DNA of 64,000 nucleotides, taken from assembly GCA_017434885.1 (NCBI GenBank), contig JAFSGE010000026.1, forward strand, positions 1 through 64,000, given 5' to 3'. This DNA is from Lachnospiraceae bacterium. GTDB taxonomy: Bacteria > Bacillota > Clostridia > Lachnospirales > Lachnospiraceae. Below the pieces are notes generated by a model. It was not told where the DNA came from and searched no databases. It saw nothing but the letters and a program-made list of their open reading frames with translations. The position numbers and the translations under genes were made by a program. Below are positions 1 to 64,000 of the stretch, one piece after another. Within the stretch, counting starts at the first letter, position 1, and every line of letters starts with the position of its first letter.

Positions 1-1437
1 TTCCAGCGGCCCGGATTTCAAGCCATGCTTGCGGACATTGAAGCCGGGAAAGTGGGTACGGTCATCGTCAAGGACATGAGCCGGTTAGGGCGAAACTACT
101 TGCAGGTAGGGTTTTACACGGAAATGCTGTTCCCTCAAAAGGGTGTGCGTTTTATCGCTGTCAACGATAATGTGGACAGTGCCAGCGAGGGCATGGACAA
201 CGATTTTACCCCGCTGCGAAATCTGTTCAATGAATGGCTGGTGAGAGATACGAGCAAGAAAATCAAGGCAGTGAAAAAGTCAAAAGGCATGAGCGGCAAG
301 CCTGTTACCAGCAAGCCGGTTTACGGCTATGTGATGGACGAGGACGAAAACTTCATCATAGACGAGGAAGCCGCCCCGGTGGTACAGCAGATTTACCAGC
401 TTTGCCTTGCCGGGAACGGCCCGACCAAGATTGCCCGTATGCTGACGGAGCAGCAAATCCCCACGCCGGGGACGCTGGAATATCAGCGGACAGGCAGCAC
501 CCGCCGTTACCACCCCGGCTATGAGTGCAAGTGGGCGACAAACACCGTCGTGCATATCCTTGAAAATCGGGAGTACACCGGCTGTCTGGTAAACTTCAAG
601 ACGGAAAAGCCCTCTTACAAGGTCAAGCACAGCGTAGAGAACCCCATTGAGAAGCAGGCCATTTTTGAGAACCACCATGAGCCGCTGATCGACATGGAAA
701 CATGGGAGCGTGTGCAGGAGTTACGCAAGCAGCGCAAACGCCCGAACCGCTATGATGAAGTGGGGCTGTTCTCTGGGATTTTATTCTGCGCCGACTGCGG
801 CCATGTGCTGTATCAGCAGCGGTATCAGAACAAAGACCGCAAGCAGGACTGTTACATCTGCGGCAGCTACAAGAAGCGCACCCGCGACTGTACGGCGCAC
901 TTTATCCGCACCGACCTGTTGACCGCCGGTGTCCTCTCCAATCTCCGGCAAGTGACGGAATATGCCGCCAAGCATGAGAGCCGCTTTGTGAAGCTGCTTA
1001 TCCAGCAGAACGAGATCGGCGGCAAGAGAAAGACCGCCGCAGCCACCAAGCAGCTTGAACAGGCGCAGGAGCGTATTTCCGAAGTGAGCCGCATTATCAA
1101 GCGGCTGTATGAGGACAATGTAAACGGCAAAATCAGCGACGAGCGTTTCATGGAACTGTCGGCAGACTATGAGCAGGAGCAGCGGGAACTGAAAGACCGC
1201 GCCGCCGCTTTGCAGGCCGAACTGGACAAGTCACAGGCCGCCACCGTCAATGCGGAAAAGTTTATGGGTATCGTCCGAAAGCACCTTGCCTTTGAGGAAT
1301 TGACCCCCACCCTCTTGCGGGAAATGATTGAGAAAATCGTCGTGCATGAGTGCAGTTATGACGAGAACGGCACCCGCAGGCAGGACATTGAGATTTATTA
1401 CAGCTTTGTCGGCAAGATTGACTTGCCCGAAGCCTAA
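1..1437 (+). CDS. Large serine recombinase, 5' end outside window
   Basis: The frame is open from base 1 (FQRPGFQA before the first visible Met at 25), so the gene starts upstream and the catalytic serine is not seen. Visible in order: the end of the resolvase domain (DMSRLGRNYLQVG), the recombinase domain with GYV...IYQLCL (about residues 95-230), a zinc beta-ribbon (CADCG near 260, CYIC near 285), a coiled coil (about 340-415) and a C-terminal DUF4368-like end (IVVHE...DIEIYY). The family excises and integrates transposons and conjugative elements through short core sites. Codon choice (GCC, CGC, CTG) differs strongly from downstream genes, which supports recent transfer. The family call is firm; the exact element is unknown. 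Confidence 0.93.
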   Translation, partial: FQRPGFQAMLADIEAGKVGTVIVKDMSRLGRNYLQVGFYTEMLFPQKGVRFIAVNDNVDSASEGMDNDFTPLRNLFNEWLVRDTSKKIKAVKKSKGMSGKPVTSKPVYGYVMDEDENFIIDEEAAPVVQQIYQLCLAGNGPTKIARMLTEQQIPTPGTLEYQRTGSTRRYHPGYECKWATNTVVHILENREYTGCLVNFKTEKPSYKVKHSVENPIEKQAIFENHHEPLIDMETWERVQELRKQRKRPNRYDEVGLFSGILFCADCGHVLYQQRYQNKDRKQDCYICGSYKKRTRDCTAHFIRTDLLTAGVLSNLRQVTEYAAKHESRFVKLLIQQNEIGGKRKTAAATKQLEQAQERISEVSRIIKRLYEDNVNGKISDERFMELSADYEQEQRELKDRAAALQAELDKSQAATVNAEKFMGIVRKHLAFEELTPTLLREMIEKIVVHECSYDENGTRRQDIEIYYSFVGKIDLPEA

Positions 1438-1444
1438 CGCCCGA

Positions 1445-1493
1445 CCTATCCGACACAACGCGCGAGTGCCGGATAGGAACGGCAAAATTTTTT
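1445..1493 (+). terminator. Hairpin at the element end, likely terminator of the recombinase gene
   Basis: CCTATCCGACAC (1445-1456) pairs with GTGCCGGATAGG (1466-1477) with one mismatch, and a six-T run follows at 1488-1493. It starts 8 bases after the recombinase stop. It may also be part of the element's terminal sequence. Confidence 0.6.
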
Positions 1494-1538
1494 ACACTTC
1501 TATTACTTCTTTATCGCACATCAGTAAATGCGCAGGAA

Positions 1539-2465
1539 GTGATAGCGGCTATCGGTTATGACCCGGAGGCAGATTTGGCAAATCCCACCGGCTCTGTATT
1601 TTGTGCTCATGGGGCAGGCTTTGTGGTGCCGTGGCATCAGGTGAAAGACTACATGCATCTGGAAAGCTGTTTTTCAAGAAGAGAAGCGGATAGCAGTTTC
1701 CCGTGTGCAGATACAGAAAACGAAATATTCGGAAAGAGTGCGGGAATCTGCATGACTGCGCCGGTCAACAAAGAGGAGCGGTTTATCGGAACTGAGGAAA
1801 TTGATGATATATTAAGCAGAAGTACTCATGCCAACAGCCGCAGAGACGGTAACAAAAGGAAGGAAGGCTGGCAGAGGGAGCATAGAAGAGATGACTACGG
1901 TCTTAGCACCGGTTCTTCTTCCGTGACAAGAATTTATAAAGGCAAAGAAAAAAAGGATGCCTATTTGCTTGTGGACGGATACAATATTATTTTTGCATGG
2001 GAGGAACTGAAAGAACTTGCACAGCATAATCTGGACAGTGCCAGAGGGAAACTGCTTGATATTCTTTGTAATTATCAGGGAATGAAACGCTGTGAACTGA
2101 TTGCCGTGTTTGATGCTTACAGAGTTCAGGGACATCCTACGGAGATTATGGATTATCACAATATTCATGTTGTTTATACCAAAGAAGCAGAAACTGCTGA
2201 CCAGTATATTGAAAAGTTTGCCCATGAAAACGGGAAGAAATATGATGTGACAGTAGCCACATCCGATGGACTGGAGCAGATTATTATAAGAAGTCAGGGA
2301 TGTCATTTGCTTTCGGCAAGGGATTTGCAGGAGGAGATTCAGCGGATGAGCAGACAGCTTGATGAAGAGTTTTTAGACAAGCAGATATCCCCCAAGAGGT
2401 ATTTGCTTGACGAAATTTCCGAGGAAGTGGCAGAGGCGCTTGAACGGATGGAAACGGAAGAATAA
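1539..2465 (+). CDS. 3' remnant of TetM-like (EF-G-type) GTPase fused to a YacP-like NYN domain, cut by the element
   Basis: Residues about 5-45 (GYDPEADLANPTGSVFCAHG) resemble the C-terminal end of EF-G/TetM-like ribosomal protection proteins of Clostridia. Residues about 140-275 are a YacP-type NYN ribonuclease domain (LLVDGYNIIFAW, VFDAYR, VATSDGLEQ, SARDL), with a short acidic tail. In Lachnospiraceae these parts are normally the end of one protein of about 900 residues. Here no GTPase domain precedes them: the element abuts instead, and the frame runs open back into element DNA. GTG at 1539 is only a formal start, with no proper ribosome site. I infer that integration split the gene and the 5' half lies beyond the left end of the element. 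Confidence 0.8.
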   Translation: MIAAIGYDPEADLANPTGSVFCAHGAGFVVPWHQVKDYMHLESCFSRREADSSFPCADTENEIFGKSAGICMTAPVNKEERFIGTEEIDDILSRSTHANSRRDGNKRKEGWQREHRRDDYGLSTGSSSVTRIYKGKEKKDAYLLVDGYNIIFAWEELKELAQHNLDSARGKLLDILCNYQGMKRCELIAVFDAYRVQGHPTEIMDYHNIHVVYTKEAETADQYIEKFAHENGKKYDVTVATSDGLEQIIIRSQGCHLLSARDLQEEIQRMSRQLDEEFLDKQISPKRYLLDEISEEVAEALERMETEE

Positions 2466-2532
2466 AACAGCGTAAAAAGAAAACGGTAAGCCGGTAAAAT
2501 GATAAAAGAGCAATAAAAGGAGAATATGTGTT

Positions 2533-2778
2533 ATGAGAGATGAAATTACAGGAAAAAAGCTTCTGTGTGTGCTGATTGATATAGTATTGGTGATTTGCGG
2601 AATTGTATGGGTGTACAATCTGTTTACCTTTGCAAACGGTACCATGGATACGTCCATGGAAGCGGAAGCAGTAACCCGCTATCAGTTGGAATCTTTGGTA
2701 ATTCTGATTGTTGCCAATGTGATAATGGTGGTGCTTTTTAAGGTGCGTGCGAAGATAAAGGCATTAATGGAAAAGTAA
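2533..2778 (+). CDS. Small two-helix membrane protein, function unknown
   Basis: This is an 81-residue protein with two hydrophobic segments, about residues 9-29 (LLCVLIDIVLVICGIVWVYN) and 52-70 (LESLVILIVANVIMVVLFK), and a basic C-terminus (KVRAKIKALMEK). The start is ATG 2533, preceded by AAAGGAG at suitable distance. It lies 67 bases after the NYN gene in the same direction, ahead of a strong promoter for the sugar transporter, so it probably belongs to the upstream transcript. I do not recognise a family; function cannot be assigned. Confidence 0.75.
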   Translation: MRDEITGKKLLCVLIDIVLVICGIVWVYNLFTFANGTMDTSMEAEAVTRYQLESLVILIVANVIMVVLFKVRAKIKALMEK

Positions 2779-2817
2779 AAATTGCATAAAAAAAACTAAA
2801 AAATAATTAATAATATG

Positions 2818-2845
2818 TTGCATATTTATATAAAAATGCTATAAT
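2818..2845 (+). promoter_or_regulatory. Promoter of the sugar ABC transporter operon
   Basis: TTGCAT (2818-2823), a 16-base spacer and a perfect TATAAT (2840-2845) lie about 50 bases before the solute-binding lipoprotein gene, in an A+T-rich intergenic stretch. Confidence 0.8.
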
Positions 2846-2897
2846 GTTTATATGTTATTGTAACAAATACATATATCTTAAAGGGAGGAAATGAGTA

Positions 2898-4271
2898 ATG
2901 AAGAAAAAATTACTTAGCGCGTTACTTTCCGTAGCTATGGTAGCAACCATGTTAGTTGGATGCGGCGGTGGCGCAGCAACAGAAACAGCCGGAGAAGCAT
3001 CCGGTGAAGCAGGAAGCCTTGCATATTCAGGAAATATTTCCATGATGCACTTCTCTACTTCTGAAGAATCAGAAGGTAACGGTGGTTCTGACGGATTCAG
3101 AACATGTATCGCAAACTGGAAGGAAGCAAATCCTAACATCACATTAGACGAAACCGTTCTTGCAAACGGTGACTACAAGACACAGATTGCTACAATGGCA
3201 GCAGCAGATGACCTTCCTGATGTATTCTTACTTCAGGGTATGAACTCCATCAGCTGGGCAGAGCAGGGACTTGTTTATGATTTGACAGATTCTATCGCAT
3301 CTTCACCTTATTCAAGCCTTTACAACATGGACTATTTAGTACCTTTTACTGTTGACGGTAAGTATTATGCTTATCCTGCACTGACAGGTGGTACATGTAC
3401 AGTTGTTGTATATGATGAAGCAATGTGGAAAGAAGCAGGCTTTGATACTTTCCCCGCTACATGGGCAGAAGTAGAAGCTGCTGATGAATACTTTGATGGT
3501 ATCGGTGTTGATACTTTAGGCTTTGGTAACCAGGGACAGTGGAACCTTAACTCCTGTTTCGTTTCCTGTTTAGGATACCAGTACACAGGTACACAGTGGT
3601 TCTCTGACATTATTGCAGGTAACGGAAATGCATCTTTCACAGATCCTGAATTCGTAGCTGCATTAGCAGAAACACAGCGTCTGTTCCATGACACAGACTT
3701 ATTCAACGAAGATTTCAACGCTCTGACAAACGAAGATGCTCGTGAACGTTACATCTCCGGTGAAGCTGCTGCATACATCTGCGGTAACTGGGACGTTTCC
3801 TACATTCAGGCAACTCTTGAAGGAACAGATAAGTACAACACAACAAAGTTTGCTGTACTTCCTCAGGCTGCTGACGCTACAAAGTATGAAAAATTTCAGA
3901 ACATCGGTCTTGGATACGGTGTTGCTATCAACGCTAAGGTTGCAGAAGATCCTGACAAGTTAGCTGCATGTATCGATCTTGCACAGTACTTAACAGGTAC
4001 AGAATTCTCCAACTACGTTGGTGAAAAGTATGCACTTGGCGGATTCTGCGGTTCTGATTTCGATCTTTCCGCATTTGACCAGTTTACACAGGATTTCTAC
4101 AACTTCTCTTATGTTGATAACAAGGGATGCGAAATCTATGACTCTTATGTAGACGGTTCCGTATGGTCTGTATTAAATACAGAAATGCAGGAAATGGTAA
4201 ACGGAGACAAAGATCCCGCAACAGTAGCTGCTGATACACAGGCTGCTTACGATGCTTACTTAGGAAAGTAA
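2898..4271 (+). CDS. Sugar ABC transporter solute-binding lipoprotein
   Basis: A 457-residue family 1 extracellular solute-binding protein. The signal peptide ends in the lipobox LVGC (Cys22), followed by a Gly/Ala/Glu-rich linker (about 23-45) and the binding fold ([37 protein letters not shown]). It would be anchored outside the membrane and pass a sugar or oligosaccharide to the two permeases downstream. The start ATG 2898 follows AAGGGAGG. Codon use is that of a highly expressed gene (GGT, TAC, AAC), and the terminator after it suggests it is made in excess over the permeases. No ATPase is in the cluster; a shared MsmX-type ATPase is usual for this family. Substrate is not predictable from sequence. 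Confidence 0.93.
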
Positions 4272-4331
4272 TTTTTTAAAAATCATATATGTGTTGCCCG
4301 AGGCTTTGCTTCGGGCAGTGCATATACATAT

Positions 4332-4364
4332 AACGAAGCAAGACAAGGCTTCGTTATTTTTTTT
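4332..4364 (+). terminator. Terminator/attenuator between binding protein and permeases
   Basis: AACGAAGC (4332-4339) pairs perfectly with GCTTCGTT (4348-4355) and is followed by eight Ts. A second hairpin just upstream pairs GCCCGA with TCGGGC (4296-4316). As the permease genes have no clear promoter of their own, partial read-through would set binding protein well above permease. Confidence 0.85.
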
Positions 4365-4414
4365 ACAGGTATTCTTTGCATGGACATGCAAAATTATAAA
4401 TGGGAGGCGATGCT

Positions 4415-5404
4415 ATGCTGAAATCAATCAGACCCAAAAACAGTGTGATAGCCGCATACCTGATTATTCCGGTTGCGCTTTACATATTTACGGTATTTGC
4501 ACCGTTGGTCGCAGCATTATTTTACAGTTTTTTTGAATGGAAGGGCGGCCCTACCAAGACATTTAACGGACTTACAAACTACACACAGTTATTTAATGAT
4601 GAAACATTCTGGACTTCTTTCCAGCACAATTTGTTCCTGGTAGCAGTTTGTATTGTAGGACAGATTGGAATTGCATTTATTATGGTATTGCTGGTGAATT
4701 CCAAATTAACAAAATGGAAAGGTATTCATAGAACATTCGGCTTTTTCCCCAGTACTATTTCAGCAGTATGTATTGGTTATATCTGGCTGATGATTTATGA
4801 TTATAATAAAGGTTTATTAAACTGGATACTGGAAGCAGTCGGCAGAGAAGATGCCAAGAAGGTATGGCTTAATGAGCCGGGAATTATTATGTTACTGGTA
4901 TCAATTCCTTTGATTTGGCAGTATATCGGATACTATATGGTTATTCTGTTATCTGCTGTTTCTTCCATCAGTACGGAAGTGCTTGAATCAGCAGAAATTG
5001 ACGGAGCAACAGGAATCCAGCGTGCACGTTATATCGTGTTACCGCTGATTAAAAATACTTTACTGGTATGTGTGACCTTGTGTATTGCCGGTAATATGAA
5101 AGCCTTTGATAATATCTATGTTATGACAAAGGGAGGTCCGGGATATTCCTCCATGGTTATGGCAATGTACGGATATAAGGTTTCCTTTGAACAATCCAAC
5201 TTGGGATACGGTTCCTGTATTTCTGTAGGAATTTTCGTGCTTGCACTGGCTGTTATCGGCGGTTCTCAGCTGTTGTTGAATTACTTTACAACGGATAAAT
5301 ATGACCGTGACGAACAGAAACGTTTAAAACAGATTGAAAAAGAAAGAAAACAGGCAATTCGTCTCAGAGCGAAAGCTGCGAAGGGAGGTTCTGCAAATGT
5401 CTAA
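4415..5404 (+). CDS. Sugar ABC transporter permease, MalF/UgpA type
   Basis: A 329-residue inner-membrane permease with about six helices. The cytoplasmic EAA loop is visible as ESAEIDGATGIQRARYIVLP (about residues 190-210), the contact site for the ATPase. The C-terminus is long and very basic (KRLKQIEKERKQ). I use ATG 4415 because GGGAGG lies 8 bases upstream; an in-frame ATG at 4400 sits before that ribosome site. The gene overlaps the next permease by 8 bases, so the two are translationally coupled. Together with the lipoprotein they form the membrane part of a carbohydrate importer. Confidence 0.93.
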   Translation: MLKSIRPKNSVIAAYLIIPVALYIFTVFAPLVAALFYSFFEWKGGPTKTFNGLTNYTQLFNDETFWTSFQHNLFLVAVCIVGQIGIAFIMVLLVNSKLTKWKGIHRTFGFFPSTISAVCIGYIWLMIYDYNKGLLNWILEAVGREDAKKVWLNEPGIIMLLVSIPLIWQYIGYYMVILLSAVSSISTEVLESAEIDGATGIQRARYIVLPLIKNTLLVCVTLCIAGNMKAFDNIYVMTKGGPGYSSMVMAMYGYKVSFEQSNLGYGSCISVGIFVLALAVIGGSQLLLNYFTTDKYDRDEQKRLKQIEKERKQAIRLRAKAAKGGSANV

Positions 5405-6281
5405 AGAAATGGTTATGACAAAAGTAGAGGACCGTTCCGCCACAGGACGTGTCAAGAAAGGCATACTTAGCGTAATTATTAATGCGGTTCTTATGGTCTT
5501 TTCGCTGACTTGTATTTTCCCGCTTATCTGGATGTTATATTCATCTTTGAAAGAAAAGCGTGTGTTTAATGCTGATATTGTGGGATTGCCTAAAGACCCT
5601 ACTTTAGCAAATTATATTAAGATTTTATCCAATAAGGATTATAACTTGATGCAGACTATGTGGAACAGTTTGAGAACTACCGTGATTTCAGTATTTCTGA
5701 TTGTTCTGATTGCATTTGTTGTAGGATATATTCTTGCAAGAATTGATTTTGCATTGAATAAACCCTTATATGTGATGTTCCTGATGGGTATGTTGATTCC
5801 GATTCACTCTCTGATGGTTCCGATTTACATTATCTTCTCCAGAACAGGATTGTCAAATCATTGGTATACGTTATTACTACCATATGTGGCGTTTGCCTTG
5901 CCAATGTCAATTTTCCTGGTGCAAGGTTATGTAAAGGGAATACCGGTAGAATTGGAAGAAGCAGCGGCAATTGACGGTTCCACATTTTCAAAGACATTGT
6001 TTGGAATTATCCTGCCGGTTTGCAAACCGATTCTGGTTACGGTAGCAATTATCAACGTATTTAGTTGTTGGAATGAATTCTCATTTGCACTGATTCTGTT
6101 AAAGGATTTGGCATTGTACACAGTTCCTCTTGGACTGAAGCAGTTTACCGGACAGTTTAACTCTGACTATCCGAAGATTATGGCTGCGATGTTACTTACC
6201 ATGTCACCCATTGTTGTTTTCTACTTTGCTTTCAGCAAGCAGATTATCAAAGGTATGGTTGCCGGTGCGGTAAAAGGTTAA
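5397..6281 (+). CDS. Sugar ABC transporter permease, MalG/UgpE type
   Basis: A 294-residue permease with six predicted helices and the EAA motif ELEEAAAIDGSTFSKTLFGI at about residues 180-200, as expected for the MalG-like partner of the preceding gene. ATG 5397 is chosen because AAGGGAGG stands 7 bases before it; an in-frame start at 5334 lies deep within the upstream coding region. A strong terminator closes the operon 17 bases after the stop. The ATP-binding subunit is missing here, which is common for family 1 sugar importers of Firmicutes that share one ATPase. Confidence 0.93.
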   Translation: MSKEMVMTKVEDRSATGRVKKGILSVIINAVLMVFSLTCIFPLIWMLYSSLKEKRVFNADIVGLPKDPTLANYIKILSNKDYNLMQTMWNSLRTTVISVFLIVLIAFVVGYILARIDFALNKPLYVMFLMGMLIPIHSLMVPIYIIFSRTGLSNHWYTLLLPYVAFALPMSIFLVQGYVKGIPVELEEAAAIDGSTFSKTLFGIILPVCKPILVTVAIINVFSCWNEFSFALILLKDLALYTVPLGLKQFTGQFNSDYPKIMAAMLLTMSPIVVFYFAFSKQIIKGMVAGAVKG

Positions 6282-6297
6282 AAAGAAAACAGATCGA

Positions 6298-6330
6298 AAT
6301 GAGTCCGAAGAATGTCGGACTCATTTTTTT
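6298..6330 (+). terminator. Terminator of the sugar transporter operon
   Basis: AATGAGTCCGA (6298-6308) pairs perfectly with TCGGACTCATT (6315-6325) around a six-base loop and runs into a T tract up to 6330. Confidence 0.93.
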
Positions 6331-6385
6331 GTGAAAATTGCATATATTTTATCAAGCGCAGTGAGTAAAAAAGCAGGAATTAGAA

Positions 6386-7501
6386 ATGGCAGAGACATTG
6401 GGATGTTTAACTTTGCAACAAATTCTTATGTATTTGGTGGGGATAGGACTGATTGTTCTTGCGATAAAAAAACAATATGAGCCGGCGTTGTTGTTACCGA
6501 TGGGCTTTGGCGCAATATTGGTGAATCTTCCGGCAAGCGGTGCTTTGAACCAAACAATAGAAGGAATTGGCGAGGTACAGGGAATTATAGAATGGTTGTA
6601 TCGATTGGGAATCGAAGCATCAGAGGCTTTGCCGATTTTGTTGTTTATCGGAATCGGTGCCATGACCAGCTTTGAGCCGTTACTCAAAAGACCTGTATTA
6701 TTTTTGTTTGGTTTGGCGGCGCAAACAGGAATCTTTGTTGCAATGGGACTAGCGCTATTATTTGGATTTGATGTGAAAGATGCCGTTTCAGTGGGGATGA
6801 TTGGAGCAGCCGACGGCCCCACATCGATATTAGTATCGCAAATACTCAATTCAAACTATGTAGGAGCAATAGCGGTGGCTGCTTATTCGTATATGGCACT
6901 TGTTCCTTTGATTCAGCCTGTTACCATTAAGGCAATTACTTCAAAAGAAGAAAGAAAAATAAATATGCAGACAGCGGAAAAGTCATTGCCGAAGGGAATT
7001 AGAATAGCATTCCCCATAGCGGTGACTATAATTGCAGGATTTTTTGCACCGATGTCTGTTCCGATTGTAGGCTTTTTGATGTTTGGTAATTTAATAAAAG
7101 AATGTGGTGTACTTGATTCGCTTACAAAGACAGCTCAAAATGAGTTGACTAATTTAGTCACTATACTCTTGGGAATTACAATATCATTTAGTATGCGCGC
7201 AGAAGTGTTTGTGGTAAAGGAAACGCTGTTTATTATGGTAATTGGCTTGCTTGCATTTGTGTTTGATACGGTTGGCGGCGTTTTATTTGCAAAGTTTTTA
7301 AACCTATTTTTGAAGGAAAAGATAAATCCTATGGTTGGAGCGGCCGGGATATCGGCATTTCCCATGGCATCAAGGGTGGTGCAAAAACTGGCCACAGAGG
7401 AAGAAAAGGGAAACATCATACTAATGCATGCAGTAGGAGCCAATGTGGCGGGGCAACTTGCTTCTGCCATAATAGGTGGAGTTATCCTGAGTTTCTTTTA
7501 A
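6386..7501 (+). CDS. Sodium-translocating decarboxylase beta subunit (OadB/GcdB-like), stand-alone
   Basis: A 371-residue very hydrophobic protein of the sodium ion-translocating decarboxylase beta family. The family's ion-binding aspartate motif is seen as GAADGPTSILVSQ (about residues 138-150), and a second conserved stretch is AAGISAFPMASRVVQK near 320. In the known complexes this subunit couples decarboxylation of a carboxybiotin intermediate to sodium export. No biotin carrier, carboxyltransferase alpha or gamma subunit is adjacent, so the partners must be elsewhere or the protein has another role. Ribosome site is modest (AGGAA). It is convergent with the next gene, stop codons overlapping by 4 bases. 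Confidence 0.85.
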   Translation: MAETLGCLTLQQILMYLVGIGLIVLAIKKQYEPALLLPMGFGAILVNLPASGALNQTIEGIGEVQGIIEWLYRLGIEASEALPILLFIGIGAMTSFEPLLKRPVLFLFGLAAQTGIFVAMGLALLFGFDVKDAVSVGMIGAADGPTSILVSQILNSNYVGAIAVAAYSYMALVPLIQPVTIKAITSKEERKINMQTAEKSLPKGIRIAFPIAVTIIAGFFAPMSVPIVGFLMFGNLIKECGVLDSLTKTAQNELTNLVTILLGITISFSMRAEVFVVKETLFIMVIGLLAFVFDTVGGVLFAKFLNLFLKEKINPMVGAAGISAFPMASRVVQKLATEEEKGNIILMHAVGANVAGQLASAIIGGVILSFF

Positions 7502-8544
7502 TATAGAGTTTTTACATCCGTGATTTCATTGTCTGTTACTTTAAAACTCCAGATGGAATGACCGGGCAGGCGATGTTCTGTCAGGTACCAGGTATCATCT
7601 ACATTGGTGATATAGTATGGAGTACCGCCGCCGATAAAATTTTCATAAACATCCTCATAATCACCATTTATAAGACCGTCTAAATTTTTGGTGCGAATCA
7701 TCGTAGCATAGTCCTGATTGCCGGTTACATCAGTGGATATGGTAATGTAATAATAATCTCCGATGGGAGTAAGTTGAACCATTCCGGCCAGTTCAGAGGG
7801 AACCGGATATTCCTTTTTAATTTCGAAGGTAGAAAGCTTTGCTTCGATAATGGAGGAATTGCCGGATACGAAGTAAACGGAATCCTCAATAATGGTAAAG
7901 GAACGGACATAAATACCTGCAAGGGAAGGTATGGAGCGGATTTCTGTCAGATACATCCGGGTGTCATCATCCGGTCTGCGGAAAAGGAACATCTCTCCGC
8001 TTTCCGAACTCCAGGCATAAAAAGTGTCTGTTTCTTCATGATAGATAACATAATGAGGTCTGTCGCCGATTTCCGTAAATTCCTGTGTAGGAATAAATAC
8101 AGGAACACCGTTTACATTAGTACTTTCTTCCATGATTAAAATGCGGTTACGTTCCGTGTCATCAATCATGTAAACCGTTCCGTCGCTTGCGACTGTGTGA
8201 GGAAGCGACAAATCCTGAGTCATGACGCTCCATTCGTAGAGCGGTTCGCTTAAGTTATCGTTGTAAATAACCTGATTGTGATAACAATCCACAATAAAGT
8301 AGTTGTCCTTAATCCGTGTCAGATAAGTGGGGACACTTAATGTGGGATGTGGATTGTCGGGAACATGATTTAAGGTTTCAATGGAAAAATCAATCAGGGT
8401 TGATTCTTTTAAATAGTTTTCAGGGACATAATCGGTTACGACGTCCTCTTTTGCACATCCTGCCATAGTAAGTATTCCAAACAGACAAGCCGTAAGAAAA
8501 AGTTTTGTTTTCAGTTTTTTTGTGGTATTCATTAATTTACTCAT
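7498..8544 (-). CDS. Secreted lipoprotein with beta-propeller-like repeats, unknown function
   Basis: A 348-residue lipoprotein. The signal peptide ends in TMAGC (Cys at about 29), then comes a beta-rich body of similar repeated units (DNYFIVDCYHNQVIYN, DGTVYMIDDTERNRILIM, TDTFYAWSSESGEMFLF, DSVYFVSGNSSI), resembling NHL/WD-type propeller blades. It is expected on the outer face of the membrane, binding a ligand or partner; no catalytic motif is visible. The start is uncertain: ATG 8544 or the in-frame ATG 8532, neither with a strong ribosome site. It stands alone, convergent with the OadB-like gene and divergent from the acyltransferase. Confidence 0.75.
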   Translation of the reverse strand: MSKLMNTTKKLKTKLFLTACLFGILTMAGCAKEDVVTDYVPENYLKESTLIDFSIETLNHVPDNPHPTLSVPTYLTRIKDNYFIVDCYHNQVIYNDNLSEPLYEWSVMTQDLSLPHTVASDGTVYMIDDTERNRILIMEESTNVNGVPVFIPTQEFTEIGDRPHYVIYHEETDTFYAWSSESGEMFLFRRPDDDTRMYLTEIRSIPSLAGIYVRSFTIIEDSVYFVSGNSSIIEAKLSTFEIKKEYPVPSELAGMVQLTPIGDYYYITISTDVTGNQDYATMIRTKNLDGLINGDYEDVYENFIGGGTPYYITNVDDTWYLTEHRLPGHSIWSFKVTDNEITDVKTLY

Positions 8545-8689
8545 AAAGGTATTATAAATTTTTTACTTCCTTTGTACAATATTTTTTTGTATACTTAAGA
8601 TAATTTTAAAAGTTTTGAATATAAAAATAGAGAAAATTTGCAGAAGAAGCAAGATAGAAGAAAAAGAAGCACAAAGGCAGGAAGCGGGA

Positions 8690-9805
8690 ATGAGGACAAT
8701 GAGAAAAGAAAACACAGAATTTCGAATATTGTCTGCGATTGCTATTATTTTAGTGGTGGCAGGACACTTGGGGTTCAATGCATTTGATTTGGGAGGCTTG
8801 TTTCCTTATTATTCGTTTCATGTATTTATTTTTTTGTTTGTTTCCGGTTATTTTTACAAAAAAGAGTCGGAAGAGCACATTATGTCATACATAGCAGGAA
8901 AGTGCAAAACATTGTTACTTCCCTATTTCGTCTGGAATGTATTTTACGGACTTGTAGCAACTCTTTTACATAAAGCAGGCTTTGCCATCGGGCAGGATAT
9001 TTCGTTGTATACGTTATTTGTGGCACCTTTTGAAAATGGGCATCACTTTATGTATCACTTTCCGGCATGGTTTGTTCCGGTATTGTTTGTGATAGAAGTA
9101 ATCAATGTCTGCATGAGAAAGGTTCTTGGTTTACTTCGGTTAAATAAGGAGTGGCTGATTTTTGCAGGATGTCTGCTGGCAGGTGTCTTGGTGGTGGCTT
9201 TGGCAATTGACGGGCGCGCCTGGGGATATTATAAAATTCCGGGAAGGATTCTTTTTATGCTGCCGGGATTTCAGATGGGGTGTCTTTATCGGGAAAAAAT
9301 AGAAAAGCATGATACACTGCCGGATAAAGTATATTTTCCTTTGGTAATGGGAGCACAGCTGTTAATAAGTCTGTTGAATGCCGGACTGGCATTTAGTGCA
9401 GTCTGGGTGGCAAGCTTTGCAAACGGTCCTTTTGTGCCGTACCTGACAGTGATGACAGGAATTGCGTTCTGGCTTCGTATTTCAAGGATACTTGCAAAGC
9501 TTCCGGGAATTTCTGACGGACTTGTCAGAATTGGACGAAACACCTTTTCTGTGATGATGCACCATATATTTGTGTTCTTTTTACTTAACACAGTATTTTA
9601 TTTCTTTTCACAGCTTACGTCTTTTTGCAGTGAATTTGATAAGAACATGTATTTTGCAGATGTGAATTATGTGTATATGGCAAGTGTTTCTGAGGCAGGG
9701 AAATGGCTCTATTTGATAGCCGGAATCATGGTTCCGCTTTGGATAGGAAAGGTGACCGATAGAGTCAAAAACAAATTGTGCGGAAGGAATCCGAAAAAGG
9801 ATTGA
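8690..9805 (+). CDS. Membrane acyltransferase, acyltransferase 3 family
   Basis: A 371-residue integral membrane protein of about ten helices with the family's early catalytic-type histidine in helix 1 (IILVVAGHLGFN, about residues 17-28) and the typical phenylalanine-rich second helix (FHVFIFLFVSGYFYKK). Members O-acylate extracytoplasmic sugars such as cell-wall polymers or exopolysaccharide. I chose ATG 8690, preceded by AGGAAGCGGG; a TTG at 8615 in the same frame has no ribosome site. The next gene's promoter overlaps its stop codon. Target polymer is unknown. Confidence 0.85.
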   Translation: MRTMRKENTEFRILSAIAIILVVAGHLGFNAFDLGGLFPYYSFHVFIFLFVSGYFYKKESEEHIMSYIAGKCKTLLLPYFVWNVFYGLVATLLHKAGFAIGQDISLYTLFVAPFENGHHFMYHFPAWFVPVLFVIEVINVCMRKVLGLLRLNKEWLIFAGCLLAGVLVVALAIDGRAWGYYKIPGRILFMLPGFQMGCLYREKIEKHDTLPDKVYFPLVMGAQLLISLLNAGLAFSAVWVASFANGPFVPYLTVMTGIAFWLRISRILAKLPGISDGLVRIGRNTFSVMMHHIFVFFLLNTVFYFFSQLTSFCSEFDKNMYFADVNYVYMASVSEAGKWLYLIAGIMVPLWIGKVTDRVKNKLCGRNPKKD

Positions 9806-9830
9806 CACTTGCGTTGTCCTGTGTTATGCT
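9802..9830 (+). promoter_or_regulatory. Promoter of the His/Cys-repeat surface protein
   Basis: A perfect TTGACA (9802-9807), a 17-base spacer and TATGCT (9825-9830). It overlaps the stop codon of the acyltransferase gene and gives a leader of about 100 bases before ATG 9939. Confidence 0.8.
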
Positions 9831-9875
9831 TTCAACACTTACCGCTTAGTGATAAAGTGAATACGATGAAGTGAT

Positions 9876-9909
9876 AAACTGTCTGTGGGAAAAACATGGG
9901 CAGTTTTTG
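9876..9909 (+). terminator. Short hairpin with T run in the leader of the surface protein gene
   Basis: AAACTGTC (9876-9883) can pair with GGGCAGTTT (9898-9906), with U tract after it. The stem is short with one G-U pair. It stops read-through from the acyltransferase gene or, as it lies after the 9802 promoter, acts as an attenuator. Confidence 0.45.
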
Positions 9910-9938
9910 TATTTTTATCAGGAAAAGGAGTAAGCAAA

Positions 9939-11756
9939 ATGAGAAAGTTTATAATTAAAAAGAAAAACGAAAATGTTATTGTAAGTAATAAAAGAAAGAA
10001 AAACAGCAGAATCAGAAATGCAGCGCTGTGGATTCTGGCACTTGGTATGCTGACAGGAATGGGAAGTACAGTTTATGCAACGGAAGGTGAAGGGAATTTT
10101 TCCTATGTGTATCATAAGCATGCAGGCAGCAGTGAAAGCGGCGGTGGGTGCTATGCACAGCCTGTTTACCATGTTCATGAGGGTTCAGAAGAAGGTGGTG
10201 GCATTTGTTATGAGACAGCCATATACCATCAGCATATGGGAGATACTTCATCCGGTGGTACCTGCTATGGAACGGCAGTTTACCATGAACATAATGCAGA
10301 TGGGTGCTATTCTACACGGCATACTCATGGCAGTGAGTGTTACCGTTTGGTCAGCAGTGATGAGTACGGATGCGAGATTGTGGACTGGTGGGATACAATA
10401 GATGGGGATGACCATGACAGTGACTATAAGTATTATGTGATGTCCTGTGGACAAACAATTCATGGAACGAGTGCATGGCATCAACATGAAGAACTGGATT
10501 GTAACGGAACAGGGGGAACCAATGAGCGTGTACTTTCCTGTACGAAATCAGGTGTAGTGGAGGGGTATCGGCTTAGTTGCTCCAAAACGGCAGAGACCAT
10601 AGATTATTATACTCTGAGTTGCCCGAAGACAACAGAGACCATTGATTCCTATGAAAGAAACTGTGGGAAGGAAGAAGGCATTGCATACGGAAAAATCTCT
10701 GTGAAGAAGAATTTAAGTGAAGATGGATACAGTGCTGTCTTAAATGCAGTTTTTGAGGAATTAAACGGAGGCGGATTACAGTTGTCGGACAGCGGCTTTT
10801 CGTGGTATGACAGTGAAGGAAATTGTATCGGTAACGGAGAAAATATTACGGTGTCCAATAACGATACATACTCTGTTACAGCCGGTGTGTCTGATGGTAA
10901 TAGTAATGGTGAAACAGTTACTGCGTCTATAACGGTAAGTGATATCAGGGATTATGTGGAAGAAATACCGGAGGAAATCCCGAATGAACAACCAAAGGAC
11001 GATTCATGGGAAGATGACGGAGACGAATCCCAAAGCGGACGGGATGATGAGGATAATCAGGGTGAAGAAAATACAGACGAACCGGAAGAAGATACGGATG
11101 ATTCGGAAGAGAATGTGGACGAAGAAGAGCATGATGATGACGAAGAGGCTGCAGAAGCAAAAGAAGAAATCGCGATACTTCCGATACCAACAGAGGTGCC
11201 TGTGCTTTTAGAGACAGCACCCATTATGCTTGAGGCGCAAACGGTACAGGAAAAGAATGCGGAGACGGATAAAGAAGAAACGGACGAAGCAGAAGTGAAA
11301 CCAACCCCTACTCCGGTGCTTAAAAAGCAGACAGTATCCGTAAAAATGGAAGAGAAAAAAAGCGACAGGGAAGAAGTGGCGGAGATTCAGACCGTGGAAG
11401 TGAAGAAAACTTTTTTTGACTCCCCTGTGGTAAAGGTAATTACCATAACAGCAGGTACCTTTGCAATAATTACCGGTTTGTTTGTGCTGGGATACCTTTT
11501 CAGATGGAGCGTTGCTGTTTACAATGATGACGGACAGGGGAAATTGATATATCTTGGCAGAGCAATGGTGCAGAATAAAGAGGAAGGTTATATAGCTGTA
11601 ATTACAGATGAAATGGTGCAAAGGGCGGTTACCAACAGATATTGTTTGAAAACAGGGTTATTCCGATTCGGAAGAGGAGAGGAAGAACTTTTGATTAAAA
11701 AACAATCAAAGCGCATTTCTCATGTGATTGAGAAGGAGATATACGTGGTAATCTAA
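9939..11756 (+). CDS. Cell-surface protein with tandem His/Cys repeats, acidic stalk and C-terminal membrane helix
   Basis: A 605-residue protein of unknown function. In order: basic N-terminus and signal segment (about residues 29-47, ending VYA); four tandem 19-residue repeats of the type VYHxHxG...GGxCY (about 57-132); a second Cys repeat, xLSCxKTxETID, about four times (about 200-250); a beta-rich module like an Ig/PKD fold (GGGLQLSDSGFSWYDSEG); a long acidic Glu/Asp stalk (about 340-410); a Pro/Thr/Lys segment; one membrane helix (VITITAGTFAIITGLFVLGY, about 500); and a small cytoplasmic domain of about 80 residues. Regular His and Cys suggest metal binding, as inference only. Start ATG 9939 has AAAAGGAG before it. 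Confidence 0.85.
   Translation: MRKFIIKKKNENVIVSNKRKKNSRIRNAALWILALGMLTGMGSTVYATEGEGNFSYVYHKHAGSSESGGGCYAQPVYHVHEGSEEGGGICYETAIYHQHMGDTSSGGTCYGTAVYHEHNADGCYSTRHTHGSECYRLVSSDEYGCEIVDWWDTIDGDDHDSDYKYYVMSCGQTIHGTSAWHQHEELDCNGTGGTNERVLSCTKSGVVEGYRLSCSKTAETIDYYTLSCPKTTETIDSYERNCGKEEGIAYGKISVKKNLSEDGYSAVLNAVFEELNGGGLQLSDSGFSWYDSEGNCIGNGENITVSNNDTYSVTAGVSDGNSNGETVTASITVSDIRDYVEEIPEEIPNEQPKDDSWEDDGDESQSGRDDEDNQGEENTDEPEEDTDDSEENVDEEEHDDDEEAAEAKEEIAILPIPTEVPVLLETAPIMLEAQTVQEKNAETDKEETDEAEVKPTPTPVLKKQTVSVKMEEKKSDREEVAEIQTVEVKKTFFDSPVVKVITITAGTFAIITGLFVLGYLFRWSVAVYNDDGQGKLIYLGRAMVQNKEEGYIAVITDEMVQRAVTNRYCLKTGLFRFGRGEEELLIKKQSKRISHVIEKEIYVVI
10107..10334 (+). repeat. Four tandem 57-bp coding repeats (19-residue His/Cys units)
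   Basis: The V/I-Y-H triplets of successive units begin at 10107, 10164, 10221 and 10278, an exact 57-base period. Each unit has the form YHxHxG then GG-x-CY; the fourth is shortened and runs into a His-rich tail (RHTHGSECY). Confidence 0.85.
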
Positions 11757-11790
11757 AAAAGTGACGCATGTTTAAGAACATGCATCACTT
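11755..11790 (-). terminator. Terminator of the DUF6020 gene, containing its stop codon
   Basis: Arms 11759-11772 and 11777-11790 pair over 14 bp with one mismatch and a four-base loop. On the minus strand the T run (11755-11760) follows. The gene's last codons and stop lie inside the hairpin. Confidence 0.8.
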
Positions 11791-13559
11791 GGTAAATCCG
11801 GTAAAGGGATTAGTGCTGTCATAAGATAAAACGGCAATGAAAATATCATAAAATAAACATATCGGAACTCCGTGGCGACGGGAGTGGCAATCATGACCGT
11901 GAGGTATAGGGCAAGGCTGGGGAGATATACGATCAGCTTTGCCTTTTCCTTGCGTACAAAGGCGTTTCCGATGCAGAACAGAAATGCCCAGAAGATAACA
12001 CCCATACTCCACAAAAGGCTGTAGATGGGAAGCATACTGCCTAATTTAAGTGCAATTTCTTTTGTTTTAACCACGATAGGTCCGCCGATTAACGGTGTGT
12101 GTGCAACGCCTAAGTGAGAAGCGCTGATGCCTTCCGCCTCTGCAACCAGATAGAAAGAGTCGGGATAAAAATAACCATAGGTCTGTTTTACATAGGCTTC
12201 CACGTAATCCCAGGGATAAGTAAGTCCTAGGTCAAGCCAAAGCCGGAAAAATTCTCCCTTGTGGGATGCAAGATAATCCTGATTTCCGGCACGTACCAGT
12301 TCTTTCATATTGTCTGCAAAGGTGGGATTGTACAAATCTTTAATATAGGTCAAATCCACTACTTCCTCAATCAGGGCAAGCTGTTCCCGGGTAAGAGGTC
12401 TGTCATTGCAGATGACCGCCGCTATCTGCTGGGTAGGAACTGATAAGGATTCGATTAAATCAGGCTGAATGACACCGGCAGAGTTCATAACCGGGTATTT
12501 AATAATAATTGCCGTTAGTAAAACGGACAGAATTGCCGGATACATGACCTTCTTTTTTCTGCGGAAATAAAACAACAGGAAGGGAAGGCACAGACAAAAA
12601 CCATACCAGCCGTTGGAGCGGAATAAGCAAAGCATGATTCCTGACAGAACAAAAACTGTCAGAGAAGAGGCTTTGGTCTTTTGCATCAGACGAAGTAAGC
12701 TGCAGCTAAACAGAAGAACTGCGCCTGCAAACAAAATATCCTTCCAGACCGTGACAGAGAAAACTGCATGGTAAGGAACCAGGGCATAAAATAAGGTAAT
12801 GAAAATACAAAGAATCGGCTTTACATCATAAATACGAAGTGTTCTGATAAAATAGGACACCGTGGTTGCCAGAAAGCACATTTGGAACATCGTATAAAAG
12901 GACATTGCAACAGTTTGATTCCCGGTAAAGAAAAGTCCGATGCTGTAAAACAGCTTAATCAGTAAGGTATGTACTACAGGGTGGTGATTGCTGTAGGGAA
13001 TCATGCCGATTACCTGTTCAAACTGCACCACACTGTCAGGTGTCATAATGCCGGGAAAGTGATACAGATAGTAAGGAAGCCAGCACAAAAAGCAGAGAAG
13101 GAAACTGACAAGTCCTACATGTTTTTCCCAAAGGTGAAGAGGCTCATTTGCGGTAAACAGAAGGGGATGCAATACAGGAATATCACCGCTGTAGGAAAAT
13201 AAGAGCCGCAACAGTTGATAAAACAGAGTGACAAAACCGATACACACACTGGTAAGGACAATCACCCGAAACAGAGGATTGCTCAGAGACTCAATACTGT
13301 ATCTGTAATCCACAATCATATAAAAAAAGGTAAAGAGAACAGAAAGAATAAAGCAGGTGGCACGGGATGTGCGGGTTGCAAGATAGGGTCTGCGCTCCAT
13401 ACGCTGATAAATACGGCGGTATAAAAAGAAGGACAACAGAAAAATTGTCCCTGTTAAAACATTTCCCGGTTCCATCCGGAAAGCCTTCATCAGTGCCCAT
13501 GTAGTAAAGAAACTTTGGAGTGTATTTTTGCACAAAAGTATTTTTGCATCTGCCCTCAT
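11772..13559 (-). CDS. DUF6020 family polytopic membrane protein
   Basis: A 595-residue protein with about a dozen membrane helices. The first large loop has YHFPGIMTPDSVVQFEQV (about residues 165-183) followed by NHHPVVHTLLIK, which is typical of DUF6020 and recalls the acidic first-loop motif of GT-C type membrane glycosyltransferases. A large external domain follows in the second half (DLTYIKDLYNPTFADN, TYGYFYPDSFY). It probably acts on lipid-linked sugars at the outer membrane face, but no member's reaction is certain to me. It is divergent from a glycosyltransferase gene, with a 119-base shared region. Confidence 0.8.
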   Translation of the reverse strand: MRADAKILLCKNTLQSFFTTWALMKAFRMEPGNVLTGTIFLLSFFLYRRIYQRMERRPYLATRTSRATCFILSVLFTFFYMIVDYRYSIESLSNPLFRVIVLTSVCIGFVTLFYQLLRLLFSYSGDIPVLHPLLFTANEPLHLWEKHVGLVSFLLCFLCWLPYYLYHFPGIMTPDSVVQFEQVIGMIPYSNHHPVVHTLLIKLFYSIGLFFTGNQTVAMSFYTMFQMCFLATTVSYFIRTLRIYDVKPILCIFITLFYALVPYHAVFSVTVWKDILFAGAVLLFSCSLLRLMQKTKASSLTVFVLSGIMLCLFRSNGWYGFCLCLPFLLFYFRRKKKVMYPAILSVLLTAIIIKYPVMNSAGVIQPDLIESLSVPTQQIAAVICNDRPLTREQLALIEEVVDLTYIKDLYNPTFADNMKELVRAGNQDYLASHKGEFFRLWLDLGLTYPWDYVEAYVKQTYGYFYPDSFYLVAEAEGISASHLGVAHTPLIGGPIVVKTKEIALKLGSMLPIYSLLWSMGVIFWAFLFCIGNAFVRKEKAKLIVYLPSLALYLTVMIATPVATEFRYVYFMIFSLPFYLMTALIPLPDLPSDACS

Positions 13560-13678
13560 AAATTAATTCCTATCCTTACCGCAAAATCTATGCTACAATA
13601 CTTTTAATCATACCCAATTCGTGTCTGCTTGTCAATGAAAGTACCGGGACTTAAAGGGGCAAATAAAGGAGAAATCAT

Positions 13679-14695
13679 ATGGTGACCATCAGTCTGTGCA
13701 TGATAGTAAAAAATGAAGAAAAGGTACTGGCGAGATGCCTTGACAGTGTAAAAGATCTGGTTGATGAAATCATTATCGTGGATACCGGCTCTGACGATAA
13801 GACAAAAGCTATCGCAGCGTCTTATACAGACAAGGTATATGATTTTACATGGGTGCATGATTTCTCTGCCGCCAGAAATTTTGCTTTTTCCAAAGCATCC
13901 TGCGAGTACATTTATTCTGCGGATGCAGATGAGGTGATTGACGGGGAAAACAGGGAAAAGTTCAGACAATTAAAGGAGACGCTTTTGCCTGAAATTGAAA
14001 TCGTACAGATGTATTACGGGAATCAATTATCCTTCGGGACCATATATAATTATGACAGGGAACTTCGCCCGAAGCTGTTTAAGAGAATGCGCAGCTTTGA
14101 ATGGATAGAGCCTATTCATGAAACGGTACGTCTTGAACCGGTTGTGTTTGACAGCGAAATTGAAATTACGCATCTGCCGCAGGAGAGCCATACGGGTAGA
14201 GATTTACTGGCATTTAAACGGCAGATAGAAAAGGAAGGCATCTTGTCGGGGAGACTTACAAATCTTTATGCAAAAGAACTGTTTGTTTCGGGGCAGGATA
14301 AGGACTTCCTGGAAGCGGAGGAATTCTTTACCGGGCTTGCAGACAGCGGGGAATTGTCACAGGAGCAGTTAAAGGAAGCTGTTTGTGTGGTGACAAGAGC
14401 AGCGCTTCTTCGCAGGGATTATCTGAAATTTTACCGGTATGCCATGAAAGATATTGCCAGTGAAGGTGTCAGCGAGGTTTGTTATTTGCTGGGAGAATAT
14501 TATTTTTTGACAGAAGAGTATGAGGAAGCCGCTGTCTGGTTTTATAATGCTGCATTTGAGACGCACAGTGTTTTAAACATTCATTACGGCGGTGATATGC
14601 CGCTTAAAAGACTTGCGGATTGTTACCGCGAATTAGGGCAGCAGGAGGCAGCAGAAGAATATAAAGCTATGGCGGAAAGCTGGACAGCGCAGTAA
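13679..14695 (+). CDS. Family 2 glycosyltransferase with C-terminal TPR-like helices
   Basis: A 338-residue cytoplasmic enzyme. The GT-A domain shows SLCMIVKNEEKVLARCLDSV (4-23), IIVDTGSDD (about 36-45), HDFSAARNFAF (about 60-70) and the metal-binding SADADEVI (about 78-85). From about residue 200 the protein is helical with TPR-like pairs (YLLGEYYFLTEEYEEAAVWF). This layout is common in transferases that glycosylate peptides or surface polymers. AAAGGAG precedes ATG 13679. An extended minus-10, TGCTACAAT (13591-13599), is a likely promoter in the divergent region. Donor and acceptor unknown. Confidence 0.88.
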   Translation: MVTISLCMIVKNEEKVLARCLDSVKDLVDEIIIVDTGSDDKTKAIAASYTDKVYDFTWVHDFSAARNFAFSKASCEYIYSADADEVIDGENREKFRQLKETLLPEIEIVQMYYGNQLSFGTIYNYDRELRPKLFKRMRSFEWIEPIHETVRLEPVVFDSEIEITHLPQESHTGRDLLAFKRQIEKEGILSGRLTNLYAKELFVSGQDKDFLEAEEFFTGLADSGELSQEQLKEAVCVVTRAALLRRDYLKFYRYAMKDIASEGVSEVCYLLGEYYFLTEEYEEAAVWFYNAAFETHSVLNIHYGGDMPLKRLADCYRELGQQEAAEEYKAMAESWTAQ

Positions 14696-14785
14696 AGATA
14701 ACATCAAGAACTGCAAAAATACTTGCTTGCAGGAGATGATGGTGATAGGATAAAAAAGTATGATTGATTAAAGCGGAGGAAAAGA

Positions 14786-15847
14786 ATGAGCTGGGAGAAT
14801 AACGTCAGAAAAGTAGAACCTTATGTGGCGGGTGAGCAGCCCAAGCAGAAGGATATTATTAAATTAAATACCAATGAATGTCCCTATCCGCCTGCACCCG
14901 GTGTGGCGAAGAAGGCTAAGGAAATGATGTGTGAAAGTCTGCGCCTGTATCCGGATATGAATGCGGAGAAGCTGGTAAATGCATTGGCAGAGTATTACAA
15001 GGTGAAGCCTGCGCAGATTTTTGTGGGAGTGGGTTCAGATGATGTACTTGCAATGGCATTTATGACATTTTTTAATGGAAAGGAACCGATTTTGTTTCCG
15101 GATATCACATATTCGTTTTATGATGTGTGGGCAGAATTGCACAGAATCCCTTATAAGGTATGTCCGTTGGATGAGGAATTTAAAATTCGCAAGGAAGACT
15201 ACTTTGTACCCAATGGCGGAATTGTAATTCCAAACCCAAATGCTCCCACCGGAGTATTTGAGTCCGTGGAAGTGATGGAAGAAATCATCAGGGCGAACCG
15301 TGATGTGGTGGTTATCATTGATGAAGCCTATGTGGATTTTGGCGGTGAGAGCGTACTTCCTCTGATTGACAAATATGACAATCTTTTGGTGGTACAGACC
15401 TTTTCCAAATCCCGTGCCATGGCAGGAATCCGAATCGGCTTTGCCATTGGAAATGAAAAATTAATCAGTTACCTTCAGGATGTGAAGTTTTCCTTTAACT
15501 CCTATACCATGAATCTTCCCACTATTGAAATGGGAACGGAAGCGGTAACGGATGATACTTACTTTAAAGAAATTACAGGAAAAATTATTGCCACAAGAGA
15601 GCGTGTGAAGGATGAGATGGCAAACCTTGGCTTTTCCTTTACGGATTCCAAGGCGAATTTCCTGTTTGCAACACATGAACGCGTTCCGGCACAGGAGATT
15701 TTTCAGGCACTTAAGGAAAACGGAATTTATGTCCGCTACTGGAACAAACCAAGAATCAACAACCGTCTGCGTATCACCATCGGTACCGATGAACAGATGG
15801 ATAAGATGCTTGCGTTTTTAAAGAATTATTTAAAAGAAAGGAATTAG
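14786..15847 (+). CDS. hisC: Histidinol-phosphate aminotransferase
   Basis: A 353-residue fold-type I PLP enzyme that converts imidazole-acetol phosphate and glutamate to histidinol phosphate in histidine synthesis. Visible: KLNTNECPYPP at the N-terminus, PNPNAPTG (about 150), DEAYVDF (about 178) and the PLP lysine in TFSKSRAMAGIRIG (Lys208), with the arginine of NRLRITIG near the end. GCGGAGG precedes ATG 14786. No other his gene is adjacent; the next gene follows after 7 bases and the run continues to nadE. A related aromatic aminotransferase activity is possible. Confidence 0.93.
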   Translation: MSWENNVRKVEPYVAGEQPKQKDIIKLNTNECPYPPAPGVAKKAKEMMCESLRLYPDMNAEKLVNALAEYYKVKPAQIFVGVGSDDVLAMAFMTFFNGKEPILFPDITYSFYDVWAELHRIPYKVCPLDEEFKIRKEDYFVPNGGIVIPNPNAPTGVFESVEVMEEIIRANRDVVVIIDEAYVDFGGESVLPLIDKYDNLLVVQTFSKSRAMAGIRIGFAIGNEKLISYLQDVKFSFNSYTMNLPTIEMGTEAVTDDTYFKEITGKIIATRERVKDEMANLGFSFTDSKANFLFATHERVPAQEIFQALKENGIYVRYWNKPRINNRLRITIGTDEQMDKMLAFLKNYLKERN

Positions 15848-15854
15848 GAAGAAA

Positions 15855-16700
15855 ATGATTAGAAATATTTTAAAGGGTATGGTAATCGGTGTGGCAAATA
15901 TTATTCCCGGTGTCAGCGGAGGAACCATGGCGGTTTCCATGGGTATTTATGATAAATTGATTCACTGCTTAACCCATTTGTTTAAGGAATTTAAGGATAG
16001 CATGAAATTTTTGATTCCCATTGCAATCGGTGCAGGTGCAGCACTCATTGGTTTATCCTTTGTAATTGAACCGGCATTTGAATATTTCCCCTTACAGACC
16101 AGTTGCTTGTTTATCGGTCTGATTGTGGGAGGACTTCCTGCAATTTTTAAGAAAGTAAAAGGAAAAGGCATAAAGGCAAGTTATATCATTCCCTTTTTAA
16201 TTTTCTTTGCGATTGTAGTAGGAATGGCTGTTGTGGGTGACACGGAAGGGAATGCAGCTGACCTTTCTTTCAGCTTATGGAATGTGATTAAGCTGTTTGG
16301 TGTAGGCATTATTGCTGCTGCGACCATGGTAATTCCCGGTGTCAGCGGTTCCATGATGCTGTTACTTCTCGGTTACTACAATCCGATTATCTCTGCAATT
16401 AAAGACTTTGTGACAGCCCTTGTTTCTTTTGATATGCAGGGAATCCTGCAGGGATTCGGTATTCTTGTTCCGGCAGGTCTCGGTATGGTATTTGGTGTGT
16501 TTGCCATTGCAAAGATTATTGAAATTATTTTTGAAAAGTTTCCGATTCAGGCATACTGGGCAATTATCGGATTGATTGTGGCATCTCCCATTGCAGTGCT
16601 TTTTTCCGTAGAACTGGCGGGAATCGGAGTTATCAGCGTACTTGTCAGCGTGCTGACTTTTGTGGTTGGCTTTATTGTAGCAATGAAATTAGGTGAATAA
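15855..16700 (+). CDS. DUF368 membrane protein, likely undecaprenyl-phosphate translocase (PopT-like)
   Basis: A 281-residue polytopic protein with the family's internally repeated motif, IIPGVSGGTMA (about residues 16-26) and VIPGVSGSMM (about 157-166). DUF368 proteins have been linked to recycling of undecaprenyl phosphate, the lipid carrier for wall polymers, across the membrane. It begins 7 bases after hisC and its stop overlaps or touches the start of the methyltransferase, so it is part of a tight operon. Family call firm; transport role taken from studies of homologues. Confidence 0.9.
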   Translation: MIRNILKGMVIGVANIIPGVSGGTMAVSMGIYDKLIHCLTHLFKEFKDSMKFLIPIAIGAGAALIGLSFVIEPAFEYFPLQTSCLFIGLIVGGLPAIFKKVKGKGIKASYIIPFLIFFAIVVGMAVVGDTEGNAADLSFSLWNVIKLFGVGIIAAATMVIPGVSGSMMLLLLGYYNPIISAIKDFVTALVSFDMQGILQGFGILVPAGLGMVFGVFAIAKIIEIIFEKFPIQAYWAIIGLIVASPIAVLFSVELAGIGVISVLVSVLTFVVGFIVAMKLGE

Positions 16701-16701
16701 T

Positions 16702-17538
16702 TTGGAAGCATATACAGATTTTGCACAGGTGTATGATACCTTTATGGATGAAACACCTTATGAAGAATGGGCGCAGTTTTTGGCAGAAGTGATTGAAAAG
16801 TACGGAATATCAAAGCCTTGCGTCAACGTCGGAACGAAAAGTGATTTAAAACAGGAAAACGGAGCAGATTTGCTGGATTCGGAAAGAAATCTTGTACTTG
16901 ACTTAGGATGCGGAACCGGAAGGCTGACAGAGCTTATGAGCAAAAAGGGCTATGATATGATAGGGGTGGACTTTTCACAGGAAATGCTGAACATTGCCTT
17001 GGAGAAAAAAGAAGCTTCCGGCAGTAATATACTCTATCTTTGTCAGGATATGAGAGAACTTGATTTGTACAGCACGGTGGGAACGGTTATCAGCATCTGT
17101 GATTCCGTTAATTATCTGCTTGAGGAAGAAGAAGTGGAAGAAACTTTCCGATTGGTGAACAATTACTTGTATCCCGGCGGTTTGTTTGTTTTTGATTTTA
17201 ATACAGTATATAAATATGAGCAGGTAATCGGAGATGCCACCATTGCAGAAAATCGTGATGATTGCAGTTTTATTTGGGAAAATTATTATCACGAAGAGGA
17301 ATGCATTAATGAGTATGACCTGACGATTTTTGTGCGGGATGGGGAAGAGGAAGATATTTTTCGCAGATTTAACGAGACCCATTATCAGAGAGGATATACT
17401 CTGGCACAGATGAAAGAGCTGATAAAAAAAGCAAGACTTAAGTTTTTGTTTGCGCTGGATGCGGATACGCATGAAGAACCTACGGAAATAAGCGAAAGAA
17501 TTTATATTATCGCAAGAGAATGCGAAAAGCAGAAGTGA
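16702..17538 (+). CDS. SAM-dependent class I methyltransferase
   Basis: A 278-residue protein with the SAM-binding motif LVLDLGCGTGRLTELM (about residues 60-75), motif II-like GVDFSQEMLNIA and LYLCQDMREL. After the core it has an antiparallel segment typical of small-molecule methyltransferases. I choose TTG 16702 because AGGTGA lies at ideal distance; a GTG at 16693 in frame overlaps the DUF368 stop and is the alternative. A segment at about 30-58 (SDLKQENGADLLDSERN) looks like an insertion relative to relatives. Substrate is unknown. Confidence 0.88.
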   Translation: MEAYTDFAQVYDTFMDETPYEEWAQFLAEVIEKYGISKPCVNVGTKSDLKQENGADLLDSERNLVLDLGCGTGRLTELMSKKGYDMIGVDFSQEMLNIALEKKEASGSNILYLCQDMRELDLYSTVGTVISICDSVNYLLEEEEVEETFRLVNNYLYPGGLFVFDFNTVYKYEQVIGDATIAENRDDCSFIWENYYHEEECINEYDLTIFVRDGEEEDIFRRFNETHYQRGYTLAQMKELIKKARLKFLFALDADTHEEPTEISERIYIIARECEKQK

Positions 17539-17546
17539 GGAATACC

Positions 17547-18428
17547 ATGTCAGATTATATTGTAAGAGCAATTGCGGCAAATGCACAGATTCGTGCCTTT
17601 GCCGTATCTAGTAAAGAAATGGTGGAAAAAGCCAGAAGCGTACACGAAATGAGCCCCGTGGCAACGGCAGCATTGGGAAGACTGATGAGCGGTGCTGTAA
17701 TGATGGGAGCTATGTTAAAAGGCGAAAAAGATTTATTGACTTTGCAAGTCAGTGGAGACGGTCCCTTAAAAGGAATGACAGTGACTGCGGACAGCAAAGG
17801 AAACGTGAAGGGATATGCAAATGAACCACAGGTACTGCTTCCGCCCAACGCGGTAGGTAAGCTTGATGTGGGCGGCGCTGTGGGTGCCGGTATTCTTCGC
17901 GTAATCAAGGATATGGGATTAAAAGAGCCCTATGTGGGACAAACTGATATACAGACGGGAGAAATTGCAGAGGATTTAACCTATTACTTTGCGTCTTCCG
18001 AGCAGGTTCCTTCCTGTGTGGGACTTGGCGTTCTCATGGAGAAGGACAACACCGTAAAGCAGGCAGGCGGTTTTATTATTCAGTTGATGCCCTTTGCGGA
18101 GGATGAGGTGATTTCCAAGTTAGAAAAGAATCTTGCCGCATTTTCCACGGTAACAACAGTACTTGATGAAGGAAAAACTCCAGAGGAGATGCTTCAGCTT
18201 CTGTTGGGAGATATGGGACTTGAGTTTACCGATACCATGCCGACGCAGTTTTACTGTAATTGTGACAAAAAACGCGTGGAAAGAGCATTAATCAGTATCG
18301 GCAAAAAAGATATGGAAGAGATGATTGCAGATGGCAAAGATATTGAGGTGAACTGTCATTTTTGTAATACGGCATATTGTTTTACACCGGATGAACTGAA
18401 AAGAATGTTAAAGCGTTGTACCAGATAG
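17547..18428 (+). CDS. hslO: Redox-regulated chaperone Hsp33
   Basis: A 293-residue cytoplasmic holdase that is switched on by oxidation and unfolding. The N-terminal domain starts SDYIVRAIAANAQIRAFA, and the conserved GPLKGM and GYANEPQV stretches are present. The C-terminal zinc centre is CxC (FYCNCDK, about 234-236) and CxxC (CHFC, about 267-270), the four cysteines needed for the redox switch. ATG 17547 follows GTGAGG; the in-frame GTG/ATG further upstream lies within the methyltransferase gene. It fits an anaerobe exposed to oxygen bursts. Confidence 0.95.
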   Translation: MSDYIVRAIAANAQIRAFAVSSKEMVEKARSVHEMSPVATAALGRLMSGAVMMGAMLKGEKDLLTLQVSGDGPLKGMTVTADSKGNVKGYANEPQVLLPPNAVGKLDVGGAVGAGILRVIKDMGLKEPYVGQTDIQTGEIAEDLTYYFASSEQVPSCVGLGVLMEKDNTVKQAGGFIIQLMPFAEDEVISKLEKNLAAFSTVTTVLDEGKTPEEMLQLLLGDMGLEFTDTMPTQFYCNCDKKRVERALISIGKKDMEEMIADGKDIEVNCHFCNTAYCFTPDELKRMLKRCTR

Positions 18429-18446
18429 TAAGAGAGGGATGAAATC

Positions 18447-20357
18447 ATGAAGCATGGATTTTTGAAAGTAGCAGCGGTAACACCGGATATTAGAGTGGCA
18501 GATACCGTATACAATGCAGAGCAGATTTGTAAATGCATTAAAGAGGCTTCTTTGCAGGGGGCTAAGATTATTGTGTTTCCCGAGCTTTGCCTATGCGGTT
18601 ATACCTGCGGTGATTTGCTGTTGCAGGAACAGCTTTTGACTTCCTGCCGGGAACAGCTTTTGAACATTGCAGAGGCTACGGAGGAACTGGAACCCCTTGT
18701 TTTTGTGGGACTTCCGCTGGAATGTGACGGAAAACTTTATAATGTGGCAGCGGTATTGCAGGACGGAGAAATCCTTGCGTTTATTCCAAAGACATATATT
18801 CCTTCTCACGGAGAATTTTTTGAGAGCAGATTGTTTCAGCAGGGAAGCGGCGAAGTGGTTCCTGTTGTATTCGATGAAGCGATGATTCCGTTTGGAACTA
18901 ATATTTTATTTTCAGCAGAAGGAATGGAAGGACTTACGGTGGGATGTGAAATCTGTGAAGACTTGTGGGCGCCTGTTTCACCCGGAACATCCCATGCGCT
19001 TTCGGGAGCTAATGTGATAGTTAACTTATCGGCATCCAATGAGACCGTAGGAAAAGCAGAGTATCGTGAAATGCTTGTAAAGTCTGCCAGTGCAAAATTA
19101 CTTGCAGCTTATATCTTTGCATCTGCCGGAGAAGGAGAATCTACTCAGGATTTAGTATTTGGCGGGCATAATCTGATTGCAGAAAACGGAACTATTCTGG
19201 CAAAGTCACAATCTTTTGAAAATGAGATGATATATGCAGATATCGATATTGGCAGATTGCGGATGGAACGCCGAAAGAACAGTACCTTTACCGTTCAGGT
19301 GAGGGAAGACTATGTTTTTATTCCCTTCCATCTGATGAAAGAAGAGACGCCACTAATGCGTAAGTTCCCAAGTATGCCTTTTGTGCCGCAATGTCCTAAG
19401 GAGAAAGAAAAGCGTTGTCGTGAAATTCTGGACATTCAGGCATACGGATTGAAAAAGCGGTATCAGCATACCGGCTGTCAAAAAGCGGTTATCGGTGTTT
19501 CCGGCGGACTTGATTCCACGCTGAGTCTTTTGGTAACGGCAAGGGCATTTGATTTACTGGGACTTCCCAGAGAAAATGTGGTAGCGGTTACCATGCCATG
19601 CTTTGGAACCACAGACAGAACCTATGACAATGCCTGTAAATTGACAAAGGCTCTCGGCATGACTTTGGAAGAGGTAGATATTAAAGAAGCGGTGACGATT
19701 CACTTAAAAGATATCAATCATGATATCAATAACCATAATGTGACTTATGAAAATGCACAGGCAAGAGAGAGAACTCAGGTGCTGATGGATATTGCCAACA
19801 GGGAAAATGCTATGGTAATCGGCACGGGCGATATGTCTGAGCTTGCGCTGGGATGGGCAACCTATAACGGAGACCATATGTCTATGTACGGAGTCAATGC
19901 AGGAGTACCCAAGACTTTGGTGCGTCATTTGGTGCAGTACTATGCAGATACCTGTAATGACAAGGCTCTTTCGGAGGTCCTTCTTGATGTGATTGCAACA
20001 CCGGTGAGTCCCGAACTGCTTCCTCCTGTGGACGGTGTCATTGCCCAGAAAACAGAGGATTTAGTAGGTCCTTATGAACTACATGACTTTTTCCTCTATT
20101 ATGTACTCAGATTTGGATTTGCACCGGATAAAATTTACCGCATTGCAAAGCTGTCATTTGCAGAACAATATGATGATGAGACAATATTGAAGTGGCTTAG
20201 AACCTTTTATCGCAGATTCTTTTCACAGCAGTTTAAGCGTTCCTGCCTGCCGGACGGACCGAAGGTGGGAAGTGTGGGTGTATCACCAAGAGGTGACTTA
20301 CAGATGCCTTCCGATGCCTGTGCAAGAATCTGGTTGGAACAGATTGATAAATTATAA
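18447..20357 (+). CDS. nadE: Glutamine-dependent NAD+ synthetase
   Basis: A 636-residue two-domain enzyme making NAD+ from nicotinate adenine dinucleotide, ATP and glutamine. The N-terminal nitrilase-type glutaminase has the triad Glu46 (FPELCLCGY), Lys115 (FIPKTYIPS) and Cys170 (EICEDLW). The C-terminal synthetase has the P-loop GVSGGLDSTLSL (about 351) and the ATP/NaAD-binding GTGDMSELALGW (about 455). Length matches the eukaryote/Clostridia-like long form. It ends the operon that begins with hisC; a terminator lies about 65 bases downstream. Confidence 0.96.
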   Translation: MKHGFLKVAAVTPDIRVADTVYNAEQICKCIKEASLQGAKIIVFPELCLCGYTCGDLLLQEQLLTSCREQLLNIAEATEELEPLVFVGLPLECDGKLYNVAAVLQDGEILAFIPKTYIPSHGEFFESRLFQQGSGEVVPVVFDEAMIPFGTNILFSAEGMEGLTVGCEICEDLWAPVSPGTSHALSGANVIVNLSASNETVGKAEYREMLVKSASAKLLAAYIFASAGEGESTQDLVFGGHNLIAENGTILAKSQSFENEMIYADIDIGRLRMERRKNSTFTVQVREDYVFIPFHLMKEETPLMRKFPSMPFVPQCPKEKEKRCREILDIQAYGLKKRYQHTGCQKAVIGVSGGLDSTLSLLVTARAFDLLGLPRENVVAVTMPCFGTTDRTYDNACKLTKALGMTLEEVDIKEAVTIHLKDINHDINNHNVTYENAQARERTQVLMDIANRENAMVIGTGDMSELALGWATYNGDHMSMYGVNAGVPKTLVRHLVQYYADTCNDKALSEVLLDVIATPVSPELLPPVDGVIAQKTEDLVGPYELHDFFLYYVLRFGFAPDKIYRIAKLSFAEQYDDETILKWLRTFYRRFFSQQFKRSCLPDGPKVGSVGVSPRGDLQMPSDACARIWLEQIDKL

Positions 20358-20391
20358 AGAGTTCAAAGAATTTAAAATAAGGGATAAATTT

Positions 20392-20415
20392 TGAGGTGCC
20401 CCCTAAAAGTTAGAC
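20392..20415 (+). repeat. Possible solo terminal repeat of an IS3/IS150-group insertion sequence
   Basis: The sequence starts TGAGGTGCCCCC and continues TAAAAGTTAGAC. TG-start ends with a conserved AAAAGTTAGAC are characteristic of IS150-group elements of the IS3 family. No transposase frame is nearby, so at most this is a decayed end. Confidence 0.35.
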
Positions 20416-20422
20416 TTTTATT

Positions 20423-20456
20423 GCGTAACAGATTTTAATGTCTGTTACGCATTTTT
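20423..20456 (+). terminator. Terminator after nadE
   Basis: GCGTAACAGA (20423-20432) pairs perfectly with TCTGTTACGC (20441-20450), followed by ATTTTT. It sits between nadE and the convergent MFS gene. Confidence 0.85.
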
Positions 20457-20483
20457 ATGCAGCAAGGAGATTGAGTCTGTAAA

Positions 20484-21665
20484 TTATTTGGATTTACTTT
20501 TGCCTATGTATAAAGCAAACATCATAAATAATAAGATAATTGGGAAAATAAGTCCCATTCGCATTCCGACACGAATATCATCGCCAGTCATCTGTGTAAT
20601 ATGCCCTACAATGCCCGGTCCAATACTTCCTCCTAAATCACCAGCCATTGCAAGTAGTGCAAACATTGCGGTCCCACCTGTAGGGAATTCTTTTGATGAA
20701 ATACTGATTGTTCCCGGCCACATGATTCCCACAGAAAAACCGCATACAATACAGCCAATTAAACCGACGATCGGATTTGATGACAGTGATGCAAGGAGAT
20801 AACAGATTACACATAAAAATCCGGAACCTACCATAAACTTCATTAAATCCAATTGTTTACCGTATCTTCCAAAAATCACTCGACTAATTCCCATAGTCAC
20901 GGCAAACATGCAAGGACCTGCCAAATCCCCTAATGTTTTTGATAAACCAAGTGCTGATTCTACATATGCAGATGCCCATTGCGCCATGGTTAATTCGGAT
21001 GCACCTGAACAAATCATTAAACAGATTGCCACCCAGAAAATTGGTTTACAAAACAATTGCCTTATACCCATACCATTTCCGTCATCTACCAAATATTCGA
21101 TTGGACAGGTGGCAAAATTATATATATTAACTGCCGGAATTAGTGCCCATAATATTGCCATCCACTTCCAATGTTCCATCCCGAACAGAAGGAAAAATAA
21201 ACTGGTAATTAAAATCGTACCTACCGATCCCCAGCAATAAAAGGAATGCAGTAAACTCATCGTTGCTTCTTTATTTTCAAATGGACAAGCCTCCACTATC
21301 GGACTACAAAGAACTTCAATTAATCCACTTCCCATTGCATAAATAATAACGCTGCAGATAATTCCCACAAATGGATTTGGTAACATGTTCGGTAAAACTG
21401 CCAATCCCACCAAGCCCACAGACGCACAAATTTGTGAAGCAACAATACATGCTCGGTATCCGATTTTGTCTACAAATTTGGCACAGAATAAATCAACTAC
21501 AAGCTGCGTAAAGAAAAAAAATGTAGATATCAAAGCGATATTACCTAATGAAATATGATAGTCATTATGAAATTTTAAAAATAGAAGCGGAGCAAAATTT
21601 GCTGATATTGCTTGTGTAATAAATCCTAAATAGCAAGCGCGTTTTGTTTTCTGATAGTTTGGCAT
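20484..21665 (-). CDS. MFS transporter, sugar-type
   Basis: A 393-residue protein with 12 predicted helices of the major facilitator superfamily, closest in pattern to FucP/GluP-like sugar permeases (ISANFAPLLFLKFHNDY in helix 1, CAKFVDKIGYRACIV as the loop 2-3 motif, FSVGIMWPGTISISSKEFP in helix 10). ATG 21665 is chosen because GAGAGGG precedes it; in-frame start 21704 lacks one and would overlap the small upstream gene. It shares a transcript with that 69-residue gene and is divergent from an AraC-type regulator that most likely controls it. Substrate is unknown. Confidence 0.88.
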   Translation of the reverse strand: MPNYQKTKRACYLGFITQAISANFAPLLFLKFHNDYHISLGNIALISTFFFFTQLVVDLFCAKFVDKIGYRACIVASQICASVGLVGLAVLPNMLPNPFVGIICSVIIYAMGSGLIEVLCSPIVEACPFENKEATMSLLHSFYCWGSVGTILITSLFFLLFGMEHWKWMAILWALIPAVNIYNFATCPIEYLVDDGNGMGIRQLFCKPIFWVAICLMICSGASELTMAQWASAYVESALGLSKTLGDLAGPCMFAVTMGISRVIFGRYGKQLDLMKFMVGSGFLCVICYLLASLSSNPIVGLIGCIVCGFSVGIMWPGTISISSKEFPTGGTAMFALLAMAGDLGGSIGPGIVGHITQMTGDDIRVGMRMGLIFPIILLFMMFALYIGKSKSK

Positions 21666-21688
21666 AATTGTTTTCCCTCTCTTGTCAT

Positions 21689-21898
21689 CTATTTTTTGTA
21701 ACACACCTTAATTACATTTTCATCTCCACAAATAAAGCATCCTTCATAAATTGCGTCCTTGTAACATGGTTCGTAATTAACAAAAAAACCTGCTTCTATA
21801 AGAACCAACATTAATTCATTTACTTTTTTTCTATCTTTTACATACATAGAAAGGCTCTTCCCTGTTTTGTGACTTTCAATTACTATTTTTGCTTTCAT
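21689..21898 (-). CDS. Small protein of 69 residues, unknown, upstream of MFS gene
   Basis: A 69-residue soluble protein (MKAKIVIESHKTGKSLSMYV...) with four cysteines in the second half (EPCYKDAIYEGCFICGDEN, then VCYK), including a CxxC. The pattern suggests a small alpha/beta protein that may bind a metal. It ends 23 bases before the MFS start, in the same direction, so the two are probably co-transcribed. I do not recognise the family. Confidence 0.6.
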   Translation of the reverse strand: MKAKIVIESHKTGKSLSMYVKDRKKVNELMLVLIEAGFFVNYEPCYKDAIYEGCFICGDENVIKVCYKK

Positions 21899-21915
21899 AT
21901 TTATAGATACCTTTT

Positions 21916-21930
21916 ATATTACTGTAATAT
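21916..21930. promoter_or_regulatory. Palindromic operator candidate in the MFS/AraC divergent region
   Basis: ATATTAC-T-GTAATAT is a perfect 15-base inverted repeat, 18 bases upstream of the 69-residue gene start. It is placed where the AraC-type regulator or another repressor could act. AraC proteins more often use direct repeats, so the binding partner is open. Confidence 0.4.
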
Positions 21931-21983
21931 GTAGATGAATTGTCTTTTGGTTTGAATTATATAGCAATTAACACCTTTAGTCA

Positions 21984-22013
21984 TTGACATATATCTGCTT
22001 TTTATTATACAAT
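21984..22013 (+). promoter_or_regulatory. Promoter of the AraC-type regulator
   Basis: A perfect TTGACA (21984-21989) is followed by TATACA (22006-22011, 16-base spacer) or TACAAT (22008-22013, 18-base spacer). Confidence 0.65.
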
Positions 22014-22078
22014 ATCGTAACAAATGTATTTTGAACAGGTATTTTGTAAAACAATATTTACCAGGGAGTACTGTAATC

Positions 22079-22963
22079 ATGGACTATCAATCACATAATA
22101 AAATTGTAACGGATGAAAACTTAATGGAAACCATAAAACACGGAGATAGCATTTATCCTTTTAAATATTATGATGAAAGGATGTCACAATTTGATTTTCA
22201 TTGTATCGAATGGCATTGGCATACAGAATTGGAATTTGTTTATATTAAGTCAGGAACTTTAACATTATGGATTGGCGAGTGCAAAATTGAATTATCCGAA
22301 GGCAACGGAATATTTATTAATTCAAGAATTCTACATCGGTTTTATTCTCCTGATGAAACAGTTATACCTAATTTTCTTTGTATGCCATCTTTTATTGCGC
22401 AAGAGAATAGTTTAATATATCAAAAGTATGTTCAGTCTATCACTTCATCTTCTTTGGCATTTTTACCCTTTTATAAGGATATCCCATGGCAAATGGAAAT
22501 TTTATCAACCATGAAAAAAATAATAAGCGCACAAAACGATGCGTCTGTTTGTGAACTTACTACTTCAGTTCTTGTTCAAAAATTATGGCTAATAATGTTT
22601 CAAAACATTGATAGGGAATACTTAACAGAACAAGCGAATAATTCGTCTGCCCAGGCAAGACTACAGTTGATGATGCAATTTATACATCAGAATTATTCAA
22701 AGAATGTTTCTCTGACAGAAATAGCTGATTATGCAAAAATCAGCAAAAGCAGCGCATTAAATCTCTTCAATAAATTTTTACATATTACACCAATAAATTA
22801 TCTGATAAAATATCGTTTAAAAGAAGCTGCTATATTGTTGGCCAAAACAGAGAAAAAAATAAAAACGATTTCTTATGAGACCGGTTTTCGTAATGTAGAA
22901 TATTTTTGCAGGTTATTTAAAAAATACTATCAAATAACACCAACAGAATATCGAAATGCTTAG
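22079..22963 (+). CDS. AraC family transcriptional regulator with N-terminal cupin
   Basis: A 294-residue regulator. The N-terminal cupin sensor shows IEWHWHTELEFVYIKSG (about residues 40-57) and NGIFINSRILHRF. The C-terminal AraC domain (about 195-294) has both helix-turn-helix units (LTEIADYAKISKSSALNLFN; IKTISYETGFRNVEYFCRLF) and ends in the usual TPTEYR. ATG 22079 is used because CAGGGAG stands before it; a TTG at 22031 would add 16 residues. Gene is notably A+T-rich. It likely controls the divergent small-gene/MFS operon in response to a sugar or metabolite. Confidence 0.9.
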   Translation: MDYQSHNKIVTDENLMETIKHGDSIYPFKYYDERMSQFDFHCIEWHWHTELEFVYIKSGTLTLWIGECKIELSEGNGIFINSRILHRFYSPDETVIPNFLCMPSFIAQENSLIYQKYVQSITSSSLAFLPFYKDIPWQMEILSTMKKIISAQNDASVCELTTSVLVQKLWLIMFQNIDREYLTEQANNSSAQARLQLMMQFIHQNYSKNVSLTEIADYAKISKSSALNLFNKFLHITPINYLIKYRLKEAAILLAKTEKKIKTISYETGFRNVEYFCRLFKKYYQITPTEYRNA

Positions 22964-22986
22964 GTTTGTTCATCGATGAGAGCACC

Positions 22987-23234
22987 ATGAAAACAAGAAA
23001 TGACTTATTATGGAGCATAAGTTTGTTGGTAATAGGACTAGCAACACTTATTTTAACTGGTTTAGTATTATTGGAATTGACGTACCTGATATTATTGTAA
23101 GAATAATTGGAATAATTGATTTGCTTGCTCTTTCTGTTTTAGTGTATACGACTGTAAAAAAAGAGGATTTTATGTGGCAGTTGTTTGGAATTGATACTAC
23201 ACCTCAAGATACGATAGATTATTGGGATAAATAG
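22987..23234 (+). pseudogene. Frameshifted small two-helix membrane protein
   Basis: ATG 22987 opens a 37-residue frame (MKTRNDLLWSISLLVIG...) that stops at 23100. The natural continuation is in another frame, FSIIGIDVPDIIVRIIGIID then VLVYTTVKK, open to 23234. Joined at about 23055-23065 the pieces give a typical 60-70 residue two-helix membrane protein. A one-base indel explains this. The extra tail after TTVKK (EDFMWQLFG...) is unlike such proteins and may be non-coding. Lies just downstream of the AraC gene in the A+T-rich islet. Confidence 0.6.
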
Positions 23235-23287
23235 AACAGAAGATAAGAATTTTTGCATTAGAATTAAGTTGAAAGGTATAAAGTTTT

Positions 23288-23419
23288 ATGGAAACAGGTA
23301 AGAAATCCATTTCTGTTATAGGTGGGGCAGATGGTCCCGCATCAGTATTTATTGCCAAGAAAAATTCAAAGCTGACATTAAGACAGAAATTGAACAAAAT
23401 CGCTGCGCCACAGCCTTGA
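23288..23419 (+). CDS. 43-residue peptide with GGADGP motif (OadB-like ion-site motif)
   Basis: ATG 23288 to TGA 23417-23419 encodes a 43-residue peptide with SISVIGGADGPASVFIAKK, matching the IGGADGPT-type motif at the ion site of sodium-translocating decarboxylase beta subunits, such as the one at 6386. Small Clostridia proteins with this motif exist. Its last codons run into a perfect inverted repeat, so the natural C-terminus may have been lost. GAAAGG lies 13 bases upstream, a weak site. Expression is unproven. Confidence 0.45.
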   Translation: METGKKSISVIGGADGPASVFIAKKNSKLTLRQKLNKIAAPQP

Positions 23420-23450
23420 CAGGCCATCGCGCAGCGATTTTGTTCAATTT
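23387..23450. repeat. Perfect 22-bp inverted repeat with 20-base loop
   Basis: Bases 23387-23408 and 23429-23450 are exact reverse complements over 22 bp (starting AAATTGAAC, inner end CTGCGC). Within the loop, GCCT and AGGC can pair again. There is no terminal T run, so it is unlike a normal terminator. It could be a folded small mobile or REP-like element, or a transcript end for the peptide gene. Confidence 0.85.
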
Positions 23451-23516
23451 CAGTTTATCGTAGAATAATATATCGTGGAACAAAGTGCACAGCTCGGCAT
23501 TTATTACAAAATCAGT

Positions 23517-23996
23517 TTAATCAGTAATAGCAGGACTTGCCGATGGTGATGCAGACGGAACGGTAGCTTTATCCAAAGAGGATTTGATGGCATTCAATAA
23601 AACCATAGAGGTATATTTGTTGTCATCAGAGTAAGTAATGTTTTGCAATGACTGGTTTTCGCATATCTGATTTGCCAAATCATCAAAGGCCGGTTCAATT
23701 AACGGAAACATGGTAGTCACGGCTTCGCTTAAATTGACAATACGGATATCATTGATATTATTTTCATCCACGGTAACTTCCACATCAACTACGTTGTCAT
23801 TAATGACCAATGAGGTGGTATAGATACCGGGGACGTAGGTGGCAGCAGGTGTTTCTACTGTGGCTTCTGTTTTTTGCTTTTTCGGCACAAACATAATAAT
23901 CAGCATGATAATAAATAAAATGCCGAAAAGGACAAAAATTCCCGTATATATTAATTCTTTCAAATGAAGTACAACAATTTTAGTTTTAGAGTTCAT
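23517..23996 (-). CDS. Membrane-anchored extracytoplasmic protein, unknown function
   Basis: A 159-residue protein with one N-terminal membrane helix (about residues 17-40, GIFVLFGILFIIMLIIMFVP), then an exported domain beginning YVPGIYTTSLVINDNVVDVEVTV (FMN-bind-like beta pattern) and NLSEAVTTMFPLIEPAFDDLANQI. Ends in a Pro/Ser tail (PSASPSASPAITD). ATG 23996 has CGGTGA before it; an in-frame GTG at 24005 is less likely. It is a single gene divergent from dapF. The family looks conserved in Lachnospiraceae but I know no function. Confidence 0.75.
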   Translation of the reverse strand: MNSKTKIVVLHLKELIYTGIFVLFGILFIIMLIIMFVPKKQKTEATVETPAATYVPGIYTTSLVINDNVVDVEVTVDENNINDIRIVNLSEAVTTMFPLIEPAFDDLANQICENQSLQNITYSDDNKYTSMVLLNAIKSSLDKATVPSASPSASPAITD

Positions 23997-24101
23997 CGTT
24001 ATCACCGTTACAATCTTTTTACTATCATATTAGTTTCCTGTTTTATTTATACCTTTCCGTGAAAGGAATTTTAAAATTTTAAAAGAAAATTCTCCGATTT
24101 G

Positions 24102-24110
24102 TGATATACT
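24102..24110 (+). promoter_or_regulatory. Extended minus-10 promoter of dapF
   Basis: TGA-TATACT forms an extended minus-10 about 60 bases before ATG 24173. No good minus-35 box is visible. Confidence 0.45.
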
Positions 24111-24172
24111 ACTAGATGATGACAAAAAGGTATTACAGCAGTTGAAATTAAGTGATAAACGGAGGAACAAAG

Positions 24173-25018
24173 ATGAAATTTACAAAGATGCAGGGATGCG
24201 GTAATGACTATGTATATGTAGACGGGGCAAAAGAACAGATACCTCAGGAGAAAAAAGCGGAGCTGGTGAGACGTCTCAGCGACAGACATTTCGGAATCGG
24301 AGGGGACGGTGTTATTTTTATCAATCCGTCAGAGGAAACAGACTTTGAAATGGAAATGTACAATATGGACGGCAGCCGTTCTGAAATGTGCGGAAACGGT
24401 ATCCGCTGTGTGGCAAAATTCGTTTATGATAAGGGACTAACCGATAAGACAAATATCAGCATTATCAGCGGGGGCACAGTACGCTATTTGGAGCTTACCA
24501 TAGAGGACGGAAAAGTATCGACTGTTAAAGTCAACATGGGTGCGCCGATACTAAAGGCGGCTGACATTCCTGTTGTTTCGGAAGATGAGGATGGACAAGT
24601 AATCGCCGGAAAGATTGAAGTTGACGGGGAAGAATATGAAATGACATGTGTGTCAATGGGTAATCCTCATGCTGTAGTGTTCATGGATGATATTGAAAAT
24701 CTTGAAATTGAAAAGATTGGCCCCAAATTTGAAAACCATGTAAGATTTCCCAGAAGAACCAATACGGAATTTGTAAAAGTGGTCAGCAGAGACTATGTGG
24801 AAATGAGAGTATGGGAGAGAGGAACCGGCGAAACTTTAGCTTGCGGAACCGGGACCTGTGCTACCGTGGTGGCCTGTATTTTGAACGGACTGACGGATGA
24901 TGAGGTTACGGTAAAGCTTTTGGGCGGAAATTTAAAAATCAAATGGGACAGAGAGGCGAATCTGGTATATATGACCGGACCGGCAGTTACCGTTTTTGAA
25001 GGAGAAATTGAAATTTAA
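24173..25018 (+). CDS. dapF: Diaminopimelate epimerase
   Basis: A 281-residue cytoplasmic enzyme that converts LL- to meso-diaminopimelate for lysine and peptidoglycan. Both catalytic cysteines are present: Cys73 in NMDGSRSEMCGNGIRC and the partner in GETLACGTGTCATV (about 220). The N-terminal MKFTKMQGCGNDYVYV is standard. ATG 24173 follows CGGAGG; the in-frame start at 24152 lacks a ribosome site. It is followed after 56 bases by a sigma factor gene in the same direction. Confidence 0.96.
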   Translation: MKFTKMQGCGNDYVYVDGAKEQIPQEKKAELVRRLSDRHFGIGGDGVIFINPSEETDFEMEMYNMDGSRSEMCGNGIRCVAKFVYDKGLTDKTNISIISGGTVRYLELTIEDGKVSTVKVNMGAPILKAADIPVVSEDEDGQVIAGKIEVDGEEYEMTCVSMGNPHAVVFMDDIENLEIEKIGPKFENHVRFPRRTNTEFVKVVSRDYVEMRVWERGTGETLACGTGTCATVVACILNGLTDDEVTVKLLGGNLKIKWDREANLVYMTGPAVTVFEGEIEI

Positions 25019-25074
25019 TTTGATGCCATAAAAAGGAACTTCTTGATTCGTATCAACACAGAGAGGATAAAACC

Positions 25075-25647
25075 GTGAACGAACAACAATTTGAAAATGC
25101 CGTGTCACGGATGGTACAGGGAGATAAAGGCGGTCTTAAGGAAATTTATGAGGCCTACCTTGGCTATATTTACCGGATTGTATATGAAATATTGCAAAAC
25201 AAGGAAAATGCCGAGGATGTAACCAGTGAGTTTTTTATCAAACTTTGGGACAAAGCAGAGCAGTTTAAACCCGGAGGCGGTCACAAAGGCTACCTTGCCA
25301 CCATGGCCAGAAACATGGCAATTGATTTTATCAGAAAGCACAGAAGAGAAGAACTGACGGCACTTTTACAGGATACTCAGGCTGCGCCTGAGGAAGAAGA
25401 AAAGGGACGGACGCAGTTGTATAAGGATGCGGTTACGGATGAACTGGAGCAGAATGTCATTCAGGAAATGACCGTACAGGAAGCGCTGGCAAAGCTAAAG
25501 CCGGCCGAACGGCAAATTGTCAGCATGAAAGTGCTTGGAGAACTGACTTTTAAAGAAATCGCGCAGATAATGGAAATTCCCATGGGAACAGTGACGTGGA
25601 AATACCAAAATGCAATCAAAAAGCTAAGGAGGTGTGGATATGAGTAA
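25075..25647 (+). CDS. ECF-type sigma-70 family RNA polymerase sigma factor
   Basis: A 190-residue sigma factor with region 2 (YLGYIYRIVYEILQNKENAEDV...FFIKLWDKAEQF, about residues 28-65, then ARNMAIDFIRKHRRE) and region 4 (LKPAERQIVSMKVLGELTFKEIAQIMEIPMGTVTWKYQNAIKKL, about 140-185). The spacer between them is long and acidic. The start is GTG 25075, with AGAGGAT upstream. It overlaps the next gene, its likely anti-sigma factor, by 8 bases. Pairs of this form respond to envelope signals. Target promoters cannot be told. Confidence 0.92.
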   Translation: MNEQQFENAVSRMVQGDKGGLKEIYEAYLGYIYRIVYEILQNKENAEDVTSEFFIKLWDKAEQFKPGGGHKGYLATMARNMAIDFIRKHRREELTALLQDTQAAPEEEEKGRTQLYKDAVTDELEQNVIQEMTVQEALAKLKPAERQIVSMKVLGELTFKEIAQIMEIPMGTVTWKYQNAIKKLRRCGYE

Positions 25648-26602
25648 GAGCTTTGAACAGGAATACAGAAATTTGGCTCAGAGTGAGCTCCCCGATTTGT
25701 GGGACAGAATTGAAGCGGGACTTACTCGTAAGGCAGTAACCGAAAATTTCACACCGACACAGACAACGGCGGAGCCTGAGATGGTGGTTCAGAAGGCAGC
25801 AGGAATTATAGAAACAGCGCCCGTGCAGAAGGAAATTTCAAGCAGGGAGCAGGATGAAAATCAAAAAAGAAAGAAAAATGTAGTGATTTCATTCTTCAGA
25901 AGATATGAGGCAGCAGCGGCAGCGCTTCTTTGCGTTGTGATTTTGGTACCTGCATTTTTGGTGATGAGACAAATCGGTATGGGCGGCGTGAAGTCGGAAA
26001 GTGCCATGCCGGCAGAGGAATATGCTGCTGCGGAAGCAATGCGGGAAGAGACGGAGAGCGCAGAAACTCCTGCAGCTATGGCGGATATGGAATTTGAGGC
26101 AGCAGAAAACTTTGAGATGGAGGCAGCGGCAGAAGCGGCCATGGATGATGCACCTGCCGAAACAGCGCCTGAAGCGGAAGCGGTGGCAAAGGAATCTGTT
26201 GCGGAGAAGTTAATGACAGAGGAAGCCCCGGCAGAAACGGTTACGGAAGTGACAGAAGATTTTGCATCAACGGAAGAGACAAAATCTGAAAGCAGAAACG
26301 AAGTGACTGCAGAGAAATCAGAGGAAGGTACTACAAGTGTTCTTGCGCAAATCAGAGTGGAAATAGCAGAAGCGATTCCTGTTAAGGGTGAAGGCGCAAT
26401 GGAGGTGCTTGGAGGTTGTCTGTACCGGTGTGTGGTGACAGATGCTGGCGAGTGCGGAGAAATTGGGGATTTGGAGGAAATTATTATTTTACTTCCAAAG
26501 TCATTTGACAAGGAATTTGAAGAAGGAGACTGCGCGGTACTTGACTTACAAAAAAGTGTGTATTTGACATATGACTATGAGGTTGTAAAATTGTATGACT
26601 GA
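25640..26602 (+). CDS. Transmembrane anti-sigma factor with acidic low-complexity stalk
   Basis: A 320-residue protein. Its N-terminal cytoplasmic part has YRNLAQSELPDLWDRIEAGL, a motif seen in anti-sigma factors of this group. One membrane helix follows (about residues 93-112, AAAAALLCVVILVPAFLVM), then a Glu/Ala-rich external stalk (about 125-235) of low complexity and a C-terminal globular domain (about 236-320). ATG 25640 has AGGAGG 7 bases before it. Overlap with the sigma gene supports a sigma/anti-sigma unit with the external domain as sensor. The stalk, with many GAA/GCA codons, is probably variable in length. Confidence 0.85.
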   Translation: MSKSFEQEYRNLAQSELPDLWDRIEAGLTRKAVTENFTPTQTTAEPEMVVQKAAGIIETAPVQKEISSREQDENQKRKKNVVISFFRRYEAAAAALLCVVILVPAFLVMRQIGMGGVKSESAMPAEEYAAAEAMREETESAETPAAMADMEFEAAENFEMEAAAEAAMDDAPAETAPEAEAVAKESVAEKLMTEEAPAETVTEVTEDFASTEETKSESRNEVTAEKSEEGTTSVLAQIRVEIAEAIPVKGEGAMEVLGGCLYRCVVTDAGECGEIGDLEEIIILLPKSFDKEFEEGDCAVLDLQKSVYLTYDYEVVKLYD

Positions 26603-26708
26603 CAGATATACAGAAAGGTACCATGGACGTAAAGCCTTTGTTTATGGTAAAATAAAAAGAGATACATGAAGTTTTCAGATATTAGTTTTACAGAAAGGTT
26701 ATGACTGA

Positions 26709-28028
26709 ATGGAGAAAATTTGGAAATTTTATGAAAATATGAATGAAATGGTATATGCCAGTGATATGGACAACTATGAATTGGTATATATGAACCGCAA
26801 AACGCTTGATATGTATGGATATCAGTCTTTTGATGAAGTGCGGGGGAAAAAGTGTTATGAGGTGCTGCAGGGACTTGACAGACCTTGTGACATGTGTACC
26901 AATGACTGCCTCAGACCCGGATATTTTTATGAGTGGAAGTACTATAATCCGATTATCGGAAAAACTGTTTCTTTGAAAGACACCATGCTAGAGGAAGACG
27001 GCAGACGTTACCGCATGGAGCTGGCCATAGACATGACATTGCAGGAAGAGCAGAGCAAAACCATTGAAGAGATGACCCAGAATACTAAAATGGTCAATGA
27101 CGGATTGAAGCTGGCATTGGCGGAGGCAGACCCCCGACAGGCAATAGAAGTCTTTCTTGCTTATTTAGGACAGGCACTTGAAAGTGAGCGTGTTTATATT
27201 TTTGAGCGGAAGGAAGCGGATGTTCATGATAATACTTTTGAATGGTGTGCAGAAGGCGTAATCCCTCAAAAGGATGTGTTGCAGGATGTTCCCTTTGAAG
27301 CGGTGAAATTATGGTATCAGACATTTGAAAGAAATAAAAATGTAATTATCAGAGATGTGGAAGAAACCAAAGAAACTGACCCTGAGGCATACAAGTATCT
27401 AAAGCCGCAGGATATACATACTTTGGTAGTAAGCCCAATTGTTTCCGACAACAAAATTATTGGTTTTTACGGTGTGGACAATCCGCCGGCAGAATATTTG
27501 AATCATGTTTCCATGATGTTTAAAATTATCGGTCATTTTATTCTGTCATTGCTGAAAAGGCGTGATTTGGTAAAACGACTTGAAAAGATGAGTTTTTATG
27601 ACCAATTGACCGGGCTTGGGAACAGACATGCCATGGACGAATATTTTTCATCCATGAAGGAGAAGGACAGTATCGGCATGTTGTATTGTGATGTGATGGG
27701 ATTAAAGCGCATCAATGATACCCTGGGACACCAGGAAGGAGATAAGCTCCTGCTGCGGGCATGTGACAGTTTGCGAAAGGTGTTTTCGGAGGAATCCCTG
27801 TTTCGAATCGGTGGTGATGAATTTCTGGTGTTGTGTAAAAATATACCGGAGGAAGAATTGCTGCGAAGGATTGAACAGCTAAAGAAGGAAATGGAAAGCG
27901 CTAATGCGCTTATGGCCATCGGGCATGTGTGGTGTCCGTCATGGGAAAATAACGGGGATGCCCTTTTGACGGCAGCTGACCAATACATGTATGAAAACAA
28001 AAGAAAATATTATGAAATGCAAAAATAA
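26709..28028 (+). CDS. PAS-GAF-GGDEF diguanylate cyclase
   Basis: A 439-residue cytoplasmic protein. It has an N-terminal PAS domain (VYASDMDNYELVYMNRKTLDMYGY, about residues 14-37) that carries a cysteine cluster RPCDMCTNDCL (about 58-68), a GAF domain (about 130-275, ERVYIFERK, VVSPIVSDNKIIGFYGVDNP), and a C-terminal GGDEF domain (DQLTGLGNRHAMDEY about 297; active site RIGGDEFLVL about 362). The active-site motif is intact, so c-di-GMP synthesis is expected. The cysteines may bind metal or sense redox. No upstream inhibitory RxxD is obvious at the usual place. Confidence 0.92.
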   Translation: MEKIWKFYENMNEMVYASDMDNYELVYMNRKTLDMYGYQSFDEVRGKKCYEVLQGLDRPCDMCTNDCLRPGYFYEWKYYNPIIGKTVSLKDTMLEEDGRRYRMELAIDMTLQEEQSKTIEEMTQNTKMVNDGLKLALAEADPRQAIEVFLAYLGQALESERVYIFERKEADVHDNTFEWCAEGVIPQKDVLQDVPFEAVKLWYQTFERNKNVIIRDVEETKETDPEAYKYLKPQDIHTLVVSPIVSDNKIIGFYGVDNPPAEYLNHVSMMFKIIGHFILSLLKRRDLVKRLEKMSFYDQLTGLGNRHAMDEYFSSMKEKDSIGMLYCDVMGLKRINDTLGHQEGDKLLLRACDSLRKVFSEESLFRIGGDEFLVLCKNIPEEELLRRIEQLKKEMESANALMAIGHVWCPSWENNGDALLTAADQYMYENKRKYYEMQK

Positions 28029-28030
28029 AA

Positions 28031-28061
28031 AGAACCGTCGCTTAGCGGCGGTTCTGCTTTT
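28031..28061. terminator. Bidirectional terminator between diguanylate cyclase and DUF5684 genes
   Basis: AGAACCGTCGC (28031-28041) pairs with GCGGCGGTTCT (28045-28055), one G-U, with A run before and T run after, so it can end transcripts from both convergent genes. Confidence 0.88.
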
Positions 28062-28078
28062 ATGTAGCTGACTTATTC

Positions 28079-28459
28079 TTACTGGGGACCGATGTATTCG
28101 GATTTGCCAAAACCAAGAATCATCATAAAAATGGGATTTAAGAACAAAAGTCCAAATCCAAATCCGGTACCCTGTCCGAATGCCTTTGCAAGCTTAAAGT
28201 ATAACATAATTAAGAACACAAAGTTTACACAAGGAACAAGAGTAAGTAAGAATAACCATCCATTGCCGAATGCGATATCAAACAGGCAATAATTGTTGTA
28301 AAAAGGTACAAGACATGCCCAACCGGGTTTTCCGGCCTTTACAAACACTTTCCACATTGCAACGATAATAACTACTGAGAGTGCAAGTGCGAAAAGATAA
28401 TACACAACTAAAAATCCGGTACCAACTGCCATTGCGGCTGCATCATAATTAGCTTCCAT
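28079..28459 (-). CDS. DUF5684 small membrane protein
   Basis: A 126-residue protein with four hydrophobic segments and the family pattern VFVKAGKPGWACLVPFYNNYCLFDIAFGNGW (about residues 38-68), then LIMLYFKLAKAFGQGTGFGFGLLFLNPIF. Members are widespread in Clostridia and Actinobacteria, sometimes fused to signal peptidase; function unknown. ATG 28459 is preferred because GGGAGG lies upstream; the in-frame ATG 28480 has none. Gene is transcribed towards the diguanylate cyclase gene and shares its terminator. Confidence 0.85.
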   Translation of the reverse strand: MEANYDAAAMAVGTGFLVVYYLFALALSVVIIVAMWKVFVKAGKPGWACLVPFYNNYCLFDIAFGNGWLFLLTLVPCVNFVFLIMLYFKLAKAFGQGTGFGFGLLFLNPIFMMILGFGKSEYIGPQ

Positions 28460-28636
28460 GTGAATGAATCCTCCCTTCATAATTTTAATGAATTAAAGTA
28501 CTAAATCATTATACTTATCATATAGTATCATATGACTGATGTCAATTTCCAAATGATTAAAAGCAAATAGGAAAAAAGTTCGGTATACGACGCAAAGAGA
28601 GTAATAAAAATCAATAAAATTGATTAAATTCGCTCC

Positions 28637-28665
28637 TTGATAACATCAAGAAAGTATGATATGAT
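28637..28665 (+). promoter_or_regulatory. Promoter of the T-box leuA transcript
   Basis: TTGATA (28637-28642), a 17-base spacer and TATGAT (28660-28665). The expected start point near 28672 lies just before the T-box leader. Confidence 0.78.
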
Positions 28666-28692
28666 TTAATCCGTAAACAGAATAAGGTATAA

Positions 28693-28985
28693 AATGCGAT
28701 GAAGAGGAATAGTAGCCGCAAGCCGGAAATCAGAGAATTGCCGTTTGGTGCGAGGCAGTCAGAGGCAGATGGTGAACTCACCTTGGAGCAGCTTGCTGAA
28801 GACCATGCCGGAGATGAGGAAAGAGAAGCAGCGGTTGTGTAGGTTAAGACGGAGCATCCCGCCGTAGAAAGGGAAGGACATGACAGTGTCTGCAAAGAGC
28901 ATGGAATATCCATGAAGTAGAGTGGTACCGCGTAAAGATGAATTTGCGTCTCTATGAAGTGTAAAGCATTTCATAGGGACTTTTT
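28693..28985 (+). promoter_or_regulatory. T-box riboswitch (leucine) in front of leuA
   Basis: The leader has the typical opening GATGAAGAGGAATAGTAGCCG region, a specifier context GAA-CTC-ACC with CTC (leucine codon) at 28777-28779, and the conserved T-box AGTGGTACCGCG at 28921-28932. A terminator follows: 28948-28958 pairs with 28970-28980, then TTTTT. Uncharged tRNA-Leu(GAG) would stabilise the antiterminator and let leuA be transcribed. The type, specifier and downstream gene agree with each other. Confidence 0.95.
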
Positions 28986-29040
28986 GTTGGGAAAGTCTTA
29001 CATAGCAGACAAAAAAGGATTTATTATGGAGGATGAAAAA

Positions 29041-31038
29041 ATGAATGTAGCACAGAAATACGGAAAATCTTATTTTATGCCCCCGGTGACAACTTACGAC
29101 TGGGTAAAGAAAGATACCATTGAGAAAGCACCTATCTGGTGCAGCGTTGACTTGCGTGACGGAAACCAGGCATTGATTGAGCCTATGAGCCTGGAAGAAA
29201 AGTTACAGTTTTTCGAGATGCTGGTAAAAATCGGTTTTAAAGAAATAGAAGTGGGATTCCCTGCAGCTTCCGAAACCGAATATAATTTTATCCGTGCATT
29301 GATTGAAAGAAACATGATTCCCGATGATGTGACCATTCAGGTACTGACACAGGCAAGAGAACATATTATCAAGAAGACCTTTGAAGCGGTAAAGGGAGCG
29401 CCCCGTGCAGTAATCCATCTGTACAATTCCACTTCCGTGGCGCAGAGAGAACAGGTTTTCAGAAAGAGCAAAGAAGAAGTAAAGCAGATTGCCATTGACG
29501 GAGCTGAGCTTTTAAAGAAACTGGCTGATGAGACAGACGGCAACTTCACTTTTGAATACAGTCCCGAGAGCTTCCCCGGTACGGAGGTTGACTATGCACT
29601 GGAAGTATGTAATGCAGTGTTGGATGTGTGGAAACCCGTAAAAGAAAACAAAGTAATTATCAATATTCCCACGACCGTACAGATTGCAATGCCTCATGTG
29701 TTTGCATCTCAGGTAGAATATTTCCACAAGAACTTAAAGTACAGGGATGCTGTAACTATCAGCGTACATCCTCACAATGACAGAGGCTGTGGTGTCAGCG
29801 ATGCAGAGCTTGGTGTTTTGGCAGGTGCAGACAGAGTGGAAGGTACCTTGTTCGGAAACGGTGAGAGAACAGGTAACGTGGATATTATTACGGTAGCCAT
29901 GAACATGATTTGTCATGGCGTAGAGTCAGGACTTGACTTTTCCAATATTTCAGAAATCCGTGAAACCTATGAGACATTAACAGGCATGAAGGTTTACGAG
30001 CGTACTCCTTATGCAGGCGATTTGGTATTTACCGCATTTTCCGGCTCCCATCAGGATGCCATTTCCAAGGGAATGGCCTGGTGGAACGAAGGAAAGAGCA
30101 ATGGCCGTTGGGATGTGCCTTATCTGCCTATTGACCCGCAGGATTTGGGACGCGAATATGAATCTGACGTTATCAGAATCAACAGCCAGTCCGGTAAAGG
30201 CGGTATTGCTTTTATCCTGAAGCAGAACTTTGGTATGTCTCTGCCTGACAAGATGAAGGAAGAAGTAGGATACCTGATGAAAGGTGTTTCTGACAAGAAG
30301 CACAGTGAACTGGCACCTTCCGATGTATATCAGATTTTCAAAGACACTTATATTGACCAGAGAGAAATCTTTAATATCCCTGAATGTCACTTCAAGCAGA
30401 TTGAGGGTGGTATCAGTGCAGAAGTAACCATTGAACAGGACAAAGAAAGACGTGTCATTGAGACAACAGGTAATGGTCGTCTTGACGCTGTCAGCAACGC
30501 AGTGAAGCTGTATTTCGGCATTAGCTATGAACTTTCCGTTTATGAGGAGCATGCGGTATCCCGCGGTTCTTCCTCCAAGGCAGCTACCTATGTAGGGATT
30601 GTGAAAGACGGAAAGATGTACTGGGGCGTTGGTATTGACGAGGATATTATCAAGAGTTCCATCGCCGCATTGGTATCAGCAGGGAATAAACTGGCACAAA
30701 ATGAGAATATTAAAGAAGGTAGAGAAGAACGTATTGTTGACATCATGAATTATGTGAAAAATCATTACAAGGATGTCACACTGGACGAATTGGCTGAGAA
30801 CTTTAATTTATCCAAGCCCTACCTTTCCAAATATATCAAAGAAAATGCGGGAATTACTTTCCAGGAGGCTGTAAAAAAAGCCAGAATGAAGAAGGCAAGA
30901 ACCATGTTAAAAGAGTCCAATCAGACAGTGGAAAGTATTGCGGCTTATGTAGGATATGAGAATGTAGAGCATTTTAACCGTTTGTTTAAGAAGTCCTATG
31001 GCATGACGCCTATTCAGTTCAGAAGAGAGAGCAGATAA
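29041..31038 (+). CDS. leuA: 2-isopropylmalate synthase fused to a C-terminal AraC-type DNA-binding domain
   Basis: A 665-residue fusion. Residues about 1-430 are a type 2 LeuA catalytic region ([59 protein letters not shown]); about 445-555 form the leucine-binding regulatory domain ([25 protein letters not shown]). Residues about 565-665 are a full AraC domain with two helix-turn-helix units ([40 protein letters not shown], ending TPIQFRRES). It makes 2-isopropylmalate from 2-oxoisovalerate and acetyl-CoA. I use ATG 29041, with GGAGG 8 bases upstream; ATG 29026 would add five residues. The reading frame is clean, so this is not a sequencing join. The domain may regulate genes in response to leucine. 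Confidence 0.95.
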
Positions 31039-31057
31039 GCAGAAAGGACAATGGTTT

Positions 31058-32209
31058 ATGGTGATCAGAGGCGCGGCTGTTTATACGGAAGATAGCAGAT
31101 TTGAAAATAAAGATATTTTTATTGATGGTGATATCTTCACGGACAGGGATTGCAGTGGTGAGGTTGTTGACGGCAGCGGATGCATTGCCATTCCGGGATT
31201 TACCGATATTCACTTTCACGGCTGCGTCGGTAAAGATTTTTGTGATGGCAGTATAGAGGCAATTGATGCCATCGCAGCTTATCAGGCAAGGGTGGGCGTT
31301 ACCACCATTGCTCCGGCAACCATGACCATGGATGAAAATACTCTTTATGCTGTCTGCGATGCGGCTGCAGAATACCGGAGCAGGCAGGAAGCCGGAGAAT
31401 TTGCAGAAGGTGCAATTCTTTGCGGTATTAACATGGAGGGGCCTTTTATTTCCAGAGAAAAAATGGGTGCTCAAAATCCTGAGTATATTCAGAGAGCCAA
31501 TGATGAACTTTATCAAAACATGCAGAAAAAAAGTGGCGGGTTAATTAAGCTGGTAGCTGTTGCGCCGGAAACGGAAGGTGCCATGCAGTTTATCCGTGAT
31601 AAAAGAGACGAAACTGTTTTGTCTGTGGCACACACCACGGCAGACTATGATACGGCAATGGAGGCATTTGATGCGGGAGCAACTCATGTGACGCATTTAT
31701 ATAATGCCATGCAACCCTTTTCCCACAGGGCACCGGGCGTTATCGGTGCTGCGGCAGATGCCGGGGCAGAAGCAGAACTTATCTGTGACGGCGTGCATGT
31801 TCATCCGTCAGCGGTGCGGGCGGCATTTAAAATGTTTGGAGAAGACAATATTATTTTTATCAGCGACAGTATGATGGCGACAGGACTTGCAGATGGTGAT
31901 TACAGTTTAGGCGGTCAGCCTGTAAAGGTGGTAGGAAATCTTGCAACGCTGAAAGATGGTACCATAGCCGGTTCTGCCACCAATTTAATGCAGTGTTTCA
32001 GAATTGCGGTACAGCAAATGAAAATTCCGCTTGAGACAGCAGTGAAATGTGCAGCGGTAAATCCTGCAAAAAGCATCGGTATTTATGAAAAATACGGAAG
32101 TATCAGTGCGGGTAAGGTTGCAAATCTGATATTGCTTGACAAAGACAGTCTTGAAGTAAAACAGGTAATACTACGGGGAAAGATGCTTTTGGCGGATGAA
32201 GAAATCTGA
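31058..32209 (+). CDS. nagA: N-acetylglucosamine-6-phosphate deacetylase
   Basis: A 383-residue amidohydrolase that removes acetyl from GlcNAc-6-phosphate in amino-sugar use and wall recycling. Metal and active-site motifs: GFTDIHFHG (about 47), NMEGPFIS (about 128), SVAHTTADY (about 190), THLYNAM (about 211), CDGVHVHP (about 242) and the catalytic aspartate in FISDSMMATG (about 269). AAAGGA precedes ATG 31058. It begins 19 bases after leuA in the same direction with no promoter seen, so some of its transcription may come from the T-box promoter. nagB is not here. Confidence 0.95.
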   Translation: MVIRGAAVYTEDSRFENKDIFIDGDIFTDRDCSGEVVDGSGCIAIPGFTDIHFHGCVGKDFCDGSIEAIDAIAAYQARVGVTTIAPATMTMDENTLYAVCDAAAEYRSRQEAGEFAEGAILCGINMEGPFISREKMGAQNPEYIQRANDELYQNMQKKSGGLIKLVAVAPETEGAMQFIRDKRDETVLSVAHTTADYDTAMEAFDAGATHVTHLYNAMQPFSHRAPGVIGAAADAGAEAELICDGVHVHPSAVRAAFKMFGEDNIIFISDSMMATGLADGDYSLGGQPVKVVGNLATLKDGTIAGSATNLMQCFRIAVQQMKIPLETAVKCAAVNPAKSIGIYEKYGSISAGKVANLILLDKDSLEVKQVILRGKMLLADEEI

Positions 32210-32305
32210 CTGTAAACGGAATATAAAAAAGCGCGATAAGCAGTTGAAAAAATATGCACTTTCATGTACAATGAAGAAAGTAAATGACAGAAAGGAAGCA
32301 GAAAT

Positions 32306-32425
32306 ATGGAATTCTTTTTATTGGCAGGCGGATTTGTTGTAATTATTATACCGGTAGTAATCGCGGTGGTTTCTGCAGTGGTATCAGCGGTAGCAGCTGA
32401 ACAGGATGATGCTTCCGAGCAGTAA
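32306..32425 (+). CDS. 39-residue single-helix membrane peptide
   Basis: ATG 32306 to TAA 32423-32425 encodes a 39-residue peptide: MEFFLLAGGF, then an almost pure Val/Ile/Ala helix (about residues 10-31), and an acidic tail ending QDDASEQ. GAAAGGA lies 10 bases before the ATG and a good terminator follows at 32451, so this looks like a real independent small gene. The shape fits small membrane regulators or type I toxin-like peptides; no family is recognised. Confidence 0.6.
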   Translation: MEFFLLAGGFVVIIIPVVIAVVSAVVSAVAAEQDDASEQ

Positions 32426-32450
32426 ATGATAGAATGACAAAGTAAGCGAT

Positions 32451-32482
32451 AAAGACGTGTTCGCGGGAATACGTCTTTTTTT
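32451..32482 (+). terminator. Terminator after the 39-residue peptide gene
   Basis: AAAGACGT (32451-32458) pairs with ACGTCTTT (32471-32478), followed by a T run. Confidence 0.82.
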
Positions 32483-32533
32483 ACGGTCTTTTTTATAAAT
32501 TTTTTAGATTACTTAAGATTGCCTTTATTGATT

Positions 32534-32561
32534 TTGCAGTGAGGCGGAAGTAGGATATAAG
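32534..32561 (+). promoter_or_regulatory. Promoter of the zinc-ribbon/DUF5685/J-protein operon
   Basis: TTGCAG (32534-32539), a 16-base spacer and TATAAG (32556-32561), about 33 bases before GTG 32594. Confidence 0.55.
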
Positions 32562-32593
32562 TAAAATATGGAATCTGAAAGGTGTGACTGATT

Positions 32594-32986
32594 GTGAGAG
32601 AAAAGTTTTACAGATTTATGGTAGGCAGATACGGAAATGACAGATTGAATCAGGTGATTATGATTGTGGCAATGATAGCCCTTGTGATTTCCTTTTTCGG
32701 ACCCCGCTTTTTTTATTTATTTGCACTTTTATGTCTTATTTATGCATACTTTAGGATGTTTTCCAAAAATATTTATAAGAGAAGTATGGAGAATAATAAA
32801 TACTTACAGTGGGAATATAAAGTAAAACAGTTTATTGCTACATGGAAACGCGATATGAAACAGAGAAAGACACATCATATTTACAGATGTCCTTCCTGTA
32901 AGCAAAAAATCAGAGTTCCTAAAGGAAAGGGCAGAATTGAAATCAGATGTCCGAAATGCAGTCAGACCTTCATTAAAAAGAGTTAA
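32594..32986 (+). CDS. Membrane protein with C-terminal zinc ribbon
   Basis: A 130-residue protein with two membrane segments (about residues 19-35 and 37-56) and a C-terminal zinc ribbon with two CPxC knuckles, [15 protein letters not shown] and [10 protein letters not shown] (about 97-124). The start is GTG 32594, with AAAGGTG upstream. It begins a three-gene run with a DUF5685 protein and a J-domain protein. This grouping suggests a membrane-linked quality-control or assembly task, as inference. Zinc binding is expected from the motif. Confidence 0.8.
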
Positions 32987-33000
32987 ATAGGAGTGGTGCC

Positions 33001-33849
33001 ATGTTTGGATATATTATTATCAACAAAGGTGACATGAAATTCAAAGAGTTTGACGTATATCAGTCTTATTATTGCGGATTATGCCGTGCCCTTAAGGAAA
33101 GATACGGAGCGCTGGGACAAATCAGTCTTACTTATGATATGACGTTTCTGGTGATGCTTTTAAGCAGCCTCTATGAGCCGGAAAGCATTATGGGACAGAC
33201 GAAATGTATTGCACATCCTTTTGAAAAGCATACTACCAGGCGGAATGAATTTTCCGATTATGCGGCAGATATGAATGTGCTTTTTACTTATTATAAATGT
33301 ATGGATGACTGGACAGATGACAAAAAGATAGTAAAGCTTGCGTATGGAAAGCTGATGAAAGGGGCGTATCATAAAATCGGCTCTGCCTATGACAGGAAAG
33401 TCCGGAAAATGGATGGATTGATGCGGGAGCTTTCTGCACAGGAAAAGAAAAATTGTGAAGATATTGATAAGATGGCAGGACTTTTCGGAGAGATTATGGG
33501 AGAGATTCTGGCAGTGCGGGAAGATGAATGGGCAGATAATTTGCGGCTCCTCGGAAGTTATTTGGGCAAGTATATTTATTTGCTTGATGCATATGAGGAT
33601 ATTGAGGAAGATATCAAAAACAACCGTTATAATCCATTTCGGAAGAAATATGAAAATCCTGATTTTGATGAGGAAGTAAAAACCATTCTTACCATGATGA
33701 TGGCAGGGTGCTGTCAGGAGTTTGAAAAACTTCCCATTATAGATGATATTGAAATTCTTCGGAATATATTGTACTCCGGAGTCTGGTACCGATATGATGC
33801 GGTGCGGGAAAAAAGGGAGATGAAGGGACAGGAAAGAAAAAATGCGTGA
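33001..33849 (+). CDS. DUF5685 family protein
   Basis: A 282-residue protein starting [20 protein letters not shown], with an early cysteine pair YYCGLCRAL (Cys25, Cys28), which is typical of DUF5685. It is all-helical, with aspartate-rich segments ([20 protein letters not shown], about residues 197-216) that recall phytoene/squalene-synthase folds, and a CCQEF near 240. GGAGTGGTGCC precedes ATG 33001. It overlaps the J-domain gene by 8 bases. The enzymatic role is unknown; prenyl transfer is only a guess from the Asp motifs. Confidence 0.85.
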
Positions 33850-34612
33850 TCCTTATCAGGTGTTGGGCGTCAGTAGGGATGCCACGGAGGAAGAAATCAA
33901 AAAAGCATATAAAGCACTCAGCCGTAAATATCATCCGGATGCCAATATCAATAATCCGGATAAAGATAAAGCAGAGGAGATGTTCAAGGAGATTCAGCAG
34001 GCGTATCAGCAAGTGATGAGAGAGAGGACTGAAGGCTATCGCGGCGGTACTTATGGAAGCAGCACCGGCAGCAGTTCCTACGGTGGTTACAGAGGCAGTG
34101 CGGGCAATAGTTCCTACGGTGGTTTTGAGGACTTTGAAGATTTTTTTGGCAGCTTCGGAGGATTTGGCGGCTTTGGCAGCTCGCAGGGATATGGCGGGAA
34201 TTCCACCGGCTATGAAGAAGACAATCATTTGCGGGCAGCAGGTAATTACATCCGCAACGGTTATTATAAGGAGGCAAGAACGGTACTTGATAATATGCCG
34301 GAGGGCAGCCGTAATGCCAGATGGTATTATTACAGTGCCATTGCCCATGCAAACCTGGGCAATCAGGTAGCGGCTCTTGAGCATGCCAAGCGGGCACAGG
34401 CCCTTGAGCCGAATAACAGTGACTACCGCAATTTAGTGTATCAATTTGAAAACGGCGGTACATGGTATAGGCAAAGGCAGTATACCTACGGCCAGCCCTA
34501 TTCGGGTGGTAGCGGTATCTGCCTGAAACTGTGTATTGCCAATATGATTTGTAATATGTGTTGTGGCGGAGGCGGACTCTGCTGCGGAGGGGTACCTTAT
34601 TACAGGTATTAA
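33842..34612 (+). CDS. J-domain protein with TPR-like middle and Cys-rich tail
   Basis: A 256-residue protein. The N-terminal J domain (1-68) has the HPD motif at 31-33. A Gly/Ser/Tyr-rich linker with repeats of SSYGGY/SSYGGF follows (about 75-125), then a short TPR-like pair ([20 protein letters not shown], about 136-155; [20 protein letters not shown]) and a Cys-rich C-terminal tail ([20 protein letters not shown]). It lacks the DnaJ zinc-finger and substrate domains, so it would recruit DnaK to a special partner, perhaps the DUF5685 or zinc-ribbon proteins coded upstream. The Cys tail could be membrane-associated or bind metal. Confidence 0.88.
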
Positions 34613-34616
34613 TAAA

Positions 34617-36173
34617 CTAGAACAACCTTGTTGTCCATTTCGTACAATCCCAGACATCGGTTGCCAGTCCGTCATAAAAATCCGGTTCATGGCATACCAT
34701 CAGAATACTTCCTTTGTATGCTTTCAGAGCTCGTTTCAGCTCTTCTTTGGCATCTACATCCAGATGATTGGTAGGCTCGTCAAGAAGCAGAATATTGGTT
34801 TCTCTGTTAATCAGCTTACACAGACGTACCTTTGCCTGCTCGCCGCCGCTAAGGACCTTTACAAGGCTTTCGATATGCTTGGTGGTGAGTCCGCATTTTG
34901 CCAGTGCGGAACGCACTTCGTATTGACTAAAACCCGGAAATTCTTTCCAAATTTCTTCGATACAGGTGGTGGAAATACTTTGGTCCATCTCCTGCTCAAA
35001 GTATCCGATGCTTAAGTAATCGCCCTGTGTTACAGAGCCTTCCAAAGGAGGAATTAATCCTAAAATACTCTTTAGCAAAGTGGTTTTTCCGATACCGTTG
35101 GCACCGGTAAGGACGATTTTCTGACCTCGCTCCATTTCCAGATTTAAGGGAGAGGAAAGCGGTTCATCGTAACCGATTACCAGATTCTTGGTCTGGAAAA
35201 TATATCTGCCGGGAGTGCGGGCCTCCTTAAAGTTGAATTCCGGCTTCGGCTTTTCATGGGCAAGTTCAATGACATCCATTTTGTCCAGTTTTTTCTGACG
35301 TGACATTGCCATGTTACGGGTAGCAACTCTTGCTTTGTTTCTGGCAACAAAGTCTTTTAAGTCTGCAATTTCCTTCTGTTGTTTATTATAAGCAGCTTCC
35401 AGCTGTGCCTTTTTCATGGCATAAACTTCTTGGAATTTATCATAATCTCCTACATAGCGGTTCAGCTCTTGATTATCCATGTGGTAAATCAGGTTGATAA
35501 CGCTGTTTAAGAAAGGAATATCATGGGAAATTAAAATAAAGGCGTTTTCATAGTCATTTAAGTAGCGCTTCAGCCATTCGATATGCTCTGCGTCCAAATA
35601 GTTGGTAGGCTCGTCAAGAAGCAGAATATCGGGTTTTTCAAGGAGAAGCTTGCCGAGAAGTACTTTGGTACGTTGACCACCGCTTAAGTCAGTGACATCT
35701 TTATCGAGTCCTAAATCAAGAAGACCGAGAGCTCTTGCCACTTCTTCTACCTTGGAATCAATCATATAAAAGTCGTGTACGGTAAGTAAATCCTGAATGG
35801 TTCCCAGTTCTTCTAAATAAGCCTCCATTTCGGTTTCGTCGGCAGTACCCATTTTGTCGCAGATTTCATTCATCCGGGACTCCCACTCAAAAAGAAAATC
35901 AAAAGCCGAGGAGAGAACATCACGGATGGTCATTCCTTTTTCAAGGGCTGTATGCTGGTCTAAGTAGCCGACACGGACGTTTTTGGACCATTCCACCGTT
36001 CCTTCATCAGGCATCAGTTTGCCGGTAATAATATTCATAAAAGTAGACTTTCCTTCTCCGTTGGCACCGATAAGACCGATGTGCTCTCCTTTTAAAAGGC
36101 GGAAGGATACGTCGTTAAAAATAGCACGGTCACCGAAACCGTGGGTTAAGTGTTCTACATTTAAGATGCTCAT
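34617..36173 (-). CDS. ABC-F family ATPase
   Basis: A 518-residue soluble protein with two ABC domains and no membrane part. Walker A sites: GANGEGKS (about 36) and GANGIGKT (about 355); signatures LSGGQ (about 163) and LSGGEQ (about 440); Walker B LLLDEPTNYLD and LLLDEPTNHLD. A linker with KKAQLEAAYNKQQKEIADLK joins them. ABC-F proteins act on ribosomes, relieving stalls or protecting from antibiotics. ATG 36173 has AGGAG 6 bases upstream; the in-frame start at 36215 is too far. It is convergent with the J-protein gene with only 4 bases between stops. It looks like a housekeeping member rather than a resistance type. Confidence 0.93.
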   Translation of the reverse strand: MSILNVEHLTHGFGDRAIFNDVSFRLLKGEHIGLIGANGEGKSTFMNIITGKLMPDEGTVEWSKNVRVGYLDQHTALEKGMTIRDVLSSAFDFLFEWESRMNEICDKMGTADETEMEAYLEELGTIQDLLTVHDFYMIDSKVEEVARALGLLDLGLDKDVTDLSGGQRTKVLLGKLLLEKPDILLLDEPTNYLDAEHIEWLKRYLNDYENAFILISHDIPFLNSVINLIYHMDNQELNRYVGDYDKFQEVYAMKKAQLEAAYNKQQKEIADLKDFVARNKARVATRNMAMSRQKKLDKMDVIELAHEKPKPEFNFKEARTPGRYIFQTKNLVIGYDEPLSSPLNLEMERGQKIVLTGANGIGKTTLLKSILGLIPPLEGSVTQGDYLSIGYFEQEMDQSISTTCIEEIWKEFPGFSQYEVRSALAKCGLTTKHIESLVKVLSGGEQAKVRLCKLINRETNILLLDEPTNHLDVDAKEELKRALKAYKGSILMVCHEPDFYDGLATDVWDCTKWTTRLF

Positions 36174-36232
36174 AACGGGCTCCTTTTGTCTGTTTTGTTT
36201 TGTGTTTTGTGGCATTAAGATATACCATAAAG

Positions 36233-36262
36233 ATTATAGGGGAGAAGACAGAGATTTGTCAA
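36233..36262 (-). promoter_or_regulatory. Promoter of the ABC-F gene
   Basis: On the minus strand TTGACA (36262-36257), an 18-base spacer and a perfect TATAAT (36238-36233). Confidence 0.8.
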
Positions 36263-36350
36263 TGAAGGAGGGGAAAGAGAGAGTAACGATTCTGATTTGC
36301 AGGAAATGCTGTGTGAGAGAATATTATTTTTAAATTTGGAAATAATTGGA

Positions 36351-36379
36351 TTGACAAGTAGATAAATATGGTTTATTAT
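36351..36379 (+). promoter_or_regulatory. Promoter of the flavin reductase gene
   Basis: A perfect TTGACA (36351-36356), a 17-base spacer and TATTAT (36374-36379). A TATAAT three bases further would need a 20-base spacer. Confidence 0.75.
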
Positions 36380-36422
36380 AATAGTAACAATTACTGATAT
36401 TGATTTAAAAAAGGAGAGCTAT

Positions 36423-36926
36423 ATGGATAATAAGATTTTTACAAAATTGTCATACGGAGTATACGCAGTATCCACATGGGACAACGGGCGTCCTACGGGT
36501 TGTATTGTAAACAGTGTTATGCAGATTACATCATCGCCTGCGACTATTGCAATCAGTATGAATCACAATAATTATACCCACAAATGTATCGAGGAGAGCG
36601 GGAAATTTGCAGTGTCAGTACTGACAGAAAAGACAGACCCGGCCGTAATCGGTACTCTTGGTTTTTTCTCAGGAAGAGATACGGATAAATTTGAAAAGGT
36701 AGCATATGAACTGAAAAGCTACATGCCGGTTGTATCTGACAGTTGCGGTTATCTGACCTGCAAAGTAATCAATAAGATGGAAACAACTACTCATACGGTA
36801 TTTTTGGCAGAGGTGGAGGAGGCGGCAGTTTCTGCAGACGCTGAACCTATGACCTATGCATACTACCATAAGGTGATAAAAGGAAAGAGTCCTAAGAACG
36901 CACCCACTTATATTGCGGAAAATTAA
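36423..36926 (+). CDS. Flavin reductase domain protein
   Basis: A 167-residue FMN-binding split-barrel protein of the flavin reductase family (KLSYGVYAVSTWDNGRPTGCIVNS..., SPATIAISMNHNNYTHKCI, FAVSVLTEKTD, GFFSGRDTDKF). In anaerobes this domain is the N-terminal half of high-molecular-weight rubredoxins; here no rubredoxin part follows. It stands directly before rubrerythrin, so a role in electron transfer for oxygen or peroxide removal is likely. AAAGGAG precedes ATG 36423. The two genes are 109 bases apart with a palindromic stretch between. Confidence 0.88.
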   Translation: MDNKIFTKLSYGVYAVSTWDNGRPTGCIVNSVMQITSSPATIAISMNHNNYTHKCIEESGKFAVSVLTEKTDPAVIGTLGFFSGRDTDKFEKVAYELKSYMPVVSDSCGYLTCKVINKMETTTHTVFLAEVEEAAVSADAEPMTYAYYHKVIKGKSPKNAPTYIAEN

Positions 36927-37035
36927 GAGACAAATTTTTAGAAATCGTGTAAAATAGAGATATATTTTTACCTTTTGGGTAAAAATAAAAGGAATAAGAT
37001 AATAAAATTAAAGAAGATTTCAGGAGGGATTTACT

Positions 37036-37572
37036 ATGAATTTAAAAGGAACAAGAACAGAAGCAAACTTAATGTCAGCATTTGCCGGAGAATCCATGGC
37101 AACCAACAAATATACTTACTTTGCATCTAAGGCAAAGAAGGATGGTTACCAGCAGATTGCGGCCATCTTTGAAGAAACAGCGGGAAACGAGAGAGAACAT
37201 GCAAAAATGTGGTATAAACTGCTCAATGACGGTATCGGTTCCACACTTGAGAACTTAGGTCATGCGGCAGAAGGAGAAAACTACGAATGGACTGATATGT
37301 ATGACAAATTTGCAAAGGAAGCGAGAGAAGAAGGATTCGAAGAAATTGCAACTTTATTTGAAGGTGTGGCAGCAGTAGAAAAAGAGCATGAAGAAAGATA
37401 CCGCAAGCTGATTGCCAACATTGAAGGCGGATTGGTATTTTCTAAGGACGGTGATACGATTTGGCAGTGCAGAAACTGCGGACACATCTGCGTAGGCAAG
37501 CAGGCACCGGAGCTTTGTCCTGTATGTGCACATCCTCAGAGTTACTTCCAGGTAAAGGCGGAAAACTATTAA
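37036..37572 (+). CDS. rbr: Rubrerythrin
   Basis: A 178-residue non-haem iron peroxidase. The ferritin-like di-iron domain has Glu-containing helices ([50 protein letters not shown]), and the C-terminal rubredoxin-like site is CRNCGH...[11 protein letters not shown] (about 150-172). It reduces hydrogen peroxide with electrons from rubredoxin or flavoproteins. AGGAGG precedes ATG 37036. A perfect 10-bp inverted repeat in the leader (36963-36972 with 36978-36987) could be an operator. A strong terminator follows. Confidence 0.96.
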
Positions 37573-37616
37573 ACAATCAGCAGTAATACTTACGGCTGGG
37601 ATTAAAAAATAGCAAC

Positions 37617-37671
37617 AAAATGCCATAAACGCTTTGAGCGGAAAACGCCATAGTGTTTATGGCATTTTTTT
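37617..37671 (+). terminator. Terminator after rubrerythrin
   Basis: AAAATGCCATAAAC (37617-37630) pairs perfectly over 14 bp with 37655-37668; a T run follows. The loop is 24 bases. Confidence 0.88.
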
Positions 37672-37742
37672 AATAGCAATCTTCGTTTCTTTATATTATG
37701 AAAAAAATCGATAATTTTTTCACAAATACCACATGTAATGGA

Positions 37743-37771
37743 TTGCAAAAATAAAATGCCTATGTTATAAT
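37743..37771 (+). promoter_or_regulatory. Promoter of the butyrate operon
   Basis: TTGCAA (37743-37748), a 17-base spacer and a perfect TATAAT (37766-37771), with about 73 bases of leader to thl. Confidence 0.85.
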
Positions 37772-37784
37772 GAACACGTTGGCA

Positions 37785-37802
37785 ATGATAAAAAATTAAC
37801 AA
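37785..37802. promoter_or_regulatory. Rex-like operator in the butyrate operon leader
   Basis: ATGATAA-AAAA-TTAACAA fits the Rex consensus TTGTTAA-N4-TTAACAA (5 of 7 in the left half, 7 of 7 in the right). It lies just downstream of the expected start point. Rex is the NADH-responsive repressor known to control butyrate genes in Clostridia. Confidence 0.6.
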
Positions 37803-37850
37803 TCATTAAAAACAATGAAATATATATTCAATTAAACGGAGGAAAGAGTA

Positions 37851-39035
37851 ATGGCAAAGAAAGTAGTTTTAGCCGGTGCATGTCGTACCGCAATCGGAAC
37901 TATGGGTGGTTCTTTAAGCACAACACCCGCAGCTGACCTTGGTGCAATCGTAATCAAGGAAGCATTAAACAGAGCAGGTGTTGCACCTGAACAGGTTGAT
38001 CAGGTTTATATGGGATGTGTAATCCAGGCAGGTCAGGGACAGAACGTGGCTCGTCAGGCATCCATCAAAGCAGGTCTTCCTATTGAAGTACCCGCAGTTA
38101 CCATGAACGTTGTTTGTGGTTCCGGTCTTAACTGTGTAAATCAGGCAGCACAGATGATTATGGCAGGAGATGCTGACATCGTTGTAGCAGGTGGTATGGA
38201 AAACATGTCCATGGCTCCTTACGCTATGCCTCAGGCTCGTTTCGGTTATAGAATGAACAATGGTACTTTGGTAGATACCATGATTAAGGATGCTCTTTGG
38301 GATGCATTCAATGATTATCACATGATTACGACAGCAGACAATATCTGTCGTGAATGGGGAATTACCCGTGAAGAACTGGATGAGTTTGCTCTTAAGAGCC
38401 AGCAGAAGGCAGAAGCAGCTCAGGCAAGCGGTGCATTTGATGCAGAAATCGTTCCCGTAATGGTTAAGAAGAAAAAAGAAATGGTTGAATTCAAGGTTGA
38501 CGAAGGTCCTCGTGCAGGTTCCACTATCGAAGGTCTTGCAAAACTTCGTGCAATTAACAAAGACGGTTTCGTTACAGCAGGTAACGCTTCCGGTATTAAT
38601 GACGGTGCAGCAGCTATCGTTGTTATGAGCGAAGAAAAGGCAAAAGAATTAGGCGTTAAGCCTATGGCTACTTTTGTAGCAGGCGGACTTGCAGGATGCC
38701 GTCCCGAAGTAATGGGTATCGGTCCTGTTTACTCCACAAGAAAAGTACTTGAAAAGACCGGTATGAAGATTGAAGATTTCGATATCATCGAAGCAAACGA
38801 AGCTTTCGCTGCACAGTCTATCGCAGTAGGAAGAGATCTCGGAATCGATGTTGATAAGCAGCTCAACCCTAACGGTGGTGCTATTGCATTAGGACACCCT
38901 GTAGGTGCTTCCGGATGCCGTATCCTTGTTACACTGCTTCATGAGATGCAGGCTAAGGGTGCTAAGACAGGTCTTGCTACACTGTGTATCGGTGGCGGTA
39001 TGGGATGCTCCACTATCGTAAAAATTGAGGACTAA
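37851..39035 (+). CDS. thl: Acetyl-CoA acetyltransferase (thiolase)
   Basis: A 394-residue enzyme joining two acetyl-CoA to acetoacetyl-CoA, the first step towards butyryl-CoA. Catalytic motifs: Cys89 in [15 protein letters not shown] (about 318), [10 protein letters not shown] with the histidine (about 348) and the second cysteine in LCIGGGMG (about 378). CGGAGG precedes ATG 37851. Codon use is strongly biased (GGT, CGT, GCT), as for a very highly expressed gene. First gene of a six-gene operon; a gap of 246 bases with three hairpins separates it from crt. Confidence 0.97.
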
Positions 39036-39037
39036 AA

Positions 39038-39164
39038 CATGAGAAGAACTTCTAAGGCGGCGGAATACGCCGCCCAAGAAGTTCTAAGTCTCATGTAAGA
39101 AGAACAGCCCATTTGAGCTGTTCTTCCGTATGTATTGGATAAAGCAGATTTAGGTCTGCTTATC
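39038..39164 (+). repeat. Three consecutive RNA hairpins between thl and crt
   Basis: First, 39038-39095: three stacked stems, CATGAGA/TCTCATG, AGAACTTCT/AGAAGTTCT and GGCGGCG/CGCCGCC, nearly unbroken. Second: AAGAACAGC (39100-39108) with GCTGTTCTT (39117-39125). Third: GATAAAGCAGA (39138-39148) with TCTGCTTATC (39155-39164). None has a proper T run, so they more likely block 3' exonucleases or guide processing than end transcription. Confidence 0.85.
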
Positions 39165-39281
39165 AGAATGTTTAGAAGCAGAAAAAAACAGGACTGACAG
39201 TATGGCTGATTTGTTCCGGGCAGACATGTGACAGGTTCTGAAAATGTATAAGTAAATATAACAAGAAAAGGAGTTACGACA

Positions 39282-40067
39282 ATGGAATTTATCGTATACG
39301 AACAGAAAGGTGCATACGGTGTTATCACCATCAATCGTGAAAGAGCATTAAATGCTCTGAATTCTCAGGTTCTTGAAGAACTTGATGCAACTTTAGATGC
39401 AGTAAACCTTGACGAAGTAAGATGCCTTATCTTAACAGGTGCAGGACAGAAATCTTTCGTTGCAGGTGCAGACATCGGTGAAATGAGCACACTCACAAAG
39501 GCAGAAGGCGAAGCTTTCGGTAAGAAGGGTAACGACGTATTCCGTAAGTTAGAAGTATTCCCTATTCCCGTAATCGCAGCAATCAACGGATTTGCTCTCG
39601 GCGGCGGATGCGAAATCGCTATGAGCTGTGATATCAGAATCTGTTCTGACAACGCAGTATTCGGACAGCCTGAAGTAGGTCTCGGAATTACACCCGGCTT
39701 TGGCGGAACACAGAGACTTGCTCGTCTTGTAGGCGCAGGAATGGCTAAGCAGATGATTTACACAGCAAGAAATATCAAGGCTGACGAAGCTTTCAGAATC
39801 GGTCTCGTAAATGCTGTTTATACACAGGAAGAATTAATGCCCGCAGCAGAAAAAATGGCAGCAGGTATTGCTAAGAATGCACCTATCGCAGTTCGCAACT
39901 GCAAGAAGGCAATCAACGAAGGTCTTGACGCAGATATGGACGCAGCCATTGTAATCGAAGAAAAACTCTTCGGTGACTGCTTCGAAACAGAAGACCAGAA
40001 ATATGGAATGGCTTTCTTCCTTGATAAAAATAAAGAAAAGGTGAAAGAACCTTTCAAAAACTGCTAG
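39282..40067 (+). CDS. crt: 3-hydroxybutyryl-CoA dehydratase (crotonase)
   Basis: A 261-residue enoyl-CoA hydratase that converts 3-hydroxybutyryl-CoA to crotonyl-CoA. The oxyanion region is SFVAGADIGEM (about 65-75) and ALGGGCEIAMSCDIRI (about 105-120); the two catalytic glutamates lie in GGGCEIAM and QPEVGLGITPGFGGTQRL (about 130-147). AAAAGGAG precedes ATG 39282. It follows thl in the operon and is followed by a 239-base gap with a large folded repeat, then hbd. High-expression codon use. Confidence 0.96.
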   Translation: MEFIVYEQKGAYGVITINRERALNALNSQVLEELDATLDAVNLDEVRCLILTGAGQKSFVAGADIGEMSTLTKAEGEAFGKKGNDVFRKLEVFPIPVIAAINGFALGGGCEIAMSCDIRICSDNAVFGQPEVGLGITPGFGGTQRLARLVGAGMAKQMIYTARNIKADEAFRIGLVNAVYTQEELMPAAEKMAAGIAKNAPIAVRNCKKAINEGLDADMDAAIVIEEKLFGDCFETEDQKYGMAFFLDKNKEKVKEPFKNC

Positions 40068-40137
40068 CATCAGTAGGAAATCAAGCGACTGCGAAGCAGG
40101 CATTTGATTTATTAATGTAACTACAAGTTGGATGAAT

Positions 40138-40253
40138 AAAAATTTCCGGCGAAAGGGGCCTTGAAATACGTCGGTACTTAGCGAGGTGTTTTCGAGCTTA
40201 GTACCGCTACGGTATTTCACGGAGCGGGAGCGTCCCTTGAGCGGAAACTTTTA
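40138..40253. repeat. Long imperfect inverted repeat between crt and hbd
   Basis: A structure of about 116 bases: arms AAAATTTCCG/CGGAAACTTTT, AAGGG/CCCTT, GAAATAC/GTATTTC and GGTACTTAGC/GCTTAGTACC (one mismatch) nest in register around a loop at about 40185-40195, with internal loops between. It has no coding capacity or T run. Shape suggests a dispersed palindromic element or structured RNA spacer. The rest of the 40068-40306 gap shows nothing else. Confidence 0.75.
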
Positions 40254-40306
40254 TGAAATCCAACAACATCATATTAAAAATAACAAACTTTAAGGAGGTA
40301 CTTTCA

Positions 40307-41179
40307 ATGAAAGTAGGTATTATCGGTGCCGGTACAATGGGACAGGGCATTGCAAAAGCATTTGCTCAGGTTGACGGTTATGAAGTTGCTCTCTGCGATA
40401 TCAAGCAGGAATGGGCAGAAGGCGGAAAAGACAAAATCGCTAAAGGTTATGCTAAGTTAGTAGAAAAAGGCAAAATGACACAGGATGTAGCAGATGCTAT
40501 TGTAGCAAGAATCACACCCGGTCTTAAGGAAAATCTTTGTGCAGATTGTGATTTAATCGTAGAAGCTGCATTTGAAAATATGGAAGTTAAGAAGACAACT
40601 TTTGCTGAACTTGACAAGATTGCAAAACCTGAATGCATCTTTGCATCCAACACATCCAGTCTTTCCATTACAGAAATCGGAAACGGATTAACACGTCCTA
40701 TGATCGGTATGCATTTCTTTAATCCTGCAGACCGTATGAAATTAGTTGAAGTTATCGCAGGCGTTAACACTCCTCAGGAAACAGTTGATGCTATCGTTAA
40801 GATTTCCGAAGAAATCGGCAAGACACCCGTTCAGGTAAATGAAGCTGCAGGTTTCGTAGTAAACCGTATCTTAATCCCTATGATTAATGAAGCTGCTTTC
40901 ATCAAAATGGAAGGTGTTTCCGATATCGCAGGTATCGACGCAGCTATGAAGCTTGGTGCAAATCATCCCATGGGTCCCTTGGAATTAGGTGACTTTATCG
41001 GTCTTGATATCTGCCTTGCAATCATGGATGTTCTTTACAACGAAACAGGTGATTCCAAGTATCGTGCATGTCCTCTTATCCGTAAGATGGTTCGTGGCGG
41101 TAACCTTGGTGTTAAGAGCGGCAAGGGATTCTACGTATACAACGCAGACAGAACCAAAACTCCCGTTGATGCTCAGTAA
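40307..41179 (+). CDS. hbd: 3-hydroxybutyryl-CoA dehydrogenase
   Basis: A 290-residue NAD(P)H enzyme reducing acetoacetyl-CoA to (S)-3-hydroxybutyryl-CoA. The Rossmann motif GIIGAGTMGQGIA is at 4-16; the catalytic histidine is in GMHFFNPADRMKLVEVI (about 139), and NEAAGFVVNRILIPMINEA (about 183) and GANHPMGPLELGDFIGLD (about 222) are conserved. ATG 40307 has AAGGAGG before it; the in-frame start at 40253 is inside the repeat and unlikely. Size is that of the short 3HCDH form. High-expression codon use. Confidence 0.97.
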   Translation: MKVGIIGAGTMGQGIAKAFAQVDGYEVALCDIKQEWAEGGKDKIAKGYAKLVEKGKMTQDVADAIVARITPGLKENLCADCDLIVEAAFENMEVKKTTFAELDKIAKPECIFASNTSSLSITEIGNGLTRPMIGMHFFNPADRMKLVEVIAGVNTPQETVDAIVKISEEIGKTPVQVNEAAGFVVNRILIPMINEAAFIKMEGVSDIAGIDAAMKLGANHPMGPLELGDFIGLDICLAIMDVLYNETGDSKYRACPLIRKMVRGGNLGVKSGKGFYVYNADRTKTPVDAQ

Positions 41180-41219
41180 GACACAATATTAAACATATTT
41201 AAATGGAGGAATAAATATC

Positions 41220-42374
41220 ATGGATTTTATGTTAAGCAAAAAACATGAAATGGCAAGAACTCTTTTCAAAGAGTTTGCAGAAAAAGAAGTTAAGCCTCTG
41301 GCTCAGGAAGTTGATGAAACAGAAATCTTCCCCAGAGGAACAGTTGAAAAAATGGCTAAGGCCGGTTTCCTCGGAATTCCTGTTCCGAAGGAGTACGGCG
41401 GACAGGGCTGTGATCCTTTAACATACGCTATGTGTGTAGAAGAACTTTCCAAGGTTTGCGGTACCACAGGTGTTATCGTTTCCGCACATACATCACTTTG
41501 CTGTGATCCTATCCAGACATATGGTACAGAAGAACAGAAACAGAAATACTTAATTCCCCTTGCAAAGGGTGAAAAGCTCGGTGCTTTCGGTTTAACAGAG
41601 CCCGGTGCAGGTACAGATGCTCAGGGTCAGCAGACAAAGGCTGTTCTTGACGGTGATGAATGGGTACTGAACGGTTCCAAAATCTTCATCACAAACGGTA
41701 AGGAAGCTGATATCTATGTTATCTTTGCTGTAACAAACGTAGTAACAGACGCTAAGGGCAGAAGCAAAAAGATGATTTCTGCATTTATCGTAGAAAAGGG
41801 AACACCCGGCTTCACATTCGGTACAAAAGAAAAGAAGATGGGTATCCGTGGTTCATCCACATATGAATTAATCTTTACAGATTGTCGTATTCCTAAGGAA
41901 AATCTCCTTGGTGCAGAAGGTAAGGGATTTGGTATTGCTATGCATACTCTTGACGGCGGACGTATCGGTATCGCTGCTCAGGCTCTCGGACTTGCTGCAG
42001 GTGCACTTGACAGAACTATCGAATATGTAAAAGAAAGAAAGCAGTTTGGCCGTGCAATCGGTGCTTTCCAGAATACACAGTTCCAGCTTGCTGATATGGC
42101 TACTAAGGTAGAAGCAGCAAGAATGCTTGTTTACAAGGCAGCTATGGCTAAGGCTACTCAGAAGTCTTACTCCATCGAAGCAGCACAGGCTAAGTTATAT
42201 GCAGCAGAAGTTGCTATGGAAGTAACAACAAAGGCTGTTCAGCTTCACGGTGGTTACGGCTACATCAGAGAATACGATGTAGAACGTATGATGAGAGATG
42301 CAAAGATTACCGAAATCTACGAAGGTACATCCGAAGTTCAGAGAATGGTTATATCAGGTGCGCTTCTTAAATAA
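41220..42374 (+). CDS. bcd: Butyryl-CoA dehydrogenase
   Basis: A 384-residue acyl-CoA dehydrogenase, the FAD flavoenzyme that reduces crotonyl-CoA to butyryl-CoA. Motifs: LTEPGAGTDAQGQ (about 127-139), IFITNGKEADIYVIFA, QAKLYAAEVA (about 325) and the catalytic base Glu368 in IYEGTSEVQR. TGGAGG precedes ATG 41220. With EtfAB directly downstream it forms the electron-bifurcating Bcd-Etf complex that reduces ferredoxin with NADH. Its order in the operon agrees with other Lachnospiraceae clusters. Confidence 0.97.
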   Translation: MDFMLSKKHEMARTLFKEFAEKEVKPLAQEVDETEIFPRGTVEKMAKAGFLGIPVPKEYGGQGCDPLTYAMCVEELSKVCGTTGVIVSAHTSLCCDPIQTYGTEEQKQKYLIPLAKGEKLGAFGLTEPGAGTDAQGQQTKAVLDGDEWVLNGSKIFITNGKEADIYVIFAVTNVVTDAKGRSKKMISAFIVEKGTPGFTFGTKEKKMGIRGSSTYELIFTDCRIPKENLLGAEGKGFGIAMHTLDGGRIGIAAQALGLAAGALDRTIEYVKERKQFGRAIGAFQNTQFQLADMATKVEAARMLVYKAAMAKATQKSYSIEAAQAKLYAAEVAMEVTTKAVQLHGGYGYIREYDVERMMRDAKITEIYEGTSEVQRMVISGALLK

Positions 42375-42423
42375 GACGGCAAACCCAATTAGATAAAAAT
42401 AAAGATTAAGGAGAGATAATACA

Positions 42424-43206
42424 ATGAAAATCGTTGTTTGTATTAAACAGGTACCTGATACAAAGGGTGGCGTTAAATTCAATCCCGATGGTACACTTGA
42501 CAGAGCTGCAATGCTTACAATCATGAACCCTGATGACAAGGCTGGTTTGGAAGCTGCTCTCAGATTAAAAGATCAGTATGGCGCAGAAGTAACTGTAGTA
42601 ACCATGGGTCTTCCCAAGGCAGAAGAAGTTCTTCGTGAAGCAATGGCTATGGGCGCTGACAAGGGTATCCTTGTAACAGACCGTGTACTCGGTGGTGCTG
42701 ATACATGGGCAACATCCCAGACTATCGCGGGCGCAATCCGTAACTTAGAATATGACTTAATCATCACAGGCCGTCAGGCTATCGATGGTGATACCGCACA
42801 GGTAGGTCCTCAGATTTCCGAACATCTCGGAATCCCGGTAATCTCCTATGCACAGAACATCAAAATTGAAGGCGACAGCGTAATCGTTGAGCGTCAGTAT
42901 GATGACAGATATCATGTATTAAAAGCACAGATGCCTTGCTTAATTACAGCACTTGCTGAGTTAAATGAGCCTCGTTACATGACTCCCGGCGGTATCTTTG
43001 ATGCATATGATGCAGAAATTACTGTTTGGGGAAGAGCAGACCTTAAAGATGTTGATGATTCTAACTTAGGTCTTAAGGGTTCACCCACACAGATTGCTAA
43101 GGCTTCCGATAAGGTAAGAAAGGGTGCCGGTGAAAAGGTTGCTCTTGATCCTACAGAAGCTGTAGATTATATCGTTGGTAAGTTAAAAGACAAACATGTC
43201 ATCTAA
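42424..43206 (+). CDS. etfB: Electron transfer flavoprotein beta subunit
   Basis: A 260-residue subunit starting MKIVVCIKQVPDTKGGVKF, with the nucleotide-fold segments EVTVVTMGLPKAEEVLREAMAMGAD and LIITGRQAIDGDTAQVGPQISEHL (about 116-139). In bifurcating complexes this subunit holds the NADH-facing flavin together with EtfA. AAGGAGAG precedes ATG 42424. It is 50 bases after bcd and 23 before etfA. Bcd-EtfAB context makes a bifurcating role likely. Confidence 0.97.
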   Translation: MKIVVCIKQVPDTKGGVKFNPDGTLDRAAMLTIMNPDDKAGLEAALRLKDQYGAEVTVVTMGLPKAEEVLREAMAMGADKGILVTDRVLGGADTWATSQTIAGAIRNLEYDLIITGRQAIDGDTAQVGPQISEHLGIPVISYAQNIKIEGDSVIVERQYDDRYHVLKAQMPCLITALAELNEPRYMTPGGIFDAYDAEITVWGRADLKDVDDSNLGLKGSPTQIAKASDKVRKGAGEKVALDPTEAVDYIVGKLKDKHVI

Positions 43207-43229
43207 TTGATAATATACGGAGGTTCAAA

Positions 43230-44273
43230 ATGAATATTCAGGATTATAAGGGCGTATTTGTCTACGCTCAGCAGGTAGACAACGTAATTAGCGGAATCGC
43301 TTTAGAATTAATCGGTAAAGGTAAAGACCTTGCCAAAGATTTAGGCACAGAAGTAACAGCAGTATTAATCGGTAGTGATGTTAAAGCACTTGCTGATGAA
43401 CTTGCTGAGTACGGTGCTGATAAGGTTATCGTAGTAGATGACCCCGAATTAAAGGAATACAGAACAGAGCCTTATACACATGCTCTTGCATCTGTTATCA
43501 ATGAATTTAAGCCTGAAATCGTTCTCGTAGGTGCTACAGCAATCGGTCGTGACTTAGGCCCCAGAGTATCTGCAAGAATCCACACAGGTTTAACAGCAGA
43601 CTGTACACAGCTTGAAATCGGTGATTTCCCGATTAACCCCATTCCCGGCAAAGAACAGCTTCACAATCAGCTGCTCATGACACGTCCTGCGTTTGGTGGT
43701 AACACAATCGCTACAATTGCTTGTCCCGCGTTCCGTCCTCAGATGGCTACTGTACGTCCCGGCGTTATGCAGAAAGCTCCTAAGGAAGCAGGCAAGAAGG
43801 CAGTTGTTGTAGAATACAATCCCGGATTTACACCTGATAATAAGTATGTAGAAATCTTAGAAGTTGTTAAGGCAGTTTCTGACGTGGCAGATATCATGGA
43901 TGCTAAGATTCTTGTATCCGGCGGACGTGGTGTAGGAAGTGCAGAAAACTTCAAGATTCTGGAAGACCTTGCAGAAGTACTCGGCGGTACAGTAAGCTGC
44001 TCCCGTGCAGTAGTAGACGCAGGCTGGAAGTCCAAAGATTTACAGGTTGGACAGACAGGTAAGACAGTTCGTCCTAATGTATACTTTGCAATCGGTATCT
44101 CCGGTGCTATCCAGCACGTTGCAGGTATGGAAGAAGCAGACATCATCATCGCAATCAACAAAGACGAAACAGCTCCTATCTTTGAAGTAGCTGATTACGG
44201 TATTGTTGGTGATTTGAACAAGATTATTCCTGCTTTAACAGAAAGCTTAAAGGCAGAAATGGCTGCAAAATAA
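43230..44273 (+). CDS. etfA: Electron transfer flavoprotein alpha subunit
   Basis: A 347-residue subunit. The N-terminal half has VLVGATAIGRDLGPRVSARIHTGLTADCTQL (about 92-125). The C-terminal FAD domain shows LVSGGRGVGSAENF (about 230), SCSRAVVDAGW (about 257), QVGQTGKTVRPNVYFAIGISGAIQH and NKDETAPIFEVADYGIVGD. It partners EtfB for electron transfer to Bcd and ferredoxin. CGGAGG precedes ATG 43230. It ends the operon at a bidirectional terminator. No butyryl-CoA:acetate transferase or butyrate kinase is present here, so the last step is coded elsewhere. Confidence 0.97.
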   Translation: MNIQDYKGVFVYAQQVDNVISGIALELIGKGKDLAKDLGTEVTAVLIGSDVKALADELAEYGADKVIVVDDPELKEYRTEPYTHALASVINEFKPEIVLVGATAIGRDLGPRVSARIHTGLTADCTQLEIGDFPINPIPGKEQLHNQLLMTRPAFGGNTIATIACPAFRPQMATVRPGVMQKAPKEAGKKAVVVEYNPGFTPDNKYVEILEVVKAVSDVADIMDAKILVSGGRGVGSAENFKILEDLAEVLGGTVSCSRAVVDAGWKSKDLQVGQTGKTVRPNVYFAIGISGAIQHVAGMEEADIIIAINKDETAPIFEVADYGIVGDLNKIIPALTESLKAEMAAK

Positions 44274-44295
44274 GAAGTGGTTTATAATATGCAAT

Positions 44296-44334
44296 AAAAC
44301 AGCCGGTTTGGTGTATTCCAAGCCGGCTGTTTTA
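44296..44334. terminator. Bidirectional terminator after etfA
   Basis: AAAACAGCCGG (44296-44306) pairs perfectly with CCGGCTGTTTT (44324-44334). A-rich and T-rich flanks let it serve both etfA and the convergent ECF transporter gene. Confidence 0.88.
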
Positions 44335-44358
44335 AAAGAAAAGTATTAAGTTTTTGAA

Positions 44359-44940
44359 TTACTTTATGGTAAAAAACAATCCGGCTTTCTTAAGTGCAGG
44401 TCGTAGTGCCATATATGCGGCAACAGATACGATGGTGGAAGTAACTGCATTAATGGATGTAGAGGCTACATTCCATGCCAGGGTAAGCTCGGCAGCAGGC
44501 TTTCCGAGGATAAACAGTTTGTAGAAGTAACCGACTAAAGGGTCAAAGATTACGTTAAACAGTAATCCGCTGATGGCGGCTGCAACTACAAAGCCAAAAA
44601 CTTTTTTTGTATTGGTCTCGTGGGTAATTTTTCCGAGTCTGTGCGCTACAAAGCCTGTAATTAAACCAATGCAAAGTTTTAACAGAAAAGTTTTTGGTGC
44701 ATATACAATATAAATAGGGTCGAGTAAATCACCAATAGTCATACCGATGGCGCCGCCAAGGCCACCATAGAAGCCGCCTAAGATAAGCGCACCTAAAACA
44801 CAGACGGCATTTCCTAAATGAATGGATGTTGCATCTCCTCCCGCAAGAGGAATTTTGACTTGCAGAAAAGTAAACACTACATATGATAATGCAGCCATAA
44901 GCCCTGTAAGTGCGATTTTATAAGTAGTTTGATTTTTCAT
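44359..44940 (-). CDS. ECF transporter substrate-binding S component
   Basis: A 193-residue membrane protein with five to six helices of the ECF-type vitamin importer S-component fold. Features: ALTGLMAALSYVVFTFLQVKIP at the start, IHLGNAVCVLGALILGGFYGGLGGAIGMTIGDLLDP (about 38-73) and APKTFLLKLCIGLITGFVAHR. It works with shared EcfA/A'/T proteins coded elsewhere. ATG 44940 is chosen because AGGAGG lies upstream; the longer frame to 44991 has none. A perfect 7-bp hairpin (44969-44986) lies in its leader. No known riboswitch is seen, so the vitamin is unknown. Confidence 0.88.
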   Translation of the reverse strand: MKNQTTYKIALTGLMAALSYVVFTFLQVKIPLAGGDATSIHLGNAVCVLGALILGGFYGGLGGAIGMTIGDLLDPIYIVYAPKTFLLKLCIGLITGFVAHRLGKITHETNTKKVFGFVVAAAISGLLFNVIFDPLVGYFYKLFILGKPAAELTLAWNVASTSINAVTSTIVSVAAYMALRPALKKAGLFFTIK

Positions 44941-45157
44941 TATGTGAATCCTCCTATCAGTTTGCTGGTATGTGCGAGTGCACATAAACATAACATATGT
45001 ACATAGCGTATTTGTTCGAACTGTTAGATATCAGTATATCCTAAAGTGGCATGATAAAAAGTGCCAAAATAGAAATTTATAACCATACCAGTTTGAGGCG
45101 CGAAGCGATAACAGATGTGGAAAAAAAGAAAAGCGGAAGAAAGGATATTGTCAAGTA

Positions 45158-45895
45158 ATGCAAACAGCAAAAAAAGGAATCAGTAGCAGTACATTAAAGT
45201 TAATAGCGGTGTTTTCCATGTTGATAGACCATACAGCAGCAGTTTTAGTATGGAATCCGTTAAATCCGGGTGCACAGACGATTGTACAGGATATGGTTTC
45301 CGGGTGGAACATGCAGTGGCTATGCTATTTATTTATGAGATATCCTATCGGAAGGCTGGCGTTTCCGATTTATTGTTTTTTACTGGTAGAAGGATTTTTG
45401 CGTACGCGGGACATAAAGAAGTATGCTGTTCGTATGCTGCTTTTTGCATTTATTTCTGAAGTGCCTTTTGATTTGGCTTTTTATGGAAAAGTCTGTGAAG
45501 TCGGCAGTCAGAATGTTTTCTTTACCTTATTTTTAGCGATTATTGCACTTTCAGGAGTGAAATGGGCAGAGCAGAAATTGAATGGAAAATGGCAGTCGCT
45601 GATAGGAAAATTAGTAAGTGTGGCAATTGTTTGTGCTTTAGCAGAGCTGATTTGCTGTGATTACGGAGCTAAGGGAATTCTTGCAGTTTTTATACTCTAT
45701 TTATTCAGATATGACAGAGCAACGCAGATATTAGCGGGATGCGTGACGTTTTCATGGGAAATTACGGCGCCCCTTGCTTTTATTCCTATTTCTCGTTATA
45801 ACGGCGAGAGAGGGCTTCGGATGAAGTATTTCTTTTATGCCTTTTATCCGGTGCATTTGCTAATCCTGTATGGTATTCTCATGGGATTACAGTAA
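45158..45895 (+). CDS. TraX family membrane protein
   Basis: A 245-residue polytopic protein with the TraX pattern: STLKLIAVFSMLIDHTAAVL at the N-terminus, MRYPIGRLAFPIYCFLLVEGFLRTRD (about 65-90), FAFISEVPFDLAFYG and a C-terminal FYAFYPVHLLILYGI. TraX acetylates F-pilin in plasmid systems, but chromosomal members in Firmicutes are common and probably acylate other surface proteins or have unknown roles. It stands alone, with no conjugation genes nearby. The ribosome site before ATG 45158 is AAAGGA. Confidence 0.85.
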   Translation: MQTAKKGISSSTLKLIAVFSMLIDHTAAVLVWNPLNPGAQTIVQDMVSGWNMQWLCYLFMRYPIGRLAFPIYCFLLVEGFLRTRDIKKYAVRMLLFAFISEVPFDLAFYGKVCEVGSQNVFFTLFLAIIALSGVKWAEQKLNGKWQSLIGKLVSVAIVCALAELICCDYGAKGILAVFILYLFRYDRATQILAGCVTFSWEITAPLAFIPISRYNGERGLRMKYFFYAFYPVHLLILYGILMGLQ

Positions 45896-45946
45896 AAAAA
45901 GAAATATTAATATTTTATAAAATATAATTAAGAGTTTGAAATAGCA

Positions 45947-45976
45947 TTGACGAATGACAGGTATAAAGAATATAAT
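45947..45976 (+). promoter_or_regulatory. Promoter of the marR-ABC-ABC operon
   Basis: TTGACG (45947-45952), an 18-base spacer and a perfect TATAAT (45971-45976). Confidence 0.85.
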
Positions 45977-45985
45977 GATAAAAGG

Positions 45986-46027
45986 TTAACATGTTAAAGA
46001 TTAACAAGTTAAATATTAACTGGTTAA
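45986..46027. promoter_or_regulatory. Triple palindromic operator of the MarR regulator
   Basis: Three 12-bp palindromes of the form TTAAC-NN-GTTAA stand at 45986-45997 (centre AT), 46001-46012 (centre AA) and 46016-46027 (centre TG), exactly 15 bases apart, right after the minus-10 box. MarR dimers commonly bind such palindromes and block transcription. Confidence 0.85.
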
Positions 46028-46050
46028 TTAAAATAGAGGGAGGGGAAAAC

Positions 46051-46530
46051 ATGGACTGGGAAAAACAGCGTCTGATGATGGACTGGTTTCGCAGAGCAGA
46101 TCGTAATGTGAAGCGTTGTATTGAAAAAAAGGTGGAACATACAGGTGTTTACAGAAGTCAACACAGATTGCTTATGATGCTTGGCAGGAATCCAAATCGT
46201 TCACAGAGTGAGATTGCGGAAAAAATGGATATTTCACCGGCAGCAGTAGCGGTATCATTGAAAAAACTTGAAAAATCAGGGTATATCAGCAGACAGTGCG
46301 ATGAAAATGACAACCGTGTCAACTCCATAGAGATTATGGAGAAGGGGAAAATGACTATATCAGTCAGCGAGAAATATTTCCGTGAAATTAATGAAGCGCT
46401 TCTGGAAGGCTTTTCAGAAGAAGAGCTTTTTCAGTTTGAAAGTTTTATGAGGCGGATAGTGCAAAACGGTGAATGTTATTATCAGACATTATTAAAACAG
46501 GAAAAAGAGAAAGGTGAGGAGAGAGAATGA
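46051..46530 (+). CDS. MarR family transcriptional regulator
   Basis: A 159-residue winged-helix repressor. The DNA-binding part shows HRLLMMLGRNPNRSQSEIAEKMDISPAAVAVSLKKLEKSGYISR (about 33-76) and the wing RQCDENDNRVNSIEIMEKGK; terminal helices form the dimer. ATG 46051 is used because GGGAGGGG lies just upstream; the in-frame ATG 45991 would fall within the operators. Its stop overlaps the ATG of the first ABC gene (ATGA). It is expected to repress its own operon through the triple palindrome and release when a drug-like ligand binds. Confidence 0.93.
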   Translation: MDWEKQRLMMDWFRRADRNVKRCIEKKVEHTGVYRSQHRLLMMLGRNPNRSQSEIAEKMDISPAAVAVSLKKLEKSGYISRQCDENDNRVNSIEIMEKGKMTISVSEKYFREINEALLEGFSEEELFQFESFMRRIVQNGECYYQTLLKQEKEKGEERE

Positions 46531-48260
46531 AAAAATATTGGAAGTATATTAAACCGTATTTAACATCCTTTATTTTTGCTCCGATTTTGATGATTGTGGA
46601 AGTAATCGGTGAGGTGATTTTACCAAAGCTGATGGCAAATATTATCAATATCGGTGCGGCTAATCATGATGTTCCCTATATTATCGGTATGGGAATCTGT
46701 ATGGTGGTAGTAGCAATTTTAATGATGACAGGAGGAACAGGTGCGGCCTTTTTTGCAGCAAGGGCGTCTATCGGATTTGCATCTGACCTTCGAAGTGATG
46801 TGTTTGCCAAAGTACAGAAATTTTCTTTTGCAAATCTGGATAAATTCAGCACAGGTTCTCTGGTTACCAGATTAACCAATGATATTACCCAGGTACAGAA
46901 TCTGATTAATATGTCTCTCCGCATGATGCTTCGTGCACCGGGGATGTTAATCGGAGCTCTGATTATGGCATTTGTGATGAATGCCCAGCTTGCGTTGGTG
47001 GTACTTGTGGTGATTCCCATATTGGTATTTTTGATAGCTATGGTTATAAAAACAGCATTTCCGCGTTTTGGCACTATGCAGAAGAAGCTGGATAAATTAA
47101 ATTCCACCGTGCAAGAAACTTTGACGAATGTACGTGTGATTAAATCCTTTGTAAGAGGAGATTATGAGCAGGCAAAGTTTGCCGAGGCAAATGAAGATTT
47201 GAAAGAATCCAGTCTGTCAGCATTTAAGGTAGTGATTCTAAACATGCCGATTATGTCTTTTATGATGAATGCCACAACCCTTGGGGTGGTATGGTTTGGC
47301 GGCAGACAGATTCTGGCAGGAAATATGCCGGTAGGTGACTTGACGGCATTTACTACTTATATAGTGCAGATTCTGATGTCACTGATGATGCTTGCCATGA
47401 TTTTATTGCAGAGTTCCAGAGCACTTGCTTCTTTAAGCCGTATCAGAGAGGTGCTGGATACCGAGATTGATTTGACGGACGAAGGATGCGCACTTCCCGA
47501 AAAAAAGGTGGAGAAGGGAAGTGTAACATTTAAAAATGTCAGTTTCCGTTATTATAAGGATAATAAAGAGCCGGTGCTTGACCATATCAGTTTTTCCGTT
47601 GATGCAGGGCAGACTTTGGGAATTATCGGCTCTACCGGTTGCGGTAAGACCACACTGGTGCAGATGATTCCGAGACTGTATGATGCAGATGAAGGAGAAG
47701 TGCTGGTTGACGGTATCAATGTAAAAGATTATTCCCTGGAAAATCTCCGTGAAGGTGTGGGAATGGTGTTACAAAAAAATATACTGTTTTCAGGTTCCAT
47801 TATGGAAAATCTCATGTGGGGTGACCATTATGCTTCTGTGGAAAAAATACAGGCAGCAGCGCAGGCGGCTCAGGCAGCTCCTTTTATCGAAGGATTTACG
47901 GAAGGATACGAAACGGAACTTGGCCAGGGTGGTGTCAATGTTTCCGGCGGACAGAAGCAGAGACTTTGTATTGCAAGGACACTTTTGAAAAAGCCGAAAA
48001 TTCTGATTTTGGATGACTCAACCAGTGCGGTGGATACGGCAACAGAGGCAAAAATCAGGGAAAGCTTTACAGGTACTTTAAAGGATACTACCAAGATTAT
48101 TATTGCGCAGAGAATTTCTTCCGTTATGGAGGCAGACCGGATTATGGTACTGGATGAAGGTCAGATTGTGGGATTCGGTAAACATGAAGAACTTCTTGCT
48201 ACTTGCGAGGCTTATCAGGAAATCTATTATTCACAAATGGATAAGGAGGTAAGCGCGTAA
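46527..48260 (+). CDS. Heterodimeric ABC exporter, degenerate-site subunit
   Basis: A 577-residue half-transporter with six helices (about 1-310) and an ABC domain (about 335-575). Walker A is GSTGCGKTT and the signature is VSGGQ. The Walker B end reads LILDDSTSAVD, with Asp where the catalytic Glu belongs, and the switch histidine is Gln (IIIAQRISSV). These are the hallmarks of the non-catalytic half of exporters such as BmrC/TM287. It pairs with the next gene product, which starts at its stop codon (TAATG). Multidrug or lipid/peptide export is likely, under MarR control. Confidence 0.95.
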   Translation: MKKYWKYIKPYLTSFIFAPILMIVEVIGEVILPKLMANIINIGAANHDVPYIIGMGICMVVVAILMMTGGTGAAFFAARASIGFASDLRSDVFAKVQKFSFANLDKFSTGSLVTRLTNDITQVQNLINMSLRMMLRAPGMLIGALIMAFVMNAQLALVVLVVIPILVFLIAMVIKTAFPRFGTMQKKLDKLNSTVQETLTNVRVIKSFVRGDYEQAKFAEANEDLKESSLSAFKVVILNMPIMSFMMNATTLGVVWFGGRQILAGNMPVGDLTAFTTYIVQILMSLMMLAMILLQSSRALASLSRIREVLDTEIDLTDEGCALPEKKVEKGSVTFKNVSFRYYKDNKEPVLDHISFSVDAGQTLGIIGSTGCGKTTLVQMIPRLYDADEGEVLVDGINVKDYSLENLREGVGMVLQKNILFSGSIMENLMWGDHYASVEKIQAAAQAAQAAPFIEGFTEGYETELGQGGVNVSGGQKQRLCIARTLLKKPKILILDDSTSAVDTATEAKIRESFTGTLKDTTKIIIAQRISSVMEADRIMVLDEGQIVGFGKHEELLATCEAYQEIYYSQMDKEVSA

Positions 48261-50293
48261 TGAGACCGGAAAGACTTGAGTATTTGCAGAAGAAATATGA
48301 AAAGAAGTTAAATCCGCAGAGGATGAGTGCGGAAGAATTGCAAAAGGGCGTTCAAAAACCCGGCGGTGGTATGGTGAAAGGTCCGGGTGGTGGCGGAAGA
48401 GGCGGAAGAAATGCCATGCCTGTAGTAAAGCCCAAGAATGTGAAACAGACTGTGGGAAGATTATTTTCCTATATTTCCCATGAAAAATTGAAACTGGGAA
48501 TTGTGTTTGTGTGTGTCATCGGTGGTACGGCTGCAAACCTTGCAGCATCTTATATGCTGCGTCCGATTATTAACGGGCTTACATCATCAGACGGAAGTGT
48601 GGGCAAGCTGTTTCAGGGAATTATGATGATGCTGTTGATTTATGTAACGGCGATACTTGCACAATATCTGCAGCAAAGAATTATGATTACAATTTCCCAG
48701 AATGCAATCAGGACTATCAGAAATGAACTATTGGAAAAAATGCAGAAGCTGCCGTTACGTTTTTATGATACGAACAATCACGGTGATTTGATGAGCCGTT
48801 TTACAAATGATGTGGATGTAATCGGCGAAATGTTGAACAATACAGTGGTTCAGTTAATTTCCGGCAGTATCACACTGGTAGGTACATTTTGTCTGATGTT
48901 GTATACCAATGTATGGCTGACGCTGATTACGGTTTTTATGATTCCGGTGATGATGAAGGCATTACAGATTATTACCTCCAGAAGCCGTAAATATTATCAG
49001 GCACAGCAGGCTGCAATCGGTACTTTAAATGGTTTTATTGAAGAAACCATGACGGGGCAAAAGGTAGTAAAGGTGTTCTGCCATGAGGATGAGTCGGCAG
49101 AGGAATTTGAATACTTAAATAATGATTTGCGAAAGAAGCAGATTAAGGCGCAGTTTTTCGGTGGAATCATGGGGCCGGTAATGGGAAATTTAAGTCAGGT
49201 TAGTTATTCCCTGACAGCGTGTATCGGAGGCATTCTGTGTGTACTTCGTGGTTTTGATATTGGCGGACTTACGGTATTTGTAAATTATTCCAAACAGTTT
49301 TCCCGTCCGATTAATGAAATTTCCATGCAGGTAAACACCATTTTTTCTGCGATGGCAGGTGCGGAGAGAGTATTTGCGGTAATGGATGCTGAGCCTGAAA
49401 TGCCGGATGCAGAGAACGCCATCCGCATAGAAGAAAATGTTTTTGGAAAAACCTGTTATGTGATTCCCAAGAAAAATGCATTTGTCACAGGAGACGGAAA
49501 GCCTGCAGATTTCCTGATAGGACTTGCGGGGGAAGATGAAAACTATTATTATAAAGAAGTGCAGGGAGGCGTAAGACTTACGGATGTAACCTTCGGATAT
49601 GTTCCTGAGAAGACCGTGCTGAAAAATATTTCCCTGTATGCCAATCCGGGACAGAAGATTGCGTTTGTTGGTTCGACCGGTGCGGGAAAAACCACCATTA
49701 CCAATCTCATCAACCGTTTTTATGATATCAATTCGGGAAGTATTACCATAGATGATATCCCAATTATGGAAATTGAGAGAGATTCCCTCAGACGGAATAT
49801 AGCCATGGTACTTCAGGATACGCACCTGTTTACCGGAACGGTAAGAGAAAATATCCGTTACGGAAGATTGGACGCAACGGATGAAGAGGTGGAGCAGGCA
49901 GCAAAGACGGCCAGTGCCCATTCCTTTATTATCCGATTAGAGCACGGCTATGATACCATGCTTGAAGGGGACGGTGCTAATTTAAGTCAGGGGCAGCGTC
50001 AGCTGATTAATATTGCAAGAGCGGCTATTTCCAAGGCGCCGATTCTGATTCTTGACGAGGCCACCAGTTCAGTTGATACCAGAACAGAGAAACACATTGA
50101 AAAAGGTATGGACAGTATTATGGCACAGAGGACCACTTTAGTAATTGCTCACAGACTTTCCACTGTCCGCAATGCCAATGCCATTATGGTTTTGGAAAAC
50201 GGCAAAATTATTGAGCGTGGAGACCATGACGATTTGATAGCACAGGGCGGTAAATATTATGAGTTATATACAGGAATGAGTGAACTTGATTAA
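48260..50293 (+). CDS. Heterodimeric ABC exporter, catalytic subunit
   Basis: A 677-residue half-transporter. After a Gly-rich cytoplasmic extension (about residues 32-55, KPGGGMVKGPGGGGRGG) come six helices and an ABC domain. Walker A is GSTGAGKTT, Walker B LILDEATSSVD with the catalytic Glu, and the switch histidine is present (LVIAHRLSTV). The signature is the altered LSQGQ. This complements the degenerate partner, giving one working site per dimer. An extra segment of about 50 residues before the ABC domain (NVFGKTCYVIPKKNAF...) is unusual. ATG 48260 overlaps the previous stop. Confidence 0.95.
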   Translation: MRPERLEYLQKKYEKKLNPQRMSAEELQKGVQKPGGGMVKGPGGGGRGGRNAMPVVKPKNVKQTVGRLFSYISHEKLKLGIVFVCVIGGTAANLAASYMLRPIINGLTSSDGSVGKLFQGIMMMLLIYVTAILAQYLQQRIMITISQNAIRTIRNELLEKMQKLPLRFYDTNNHGDLMSRFTNDVDVIGEMLNNTVVQLISGSITLVGTFCLMLYTNVWLTLITVFMIPVMMKALQIITSRSRKYYQAQQAAIGTLNGFIEETMTGQKVVKVFCHEDESAEEFEYLNNDLRKKQIKAQFFGGIMGPVMGNLSQVSYSLTACIGGILCVLRGFDIGGLTVFVNYSKQFSRPINEISMQVNTIFSAMAGAERVFAVMDAEPEMPDAENAIRIEENVFGKTCYVIPKKNAFVTGDGKPADFLIGLAGEDENYYYKEVQGGVRLTDVTFGYVPEKTVLKNISLYANPGQKIAFVGSTGAGKTTITNLINRFYDINSGSITIDDIPIMEIERDSLRRNIAMVLQDTHLFTGTVRENIRYGRLDATDEEVEQAAKTASAHSFIIRLEHGYDTMLEGDGANLSQGQRQLINIARAAISKAPILILDEATSSVDTRTEKHIEKGMDSIMAQRTTLVIAHRLSTVRNANAIMVLENGKIIERGDHDDLIAQGGKYYELYTGMSELD

Positions 50294-50320
50294 GAATTGT
50301 TTTGGTGAAGGGAGAAAAAA

Positions 50321-50842
50321 GTGAAAAAGGTATTGATTGTTGTGGATATGCAGAATGATTTTATTGATGGGGCTTTGGGGACAAAGGAAGCACAGGCGAT
50401 TGTACCGGCAGTAATTGCCAAAATCCGTGAGTATAAAGGTGAAACAGTATTTGCTACCAGAGATACCCATTATGAAAATTATCTGGAGACAGCAGAAGGA
50501 GAACATCTTCCGGTAGAGCATTGTATTAAGCACACGGAAGGTTGGAAAATTCAAAACGAGGTAGAAAAAGCATTGAATGAAGTGGGAGCAGAAGTTATCG
50601 ATAAACCTACCTTTGGTTCTACCGTTCTGGCAAAGAAGGTGTTTGAACTTGCAAAAACCAATTATCTGGAAATAGAAATGATAGGACTTTGCACGGATAT
50701 TTGCGTAGTATCAAATGCATTGCTTTTAAAGGCAAATTTACCGGAGGCAGTGATTAAAGTGGATCCCAAATGCTGTGCAGGTGTTACGCCGGAAAGTCAT
50801 GAAGCGGCGCTTCTTACCATGAAGATGTGTCAGATTGATTAG
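50321..50842 (+). CDS. Isochorismatase-like cysteine hydrolase (nicotinamidase type)
   Basis: A 173-residue hydrolase with the family triad: Asp9 in LIVVDMQNDF, a lysine in the DKPTFGST stretch (about 95) and the catalytic Cys in IGLCTDICVVSNAL (about 130). ATRDTHYENYLETAEGEHLPVEHC carries the metal-type Asp/His seen in nicotinamidases. Nicotinamide to nicotinate conversion for NAD salvage is the most likely reaction, but related amidases cannot be excluded. The start is GTG 50321, with GAAGGGAG upstream. It is 27 bases after the exporter genes and may be read through from them. Confidence 0.88.
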   Translation: MKKVLIVVDMQNDFIDGALGTKEAQAIVPAVIAKIREYKGETVFATRDTHYENYLETAEGEHLPVEHCIKHTEGWKIQNEVEKALNEVGAEVIDKPTFGSTVLAKKVFELAKTNYLEIEMIGLCTDICVVSNALLLKANLPEAVIKVDPKCCAGVTPESHEAALLTMKMCQID

Positions 50843-50917
50843 TACTTTTGTAACGATATGTAGTGAATATTAACAAATTCAAAATGTTCTTTTGGTTAAA
50901 AATTGTGTTATTCGGCA

Positions 50918-50946
50918 TTTACTTTTATAAAAATACACGATACAAT
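50918..50946 (+). promoter_or_regulatory. Promoter of the lipoprotein gene
   Basis: TTTACT (50918-50923), a 17-base spacer and TACAAT (50941-50946), 45 bases before ATG 50992. Confidence 0.55.
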
Positions 50947-50991
50947 GGCAATGTTGAATTTTTATGAATTTAGAGGGAGAAGAAAATCATT

Positions 50992-51693
50992 ATGAAAAGA
51001 ACAAAAAGAACATTAGTAGCAATCGTAGCAATGATGGCAATCGTATGCATGAGCCTTGTAGGCTGTGGTCCTAAGGCAGCACCTGCTGACCAGTCAATCA
51101 GCGCATTATTTGAACTTTATGCAAAGAACAATACAGCACCTATGCAGGAATTACTTGGCTTTGAATCTGAAGAAGCAGTATATAATGCTTTTTATGAAGA
51201 TGATGTAGAATTAGATTTTGTGGCAGAAATGAAGAATATGATTGAAAGCGCAGGTATAGAGTTGGCAGAAGAAGATGTACAGGCATTTACAGATTCTTTA
51301 CTTGGCATGGTTGACAGGATATCTGCTACAGCAGAAATTACTGCAGAAGAAGGTGATGTTACTACTGTAACATTAAAGGTAAACGGATATACAACAGAAG
51401 ATATGATGAATGTTATTGTAGATGCATTAACCTCTATGCAGGAAAGTATTACAGAGGAAGATGCTATTGCAATTGCAGAAGGAAATGAAGAACTCGTCAA
51501 GCAGTACATGAAGCAGTATTTTCAGGATATTGTTTCCGGATTTAATGCAATGCAGCCTGTAACTGAACCTGTTGAAGTTGTAGTGGAATGTAAACAGCAG
51601 CTTGTAGATGTAAACGGAAAAGAACAGGCTGAATGGATGCCTACTGATTTGGAACAGTTTAGTGCTGATGTAAACGCAGCAGCTTTCCAATAA
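50992..51693 (+). CDS. Secreted lipoprotein, unknown function
   Basis: A 233-residue lipoprotein with a basic N-terminus (MKRTKRT), a hydrophobic segment and the lipobox SLVGC (Cys25). The mature part is acidic and mixed helical/beta: LLGFESEEAVYNAFYEDD, EITAEEGDVTTVTLKVNGYTTEDM (about 118-140) and a C-terminal beta stretch. The pattern resembles DUF4878/DUF5105-like NTF2-fold lipoproteins of Firmicutes, but this is tentative. Own promoter and a strong terminator make it a single-gene unit. Expected on the outer membrane face. Confidence 0.75.
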   Translation: MKRTKRTLVAIVAMMAIVCMSLVGCGPKAAPADQSISALFELYAKNNTAPMQELLGFESEEAVYNAFYEDDVELDFVAEMKNMIESAGIELAEEDVQAFTDSLLGMVDRISATAEITAEEGDVTTVTLKVNGYTTEDMMNVIVDALTSMQESITEEDAIAIAEGNEELVKQYMKQYFQDIVSGFNAMQPVTEPVEVVVECKQQLVDVNGKEQAEWMPTDLEQFSADVNAAAFQ

Positions 51694-51724
51694 TAATTCG
51701 TAGGACTATTTCATATATGTAACG

Positions 51725-51753
51725 AAAGAACCCTTTTCGAAGGGTTCTTTTTT
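51725..51753 (+). terminator. Terminator with UUCG tetraloop
   Basis: AAAGAACCCTT (51725-51735), loop TTCG and AAGGGTTCTTT (51740-51750) pair perfectly, followed by a T run. Confidence 0.95.
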
Positions 51754-51787
51754 GTAGAAGAATTTGCCTGTTTGGCTGTCAACATGC

Positions 51788-51923
51788 AAAAGAAGTTTGC
51801 AAGCAAGCCTTGTGCACAATGGAGCTGAGACTTGAAAATCGTGGAGGTCTTTGCCGAACACGATTTTTGTATTGGAAGGCTCAGCGGAATGTTTTGTGCA
51901 ATGGATTGCGCGCAACTTCTTTT
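51788..51923. repeat. Long bulged inverted repeat of about 136 bases in the 51.7-52.0 kb gap
   Basis: Outer arms AAAAGAAGTT (51788-51797) and AACTTCTTTT (51914-51923) are perfect. Further in, TTGTGCA/TTGTGCAA-type, GAGCTGAG/CTCAGC and AAAATCGTG/CACGATTTT stretches pair in register around a loop near 51845-51855. It has no T run. A 63-codon frame over it (51810-52001) looks like chance. It resembles the 40138-40253 structure in size and build, not clearly in sequence. Confidence 0.7.
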
Positions 51924-51967
51924 ATATATAGACAGTTATACAGTCCAAACAGCCGGAACACAAAATC

Positions 51968-51996
51968 TTGCGAAATCGGTCTTGTCATGATACAGT
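51968..51996 (+). promoter_or_regulatory. Promoter candidate of the HerA-like ATPase gene
   Basis: TTGCGA (51968-51973), a 17-base spacer and TACAGT (51991-51996), 41 bases before ATG 52037. Confidence 0.5.
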
Positions 51997-52036
51997 ATTA
52001 ATAGTGAAAATGTGTGAATTTCAGGAGGATTTGAAG

Positions 52037-53713
52037 ATGTATCATAACAGTAAAATCTGGGTTGGAAAGTCCGGAGAAGAAAACGTATATATTTATCCCA
52101 AAATGGCTAACAGACACGGACTCATTGCCGGGGCAACGGGAACCGGTAAAACAGTCACACTGAAAGTACTTGCAGAGTCTTTCAGCGACTGCGGCGTTCC
52201 GGTTTTTCTTGCTGACGTAAAGGGTGACCTTGCAGGTATGTGTAAGCCGGGAACAGAGAATGAGAACGTAAAGAAACGTATGGATGATATGGGACTTTTG
52301 GCGGAAGGTTTTAAACTGCATGAATATCCCACTACATTTTGGGATGTTTACGGAGAAAAGGGAATGCCCCTTCGTACCACAATTACGGAAATGGGACCGC
52401 TTTTGCTTTCCAGAATTATGGATTTGAATGATACACAGTCAGATATTCTGACCATTATATTTAAAATTGCGGATGATGAAGGACTTCTTTTGATTGATAC
52501 CAAAGACCTTCGTTCCATGTTACAGTATGTAGGAGAAAATGCAAAAGAATATTCCCTTACATACGGCAATATCTCTAAGCAGAGTCTTGCAGCGATTATC
52601 CGTGCAGTGATTGCACTGGAAGAAGAGGGTGGTGACCAATTTTTCGGTGAACCTGCACTTGATATCAGAGACTGGCTTCGTACTAATTGTGACGGTAAGG
52701 GTGAAATTCAGGTTTTGGATTGCCAGAAGCTGATTAATAATCCGACCATGTATGCGACTTTTATGCTTTGGATGGTATCGGAGCTTTTTGAAACACTGCC
52801 GGAGGCAGGTGATATGGCAAAGCCGAAAATGGTATTTTTCTTTGATGAGGCGCATCTGTTGTTTGATTCTGCGCCCAGAGTCCTTTTGGAAAAAATCGAG
52901 CAGGTGGTAAAATTAATTCGTTCCAAGGGTGTGGGAATTTATTTTATTACACAGAATCCAAGAGACATTCCCGATGGTGTACTGGCACAGCTTGGCAATA
53001 AGATTCAGCATGCACTGCGTGCATATACTCCTGCAGAGCTTAAGAGCGCCAAGGCGGCAGCCCAGTCATTCCGTGAAAACCCGGAATTTGATACTCTTGA
53101 AGTGCTGACCAATCTGGGAATAGGTGAGGCAATTATCTCCGTACTTGATGAGGAAGGTATTCCCACAATTGTGAAAAAAGCAACTATTCTGCCGCCTCAG
53201 AGTCAGATGGGTGCTTTAGATGATGATGCAAGAAATAACCAGATTACGGGAAATCTTTTATATACCAGATATTGTGAAGCGCAGGACCGCGATTCAGCCT
53301 ATGAGTTCTTAAACAGAAAAGCTATTGCGGATGCGGAAGCAGAGAAGAAAGCTGCGGAAGAGGAAGCCTTCAGAAAGCAGCAGGAAAAAGAGGCAGCTGC
53401 TGCAGAAAAGCAAAGAATTAAAGAAGCGGAAGCTGCAGAAAAGCAGCGTCTTAAAGAAGAGGCGGCAGCAGAGAAACAGAGATTAAAGGCAGAAGCTGCT
53501 GCGGAAAAACAGAGATTAAAAGAGGAAGAAAAGAAGCAGAAGCAGGTAAAATCGGTGGCGAAGAGTGTTGCCAGCAGTGCAGCAGGTACTATCGGAAGAG
53601 AATTTGGTAATACTATCGGTAAGTCTTTAGGAGGAAGCTTTGGCAAAAAAGTAGGCGGAAATGTCGGTGCATCTTTGGGCAGAGGCATTTTGAGTACTTT
53701 ATTTAAGCTTTAA
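52037..53713 (+). CDS. HerA-like (DUF853) hexameric ATPase with coiled-coil and glycine-rich tail
   Basis: A 558-residue protein of the HerA/FtsK superfamily, DUF853 type. Walker A is GATGTGKTVT (about 35-44), then ADVKGDLAGM; Walker B MVFFFDEAHLLFD (about 265) and the sensor ITQNPRDIPDGVLAQLGNK (about 307). From about 420 there is an Ala/Glu/Lys coiled coil with AEKQRLKEE-type repeats and a Gly/Ser tail (about 510-558, GREFGNTIGKSLGGSFGKKV). Relatives are DNA-pumping helicases, but no NurA nuclease is adjacent. ATG 52037 follows AGGAGG. Role of the tail is unknown; its GxxxG pattern could insert in or bind membranes. Confidence 0.9.
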   Translation: MYHNSKIWVGKSGEENVYIYPKMANRHGLIAGATGTGKTVTLKVLAESFSDCGVPVFLADVKGDLAGMCKPGTENENVKKRMDDMGLLAEGFKLHEYPTTFWDVYGEKGMPLRTTITEMGPLLLSRIMDLNDTQSDILTIIFKIADDEGLLLIDTKDLRSMLQYVGENAKEYSLTYGNISKQSLAAIIRAVIALEEEGGDQFFGEPALDIRDWLRTNCDGKGEIQVLDCQKLINNPTMYATFMLWMVSELFETLPEAGDMAKPKMVFFFDEAHLLFDSAPRVLLEKIEQVVKLIRSKGVGIYFITQNPRDIPDGVLAQLGNKIQHALRAYTPAELKSAKAAAQSFRENPEFDTLEVLTNLGIGEAIISVLDEEGIPTIVKKATILPPQSQMGALDDDARNNQITGNLLYTRYCEAQDRDSAYEFLNRKAIADAEAEKKAAEEEAFRKQQEKEAAAAEKQRIKEAEAAEKQRLKEEAAAEKQRLKAEAAAEKQRLKEEEKKQKQVKSVAKSVASSAAGTIGREFGNTIGKSLGGSFGKKVGGNVGASLGRGILSTLFKL

Positions 53714-53720
53714 GGAAATA

Positions 53721-54443
53721 ATGGAACCATTTATCAGAACAGAAATGTTACTTGGAAGCAGCGCTATGCAGCATCTTAGGGATGCGCATGTGGCTGTTTT
53801 CGGTATCGGCGGCGTAGGCGGCTACGTTGTGGAGGCACTGGCCAGAAGCGGTGTTGGATGCTTTACGTTAGTAGATAACGATACGGTTTCCGTCAGTAAT
53901 TTGAACAGACAGATTATTGCGACAACAGATACCATAGGGCGCGACAAAGTTGCAGTTATGAAAGCGAGAATTCTATCCATTAACCCCAAGGCGGTTGTGA
54001 AGACGCACACATGCTTTTTTCTGCCGGAGAATGCGGGAGAGTTTGATTTTTCGGAGTATTCTTATGTGGTGGATGCGGTAGATACGGTGACGGCAAAGAT
54101 TGAACTGGTGATTAGGGCAAAACAGGCAGATGTTCCGATTATCAGTTGCATGGGAACCGGAAATAAATTAAATCCCGGAATGCTTGAAATTGATGATATT
54201 TACAAAACCAGTGTATGCCCGCTTGCAAAAGTAATGCGCAGAGAGCTTCGGAAGCGACAGGTGGATAAACTTACCGTTCTTTATTCAAAAGAAGAACCTA
54301 AGATTCCACAGACGGGCTTGACAGTCGAAGAAAAGCCGGAAGGAAGGCGGAGCATACCGGGCAGCACGGCTTTTGTACCTCCGGCGGCAGGGCTTATGAT
54401 TGCTTCACGTGTAATCAAGGATTTGGCAGAGATAGGAGAATAG
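53721..54443 (+). CDS. tcdA: tRNA threonylcarbamoyladenosine dehydratase
   Basis: A 240-residue E1-like (ThiF/HesA/MoeB) protein. The ATP-binding motif is GIGGVGGYVVEALARSGVG (about 31-49) and the next motif is LVDNDTVSVSNLNRQ (about 53-67). The family's short C-terminal form matches TcdA (CsdL), which cyclises t6A37 in tRNAs to ct6A. Typical details are ELRKRQVDKLTVLYSKEEP (about 174-192) and PGSTAFVPPAAGLMIASRVI. It starts 8 bases after the HerA gene. Paralogous sulfur-carrier E1 enzymes lack this tail. Confidence 0.92.
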   Translation: MEPFIRTEMLLGSSAMQHLRDAHVAVFGIGGVGGYVVEALARSGVGCFTLVDNDTVSVSNLNRQIIATTDTIGRDKVAVMKARILSINPKAVVKTHTCFFLPENAGEFDFSEYSYVVDAVDTVTAKIELVIRAKQADVPIISCMGTGNKLNPGMLEIDDIYKTSVCPLAKVMRRELRKRQVDKLTVLYSKEEPKIPQTGLTVEEKPEGRRSIPGSTAFVPPAAGLMIASRVIKDLAEIGE

Positions 54444-54447
54444 GACA

Positions 54448-55524
54448 TTGAAAAAAGTAATTAAAAGAATTGTTATCATATTGATAGCGCTTCTCCTTAT
54501 ATTGGGAGCCTATGGGGCATATGTTCTTACGTCTTATTATCGTCTGCCGGATAATCTGACATTAGAGGTGAAGCGTAACGGTGCCAATTTTTACTTTGAG
54601 GATGCGCAGCCTTACACGACAGGGAAATTTTATTGGGCAATGACCTACAATACCGGCTTTGGTGCATATCAAAAAGATTTCAGCTTTTTTATGGATGGCG
54701 GTAAATCTTCATGGGCAGAAGATGAGGACAGTGTCATTGCTTCGGTTTGCGGCATGGGAGAAATTATCAATAATGTAAATCCGGATTTTGTTTTTCTTCA
54801 GGAAGTCGATGTGGACAGTACCCGCTCTTATCATGTTGACCAGACAGAAATTTTGAATCAGTTCGTAAAAGGATATTATTATACCTTTGCACAGAACTAT
54901 GATTCGCCATTTTTGTTTTTTCCGCCATGGCAACCCCACGGCGTTAGCAAGTCAGGACTGTTAACCTATTCTAAAGGACAAATTACGGATGCCATGAGAC
55001 GAAGTCTTCCGATATCGGAATCGCTCAGCAAACTGCTGGATTTGGACAGATGTTATTCTGTTTCAAGAATACCGATTGAAAACGGAAAAAGTCTTTGTCT
55101 TTACAATATGCACATGTCTGCTTACGGTACCAATGACAGTATCCGTGATAAGCAACTTGCTATGCTTTATGCGGATATGGAAGCTGATTACAAAAAAGGA
55201 AACTATGTGATTTGCGGCGGCGATTTTAACTGTGATTTAAAGGAAGAACAGGAAGAAAATGTACCTCAGTGGGCAAAGAGTTTTCCGAGAGAAAGCCTGC
55301 CGAAGGGATTTCGACTTGCCATTGATGAGGCGAAGGAAGAAAATATAGCACACAATACCTGCAGAAGTGCAGATAAACCCTATGATGAAGAAACCAGTTA
55401 TACGATTACACTGGACGGCTTTATTATTTCGGACAATATTAATGTAAACTATTATCAGCATATGGACTGGGGATATGAATTTTCAGACCATGAACCTGTC
55501 ATCATGCAGTTTCGAATGGAATAA
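54448..55524 (+). CDS. Membrane-anchored endonuclease/exonuclease/phosphatase-fold protein
   Basis: A 358-residue protein with an N-terminal membrane anchor (about residues 8-30, IVIILIALLLILGAYGAYVL) and an extracellular EEP domain: MTYNTGFGAY (about 66), FLQEVDVDSTRSYHVDQ (about 115-131), LYNMHMSAYG (about 213), ICGGDFNCDL (about 252-261) and the terminal SDHEPVIMQF (about 345). These are the metal and catalytic residues of DNase I-like and sphingomyelinase-like phosphodiesterases. The start is TTG 54448, 4 bases after tcdA, with AGGAG upstream. Substrate could be nucleic acid or phospholipid. Confidence 0.88.
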   Translation: MKKVIKRIVIILIALLLILGAYGAYVLTSYYRLPDNLTLEVKRNGANFYFEDAQPYTTGKFYWAMTYNTGFGAYQKDFSFFMDGGKSSWAEDEDSVIASVCGMGEIINNVNPDFVFLQEVDVDSTRSYHVDQTEILNQFVKGYYYTFAQNYDSPFLFFPPWQPHGVSKSGLLTYSKGQITDAMRRSLPISESLSKLLDLDRCYSVSRIPIENGKSLCLYNMHMSAYGTNDSIRDKQLAMLYADMEADYKKGNYVICGGDFNCDLKEEQEENVPQWAKSFPRESLPKGFRLAIDEAKEENIAHNTCRSADKPYDEETSYTITLDGFIISDNINVNYYQHMDWGYEFSDHEPVIMQFRME

Positions 55525-55547
55525 TTTGTACAAAAAGAGTCATACTA
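55519..55547 (+). promoter_or_regulatory. Sigma-F/G-type forespore promoter of spoVAA
   Basis: GAATA (55519-55523), a 17-base spacer and CATACTA (55541-55547) fit the sigma-G consensus GHATR and CATNHTA. It overlaps the stop of the preceding gene and lies 31 bases before spoVAA. Confidence 0.65.
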
Positions 55548-55577
55548 GCCTAAAGGTTTATTCGGAGGGTATGACGG

Positions 55578-56210
55578 ATGGCAGGTAATATAACAGTATA
55601 TTTGAAAACAGAACAAAATGCGGAGGTAATGGAGTCACATGTACGTGTGAAAGACATTGCCTCCGTTTATTGTAAAGAAAAAGCGGTTAGTGACAAAATA
55701 AAAGCGATTACTGTTCTCAAATTCCGGGAAGTTGAAAGGAAGAGACGGGTGGTCAGTGTCCTGAAAGTAATTGAATTGATAGAAAGGGAAATTCCCGGCG
55801 TGAAAGTGGAAAATATTGGTGAAAATGCTACGTTGATTGAACTGGTCAATACAGAAAAACACGGGGGAATCATGCAATGGCTGAAGCTTTTATTCGTTGC
55901 AGGCATCAGTTTTTTCGGCACGGGATTTACCATTATGGCGTTTCATAACGATATTGATATTAACGACATTTTTGCGCAATTCTATGAACAGATAATGGGG
56001 GCTCCGGCAAGCGGATACACAATTATGGAGTTATCCTATTCCGTGGGACTTGCGGTGGGAATTATTGTTTTTTTTAATCATATCGGAGGCAGAAGAATCA
56101 CCAAGGACCCGACCCCCATAGAGGTTGAAATGAAAATTTATGAATCTGATGTCAATAAAGCTCTGATAGAAACAGCGGATAGGGAGGGGCAAACGATTGA
56201 TGTTTCTTAA
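55578..56210 (+). CDS. spoVAA: Stage V sporulation protein AA
   Basis: A 210-residue protein starting with an exposed domain that opens TVYLKTEQNAEVMESHVRVKDIASVYC, typical of SpoVAA. Two membrane helices follow (about 105-120 and 150-170). SpoVA proteins form the channel that moves Ca-dipicolinate into the forespore and out at germination. CGGAGG precedes ATG 55578. It overlaps spoVAB by 11 bases and follows a sigma-G-like promoter. The presence of this gene is the clearest sign that the organism can sporulate. Confidence 0.92.
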   Translation: MAGNITVYLKTEQNAEVMESHVRVKDIASVYCKEKAVSDKIKAITVLKFREVERKRRVVSVLKVIELIEREIPGVKVENIGENATLIELVNTEKHGGIMQWLKLLFVAGISFFGTGFTIMAFHNDIDINDIFAQFYEQIMGAPASGYTIMELSYSVGLAVGIIVFFNHIGGRRITKDPTPIEVEMKIYESDVNKALIETADREGQTIDVS

Positions 56211-56679
56211 ACAATTATTTTTGGCAATTTGCGCAGGGGCGTTTGGACTGCTTTCTTCTGCAGGGGTATTTACGGTACTGGCTTCCGTGGGCTTGATTCC
56301 CAGATTTGCCGGCAAAATGCATGTGGCAAGCAAAGTGTTTGCCTTGGAGGAAGCCGTGATTTTCGGGACATTGACCGGATCGTTTTTCAGCGTATATGCA
56401 AAATACGGAAGAATAGGTGCTTTTATACTGGAAAATGAACTGCTGGGAGCGGATACTGCAACCATATGGAGGCTGATAGGAACTTTAATATTGATAATAA
56501 GCGGTTTTTTTGCGGGGATATTTGTAGGCTGTCTTGCCTTTGCCATTGCAGAGATGCTGGACTCTATACCTATTTTCGCTCGGAGAATGGGATTCAGGCA
56601 CGGGCTCGGAATTGCAATTTCTGCGGCTGCATTTGGAAAATTGGTGGGAAGTATTTTTTATTTTGTGAGAGGAATTTAA
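56200..56679 (+). CDS. spoVAB: Stage V sporulation protein AB
   Basis: A 159-residue membrane protein with four to five helices and SpoVAB-like features (FGLLSSAGVFTVLASVGLIPRFAGKMHVASKVFALEEAVIFGTLTG, about residues 15-60; SGFFAGIFVGCLAFAIAEMLDSIPIFARR). ATG 56200 overlaps the spoVAA end; TTG 56197 is one codon earlier. GGAGGGG lies at suitable distance. In Bacillus the next genes would be spoVAC and spoVAD; here neither follows, and unrelated genes stand before spoVAE. Confidence 0.92.
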   Translation: MFLKQLFLAICAGAFGLLSSAGVFTVLASVGLIPRFAGKMHVASKVFALEEAVIFGTLTGSFFSVYAKYGRIGAFILENELLGADTATIWRLIGTLILIISGFFAGIFVGCLAFAIAEMLDSIPIFARRMGFRHGLGIAISAAAFGKLVGSIFYFVRGI

Positions 56680-56747
56680 GAACTGGGGAGTTGAAAAAAG
56701 CAGGGAAGTTGATTACAATAGTAGTATTGCAAATAGGAGGCATAAGG

Positions 56748-56978
56748 ATGAGAGAGATGGAGTTTAAAATGGAGCGCCCCGGTTTACTGAAAGAAGGGGA
56801 TTTGGTGACGGTAACGGAAGGTGTGTTGCCCAGTAACTATTATTATACCATTGACCCGTCCCTTGCCATGTCAGGCAATATCCCTTTTCGTGAACGGATG
56901 AAGTCAAAAGAGGGAAAAGTAGTGCGCGTAATTGAAAATGAACGAGGATTTTACGTGACGGCAGAATTTGATGAGTGA
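56748..56978 (+). CDS. 76-residue soluble protein, unknown
   Basis: A 76-residue acidic protein (MREMEFKMERPGLLKEGDLV...EFDE) with a beta-rich, SH3-like or KOW-like look: KEGDLVTVTEGV, KSKEGKVVRVIENERGFYVTAEF. ATG 56748 has ATAGGAGG before it, so the gene is real, and the longer frame upstream is not used. It lies between spoVAB and ridA in the same direction. Family not recognised. Confidence 0.7.
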   Translation: MREMEFKMERPGLLKEGDLVTVTEGVLPSNYYYTIDPSLAMSGNIPFRERMKSKEGKVVRVIENERGFYVTAEFDE

Positions 56979-56991
56979 CGGAGGAAATGTT

Positions 56992-57369
56992 ATGTTAACT
57001 AAAGTAGCAACAGAAAAAGCACCTGCAGCAATCGGGCCTTATTCCCAGGGAATTATTGCAAACGGTATGTTGTTTGCATCGGGACAGATTCCTATTATTC
57101 CCGAAACAGGAGCAATTGCAGAAGGCGATATTACCGTGCAGGCAAAACAGGTAATGCTGAATGTGGGAGAAATTTTGAAAGCAGCGGGAACAGATTATGA
57201 GCATGTGGTAAAAACCACCTGTTTTTTGGCAGAAATGGCAGATTTTGCAGCATTTAATGCTGTTTACGAACAGTATTTTACAGGAAAACCGGCAAGAAGC
57301 TGTGTAGCAGTAAAGCAGCTTCCTAAGGATGTACTTTGTGAAGTAGAAGTAATTGCATTGGTAAAATAG
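56992..57369 (+). CDS. ridA: RidA family enamine/imine deaminase
   Basis: A 125-residue trimeric enzyme that hydrolyses reactive enamines/imines such as 2-aminoacrylate made by PLP enzymes. Family motifs: IGPYSQGIIANGMLFASGQIPI (about 14-35), DYEHVVKTTCFLAEMADF and RSCVAVKQLPKDVLCEVEVIA, with the conserved arginine (about 103) and the glutamate near 118. GGAGG precedes ATG 56992; the in-frame start at 56968 overlaps the previous gene. It sits inside the split spoVA cluster. Confidence 0.95.
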   Translation: MLTKVATEKAPAAIGPYSQGIIANGMLFASGQIPIIPETGAIAEGDITVQAKQVMLNVGEILKAAGTDYEHVVKTTCFLAEMADFAAFNAVYEQYFTGKPARSCVAVKQLPKDVLCEVEVIALVK

Positions 57370-57379
57370 AGGCAGAATA

Positions 57380-58270
57380 ATGAAAAAAACATCATTGAAA
57401 AGTAGTTTTCTGCTGTTTTTGGCTGCTTTTATCTGGGGTGTTGCATTTGTGGCGCAAAGTGTAGGCATGGACTATATGGGTCCTTTAAGCTTTAACGGAG
57501 CAAGATTTCTGATGGGAAGTGCGGTGCTGATGCCCCTTGTGGCATACCGGAGAAAAAGAAATGCAAAAGAAGGAATAGCACCTGCAGGTACAAAGGTAAC
57601 ATTACTGGGAGGTGTTTGCTGTGGTTTGGCATTATGTTCTGCAGCGCTGATGCAGCAGTTCGGTATCATGTATACCACGGTGGGGAAAGCAGGATTCATT
57701 ACTACACTGTACATCATTCTGGTTCCTATTTTCGGCATTTTCTTAAAGAAGAAGGTTCCCGGAAAAGTATGGTTCGGGGCAGGAATTGCGGCTGTGGGAA
57801 TGTATCTTTTATGCATGAGTGAAAAACTGGCTTTGGGCAAAGGGGATGCATATGTCTTTGTCTGTGCAATACTTTTTACGGTACATATTTTGGTGATTGA
57901 TTACTTTTCACCCAAAGCGGACGGCGTAGAACTGTCTTGTCTGCAATTTTTGACCGCAGGAGTAATTGCCGGTGCTTTGGCACTTGTATTTGAACAACCC
58001 ACGGCAGACAATTTTATTGCAGGAATCATTCCCCTTGCATATGCGGGAATTATGTCCAGTGGTGTTGCTTATACCTTACAGATTATTGGACAAAAGGATA
58101 TGGACCCAACCATCGCGTCGTTGATTCTCAGTTTGGAATCGGTAGTATCCATGCTGGCAGGCTGGGTGATACTGGAACAGGCATTAAGCCCACGGGAGCT
58201 TTGCGGATGCGGTCTTGTTTTTGCAGCGGTTATTCTGGTTCAGCTTCCTGAGAAAAGGCGCATAGAATAA
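57380..58270 (+). CDS. EamA/DMT superfamily transporter
   Basis: A 296-residue protein with ten helices in two EamA repeats: FIWGVAFVAQSVGMDYMGPLSFNGARF (first) and AGIMSSGVAYTLQIIGQKDMDPTIASLILSLESVVSMLAGWVIL (second). Members move amino acids, metabolites or drugs by proton exchange. It begins 11 bases after ridA and ends 47 bases before spoVAE. Transport substrate cannot be inferred. AGGCAG is a weak ribosome site, so coupling to ridA is plausible. Confidence 0.9.
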   Translation: MKKTSLKSSFLLFLAAFIWGVAFVAQSVGMDYMGPLSFNGARFLMGSAVLMPLVAYRRKRNAKEGIAPAGTKVTLLGGVCCGLALCSAALMQQFGIMYTTVGKAGFITTLYIILVPIFGIFLKKKVPGKVWFGAGIAAVGMYLLCMSEKLALGKGDAYVFVCAILFTVHILVIDYFSPKADGVELSCLQFLTAGVIAGALALVFEQPTADNFIAGIIPLAYAGIMSSGVAYTLQIIGQKDMDPTIASLILSLESVVSMLAGWVILEQALSPRELCGCGLVFAAVILVQLPEKRRIE

Positions 58271-58316
58271 AGGATTTGGGACAAACTACCTGTATAGAAA
58301 AATACAGGAGGTTATT

Positions 58317-58673
58317 ATGGACTATTTTCATGCATTTTGGGTGGGCGGACTGATTTGTGCGCTTGTGCAGATATTAATGGAAAAAACGAAAATGATGCCG
58401 GGGCGGATTATGGTTCTTTTGGTTTGCACCGGTGCTTTTTTGAGTTTTATCGGAGTTTATGAACCTTTTGCAGAGTTTGCGGGAGCAGGCGCTTCGGTGC
58501 CGCTTTTGGGGTTCGGCAATGTTTTGATGAAAGGGGTAAAAGAGGCTGTGGACAGTCAGGGGATTATGGGACTGTTTGCAGGGGGATTTAAGGCAGGTGC
58601 GGTAGGAACTTCTGCAGCATTGATTTTCGGATATCTTGCAAGCCTTGTGTTTAATCCCAAGATGAAAAAATAG
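58317..58673 (+). CDS. spoVAE: Stage V sporulation protein AE
   Basis: A 118-residue membrane protein of the SpoVAE (SpoVAEb) type: FWVGGLICALVQILMEKTKMMPGRIMVLLV (about 7-36), FAGAGASVPLLGFGNVLMKGVKEAV (about 54-78) and GLFAGGFKAGAVGTSAALIFGYLASLVFNPK. It would join the dipicolinate channel. A perfect hairpin (CCTGTAT 58289-58295 with ATACAGG 58302-58308) overlaps part of its AGGAGG ribosome site. It is separated from spoVAA-spoVAB by three non-sporulation genes, and spoVAC and spoVAD are missing in the window. Confidence 0.92.
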   Translation: MDYFHAFWVGGLICALVQILMEKTKMMPGRIMVLLVCTGAFLSFIGVYEPFAEFAGAGASVPLLGFGNVLMKGVKEAVDSQGIMGLFAGGFKAGAVGTSAALIFGYLASLVFNPKMKK

Positions 58674-58701
58674 AGCAAATACGAGAGAATGAGGTTTTTT
58701 T

Positions 58702-60504
58702 ATGATACAAAAACGTTTGTCGGCACTACGGAATGCCATGGAAAAGGCGGGAATTGATTGTTATATTATTCCTACTTCTGATTTTCATAACAGTGAGTAT
58801 GTCAGTGAGTACTTTATGGTACGGAAATATTTCAGCGGATTTACCGGTTCTGCCGGTACCCTTGTAGTTTTTCAGAATAAGGCGGCGCTTTTTACTGACG
58901 GGCGTTACTTTATCCAGGCTGCAAAGGAGTTGCAGGGAAGTGCGATTACGCTTATGAAGATGGGAGAACCGGATGTACCTACACTCACCGATTATGTAAA
59001 GCAGGAACTTGCAGACGGACAAACAATCGGTTTTGACGGCAGGGTTATGAGCGCCGGAGACGGTTTGGTATTTGAAAAAATCGCAGAGGAAAAACACGGT
59101 ATTATTATATGGAATCTTGATTTGGCAGAGGAAGTCTGGACAGACAGACCCGCGCTTCCCGCAACAAAGGCATATGTGCTGGGAGAGGAGTACAGTGGTG
59201 AGGCGGTTGCATCAAAATTAAGGCGTGTACGAGAAAAGATGACAGAAGAAGGTGCAGACATTCATATATTGACCACGTTGGACGATATAGCATGGCTGTT
59301 AAACCTTCGTGCTGATGATGTGGAAAGCTGTCCCGTATTGCTTTCTTACTTCGTGATTACAAAAGAAACAGCTACATTATTCGGAAGAGAAGCAGCCTTC
59401 GGGGAAGAGGTAAAAGAATATCTGACCCGGAACAACATTAGTTTAAAGTCATATGAGTGCTTTTATGAGGACATTGCAGAGTCTGCAGATGTCATGACGA
59501 AGAAAACGGTATGGGTATGCGAGAACAGAATTGATTATCGTTTAAAAAAGGAACTGGGCGGATTAGTAATTTTGAATAAAGCCAATCCCACTTCCCTTAT
59601 GAAGGCAATTAAAAACGAAACAGAGCAGGAGAATATCCGCAAAGCACATTTGATGGATGCAGTGGCAGTGACTAAATTTATGTATTGGTTAAAACAAAAT
59701 GTAGGGAAAATGCCTATGACAGAAATCAGTGCGGCTGAGTATCTGGAGAAGCTTCGTGCAGAAAATGAAACATTTATTGAGCCAAGCTTTTCTACTATTT
59801 GTGCTTATGGTGAAAACGGGGCAATTATTCATTACAGCGCCTCGCCGGAACAGTTTGCGGAAATCAGACCTGAGGGGATGCTGATGGTAGACAGTGGCGG
59901 ACACTATTTTGAGGGAAGTACCGATATCACCAGAACTTTTGTGCTGGGAGAAATATCGGAAGAGATGAAATCGCATTTTACCTTGGCTGCAAGAGCGATG
60001 CTCAGGCTGAAAAATGCAAAATTTCTTTACGGAGCGAAGGGAATTAATCTGGATGTTTTGGCGAGAGAGGTTTTTTGGGAAAAAGGACTGGATTATAAGC
60101 ACGGTACAGGTCACGGGGTAGGATATCTTCTCAGTGTACATGAAGGACCGAACAGCTTTCGCTTTAAGCCTCTTGCAGGCAGTGATGATGACTGGTGCTT
60201 TGAAGAAGGAATGGTTACCACAGACGAACCCGGTATTTACATAGAGGGAAGTCACGGGGTAAGAATTGAAAATGAACTGCTTTGTCGCAAAGGGGAAAAG
60301 AATGAGTACGGTCAGTTTATGTATTTTGAAGATTTGACGTATGTGCCCATCGATTTGGACGGTATCGATGTGAAGCAGATGAATGAGAGGGAAATTGATA
60401 TCCTGAATACGTATCATAAGGAAGTATGCGGGAAACTCTCCCCGTATTTTGAAAGTGAAGCATTGGAATGGCTAAGGCATGCTACAAGACAAATAGGAAA
60501 ATAG
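58702..60504 (+). CDS. M24 family Xaa-Pro aminopeptidase
   Basis: A 600-residue metallopeptidase of the long, three-domain aminopeptidase P type. Two creatinase-like N-terminal domains (about 1-310; FTDGRYFIQAAKEL) precede the pita-bread M24 domain. Metal ligands: DSGGHYFEGSTDITRTF (about 396-412), HGTGHGVGYLLSVHEGP (about 467-484), DEPGIYIEGSHGVRIENE (about 512-530). It removes an N-terminal residue before proline in the cytoplasm. GAGAATGAGG region precedes ATG 58702, 28 bases after spoVAE. A terminator follows. Confidence 0.95.
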   Translation: MIQKRLSALRNAMEKAGIDCYIIPTSDFHNSEYVSEYFMVRKYFSGFTGSAGTLVVFQNKAALFTDGRYFIQAAKELQGSAITLMKMGEPDVPTLTDYVKQELADGQTIGFDGRVMSAGDGLVFEKIAEEKHGIIIWNLDLAEEVWTDRPALPATKAYVLGEEYSGEAVASKLRRVREKMTEEGADIHILTTLDDIAWLLNLRADDVESCPVLLSYFVITKETATLFGREAAFGEEVKEYLTRNNISLKSYECFYEDIAESADVMTKKTVWVCENRIDYRLKKELGGLVILNKANPTSLMKAIKNETEQENIRKAHLMDAVAVTKFMYWLKQNVGKMPMTEISAAEYLEKLRAENETFIEPSFSTICAYGENGAIIHYSASPEQFAEIRPEGMLMVDSGGHYFEGSTDITRTFVLGEISEEMKSHFTLAARAMLRLKNAKFLYGAKGINLDVLAREVFWEKGLDYKHGTGHGVGYLLSVHEGPNSFRFKPLAGSDDDWCFEEGMVTTDEPGIYIEGSHGVRIENELLCRKGEKNEYGQFMYFEDLTYVPIDLDGIDVKQMNEREIDILNTYHKEVCGKLSPYFESEALEWLRHATRQIGK

Positions 60505-60525
60505 TACGGAAACGCTATTATAAAG

Positions 60526-60558
60526 TGGTATATCTGCTTGACGGATATACCATTTTTT
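60526..60558 (+). terminator. Terminator of the aminopeptidase gene
   Basis: TGGTATATC (60526-60534) pairs perfectly with GATATACCA (60544-60552), followed by six Ts. Confidence 0.9.
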
Positions 60559-60566
60559 AATATAAT
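60538..60566 (+). promoter_or_regulatory. Promoter of the uracil permease gene, embedded in the preceding terminator
   Basis: TTGACG (60538-60543) lies in the terminator loop, the 17-base spacer covers the right arm and T run, and a perfect TATAAT is at 60561-60566. Confidence 0.85.
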
Positions 60567-60630
60567 AGCGGGAAAAGTAAAAGGCGGGTATGTACGTTTT
60601 TTACAAAAAAGAATACGGAGGAGATGGAGT

Positions 60631-61974
60631 ATGAGTAAAGAAAAAGTCGTTGTCGGCGAAGAAGGTCTCTTTGATGCAAAGCAGCTTGGAGTACCGAAGA
60701 TGATAGTTCTTGGATTACAGCATATGTTTGCAATGTTTGGAGCAACAGTCGTGGTTCCCGCATTAACAGGTTTGGATGTTTCCACTACCTTGTTATTTGC
60801 AGGTTTAGGCACATTGTTGTTCCATTTTTTAGCAAAAGGAAAAGTTCCTGCTTTCTTAGGATCTTCCTTTGCCTTTCTTGCCGGATATTGGGCGATTGCG
60901 CCTAACGGGGAATCAGAACTGCTTCCTTATGCCTGTTTCGGTGTGGCTTGTGCCGGATTGCTGTATTTGGTACTTGCGGCGCTTATCAAAGCATTTGGAA
61001 CCGGTAAGGTTATGAGGTTTTTTCCGCCTATTGTTACAGGTCCCATTATCATTGCAATCGGTCTGAACCTTTCCCAGTCAGCAATTGATAACTGTGCGGC
61101 AAACTGGTGGATTGCAGTGCTTGCCATTGTTATAGTGGTTGTGTGTAATATCTGGGGAAAAGGCATGATTAAGATTGTACCCATTATTATGGGTGTCATT
61201 GGTTCCTATCTGGCAGCAGCACTTACAGGAAATGTAGACTTTACACCGGTAAAAGAAGCACAGTGGATCGGTCTTCCGATTCATTGGGAAAATACAGTGT
61301 TCTCGATTTTCAGTAATCCGGATGTTTCTTTGCTCATAACATCTGTTATCACAATAATGCCGATTGCACTTGCCACTATGGTAGAGCATATCGGTGATAT
61401 GTCTGCTATTTCCTCTACAGTAGGAAGAAATTACATTAAGAATCCGGGGCTTCACAGAACGTTAACCGGAGACGGACTTGCAACCGCGTTAGCGTCCCTG
61501 TTTGGTGCACCGGCAAATACTACTTACGGTGAAAATACCGGTGTGCTTTCCCTGACAAAGGTTTATGACCCGGTGGTAATCAGAATTGCGGCAGGATTTG
61601 CCATTCTCTTTGCTTTTTCACCTAAAGTTGGTGCAGTGATTTCCTGCATGCCTACAGCAACACTTGGAGGTGTTTCACTGGTACTTTACGGTATGATTTC
61701 TGCAGTCGGTGTGCGTAATGTTGTGGAGAACAAAGTGGACTTTACCAAGAGCAGAAACGTTATCATTGCAGCATTGATTCTGGTGCTTTCCATTGGTATC
61801 AACTACAGCACAGCAGGAGCGATTGCCTTTACAATCGGTTCTGTAACCATTAGCCTGTCAGGTCTTGCAGTAGGAGCACTTACAGGTATTATCCTAAATG
61901 CAGTGCTGCCCGGTAAAGACTATGAATTTGATGAGGAAAAACCGTCTGACACAGGTGTCAATTTCGAGGTTTAG
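60631..61974 (+). CDS. Uracil-xanthine permease family (NCS2, UraA-like)
   Basis: A 447-residue transporter with 14 predicted helices. Family features: LGLQHMFAMFGATVVVPALTGLD (about 25-47), FLGSSFAFLAGYWAI (about 78-92), the substrate-site region TMVEHIGDMSAISSTVGRNY with Glu/His (about 250), and GAPANTTYGENTGVLSLTKVYDP (about 291-313). The latter two match uracil permeases better than xanthine ones. ATG 60631 has GGAGGAG upstream; the in-frame start at 60538 lies in the promoter. A single-gene unit with own promoter and terminator. No PyrR attenuator is visible. Confidence 0.92.
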   Translation: MSKEKVVVGEEGLFDAKQLGVPKMIVLGLQHMFAMFGATVVVPALTGLDVSTTLLFAGLGTLLFHFLAKGKVPAFLGSSFAFLAGYWAIAPNGESELLPYACFGVACAGLLYLVLAALIKAFGTGKVMRFFPPIVTGPIIIAIGLNLSQSAIDNCAANWWIAVLAIVIVVVCNIWGKGMIKIVPIIMGVIGSYLAAALTGNVDFTPVKEAQWIGLPIHWENTVFSIFSNPDVSLLITSVITIMPIALATMVEHIGDMSAISSTVGRNYIKNPGLHRTLTGDGLATALASLFGAPANTTYGENTGVLSLTKVYDPVVIRIAAGFAILFAFSPKVGAVISCMPTATLGGVSLVLYGMISAVGVRNVVENKVDFTKSRNVIIAALILVLSIGINYSTAGAIAFTIGSVTISLSGLAVGALTGIILNAVLPGKDYEFDEEKPSDTGVNFEV

Positions 61975-62018
61975 AACAAAAATTAATTTGTGATTTAATA
62001 TTTGAAATGCGTTTTAAG

Positions 62019-62052
62019 AACTGCCTATGAGAATTTCATAGGCAGTTTTTTG
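62019..62052 (+). terminator. Terminator of the permease gene
   Basis: AACTGCCTATGA (62019-62030) pairs perfectly with TCATAGGCAGTT (62036-62047), then a T run. Confidence 0.93.
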
Positions 62053-62086
62053 AATCCCTTTTGCGCTTTTAAAATTACGGGAAATT

Positions 62087-62500
62087 ATGAAGGAAGAGAG
62101 GTCAGAGGAGAATCTGGAAGCATTGAAAAAGCTGATACAGGATGATATAATTGGAAGCATCAATGACAATTTAAAGTTAGGCAATATTACAGTTGATGAT
62201 GCCAGAAGATTACGGCGTTTAACATATCGTCTGTATGAGCATATTTATGCTCATTATGAGGAAATGGAGGAATTGAATGATATGACGGATGAATCATTAA
62301 TGTTGGATATTGACATTATAGAAAAAGAGCACGAAAAGGAAATTGCAAGAGTAAAAAAAGAAGTAACTGAGAAAGTAACTGCGAAAGTAACTGAGGATGT
62401 GACTAGGCAGATATCAAATCAAAAGGACAAAGAAATTTGTCGGTTGAAAGAAGAGATTGAGCAGTTAAAGAAGTTGATAAACATGCAAAATAATGAATGA
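62087..62500 (+). CDS. Coiled-coil protein of 137 residues, possibly a C-terminal remnant
   Basis: A 137-residue, highly charged, all-helical protein. The first part (LEALKKLIQDDIIGSINDNLKLG...RRLRRLTYRLYEHIYAHYEEMEE) is helical; the second is a long coiled coil with short repeats VTEKVTAKVTEDVT (12-base DNA repeats near 62359-62402). Similar tails end Rpn-type PD-(D/E)XK nucleases, so it may be the remains of one, but no nuclease motif is present. The ribosome site before ATG 62087 is poor (CGGGAA). Function unknown. Confidence 0.55.
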   Translation: MKEERSEENLEALKKLIQDDIIGSINDNLKLGNITVDDARRLRRLTYRLYEHIYAHYEEMEELNDMTDESLMLDIDIIEKEHEKEIARVKKEVTEKVTAKVTEDVTRQISNQKDKEICRLKEEIEQLKKLINMQNNE

Positions 62501-62522
62501 GAAATTTTGGGAGATATAGGGT

Positions 62523-63338
62523 GTGAAAACAATTCCGACGATTAACGAAGATAAAGAATACAAATTGAAAAATATCACATGTTATGCACTGGATATGGAT
62601 GGAACGATATATCTGGGCGATAGGTGGATTTCCGGCGCTAAGGCGTTTCTGGATGCAGTGGAGAGTACAGGAAAACAGTATGTTTTTTTGACAAATAACT
62701 CTTCCAAGGGTCCGGAAAACTATGTGGAAAAGCTTGGAAGGATGGGACTTATAGTTGATAAAAGCCGAATTGTGACATCGGGACAGGCAACCATTGACTA
62801 TCTTAAGAGAAACTATCCGGAAAAGAAAGTGTTTCTTTTGGGGAATGAGTTACTTACCAAGGAATTTATTGAAGAAGGAATAGAACTGACAGATAAGCAT
62901 CCTGATGTGGTAGTGACAGGATTTGATACATCACTTACCTACGAAAAAATGTGTAAAGTTTGCGACTTTGTGCGTGAAGGTTTGCCATATATTGCGACAC
63001 ACCCGGATTATAACTGTCCGACAGAAAATGGATTTATTCCGGATGCAGGAGCCATTCATGCCTTTATCCATGCATCTGCTTTCCGCTACCCTGATCATGT
63101 GGTGGGAAAACCAAGCGGTCATATTATGGATTATCTTGTAAGGAGAATGGGAGTTGCAAAAGAAGAAACTGCCATGGTCGGAGACAGACTTTATACAGAT
63201 GTAGCTGCGGGGGTAAACAATGGTTATACCGGTATTTTGGTACTCAGCGGTGAGGCTACAATGGAGGATGTGCATAGCTCGGATGTTGTGCCGGATTTGA
63301 TTTTTGATTCTGTAAAGGAAATGATACAATATCTTTAA
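62523..63338 (+). CDS. HAD-IIA family phosphatase (NagD-like)
   Basis: A 271-residue cytoplasmic hydrolase. HAD motif I is ALDMDGTIYLGD (nucleophile Asp about 24), motif II FLTNNSSKGP (about 55), motif III lysine in VGKPSGHIMDYL (about 197) and motif IV MVGDRLYTDVAAGVNNG (about 219-235). The type IIA cap lies between motifs II and III. Members dephosphorylate sugar or nucleotide monophosphates, glycerol phosphate or pyridoxal phosphate. Start GTG 62523, with GGGAG upstream. It leads into addB after 26 bases. Confidence 0.93.
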   Translation: MKTIPTINEDKEYKLKNITCYALDMDGTIYLGDRWISGAKAFLDAVESTGKQYVFLTNNSSKGPENYVEKLGRMGLIVDKSRIVTSGQATIDYLKRNYPEKKVFLLGNELLTKEFIEEGIELTDKHPDVVVTGFDTSLTYEKMCKVCDFVREGLPYIATHPDYNCPTENGFIPDAGAIHAFIHASAFRYPDHVVGKPSGHIMDYLVRRMGVAKEETAMVGDRLYTDVAAGVNNGYTGILVLSGEATMEDVHSSDVVPDLIFDSVKEMIQYL

Positions 63339-63364
63339 AGTTTTAATAAAAAAGGAAAACAACT

Positions 63365-64000
63365 ATGTCTTTGCAATTTTATTTCGGGCCGTCCGGTTCC
63401 GGTAAAAGCAGACAACTACATATGGACATGCTCGCGATGGCAGAACAGAATCCGCAGAAAAATATCTTATTTCTGGTACCGGACCAGTTTACCATGCAAA
63501 CACAGTTTGACTTGGTAAATGCAAGTAAGGTAAAAGGAATCCGTAACATTGATGTACTAAGCTTCGGAAGACTTTCCCATCGTATTTTTGAGGAAACAGG
63601 ATATGGAATGAAGCCGGTACTGGACGATACGGGAAAAAGTCTGGTACTTCGCAAAGTGACCGCTCAAATCAATGATAGCCTTCCGATGATTGGGCCAAAT
63701 CTAAATAAAATCGGATATATTCACGAAGTGAAATCTGCAATTTCCGAATTTATGCAATACGGTGTGAATCCCTCTCAGGTGAATGAGCTTGCAGAGTATG
63801 CCCAAAGTCATGGTGCATTGCACCACAAATTAAAAGATTTGCAGATGATTTACAAAGAATTTCTTTCTTACATTGAGGATAAGTTTATCACTACGGAGGA
63901 AACCCTTGAGTTATTGACACGTGCGGTGGAAAAATCCGAAATTGTGAAAGACAGTATTGTTGTTTTTGATGGTTTTACCGGTTTTACACCGATACAGAAC
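63365..64000 (+). CDS. addB: ATP-dependent helicase/nuclease subunit B, N-terminal part
   Basis: The frame opens at ATG 63365 (AAAAGGA upstream) and runs off the window after 212 residues. The N-terminus SLQFYFGPSGSGKSRQLHMDM holds the Walker A motif (about 8-15), followed by NILFLVPDQFTMQTQFDLV and IDVLSFGRLSHRIF (about 59-72), all typical of AddB. DSIVVFDGFTGFTPIQN near the edge is the Walker B-like segment. AddB joins AddA to process DNA double-strand ends for recombination; its iron-sulfur nuclease end would be outside the window. addA is expected downstream. Confidence 0.93.
   Translation, partial: MSLQFYFGPSGSGKSRQLHMDMLAMAEQNPQKNILFLVPDQFTMQTQFDLVNASKVKGIRNIDVLSFGRLSHRIFEETGYGMKPVLDDTGKSLVLRKVTAQINDSLPMIGPNLNKIGYIHEVKSAISEFMQYGVNPSQVNELAEYAQSHGALHHKLKDLQMIYKEFLSYIEDKFITTEETLELLTRAVEKSEIVKDSIVVFDGFTGFTPIQN

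Follow-up and report, generated by a model that had tools for sequence, protein, structure and literature searches.

A 2-isopropylmalate synthase fused to an AraC-type DNA-binding domain as a probable regulator of its own gene in Lachnospiraceae

The joining of a biosynthetic enzyme to a DNA-binding domain in one gene raises the question of whether the enzyme also controls the genes of its own pathway. In this study, we have explored such a gene in a 64,000-nucleotide stretch of DNA from a Lachnospiraceae bacterium (the window), for which an earlier note had proposed an in-frame fusion of LeuA to an intact AraC-type domain, with a possible role in leucine-dependent regulation. The fusion itself is confirmed. 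A single open frame of 665 amino acids without inner stop (window positions 29041 to 31038, + strand) matches, each time over the cut-off, the Pfam families HMGL-like (residues 31-308), IPMS_D2 (327-394), LeuA_dimer (423-551), HTH_18 (584-662) and HTH_AraC (626-662). Residues 1-551 (29041..30693, +) are the 2-isopropylmalate synthase part, made of a TIM barrel, a linker and a leucine-binding dimerisation domain. They are followed by a short variable linker of low residue conservation at about residues 552-564 (30694..30732, +; mean commonest-residue fraction 0.42 for 552-565 vs 0.72-0.87 for the named domains) and by an AraC/XylS-type DNA-binding domain with two helix-turn-helix units at about residues 565-665 (30733..31035, +; HTH_18, 8.8e-22). 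The presence of all three enzyme families agrees with the view that residues 1-555 are a full LeuA including its leucine domain, and since unfused relatives stop 1-13 residues past the position of LeuA residue 549-551, the statement that a standard LeuA ends near residue 555 also holds. A scan of species genomes, with a reach of close relatives only, found the fusion in 17 of 17 further loci, with matches running from residue 1-6 to residue 661-665 at 69-96% identity. The junction is therefore not an accident of one assembly, and we rejected an assembly or frame artefact. A chance fusion without function was rejected as well, because the DNA face is conserved and a candidate operator is present.

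Both halves of the protein appear to be in working order. The LeuA part scores 799 bits against the PRK03739 LeuA subfamily; its closest solved structure is LeuA of M. tuberculosis (1sr9; also 3fig), with 43-44% identity in structural alignments, and a fold search with the whole model again returned only LeuA. The motifs LRDGNQ and GNGERTGN are found in 126/126 proteins and HPHNDRG in 118/126, corresponding to the DRE-TIM domain motifs RDGNQ, HxH and GNGERxGN. At the catalytic and leucine-site positions, which were taken from excerpts of PMC2704214, R39, H243, H245, E267, G272, G274, E275, R276, G278, N279 and H337 are conserved in all 88 aligned fused proteins, and G477, G479, L481, Y501, A505, S512, A514 and Y361 of the leucine site are invariant in 10 of 10. 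By the same excerpts, three positions differ from the M. tuberculosis enzyme (A536 is D482 here, A565 is S512 and V551 is L498). The LeuA_dimer domain is present (PF08502, 4.3e-26). As this is the one full-length LeuA match in the window's genome, the fused protein is, on sequence grounds, probably a working 2-isopropylmalate synthase.

In the C-terminal half, the HTH_18 match of 77.6 bits (cut-off 33.6) identifies the two helix-turn-helix units of the AraC/XylS family, and S596, K597, Y598, G604, F607, G638, Y639, E643, H644, F645, R647, F649 and P657 are each conserved at 95-100% in 88 sequences. An AlphaFold model places seven helices within residues 563-664, a block with pLDDT of 73-89; the model as a whole has a pLDDT of 69.7 and a pTM of 0.47, with a poor N-terminal part. 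Other AraC-type domains of the window's genome are at most 38% identical to the fused one. A loss of key AraC residues in homologues, which the earlier note had named as the result that would count against it, is clear in 1 of 88 aligned fused proteins, L052 of genome G240 (Y594E, K597A, E643A, R647Q and R661Q), in which much of the fold core remains; this locus has a T-box and is also without the operator.

The fusion is widespread among gut bacteria in the family Lachnospiraceae. Of 299 genomes of this family, 270 gave a LeuA match (E <= 1e-100), and the fusion was found in at least 69 of the 299, the window's included, in the loci read among the matches listed; L097 was counted although a contig end cuts its domain. 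Outside the family, frame lengths in 391 genomes of the class, followed by reading of the loci, gave fused LeuA in G509, G373 and G511. Genome G500 has a long open frame yet is unfused, and the long open frame of G639 was rejected as a fusion, as a stop and then leuC follow. A second, unfused LeuA, 49-52% identical, is present in G022, G108, G509 and G373. In G264, which shares the genus of the window's genome, the sole LeuA found is unfused and 50% identical (L260), and the two kinds of LeuA thus substitute for one another even inside one genus. A tree built from 125 LeuA sequences groups the fused rows in a single part, where 8 unfused and 2 split rows are also found, a pattern that is most simply read as a single gain, several losses and two splits. 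At the split loci, L033 (G061) and L109 (G078), the AraC domain is a separate overlapping frame after the leuA stop (119 codons in G061 and 117 in G078, stop to stop); in these metagenome-era assemblies the splits may be sequencing slips, chiefly that of L109, which lies beside a run of eight A. Because both split loci retain the operator, the separate domain may act in trans.

A candidate DNA site for the fused domain emerged when the upstream region of the window's leuA was aligned to those of six near relatives: a conserved AATCAATaaaATTGATT adjoins the promoter, and the refined matrix has the approximate consensus TTAAAAwAnATCAAtnAAAnTGATTAAATTT, directly upstream of the leuA promoter. The candidate operator of the window lies at 28602..28638 (+), with the core AATCAATAAAATTGATT at 28609-28625 and a matrix score of 42.5. 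Its half-sites may form a dyad (similarity 0.763) or a direct repeat of 22 bp (0.658), and in 71 sites core position 3 is C in 100% and core position 13 is G in 96%. With up to 3 mismatches, the pattern occurs in 63/81 held-out fused loci vs 3/35 unfused ones (Fisher 1.5e-12, kinship ignored), and with up to 2 mismatches in 42/81 vs 0/35. A matrix score of at least 8 is reached by 73 of the 89 fused rows (one genome supplies both L023 and L036), by both split loci, by none of 35 unfused loci and by none of 890 randomised sequences. Since fused loci served to train the matrix, the count for fused rows is in part circular, which does not apply to the held-out test or to the second sites.

Among the 89 fused rows, 16 score below 8. 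Two of these, L025 and L050, have less than 100 bp upstream, and a weaker version of the operator is seen by eye in L014, L030, L079, L091 and L094. The upstream region of leuA in G007 (L043) does contain a perfect match to the pattern, some 0.8 kb from the gene and outside the 600 bp scanned, and in the fused loci L038, L086 and L090 inspection of 260-600 bp by eye revealed no clear operator. When supported branches were used for independent contrasts, only 4 pairs were obtained, of which a mean of 3.5 were as expected and none opposite (p = 0.125 at best). Lineages without the domain also have no operator, those with the domain as a separate frame keep it, and it is again absent where the domain has decayed. 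In the genomes compared, the predicted operator thus follows whether the DNA-binding domain is present and intact.

The earlier note had suggested looking for sites near ilv and leu genes, and such sites are found at leuA, ilvH-ilvC, leuC and leuD-leuC. The window's genome has the pattern at two places with up to 3 mismatches, leuA and ilvH-ilvC (reversed-pattern control, 1). The second site is on contig 25 at 195821-195847, 68 nt before the start codon of ilvH, with ilvC next. It is kept in 4 of the 6 nearest relatives (L009, score 13.9; L021, 16.5; L010, 10.9; L011, 10.9) and is missing from the ilvH regions of the genomes of L012 and L013. By genome handle, the fused G682, G683 and G198 and the unfused G264 lack it. 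A direct look at ilvH, and not a blind scan, gave the sites of G680, G681 and G684 and a doubtful one in the fused G042; the G042 match at ilvH-ilvC (15.3) lies over a terminator-like hairpin without promoter geometry and was not counted. We also observed on contig 25 (L136) tandem genes for acetolactate synthase small subunits (994-1479 and 1596-2090), with an operator and promoter between them. In three other lineages, the pattern scan further gave sites at leuC in G207, G475, G638 and G516, all of one genus (scores 31.5-38.0), and in G216 (17.1), and a site in G202 (20.7) at a leuD-leuC-like pair whose matches are below the NCBIfam equivalog cut-offs and above the subfamily ones.

With up to 2 mismatches, 53 of 71 domain-carrying genomes (69 fused and 2 split; G137, G240 and G246 left out) were matched, with 59 matches and a reversed-pattern control of 8. 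The control of 31 unfused genomes gave 6 matches in 4 genomes, none at up to 1 mismatch, with a reversed-pattern control of 2. Two matches in unfused genomes reach 14.2 and 16.9, and the genes next to them were not recognised as belonging to leucine synthesis; a score of 14-17 thus proves nothing by itself, and position at pathway genes is decisive. In the domain-carrying genomes, in which second matches were all read at up to 2 mismatches and in part at 3, the second sites read with scores above 10 are all at branched-chain amino-acid genes, and the other second matches (L170-L174, L228, L233, L235 and L237-L242) score 5.0 at best. A broad regulon was rejected: among 30 fused genomes, with leuC found in 29 and 30 loci scanned, G207 alone has a site, the leuC regions of the 28 others, the window's included, having none.

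A second level of control is visible in the window. The T-box that the earlier note had placed in front of leuA is borne out as a leader with a CUC (leucine) specifier at 28690..28956 (+; Rfam RF00230, 98.4 bits); we take the CTC within GAA-CTC-ACC to be at the specifier position. With up to 3 mismatches (25/630 randomised sequences matched), the T-box motif occurs in 23/35 unfused, 23/89 fused and 0/2 split loci, from which we infer that the fusion may replace the leucine T-box. From operator to gene the distance is 82-245 nt in 52 loci without a T-box and 384-532 nt in 20 loci with one; L116, at 96 nt, has a doubtful 3-mismatch T-box match only. In the window's strain both T-box and operator are present.

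Based on these results, the regulatory role that had been proposed for the fusion gains support from an operator before leuA that appears to follow the domain, together with the predicted sites at ilv and leu genes. We consider it highly likely that LeuA-AraC is a leucine enzyme that also regulates the gene encoding it and the pathway in which it acts, with activation at low leucine as the most likely mode and with bound leucine both inhibiting the enzyme and weakening activation. In this model, the LeuA dimer would offer two AraC-type domains that bind the dyad beside the -35 box of leuA and, in some lineages, dyads at ilvH-ilvC, leuC or leuD-leuC; operator binding and the placing of a dimer on the dyad are predictions from sequence. 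At low leucine, the fused protein would most likely activate leuA and the pathway promoters. Leucine binding in LeuA's allosteric domain, some 12 residues ahead of the first helix of the AraC part, would inhibit catalysis and weaken activation, and in the window's strain the leucine T-box would add its control at the RNA level. The regulator thus probably senses leucine through the allosteric domain of LeuA and probably acts as an activator. A wider version, in which one leucine-induced change switches both active site and promoter, and in which many lineages swapped the leuA T-box for this switch and spread it to ilv and leuCD, strikes us as evenly balanced between true and false.

Our preference as to the direction of control draws on the geometry of the promoter. 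The predicted leuA promoter (28637..28665, +) has a -35 box TTGATA at 28637-28642, a 17-bp spacer and an extended -10 TGaTATGAT at 28657-28665, with the -10 box TATGAT at 28660-28665. In 65 of 75 loci, 48 nt separate the first base of the operator core from that of the extended -10 (TGnTAnnnT), and its TG is present in 71/74. A dyad upstream of the -35 box, at constant spacing from the -10, is the usual position of an activator, and AraC itself has a site that adjoins the -35 box. Activation is preferred because the dyad centre is some 55 nt ahead of the predicted start, where activators typically bind. It is rather unlikely that leucine-bound LeuA-AraC instead represses and turns leuA off, as the dyad keeps this constant spacing and spans about -70 to -40; still, the operator adjoins the -35 box (28637), end-product control is a simple logic, and the window's boxes are fair (TTGATA/TATGAT with extended TG). 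Indeed, -35 boxes match at 4 or 5 of 6 positions in 39/74 loci vs about 14% at random places; they are thus not unusually poor and dependence on an activator is not forced. The effector might also be a substrate or product (ketoisovalerate, acetyl-CoA or 2-isopropylmalate), with the enzyme reporting flux, as yeast Leu3 is a regulator that responds to isopropylmalate. The active site is kept in full, the T-box of the window's strain already senses leucine charging, and among the second targets is ilvH-ilvC, which precedes the leucine branch; we nonetheless hold this reading to be somewhat unlikely, since the DNA-binding domain is joined to a leucine-binding domain in which known site positions are kept.

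Two further explanations would take the operator away from the fused domain. That a different regulator uses it, the fused domain being passive, is very improbable given its distribution (73/89 fused and 2/2 split loci vs 0/35 unfused, 8 of the latter inside the fused part of the tree) and its loss in L052, where DNA-contact residues have decayed. More improbable still, to the point of being nearly negligible, is that the block is a mere A/T-rich UP element of the promoter: it is indeed A/T rich and upstream of the -35, but a core C in 100% and a core G in 96% of 71 sites, and the absence of the block from unfused relatives, speak against this.

How does LeuA-AraC, as a probable leucine-responsive activator, compare with known systems? 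M. tuberculosis LeuA (PRK03739, 1sr9, 3fig) has the same enzyme, active site and leucine-binding domain, but like the unfused relatives it ends past the leucine domain, without a DNA-binding domain. The AraC/XylS regulators AraC, Rns and RhaS likewise carry a C-terminal domain of two helix-turn-helix units behind a ligand and dimerisation domain, although their sensor is a small ligand-binding domain whereas that of LeuA-AraC is a complete biosynthetic enzyme; the specific site at target promoters that marks this family is seen here in purely comparative evidence. PutA, BirA and NadR are DNA-binding enzymes that control genes of their own pathways. As would be the case for LeuA-AraC, enzyme and DNA-binding regulator are one protein, described as multidomain and multifunction in the excerpt of PMC4307903, but enzyme, fold and DNA-binding domain all differ, and only in LeuA-AraC is an AraC domain C-terminal on a feedback-inhibited enzyme of a committed step. 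With both modules intact in one chain, and with candidate targets found, LeuA-AraC may be a trigger enzyme, in which a ligand would couple catalysis to gene control. Leucine T-box leaders, which precede leuA in the window's strain as well as in many relatives that lack the fusion, act at the RNA level, unlike the fusion. Among titles and the starts of abstracts, with most subscription papers beyond its scope, a literature search found no LeuA-AraC protein, and no leuA appears within the main text of the clostridium start-site map PMC5171806, as far as excerpted.

If this reading is true, the enzyme of a committed step would be a regulator of its own pathway, with one ligand site serving both feedback inhibition and gene control, and the name 2-isopropylmalate synthase by itself would conceal the regulator. 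The lineages in which the domain is missing, split or decayed are available as natural controls. The case also suggests that an RNA switch (the T-box) gave way to a protein-level one at leuA, and the protein could be a ready-made leucine-responsive regulator.

Other features of the leuA upstream regions were also seen. A second small dyad, CTTGATaacATCAAG, lies at window positions 28636-28650, over the -35 box; it is also present in the nearest relatives and is broken in L012. In L009, at about -135 upstream of leuA, both promoter-proximal dyads are kept, while the T-box is mostly gone and a terminator-like end is left. Finally, L093 has an operator-like palindrome at about -52 of leuA, downstream of the likely -10, which is perhaps a hairpin or a site in a repressor-type position.
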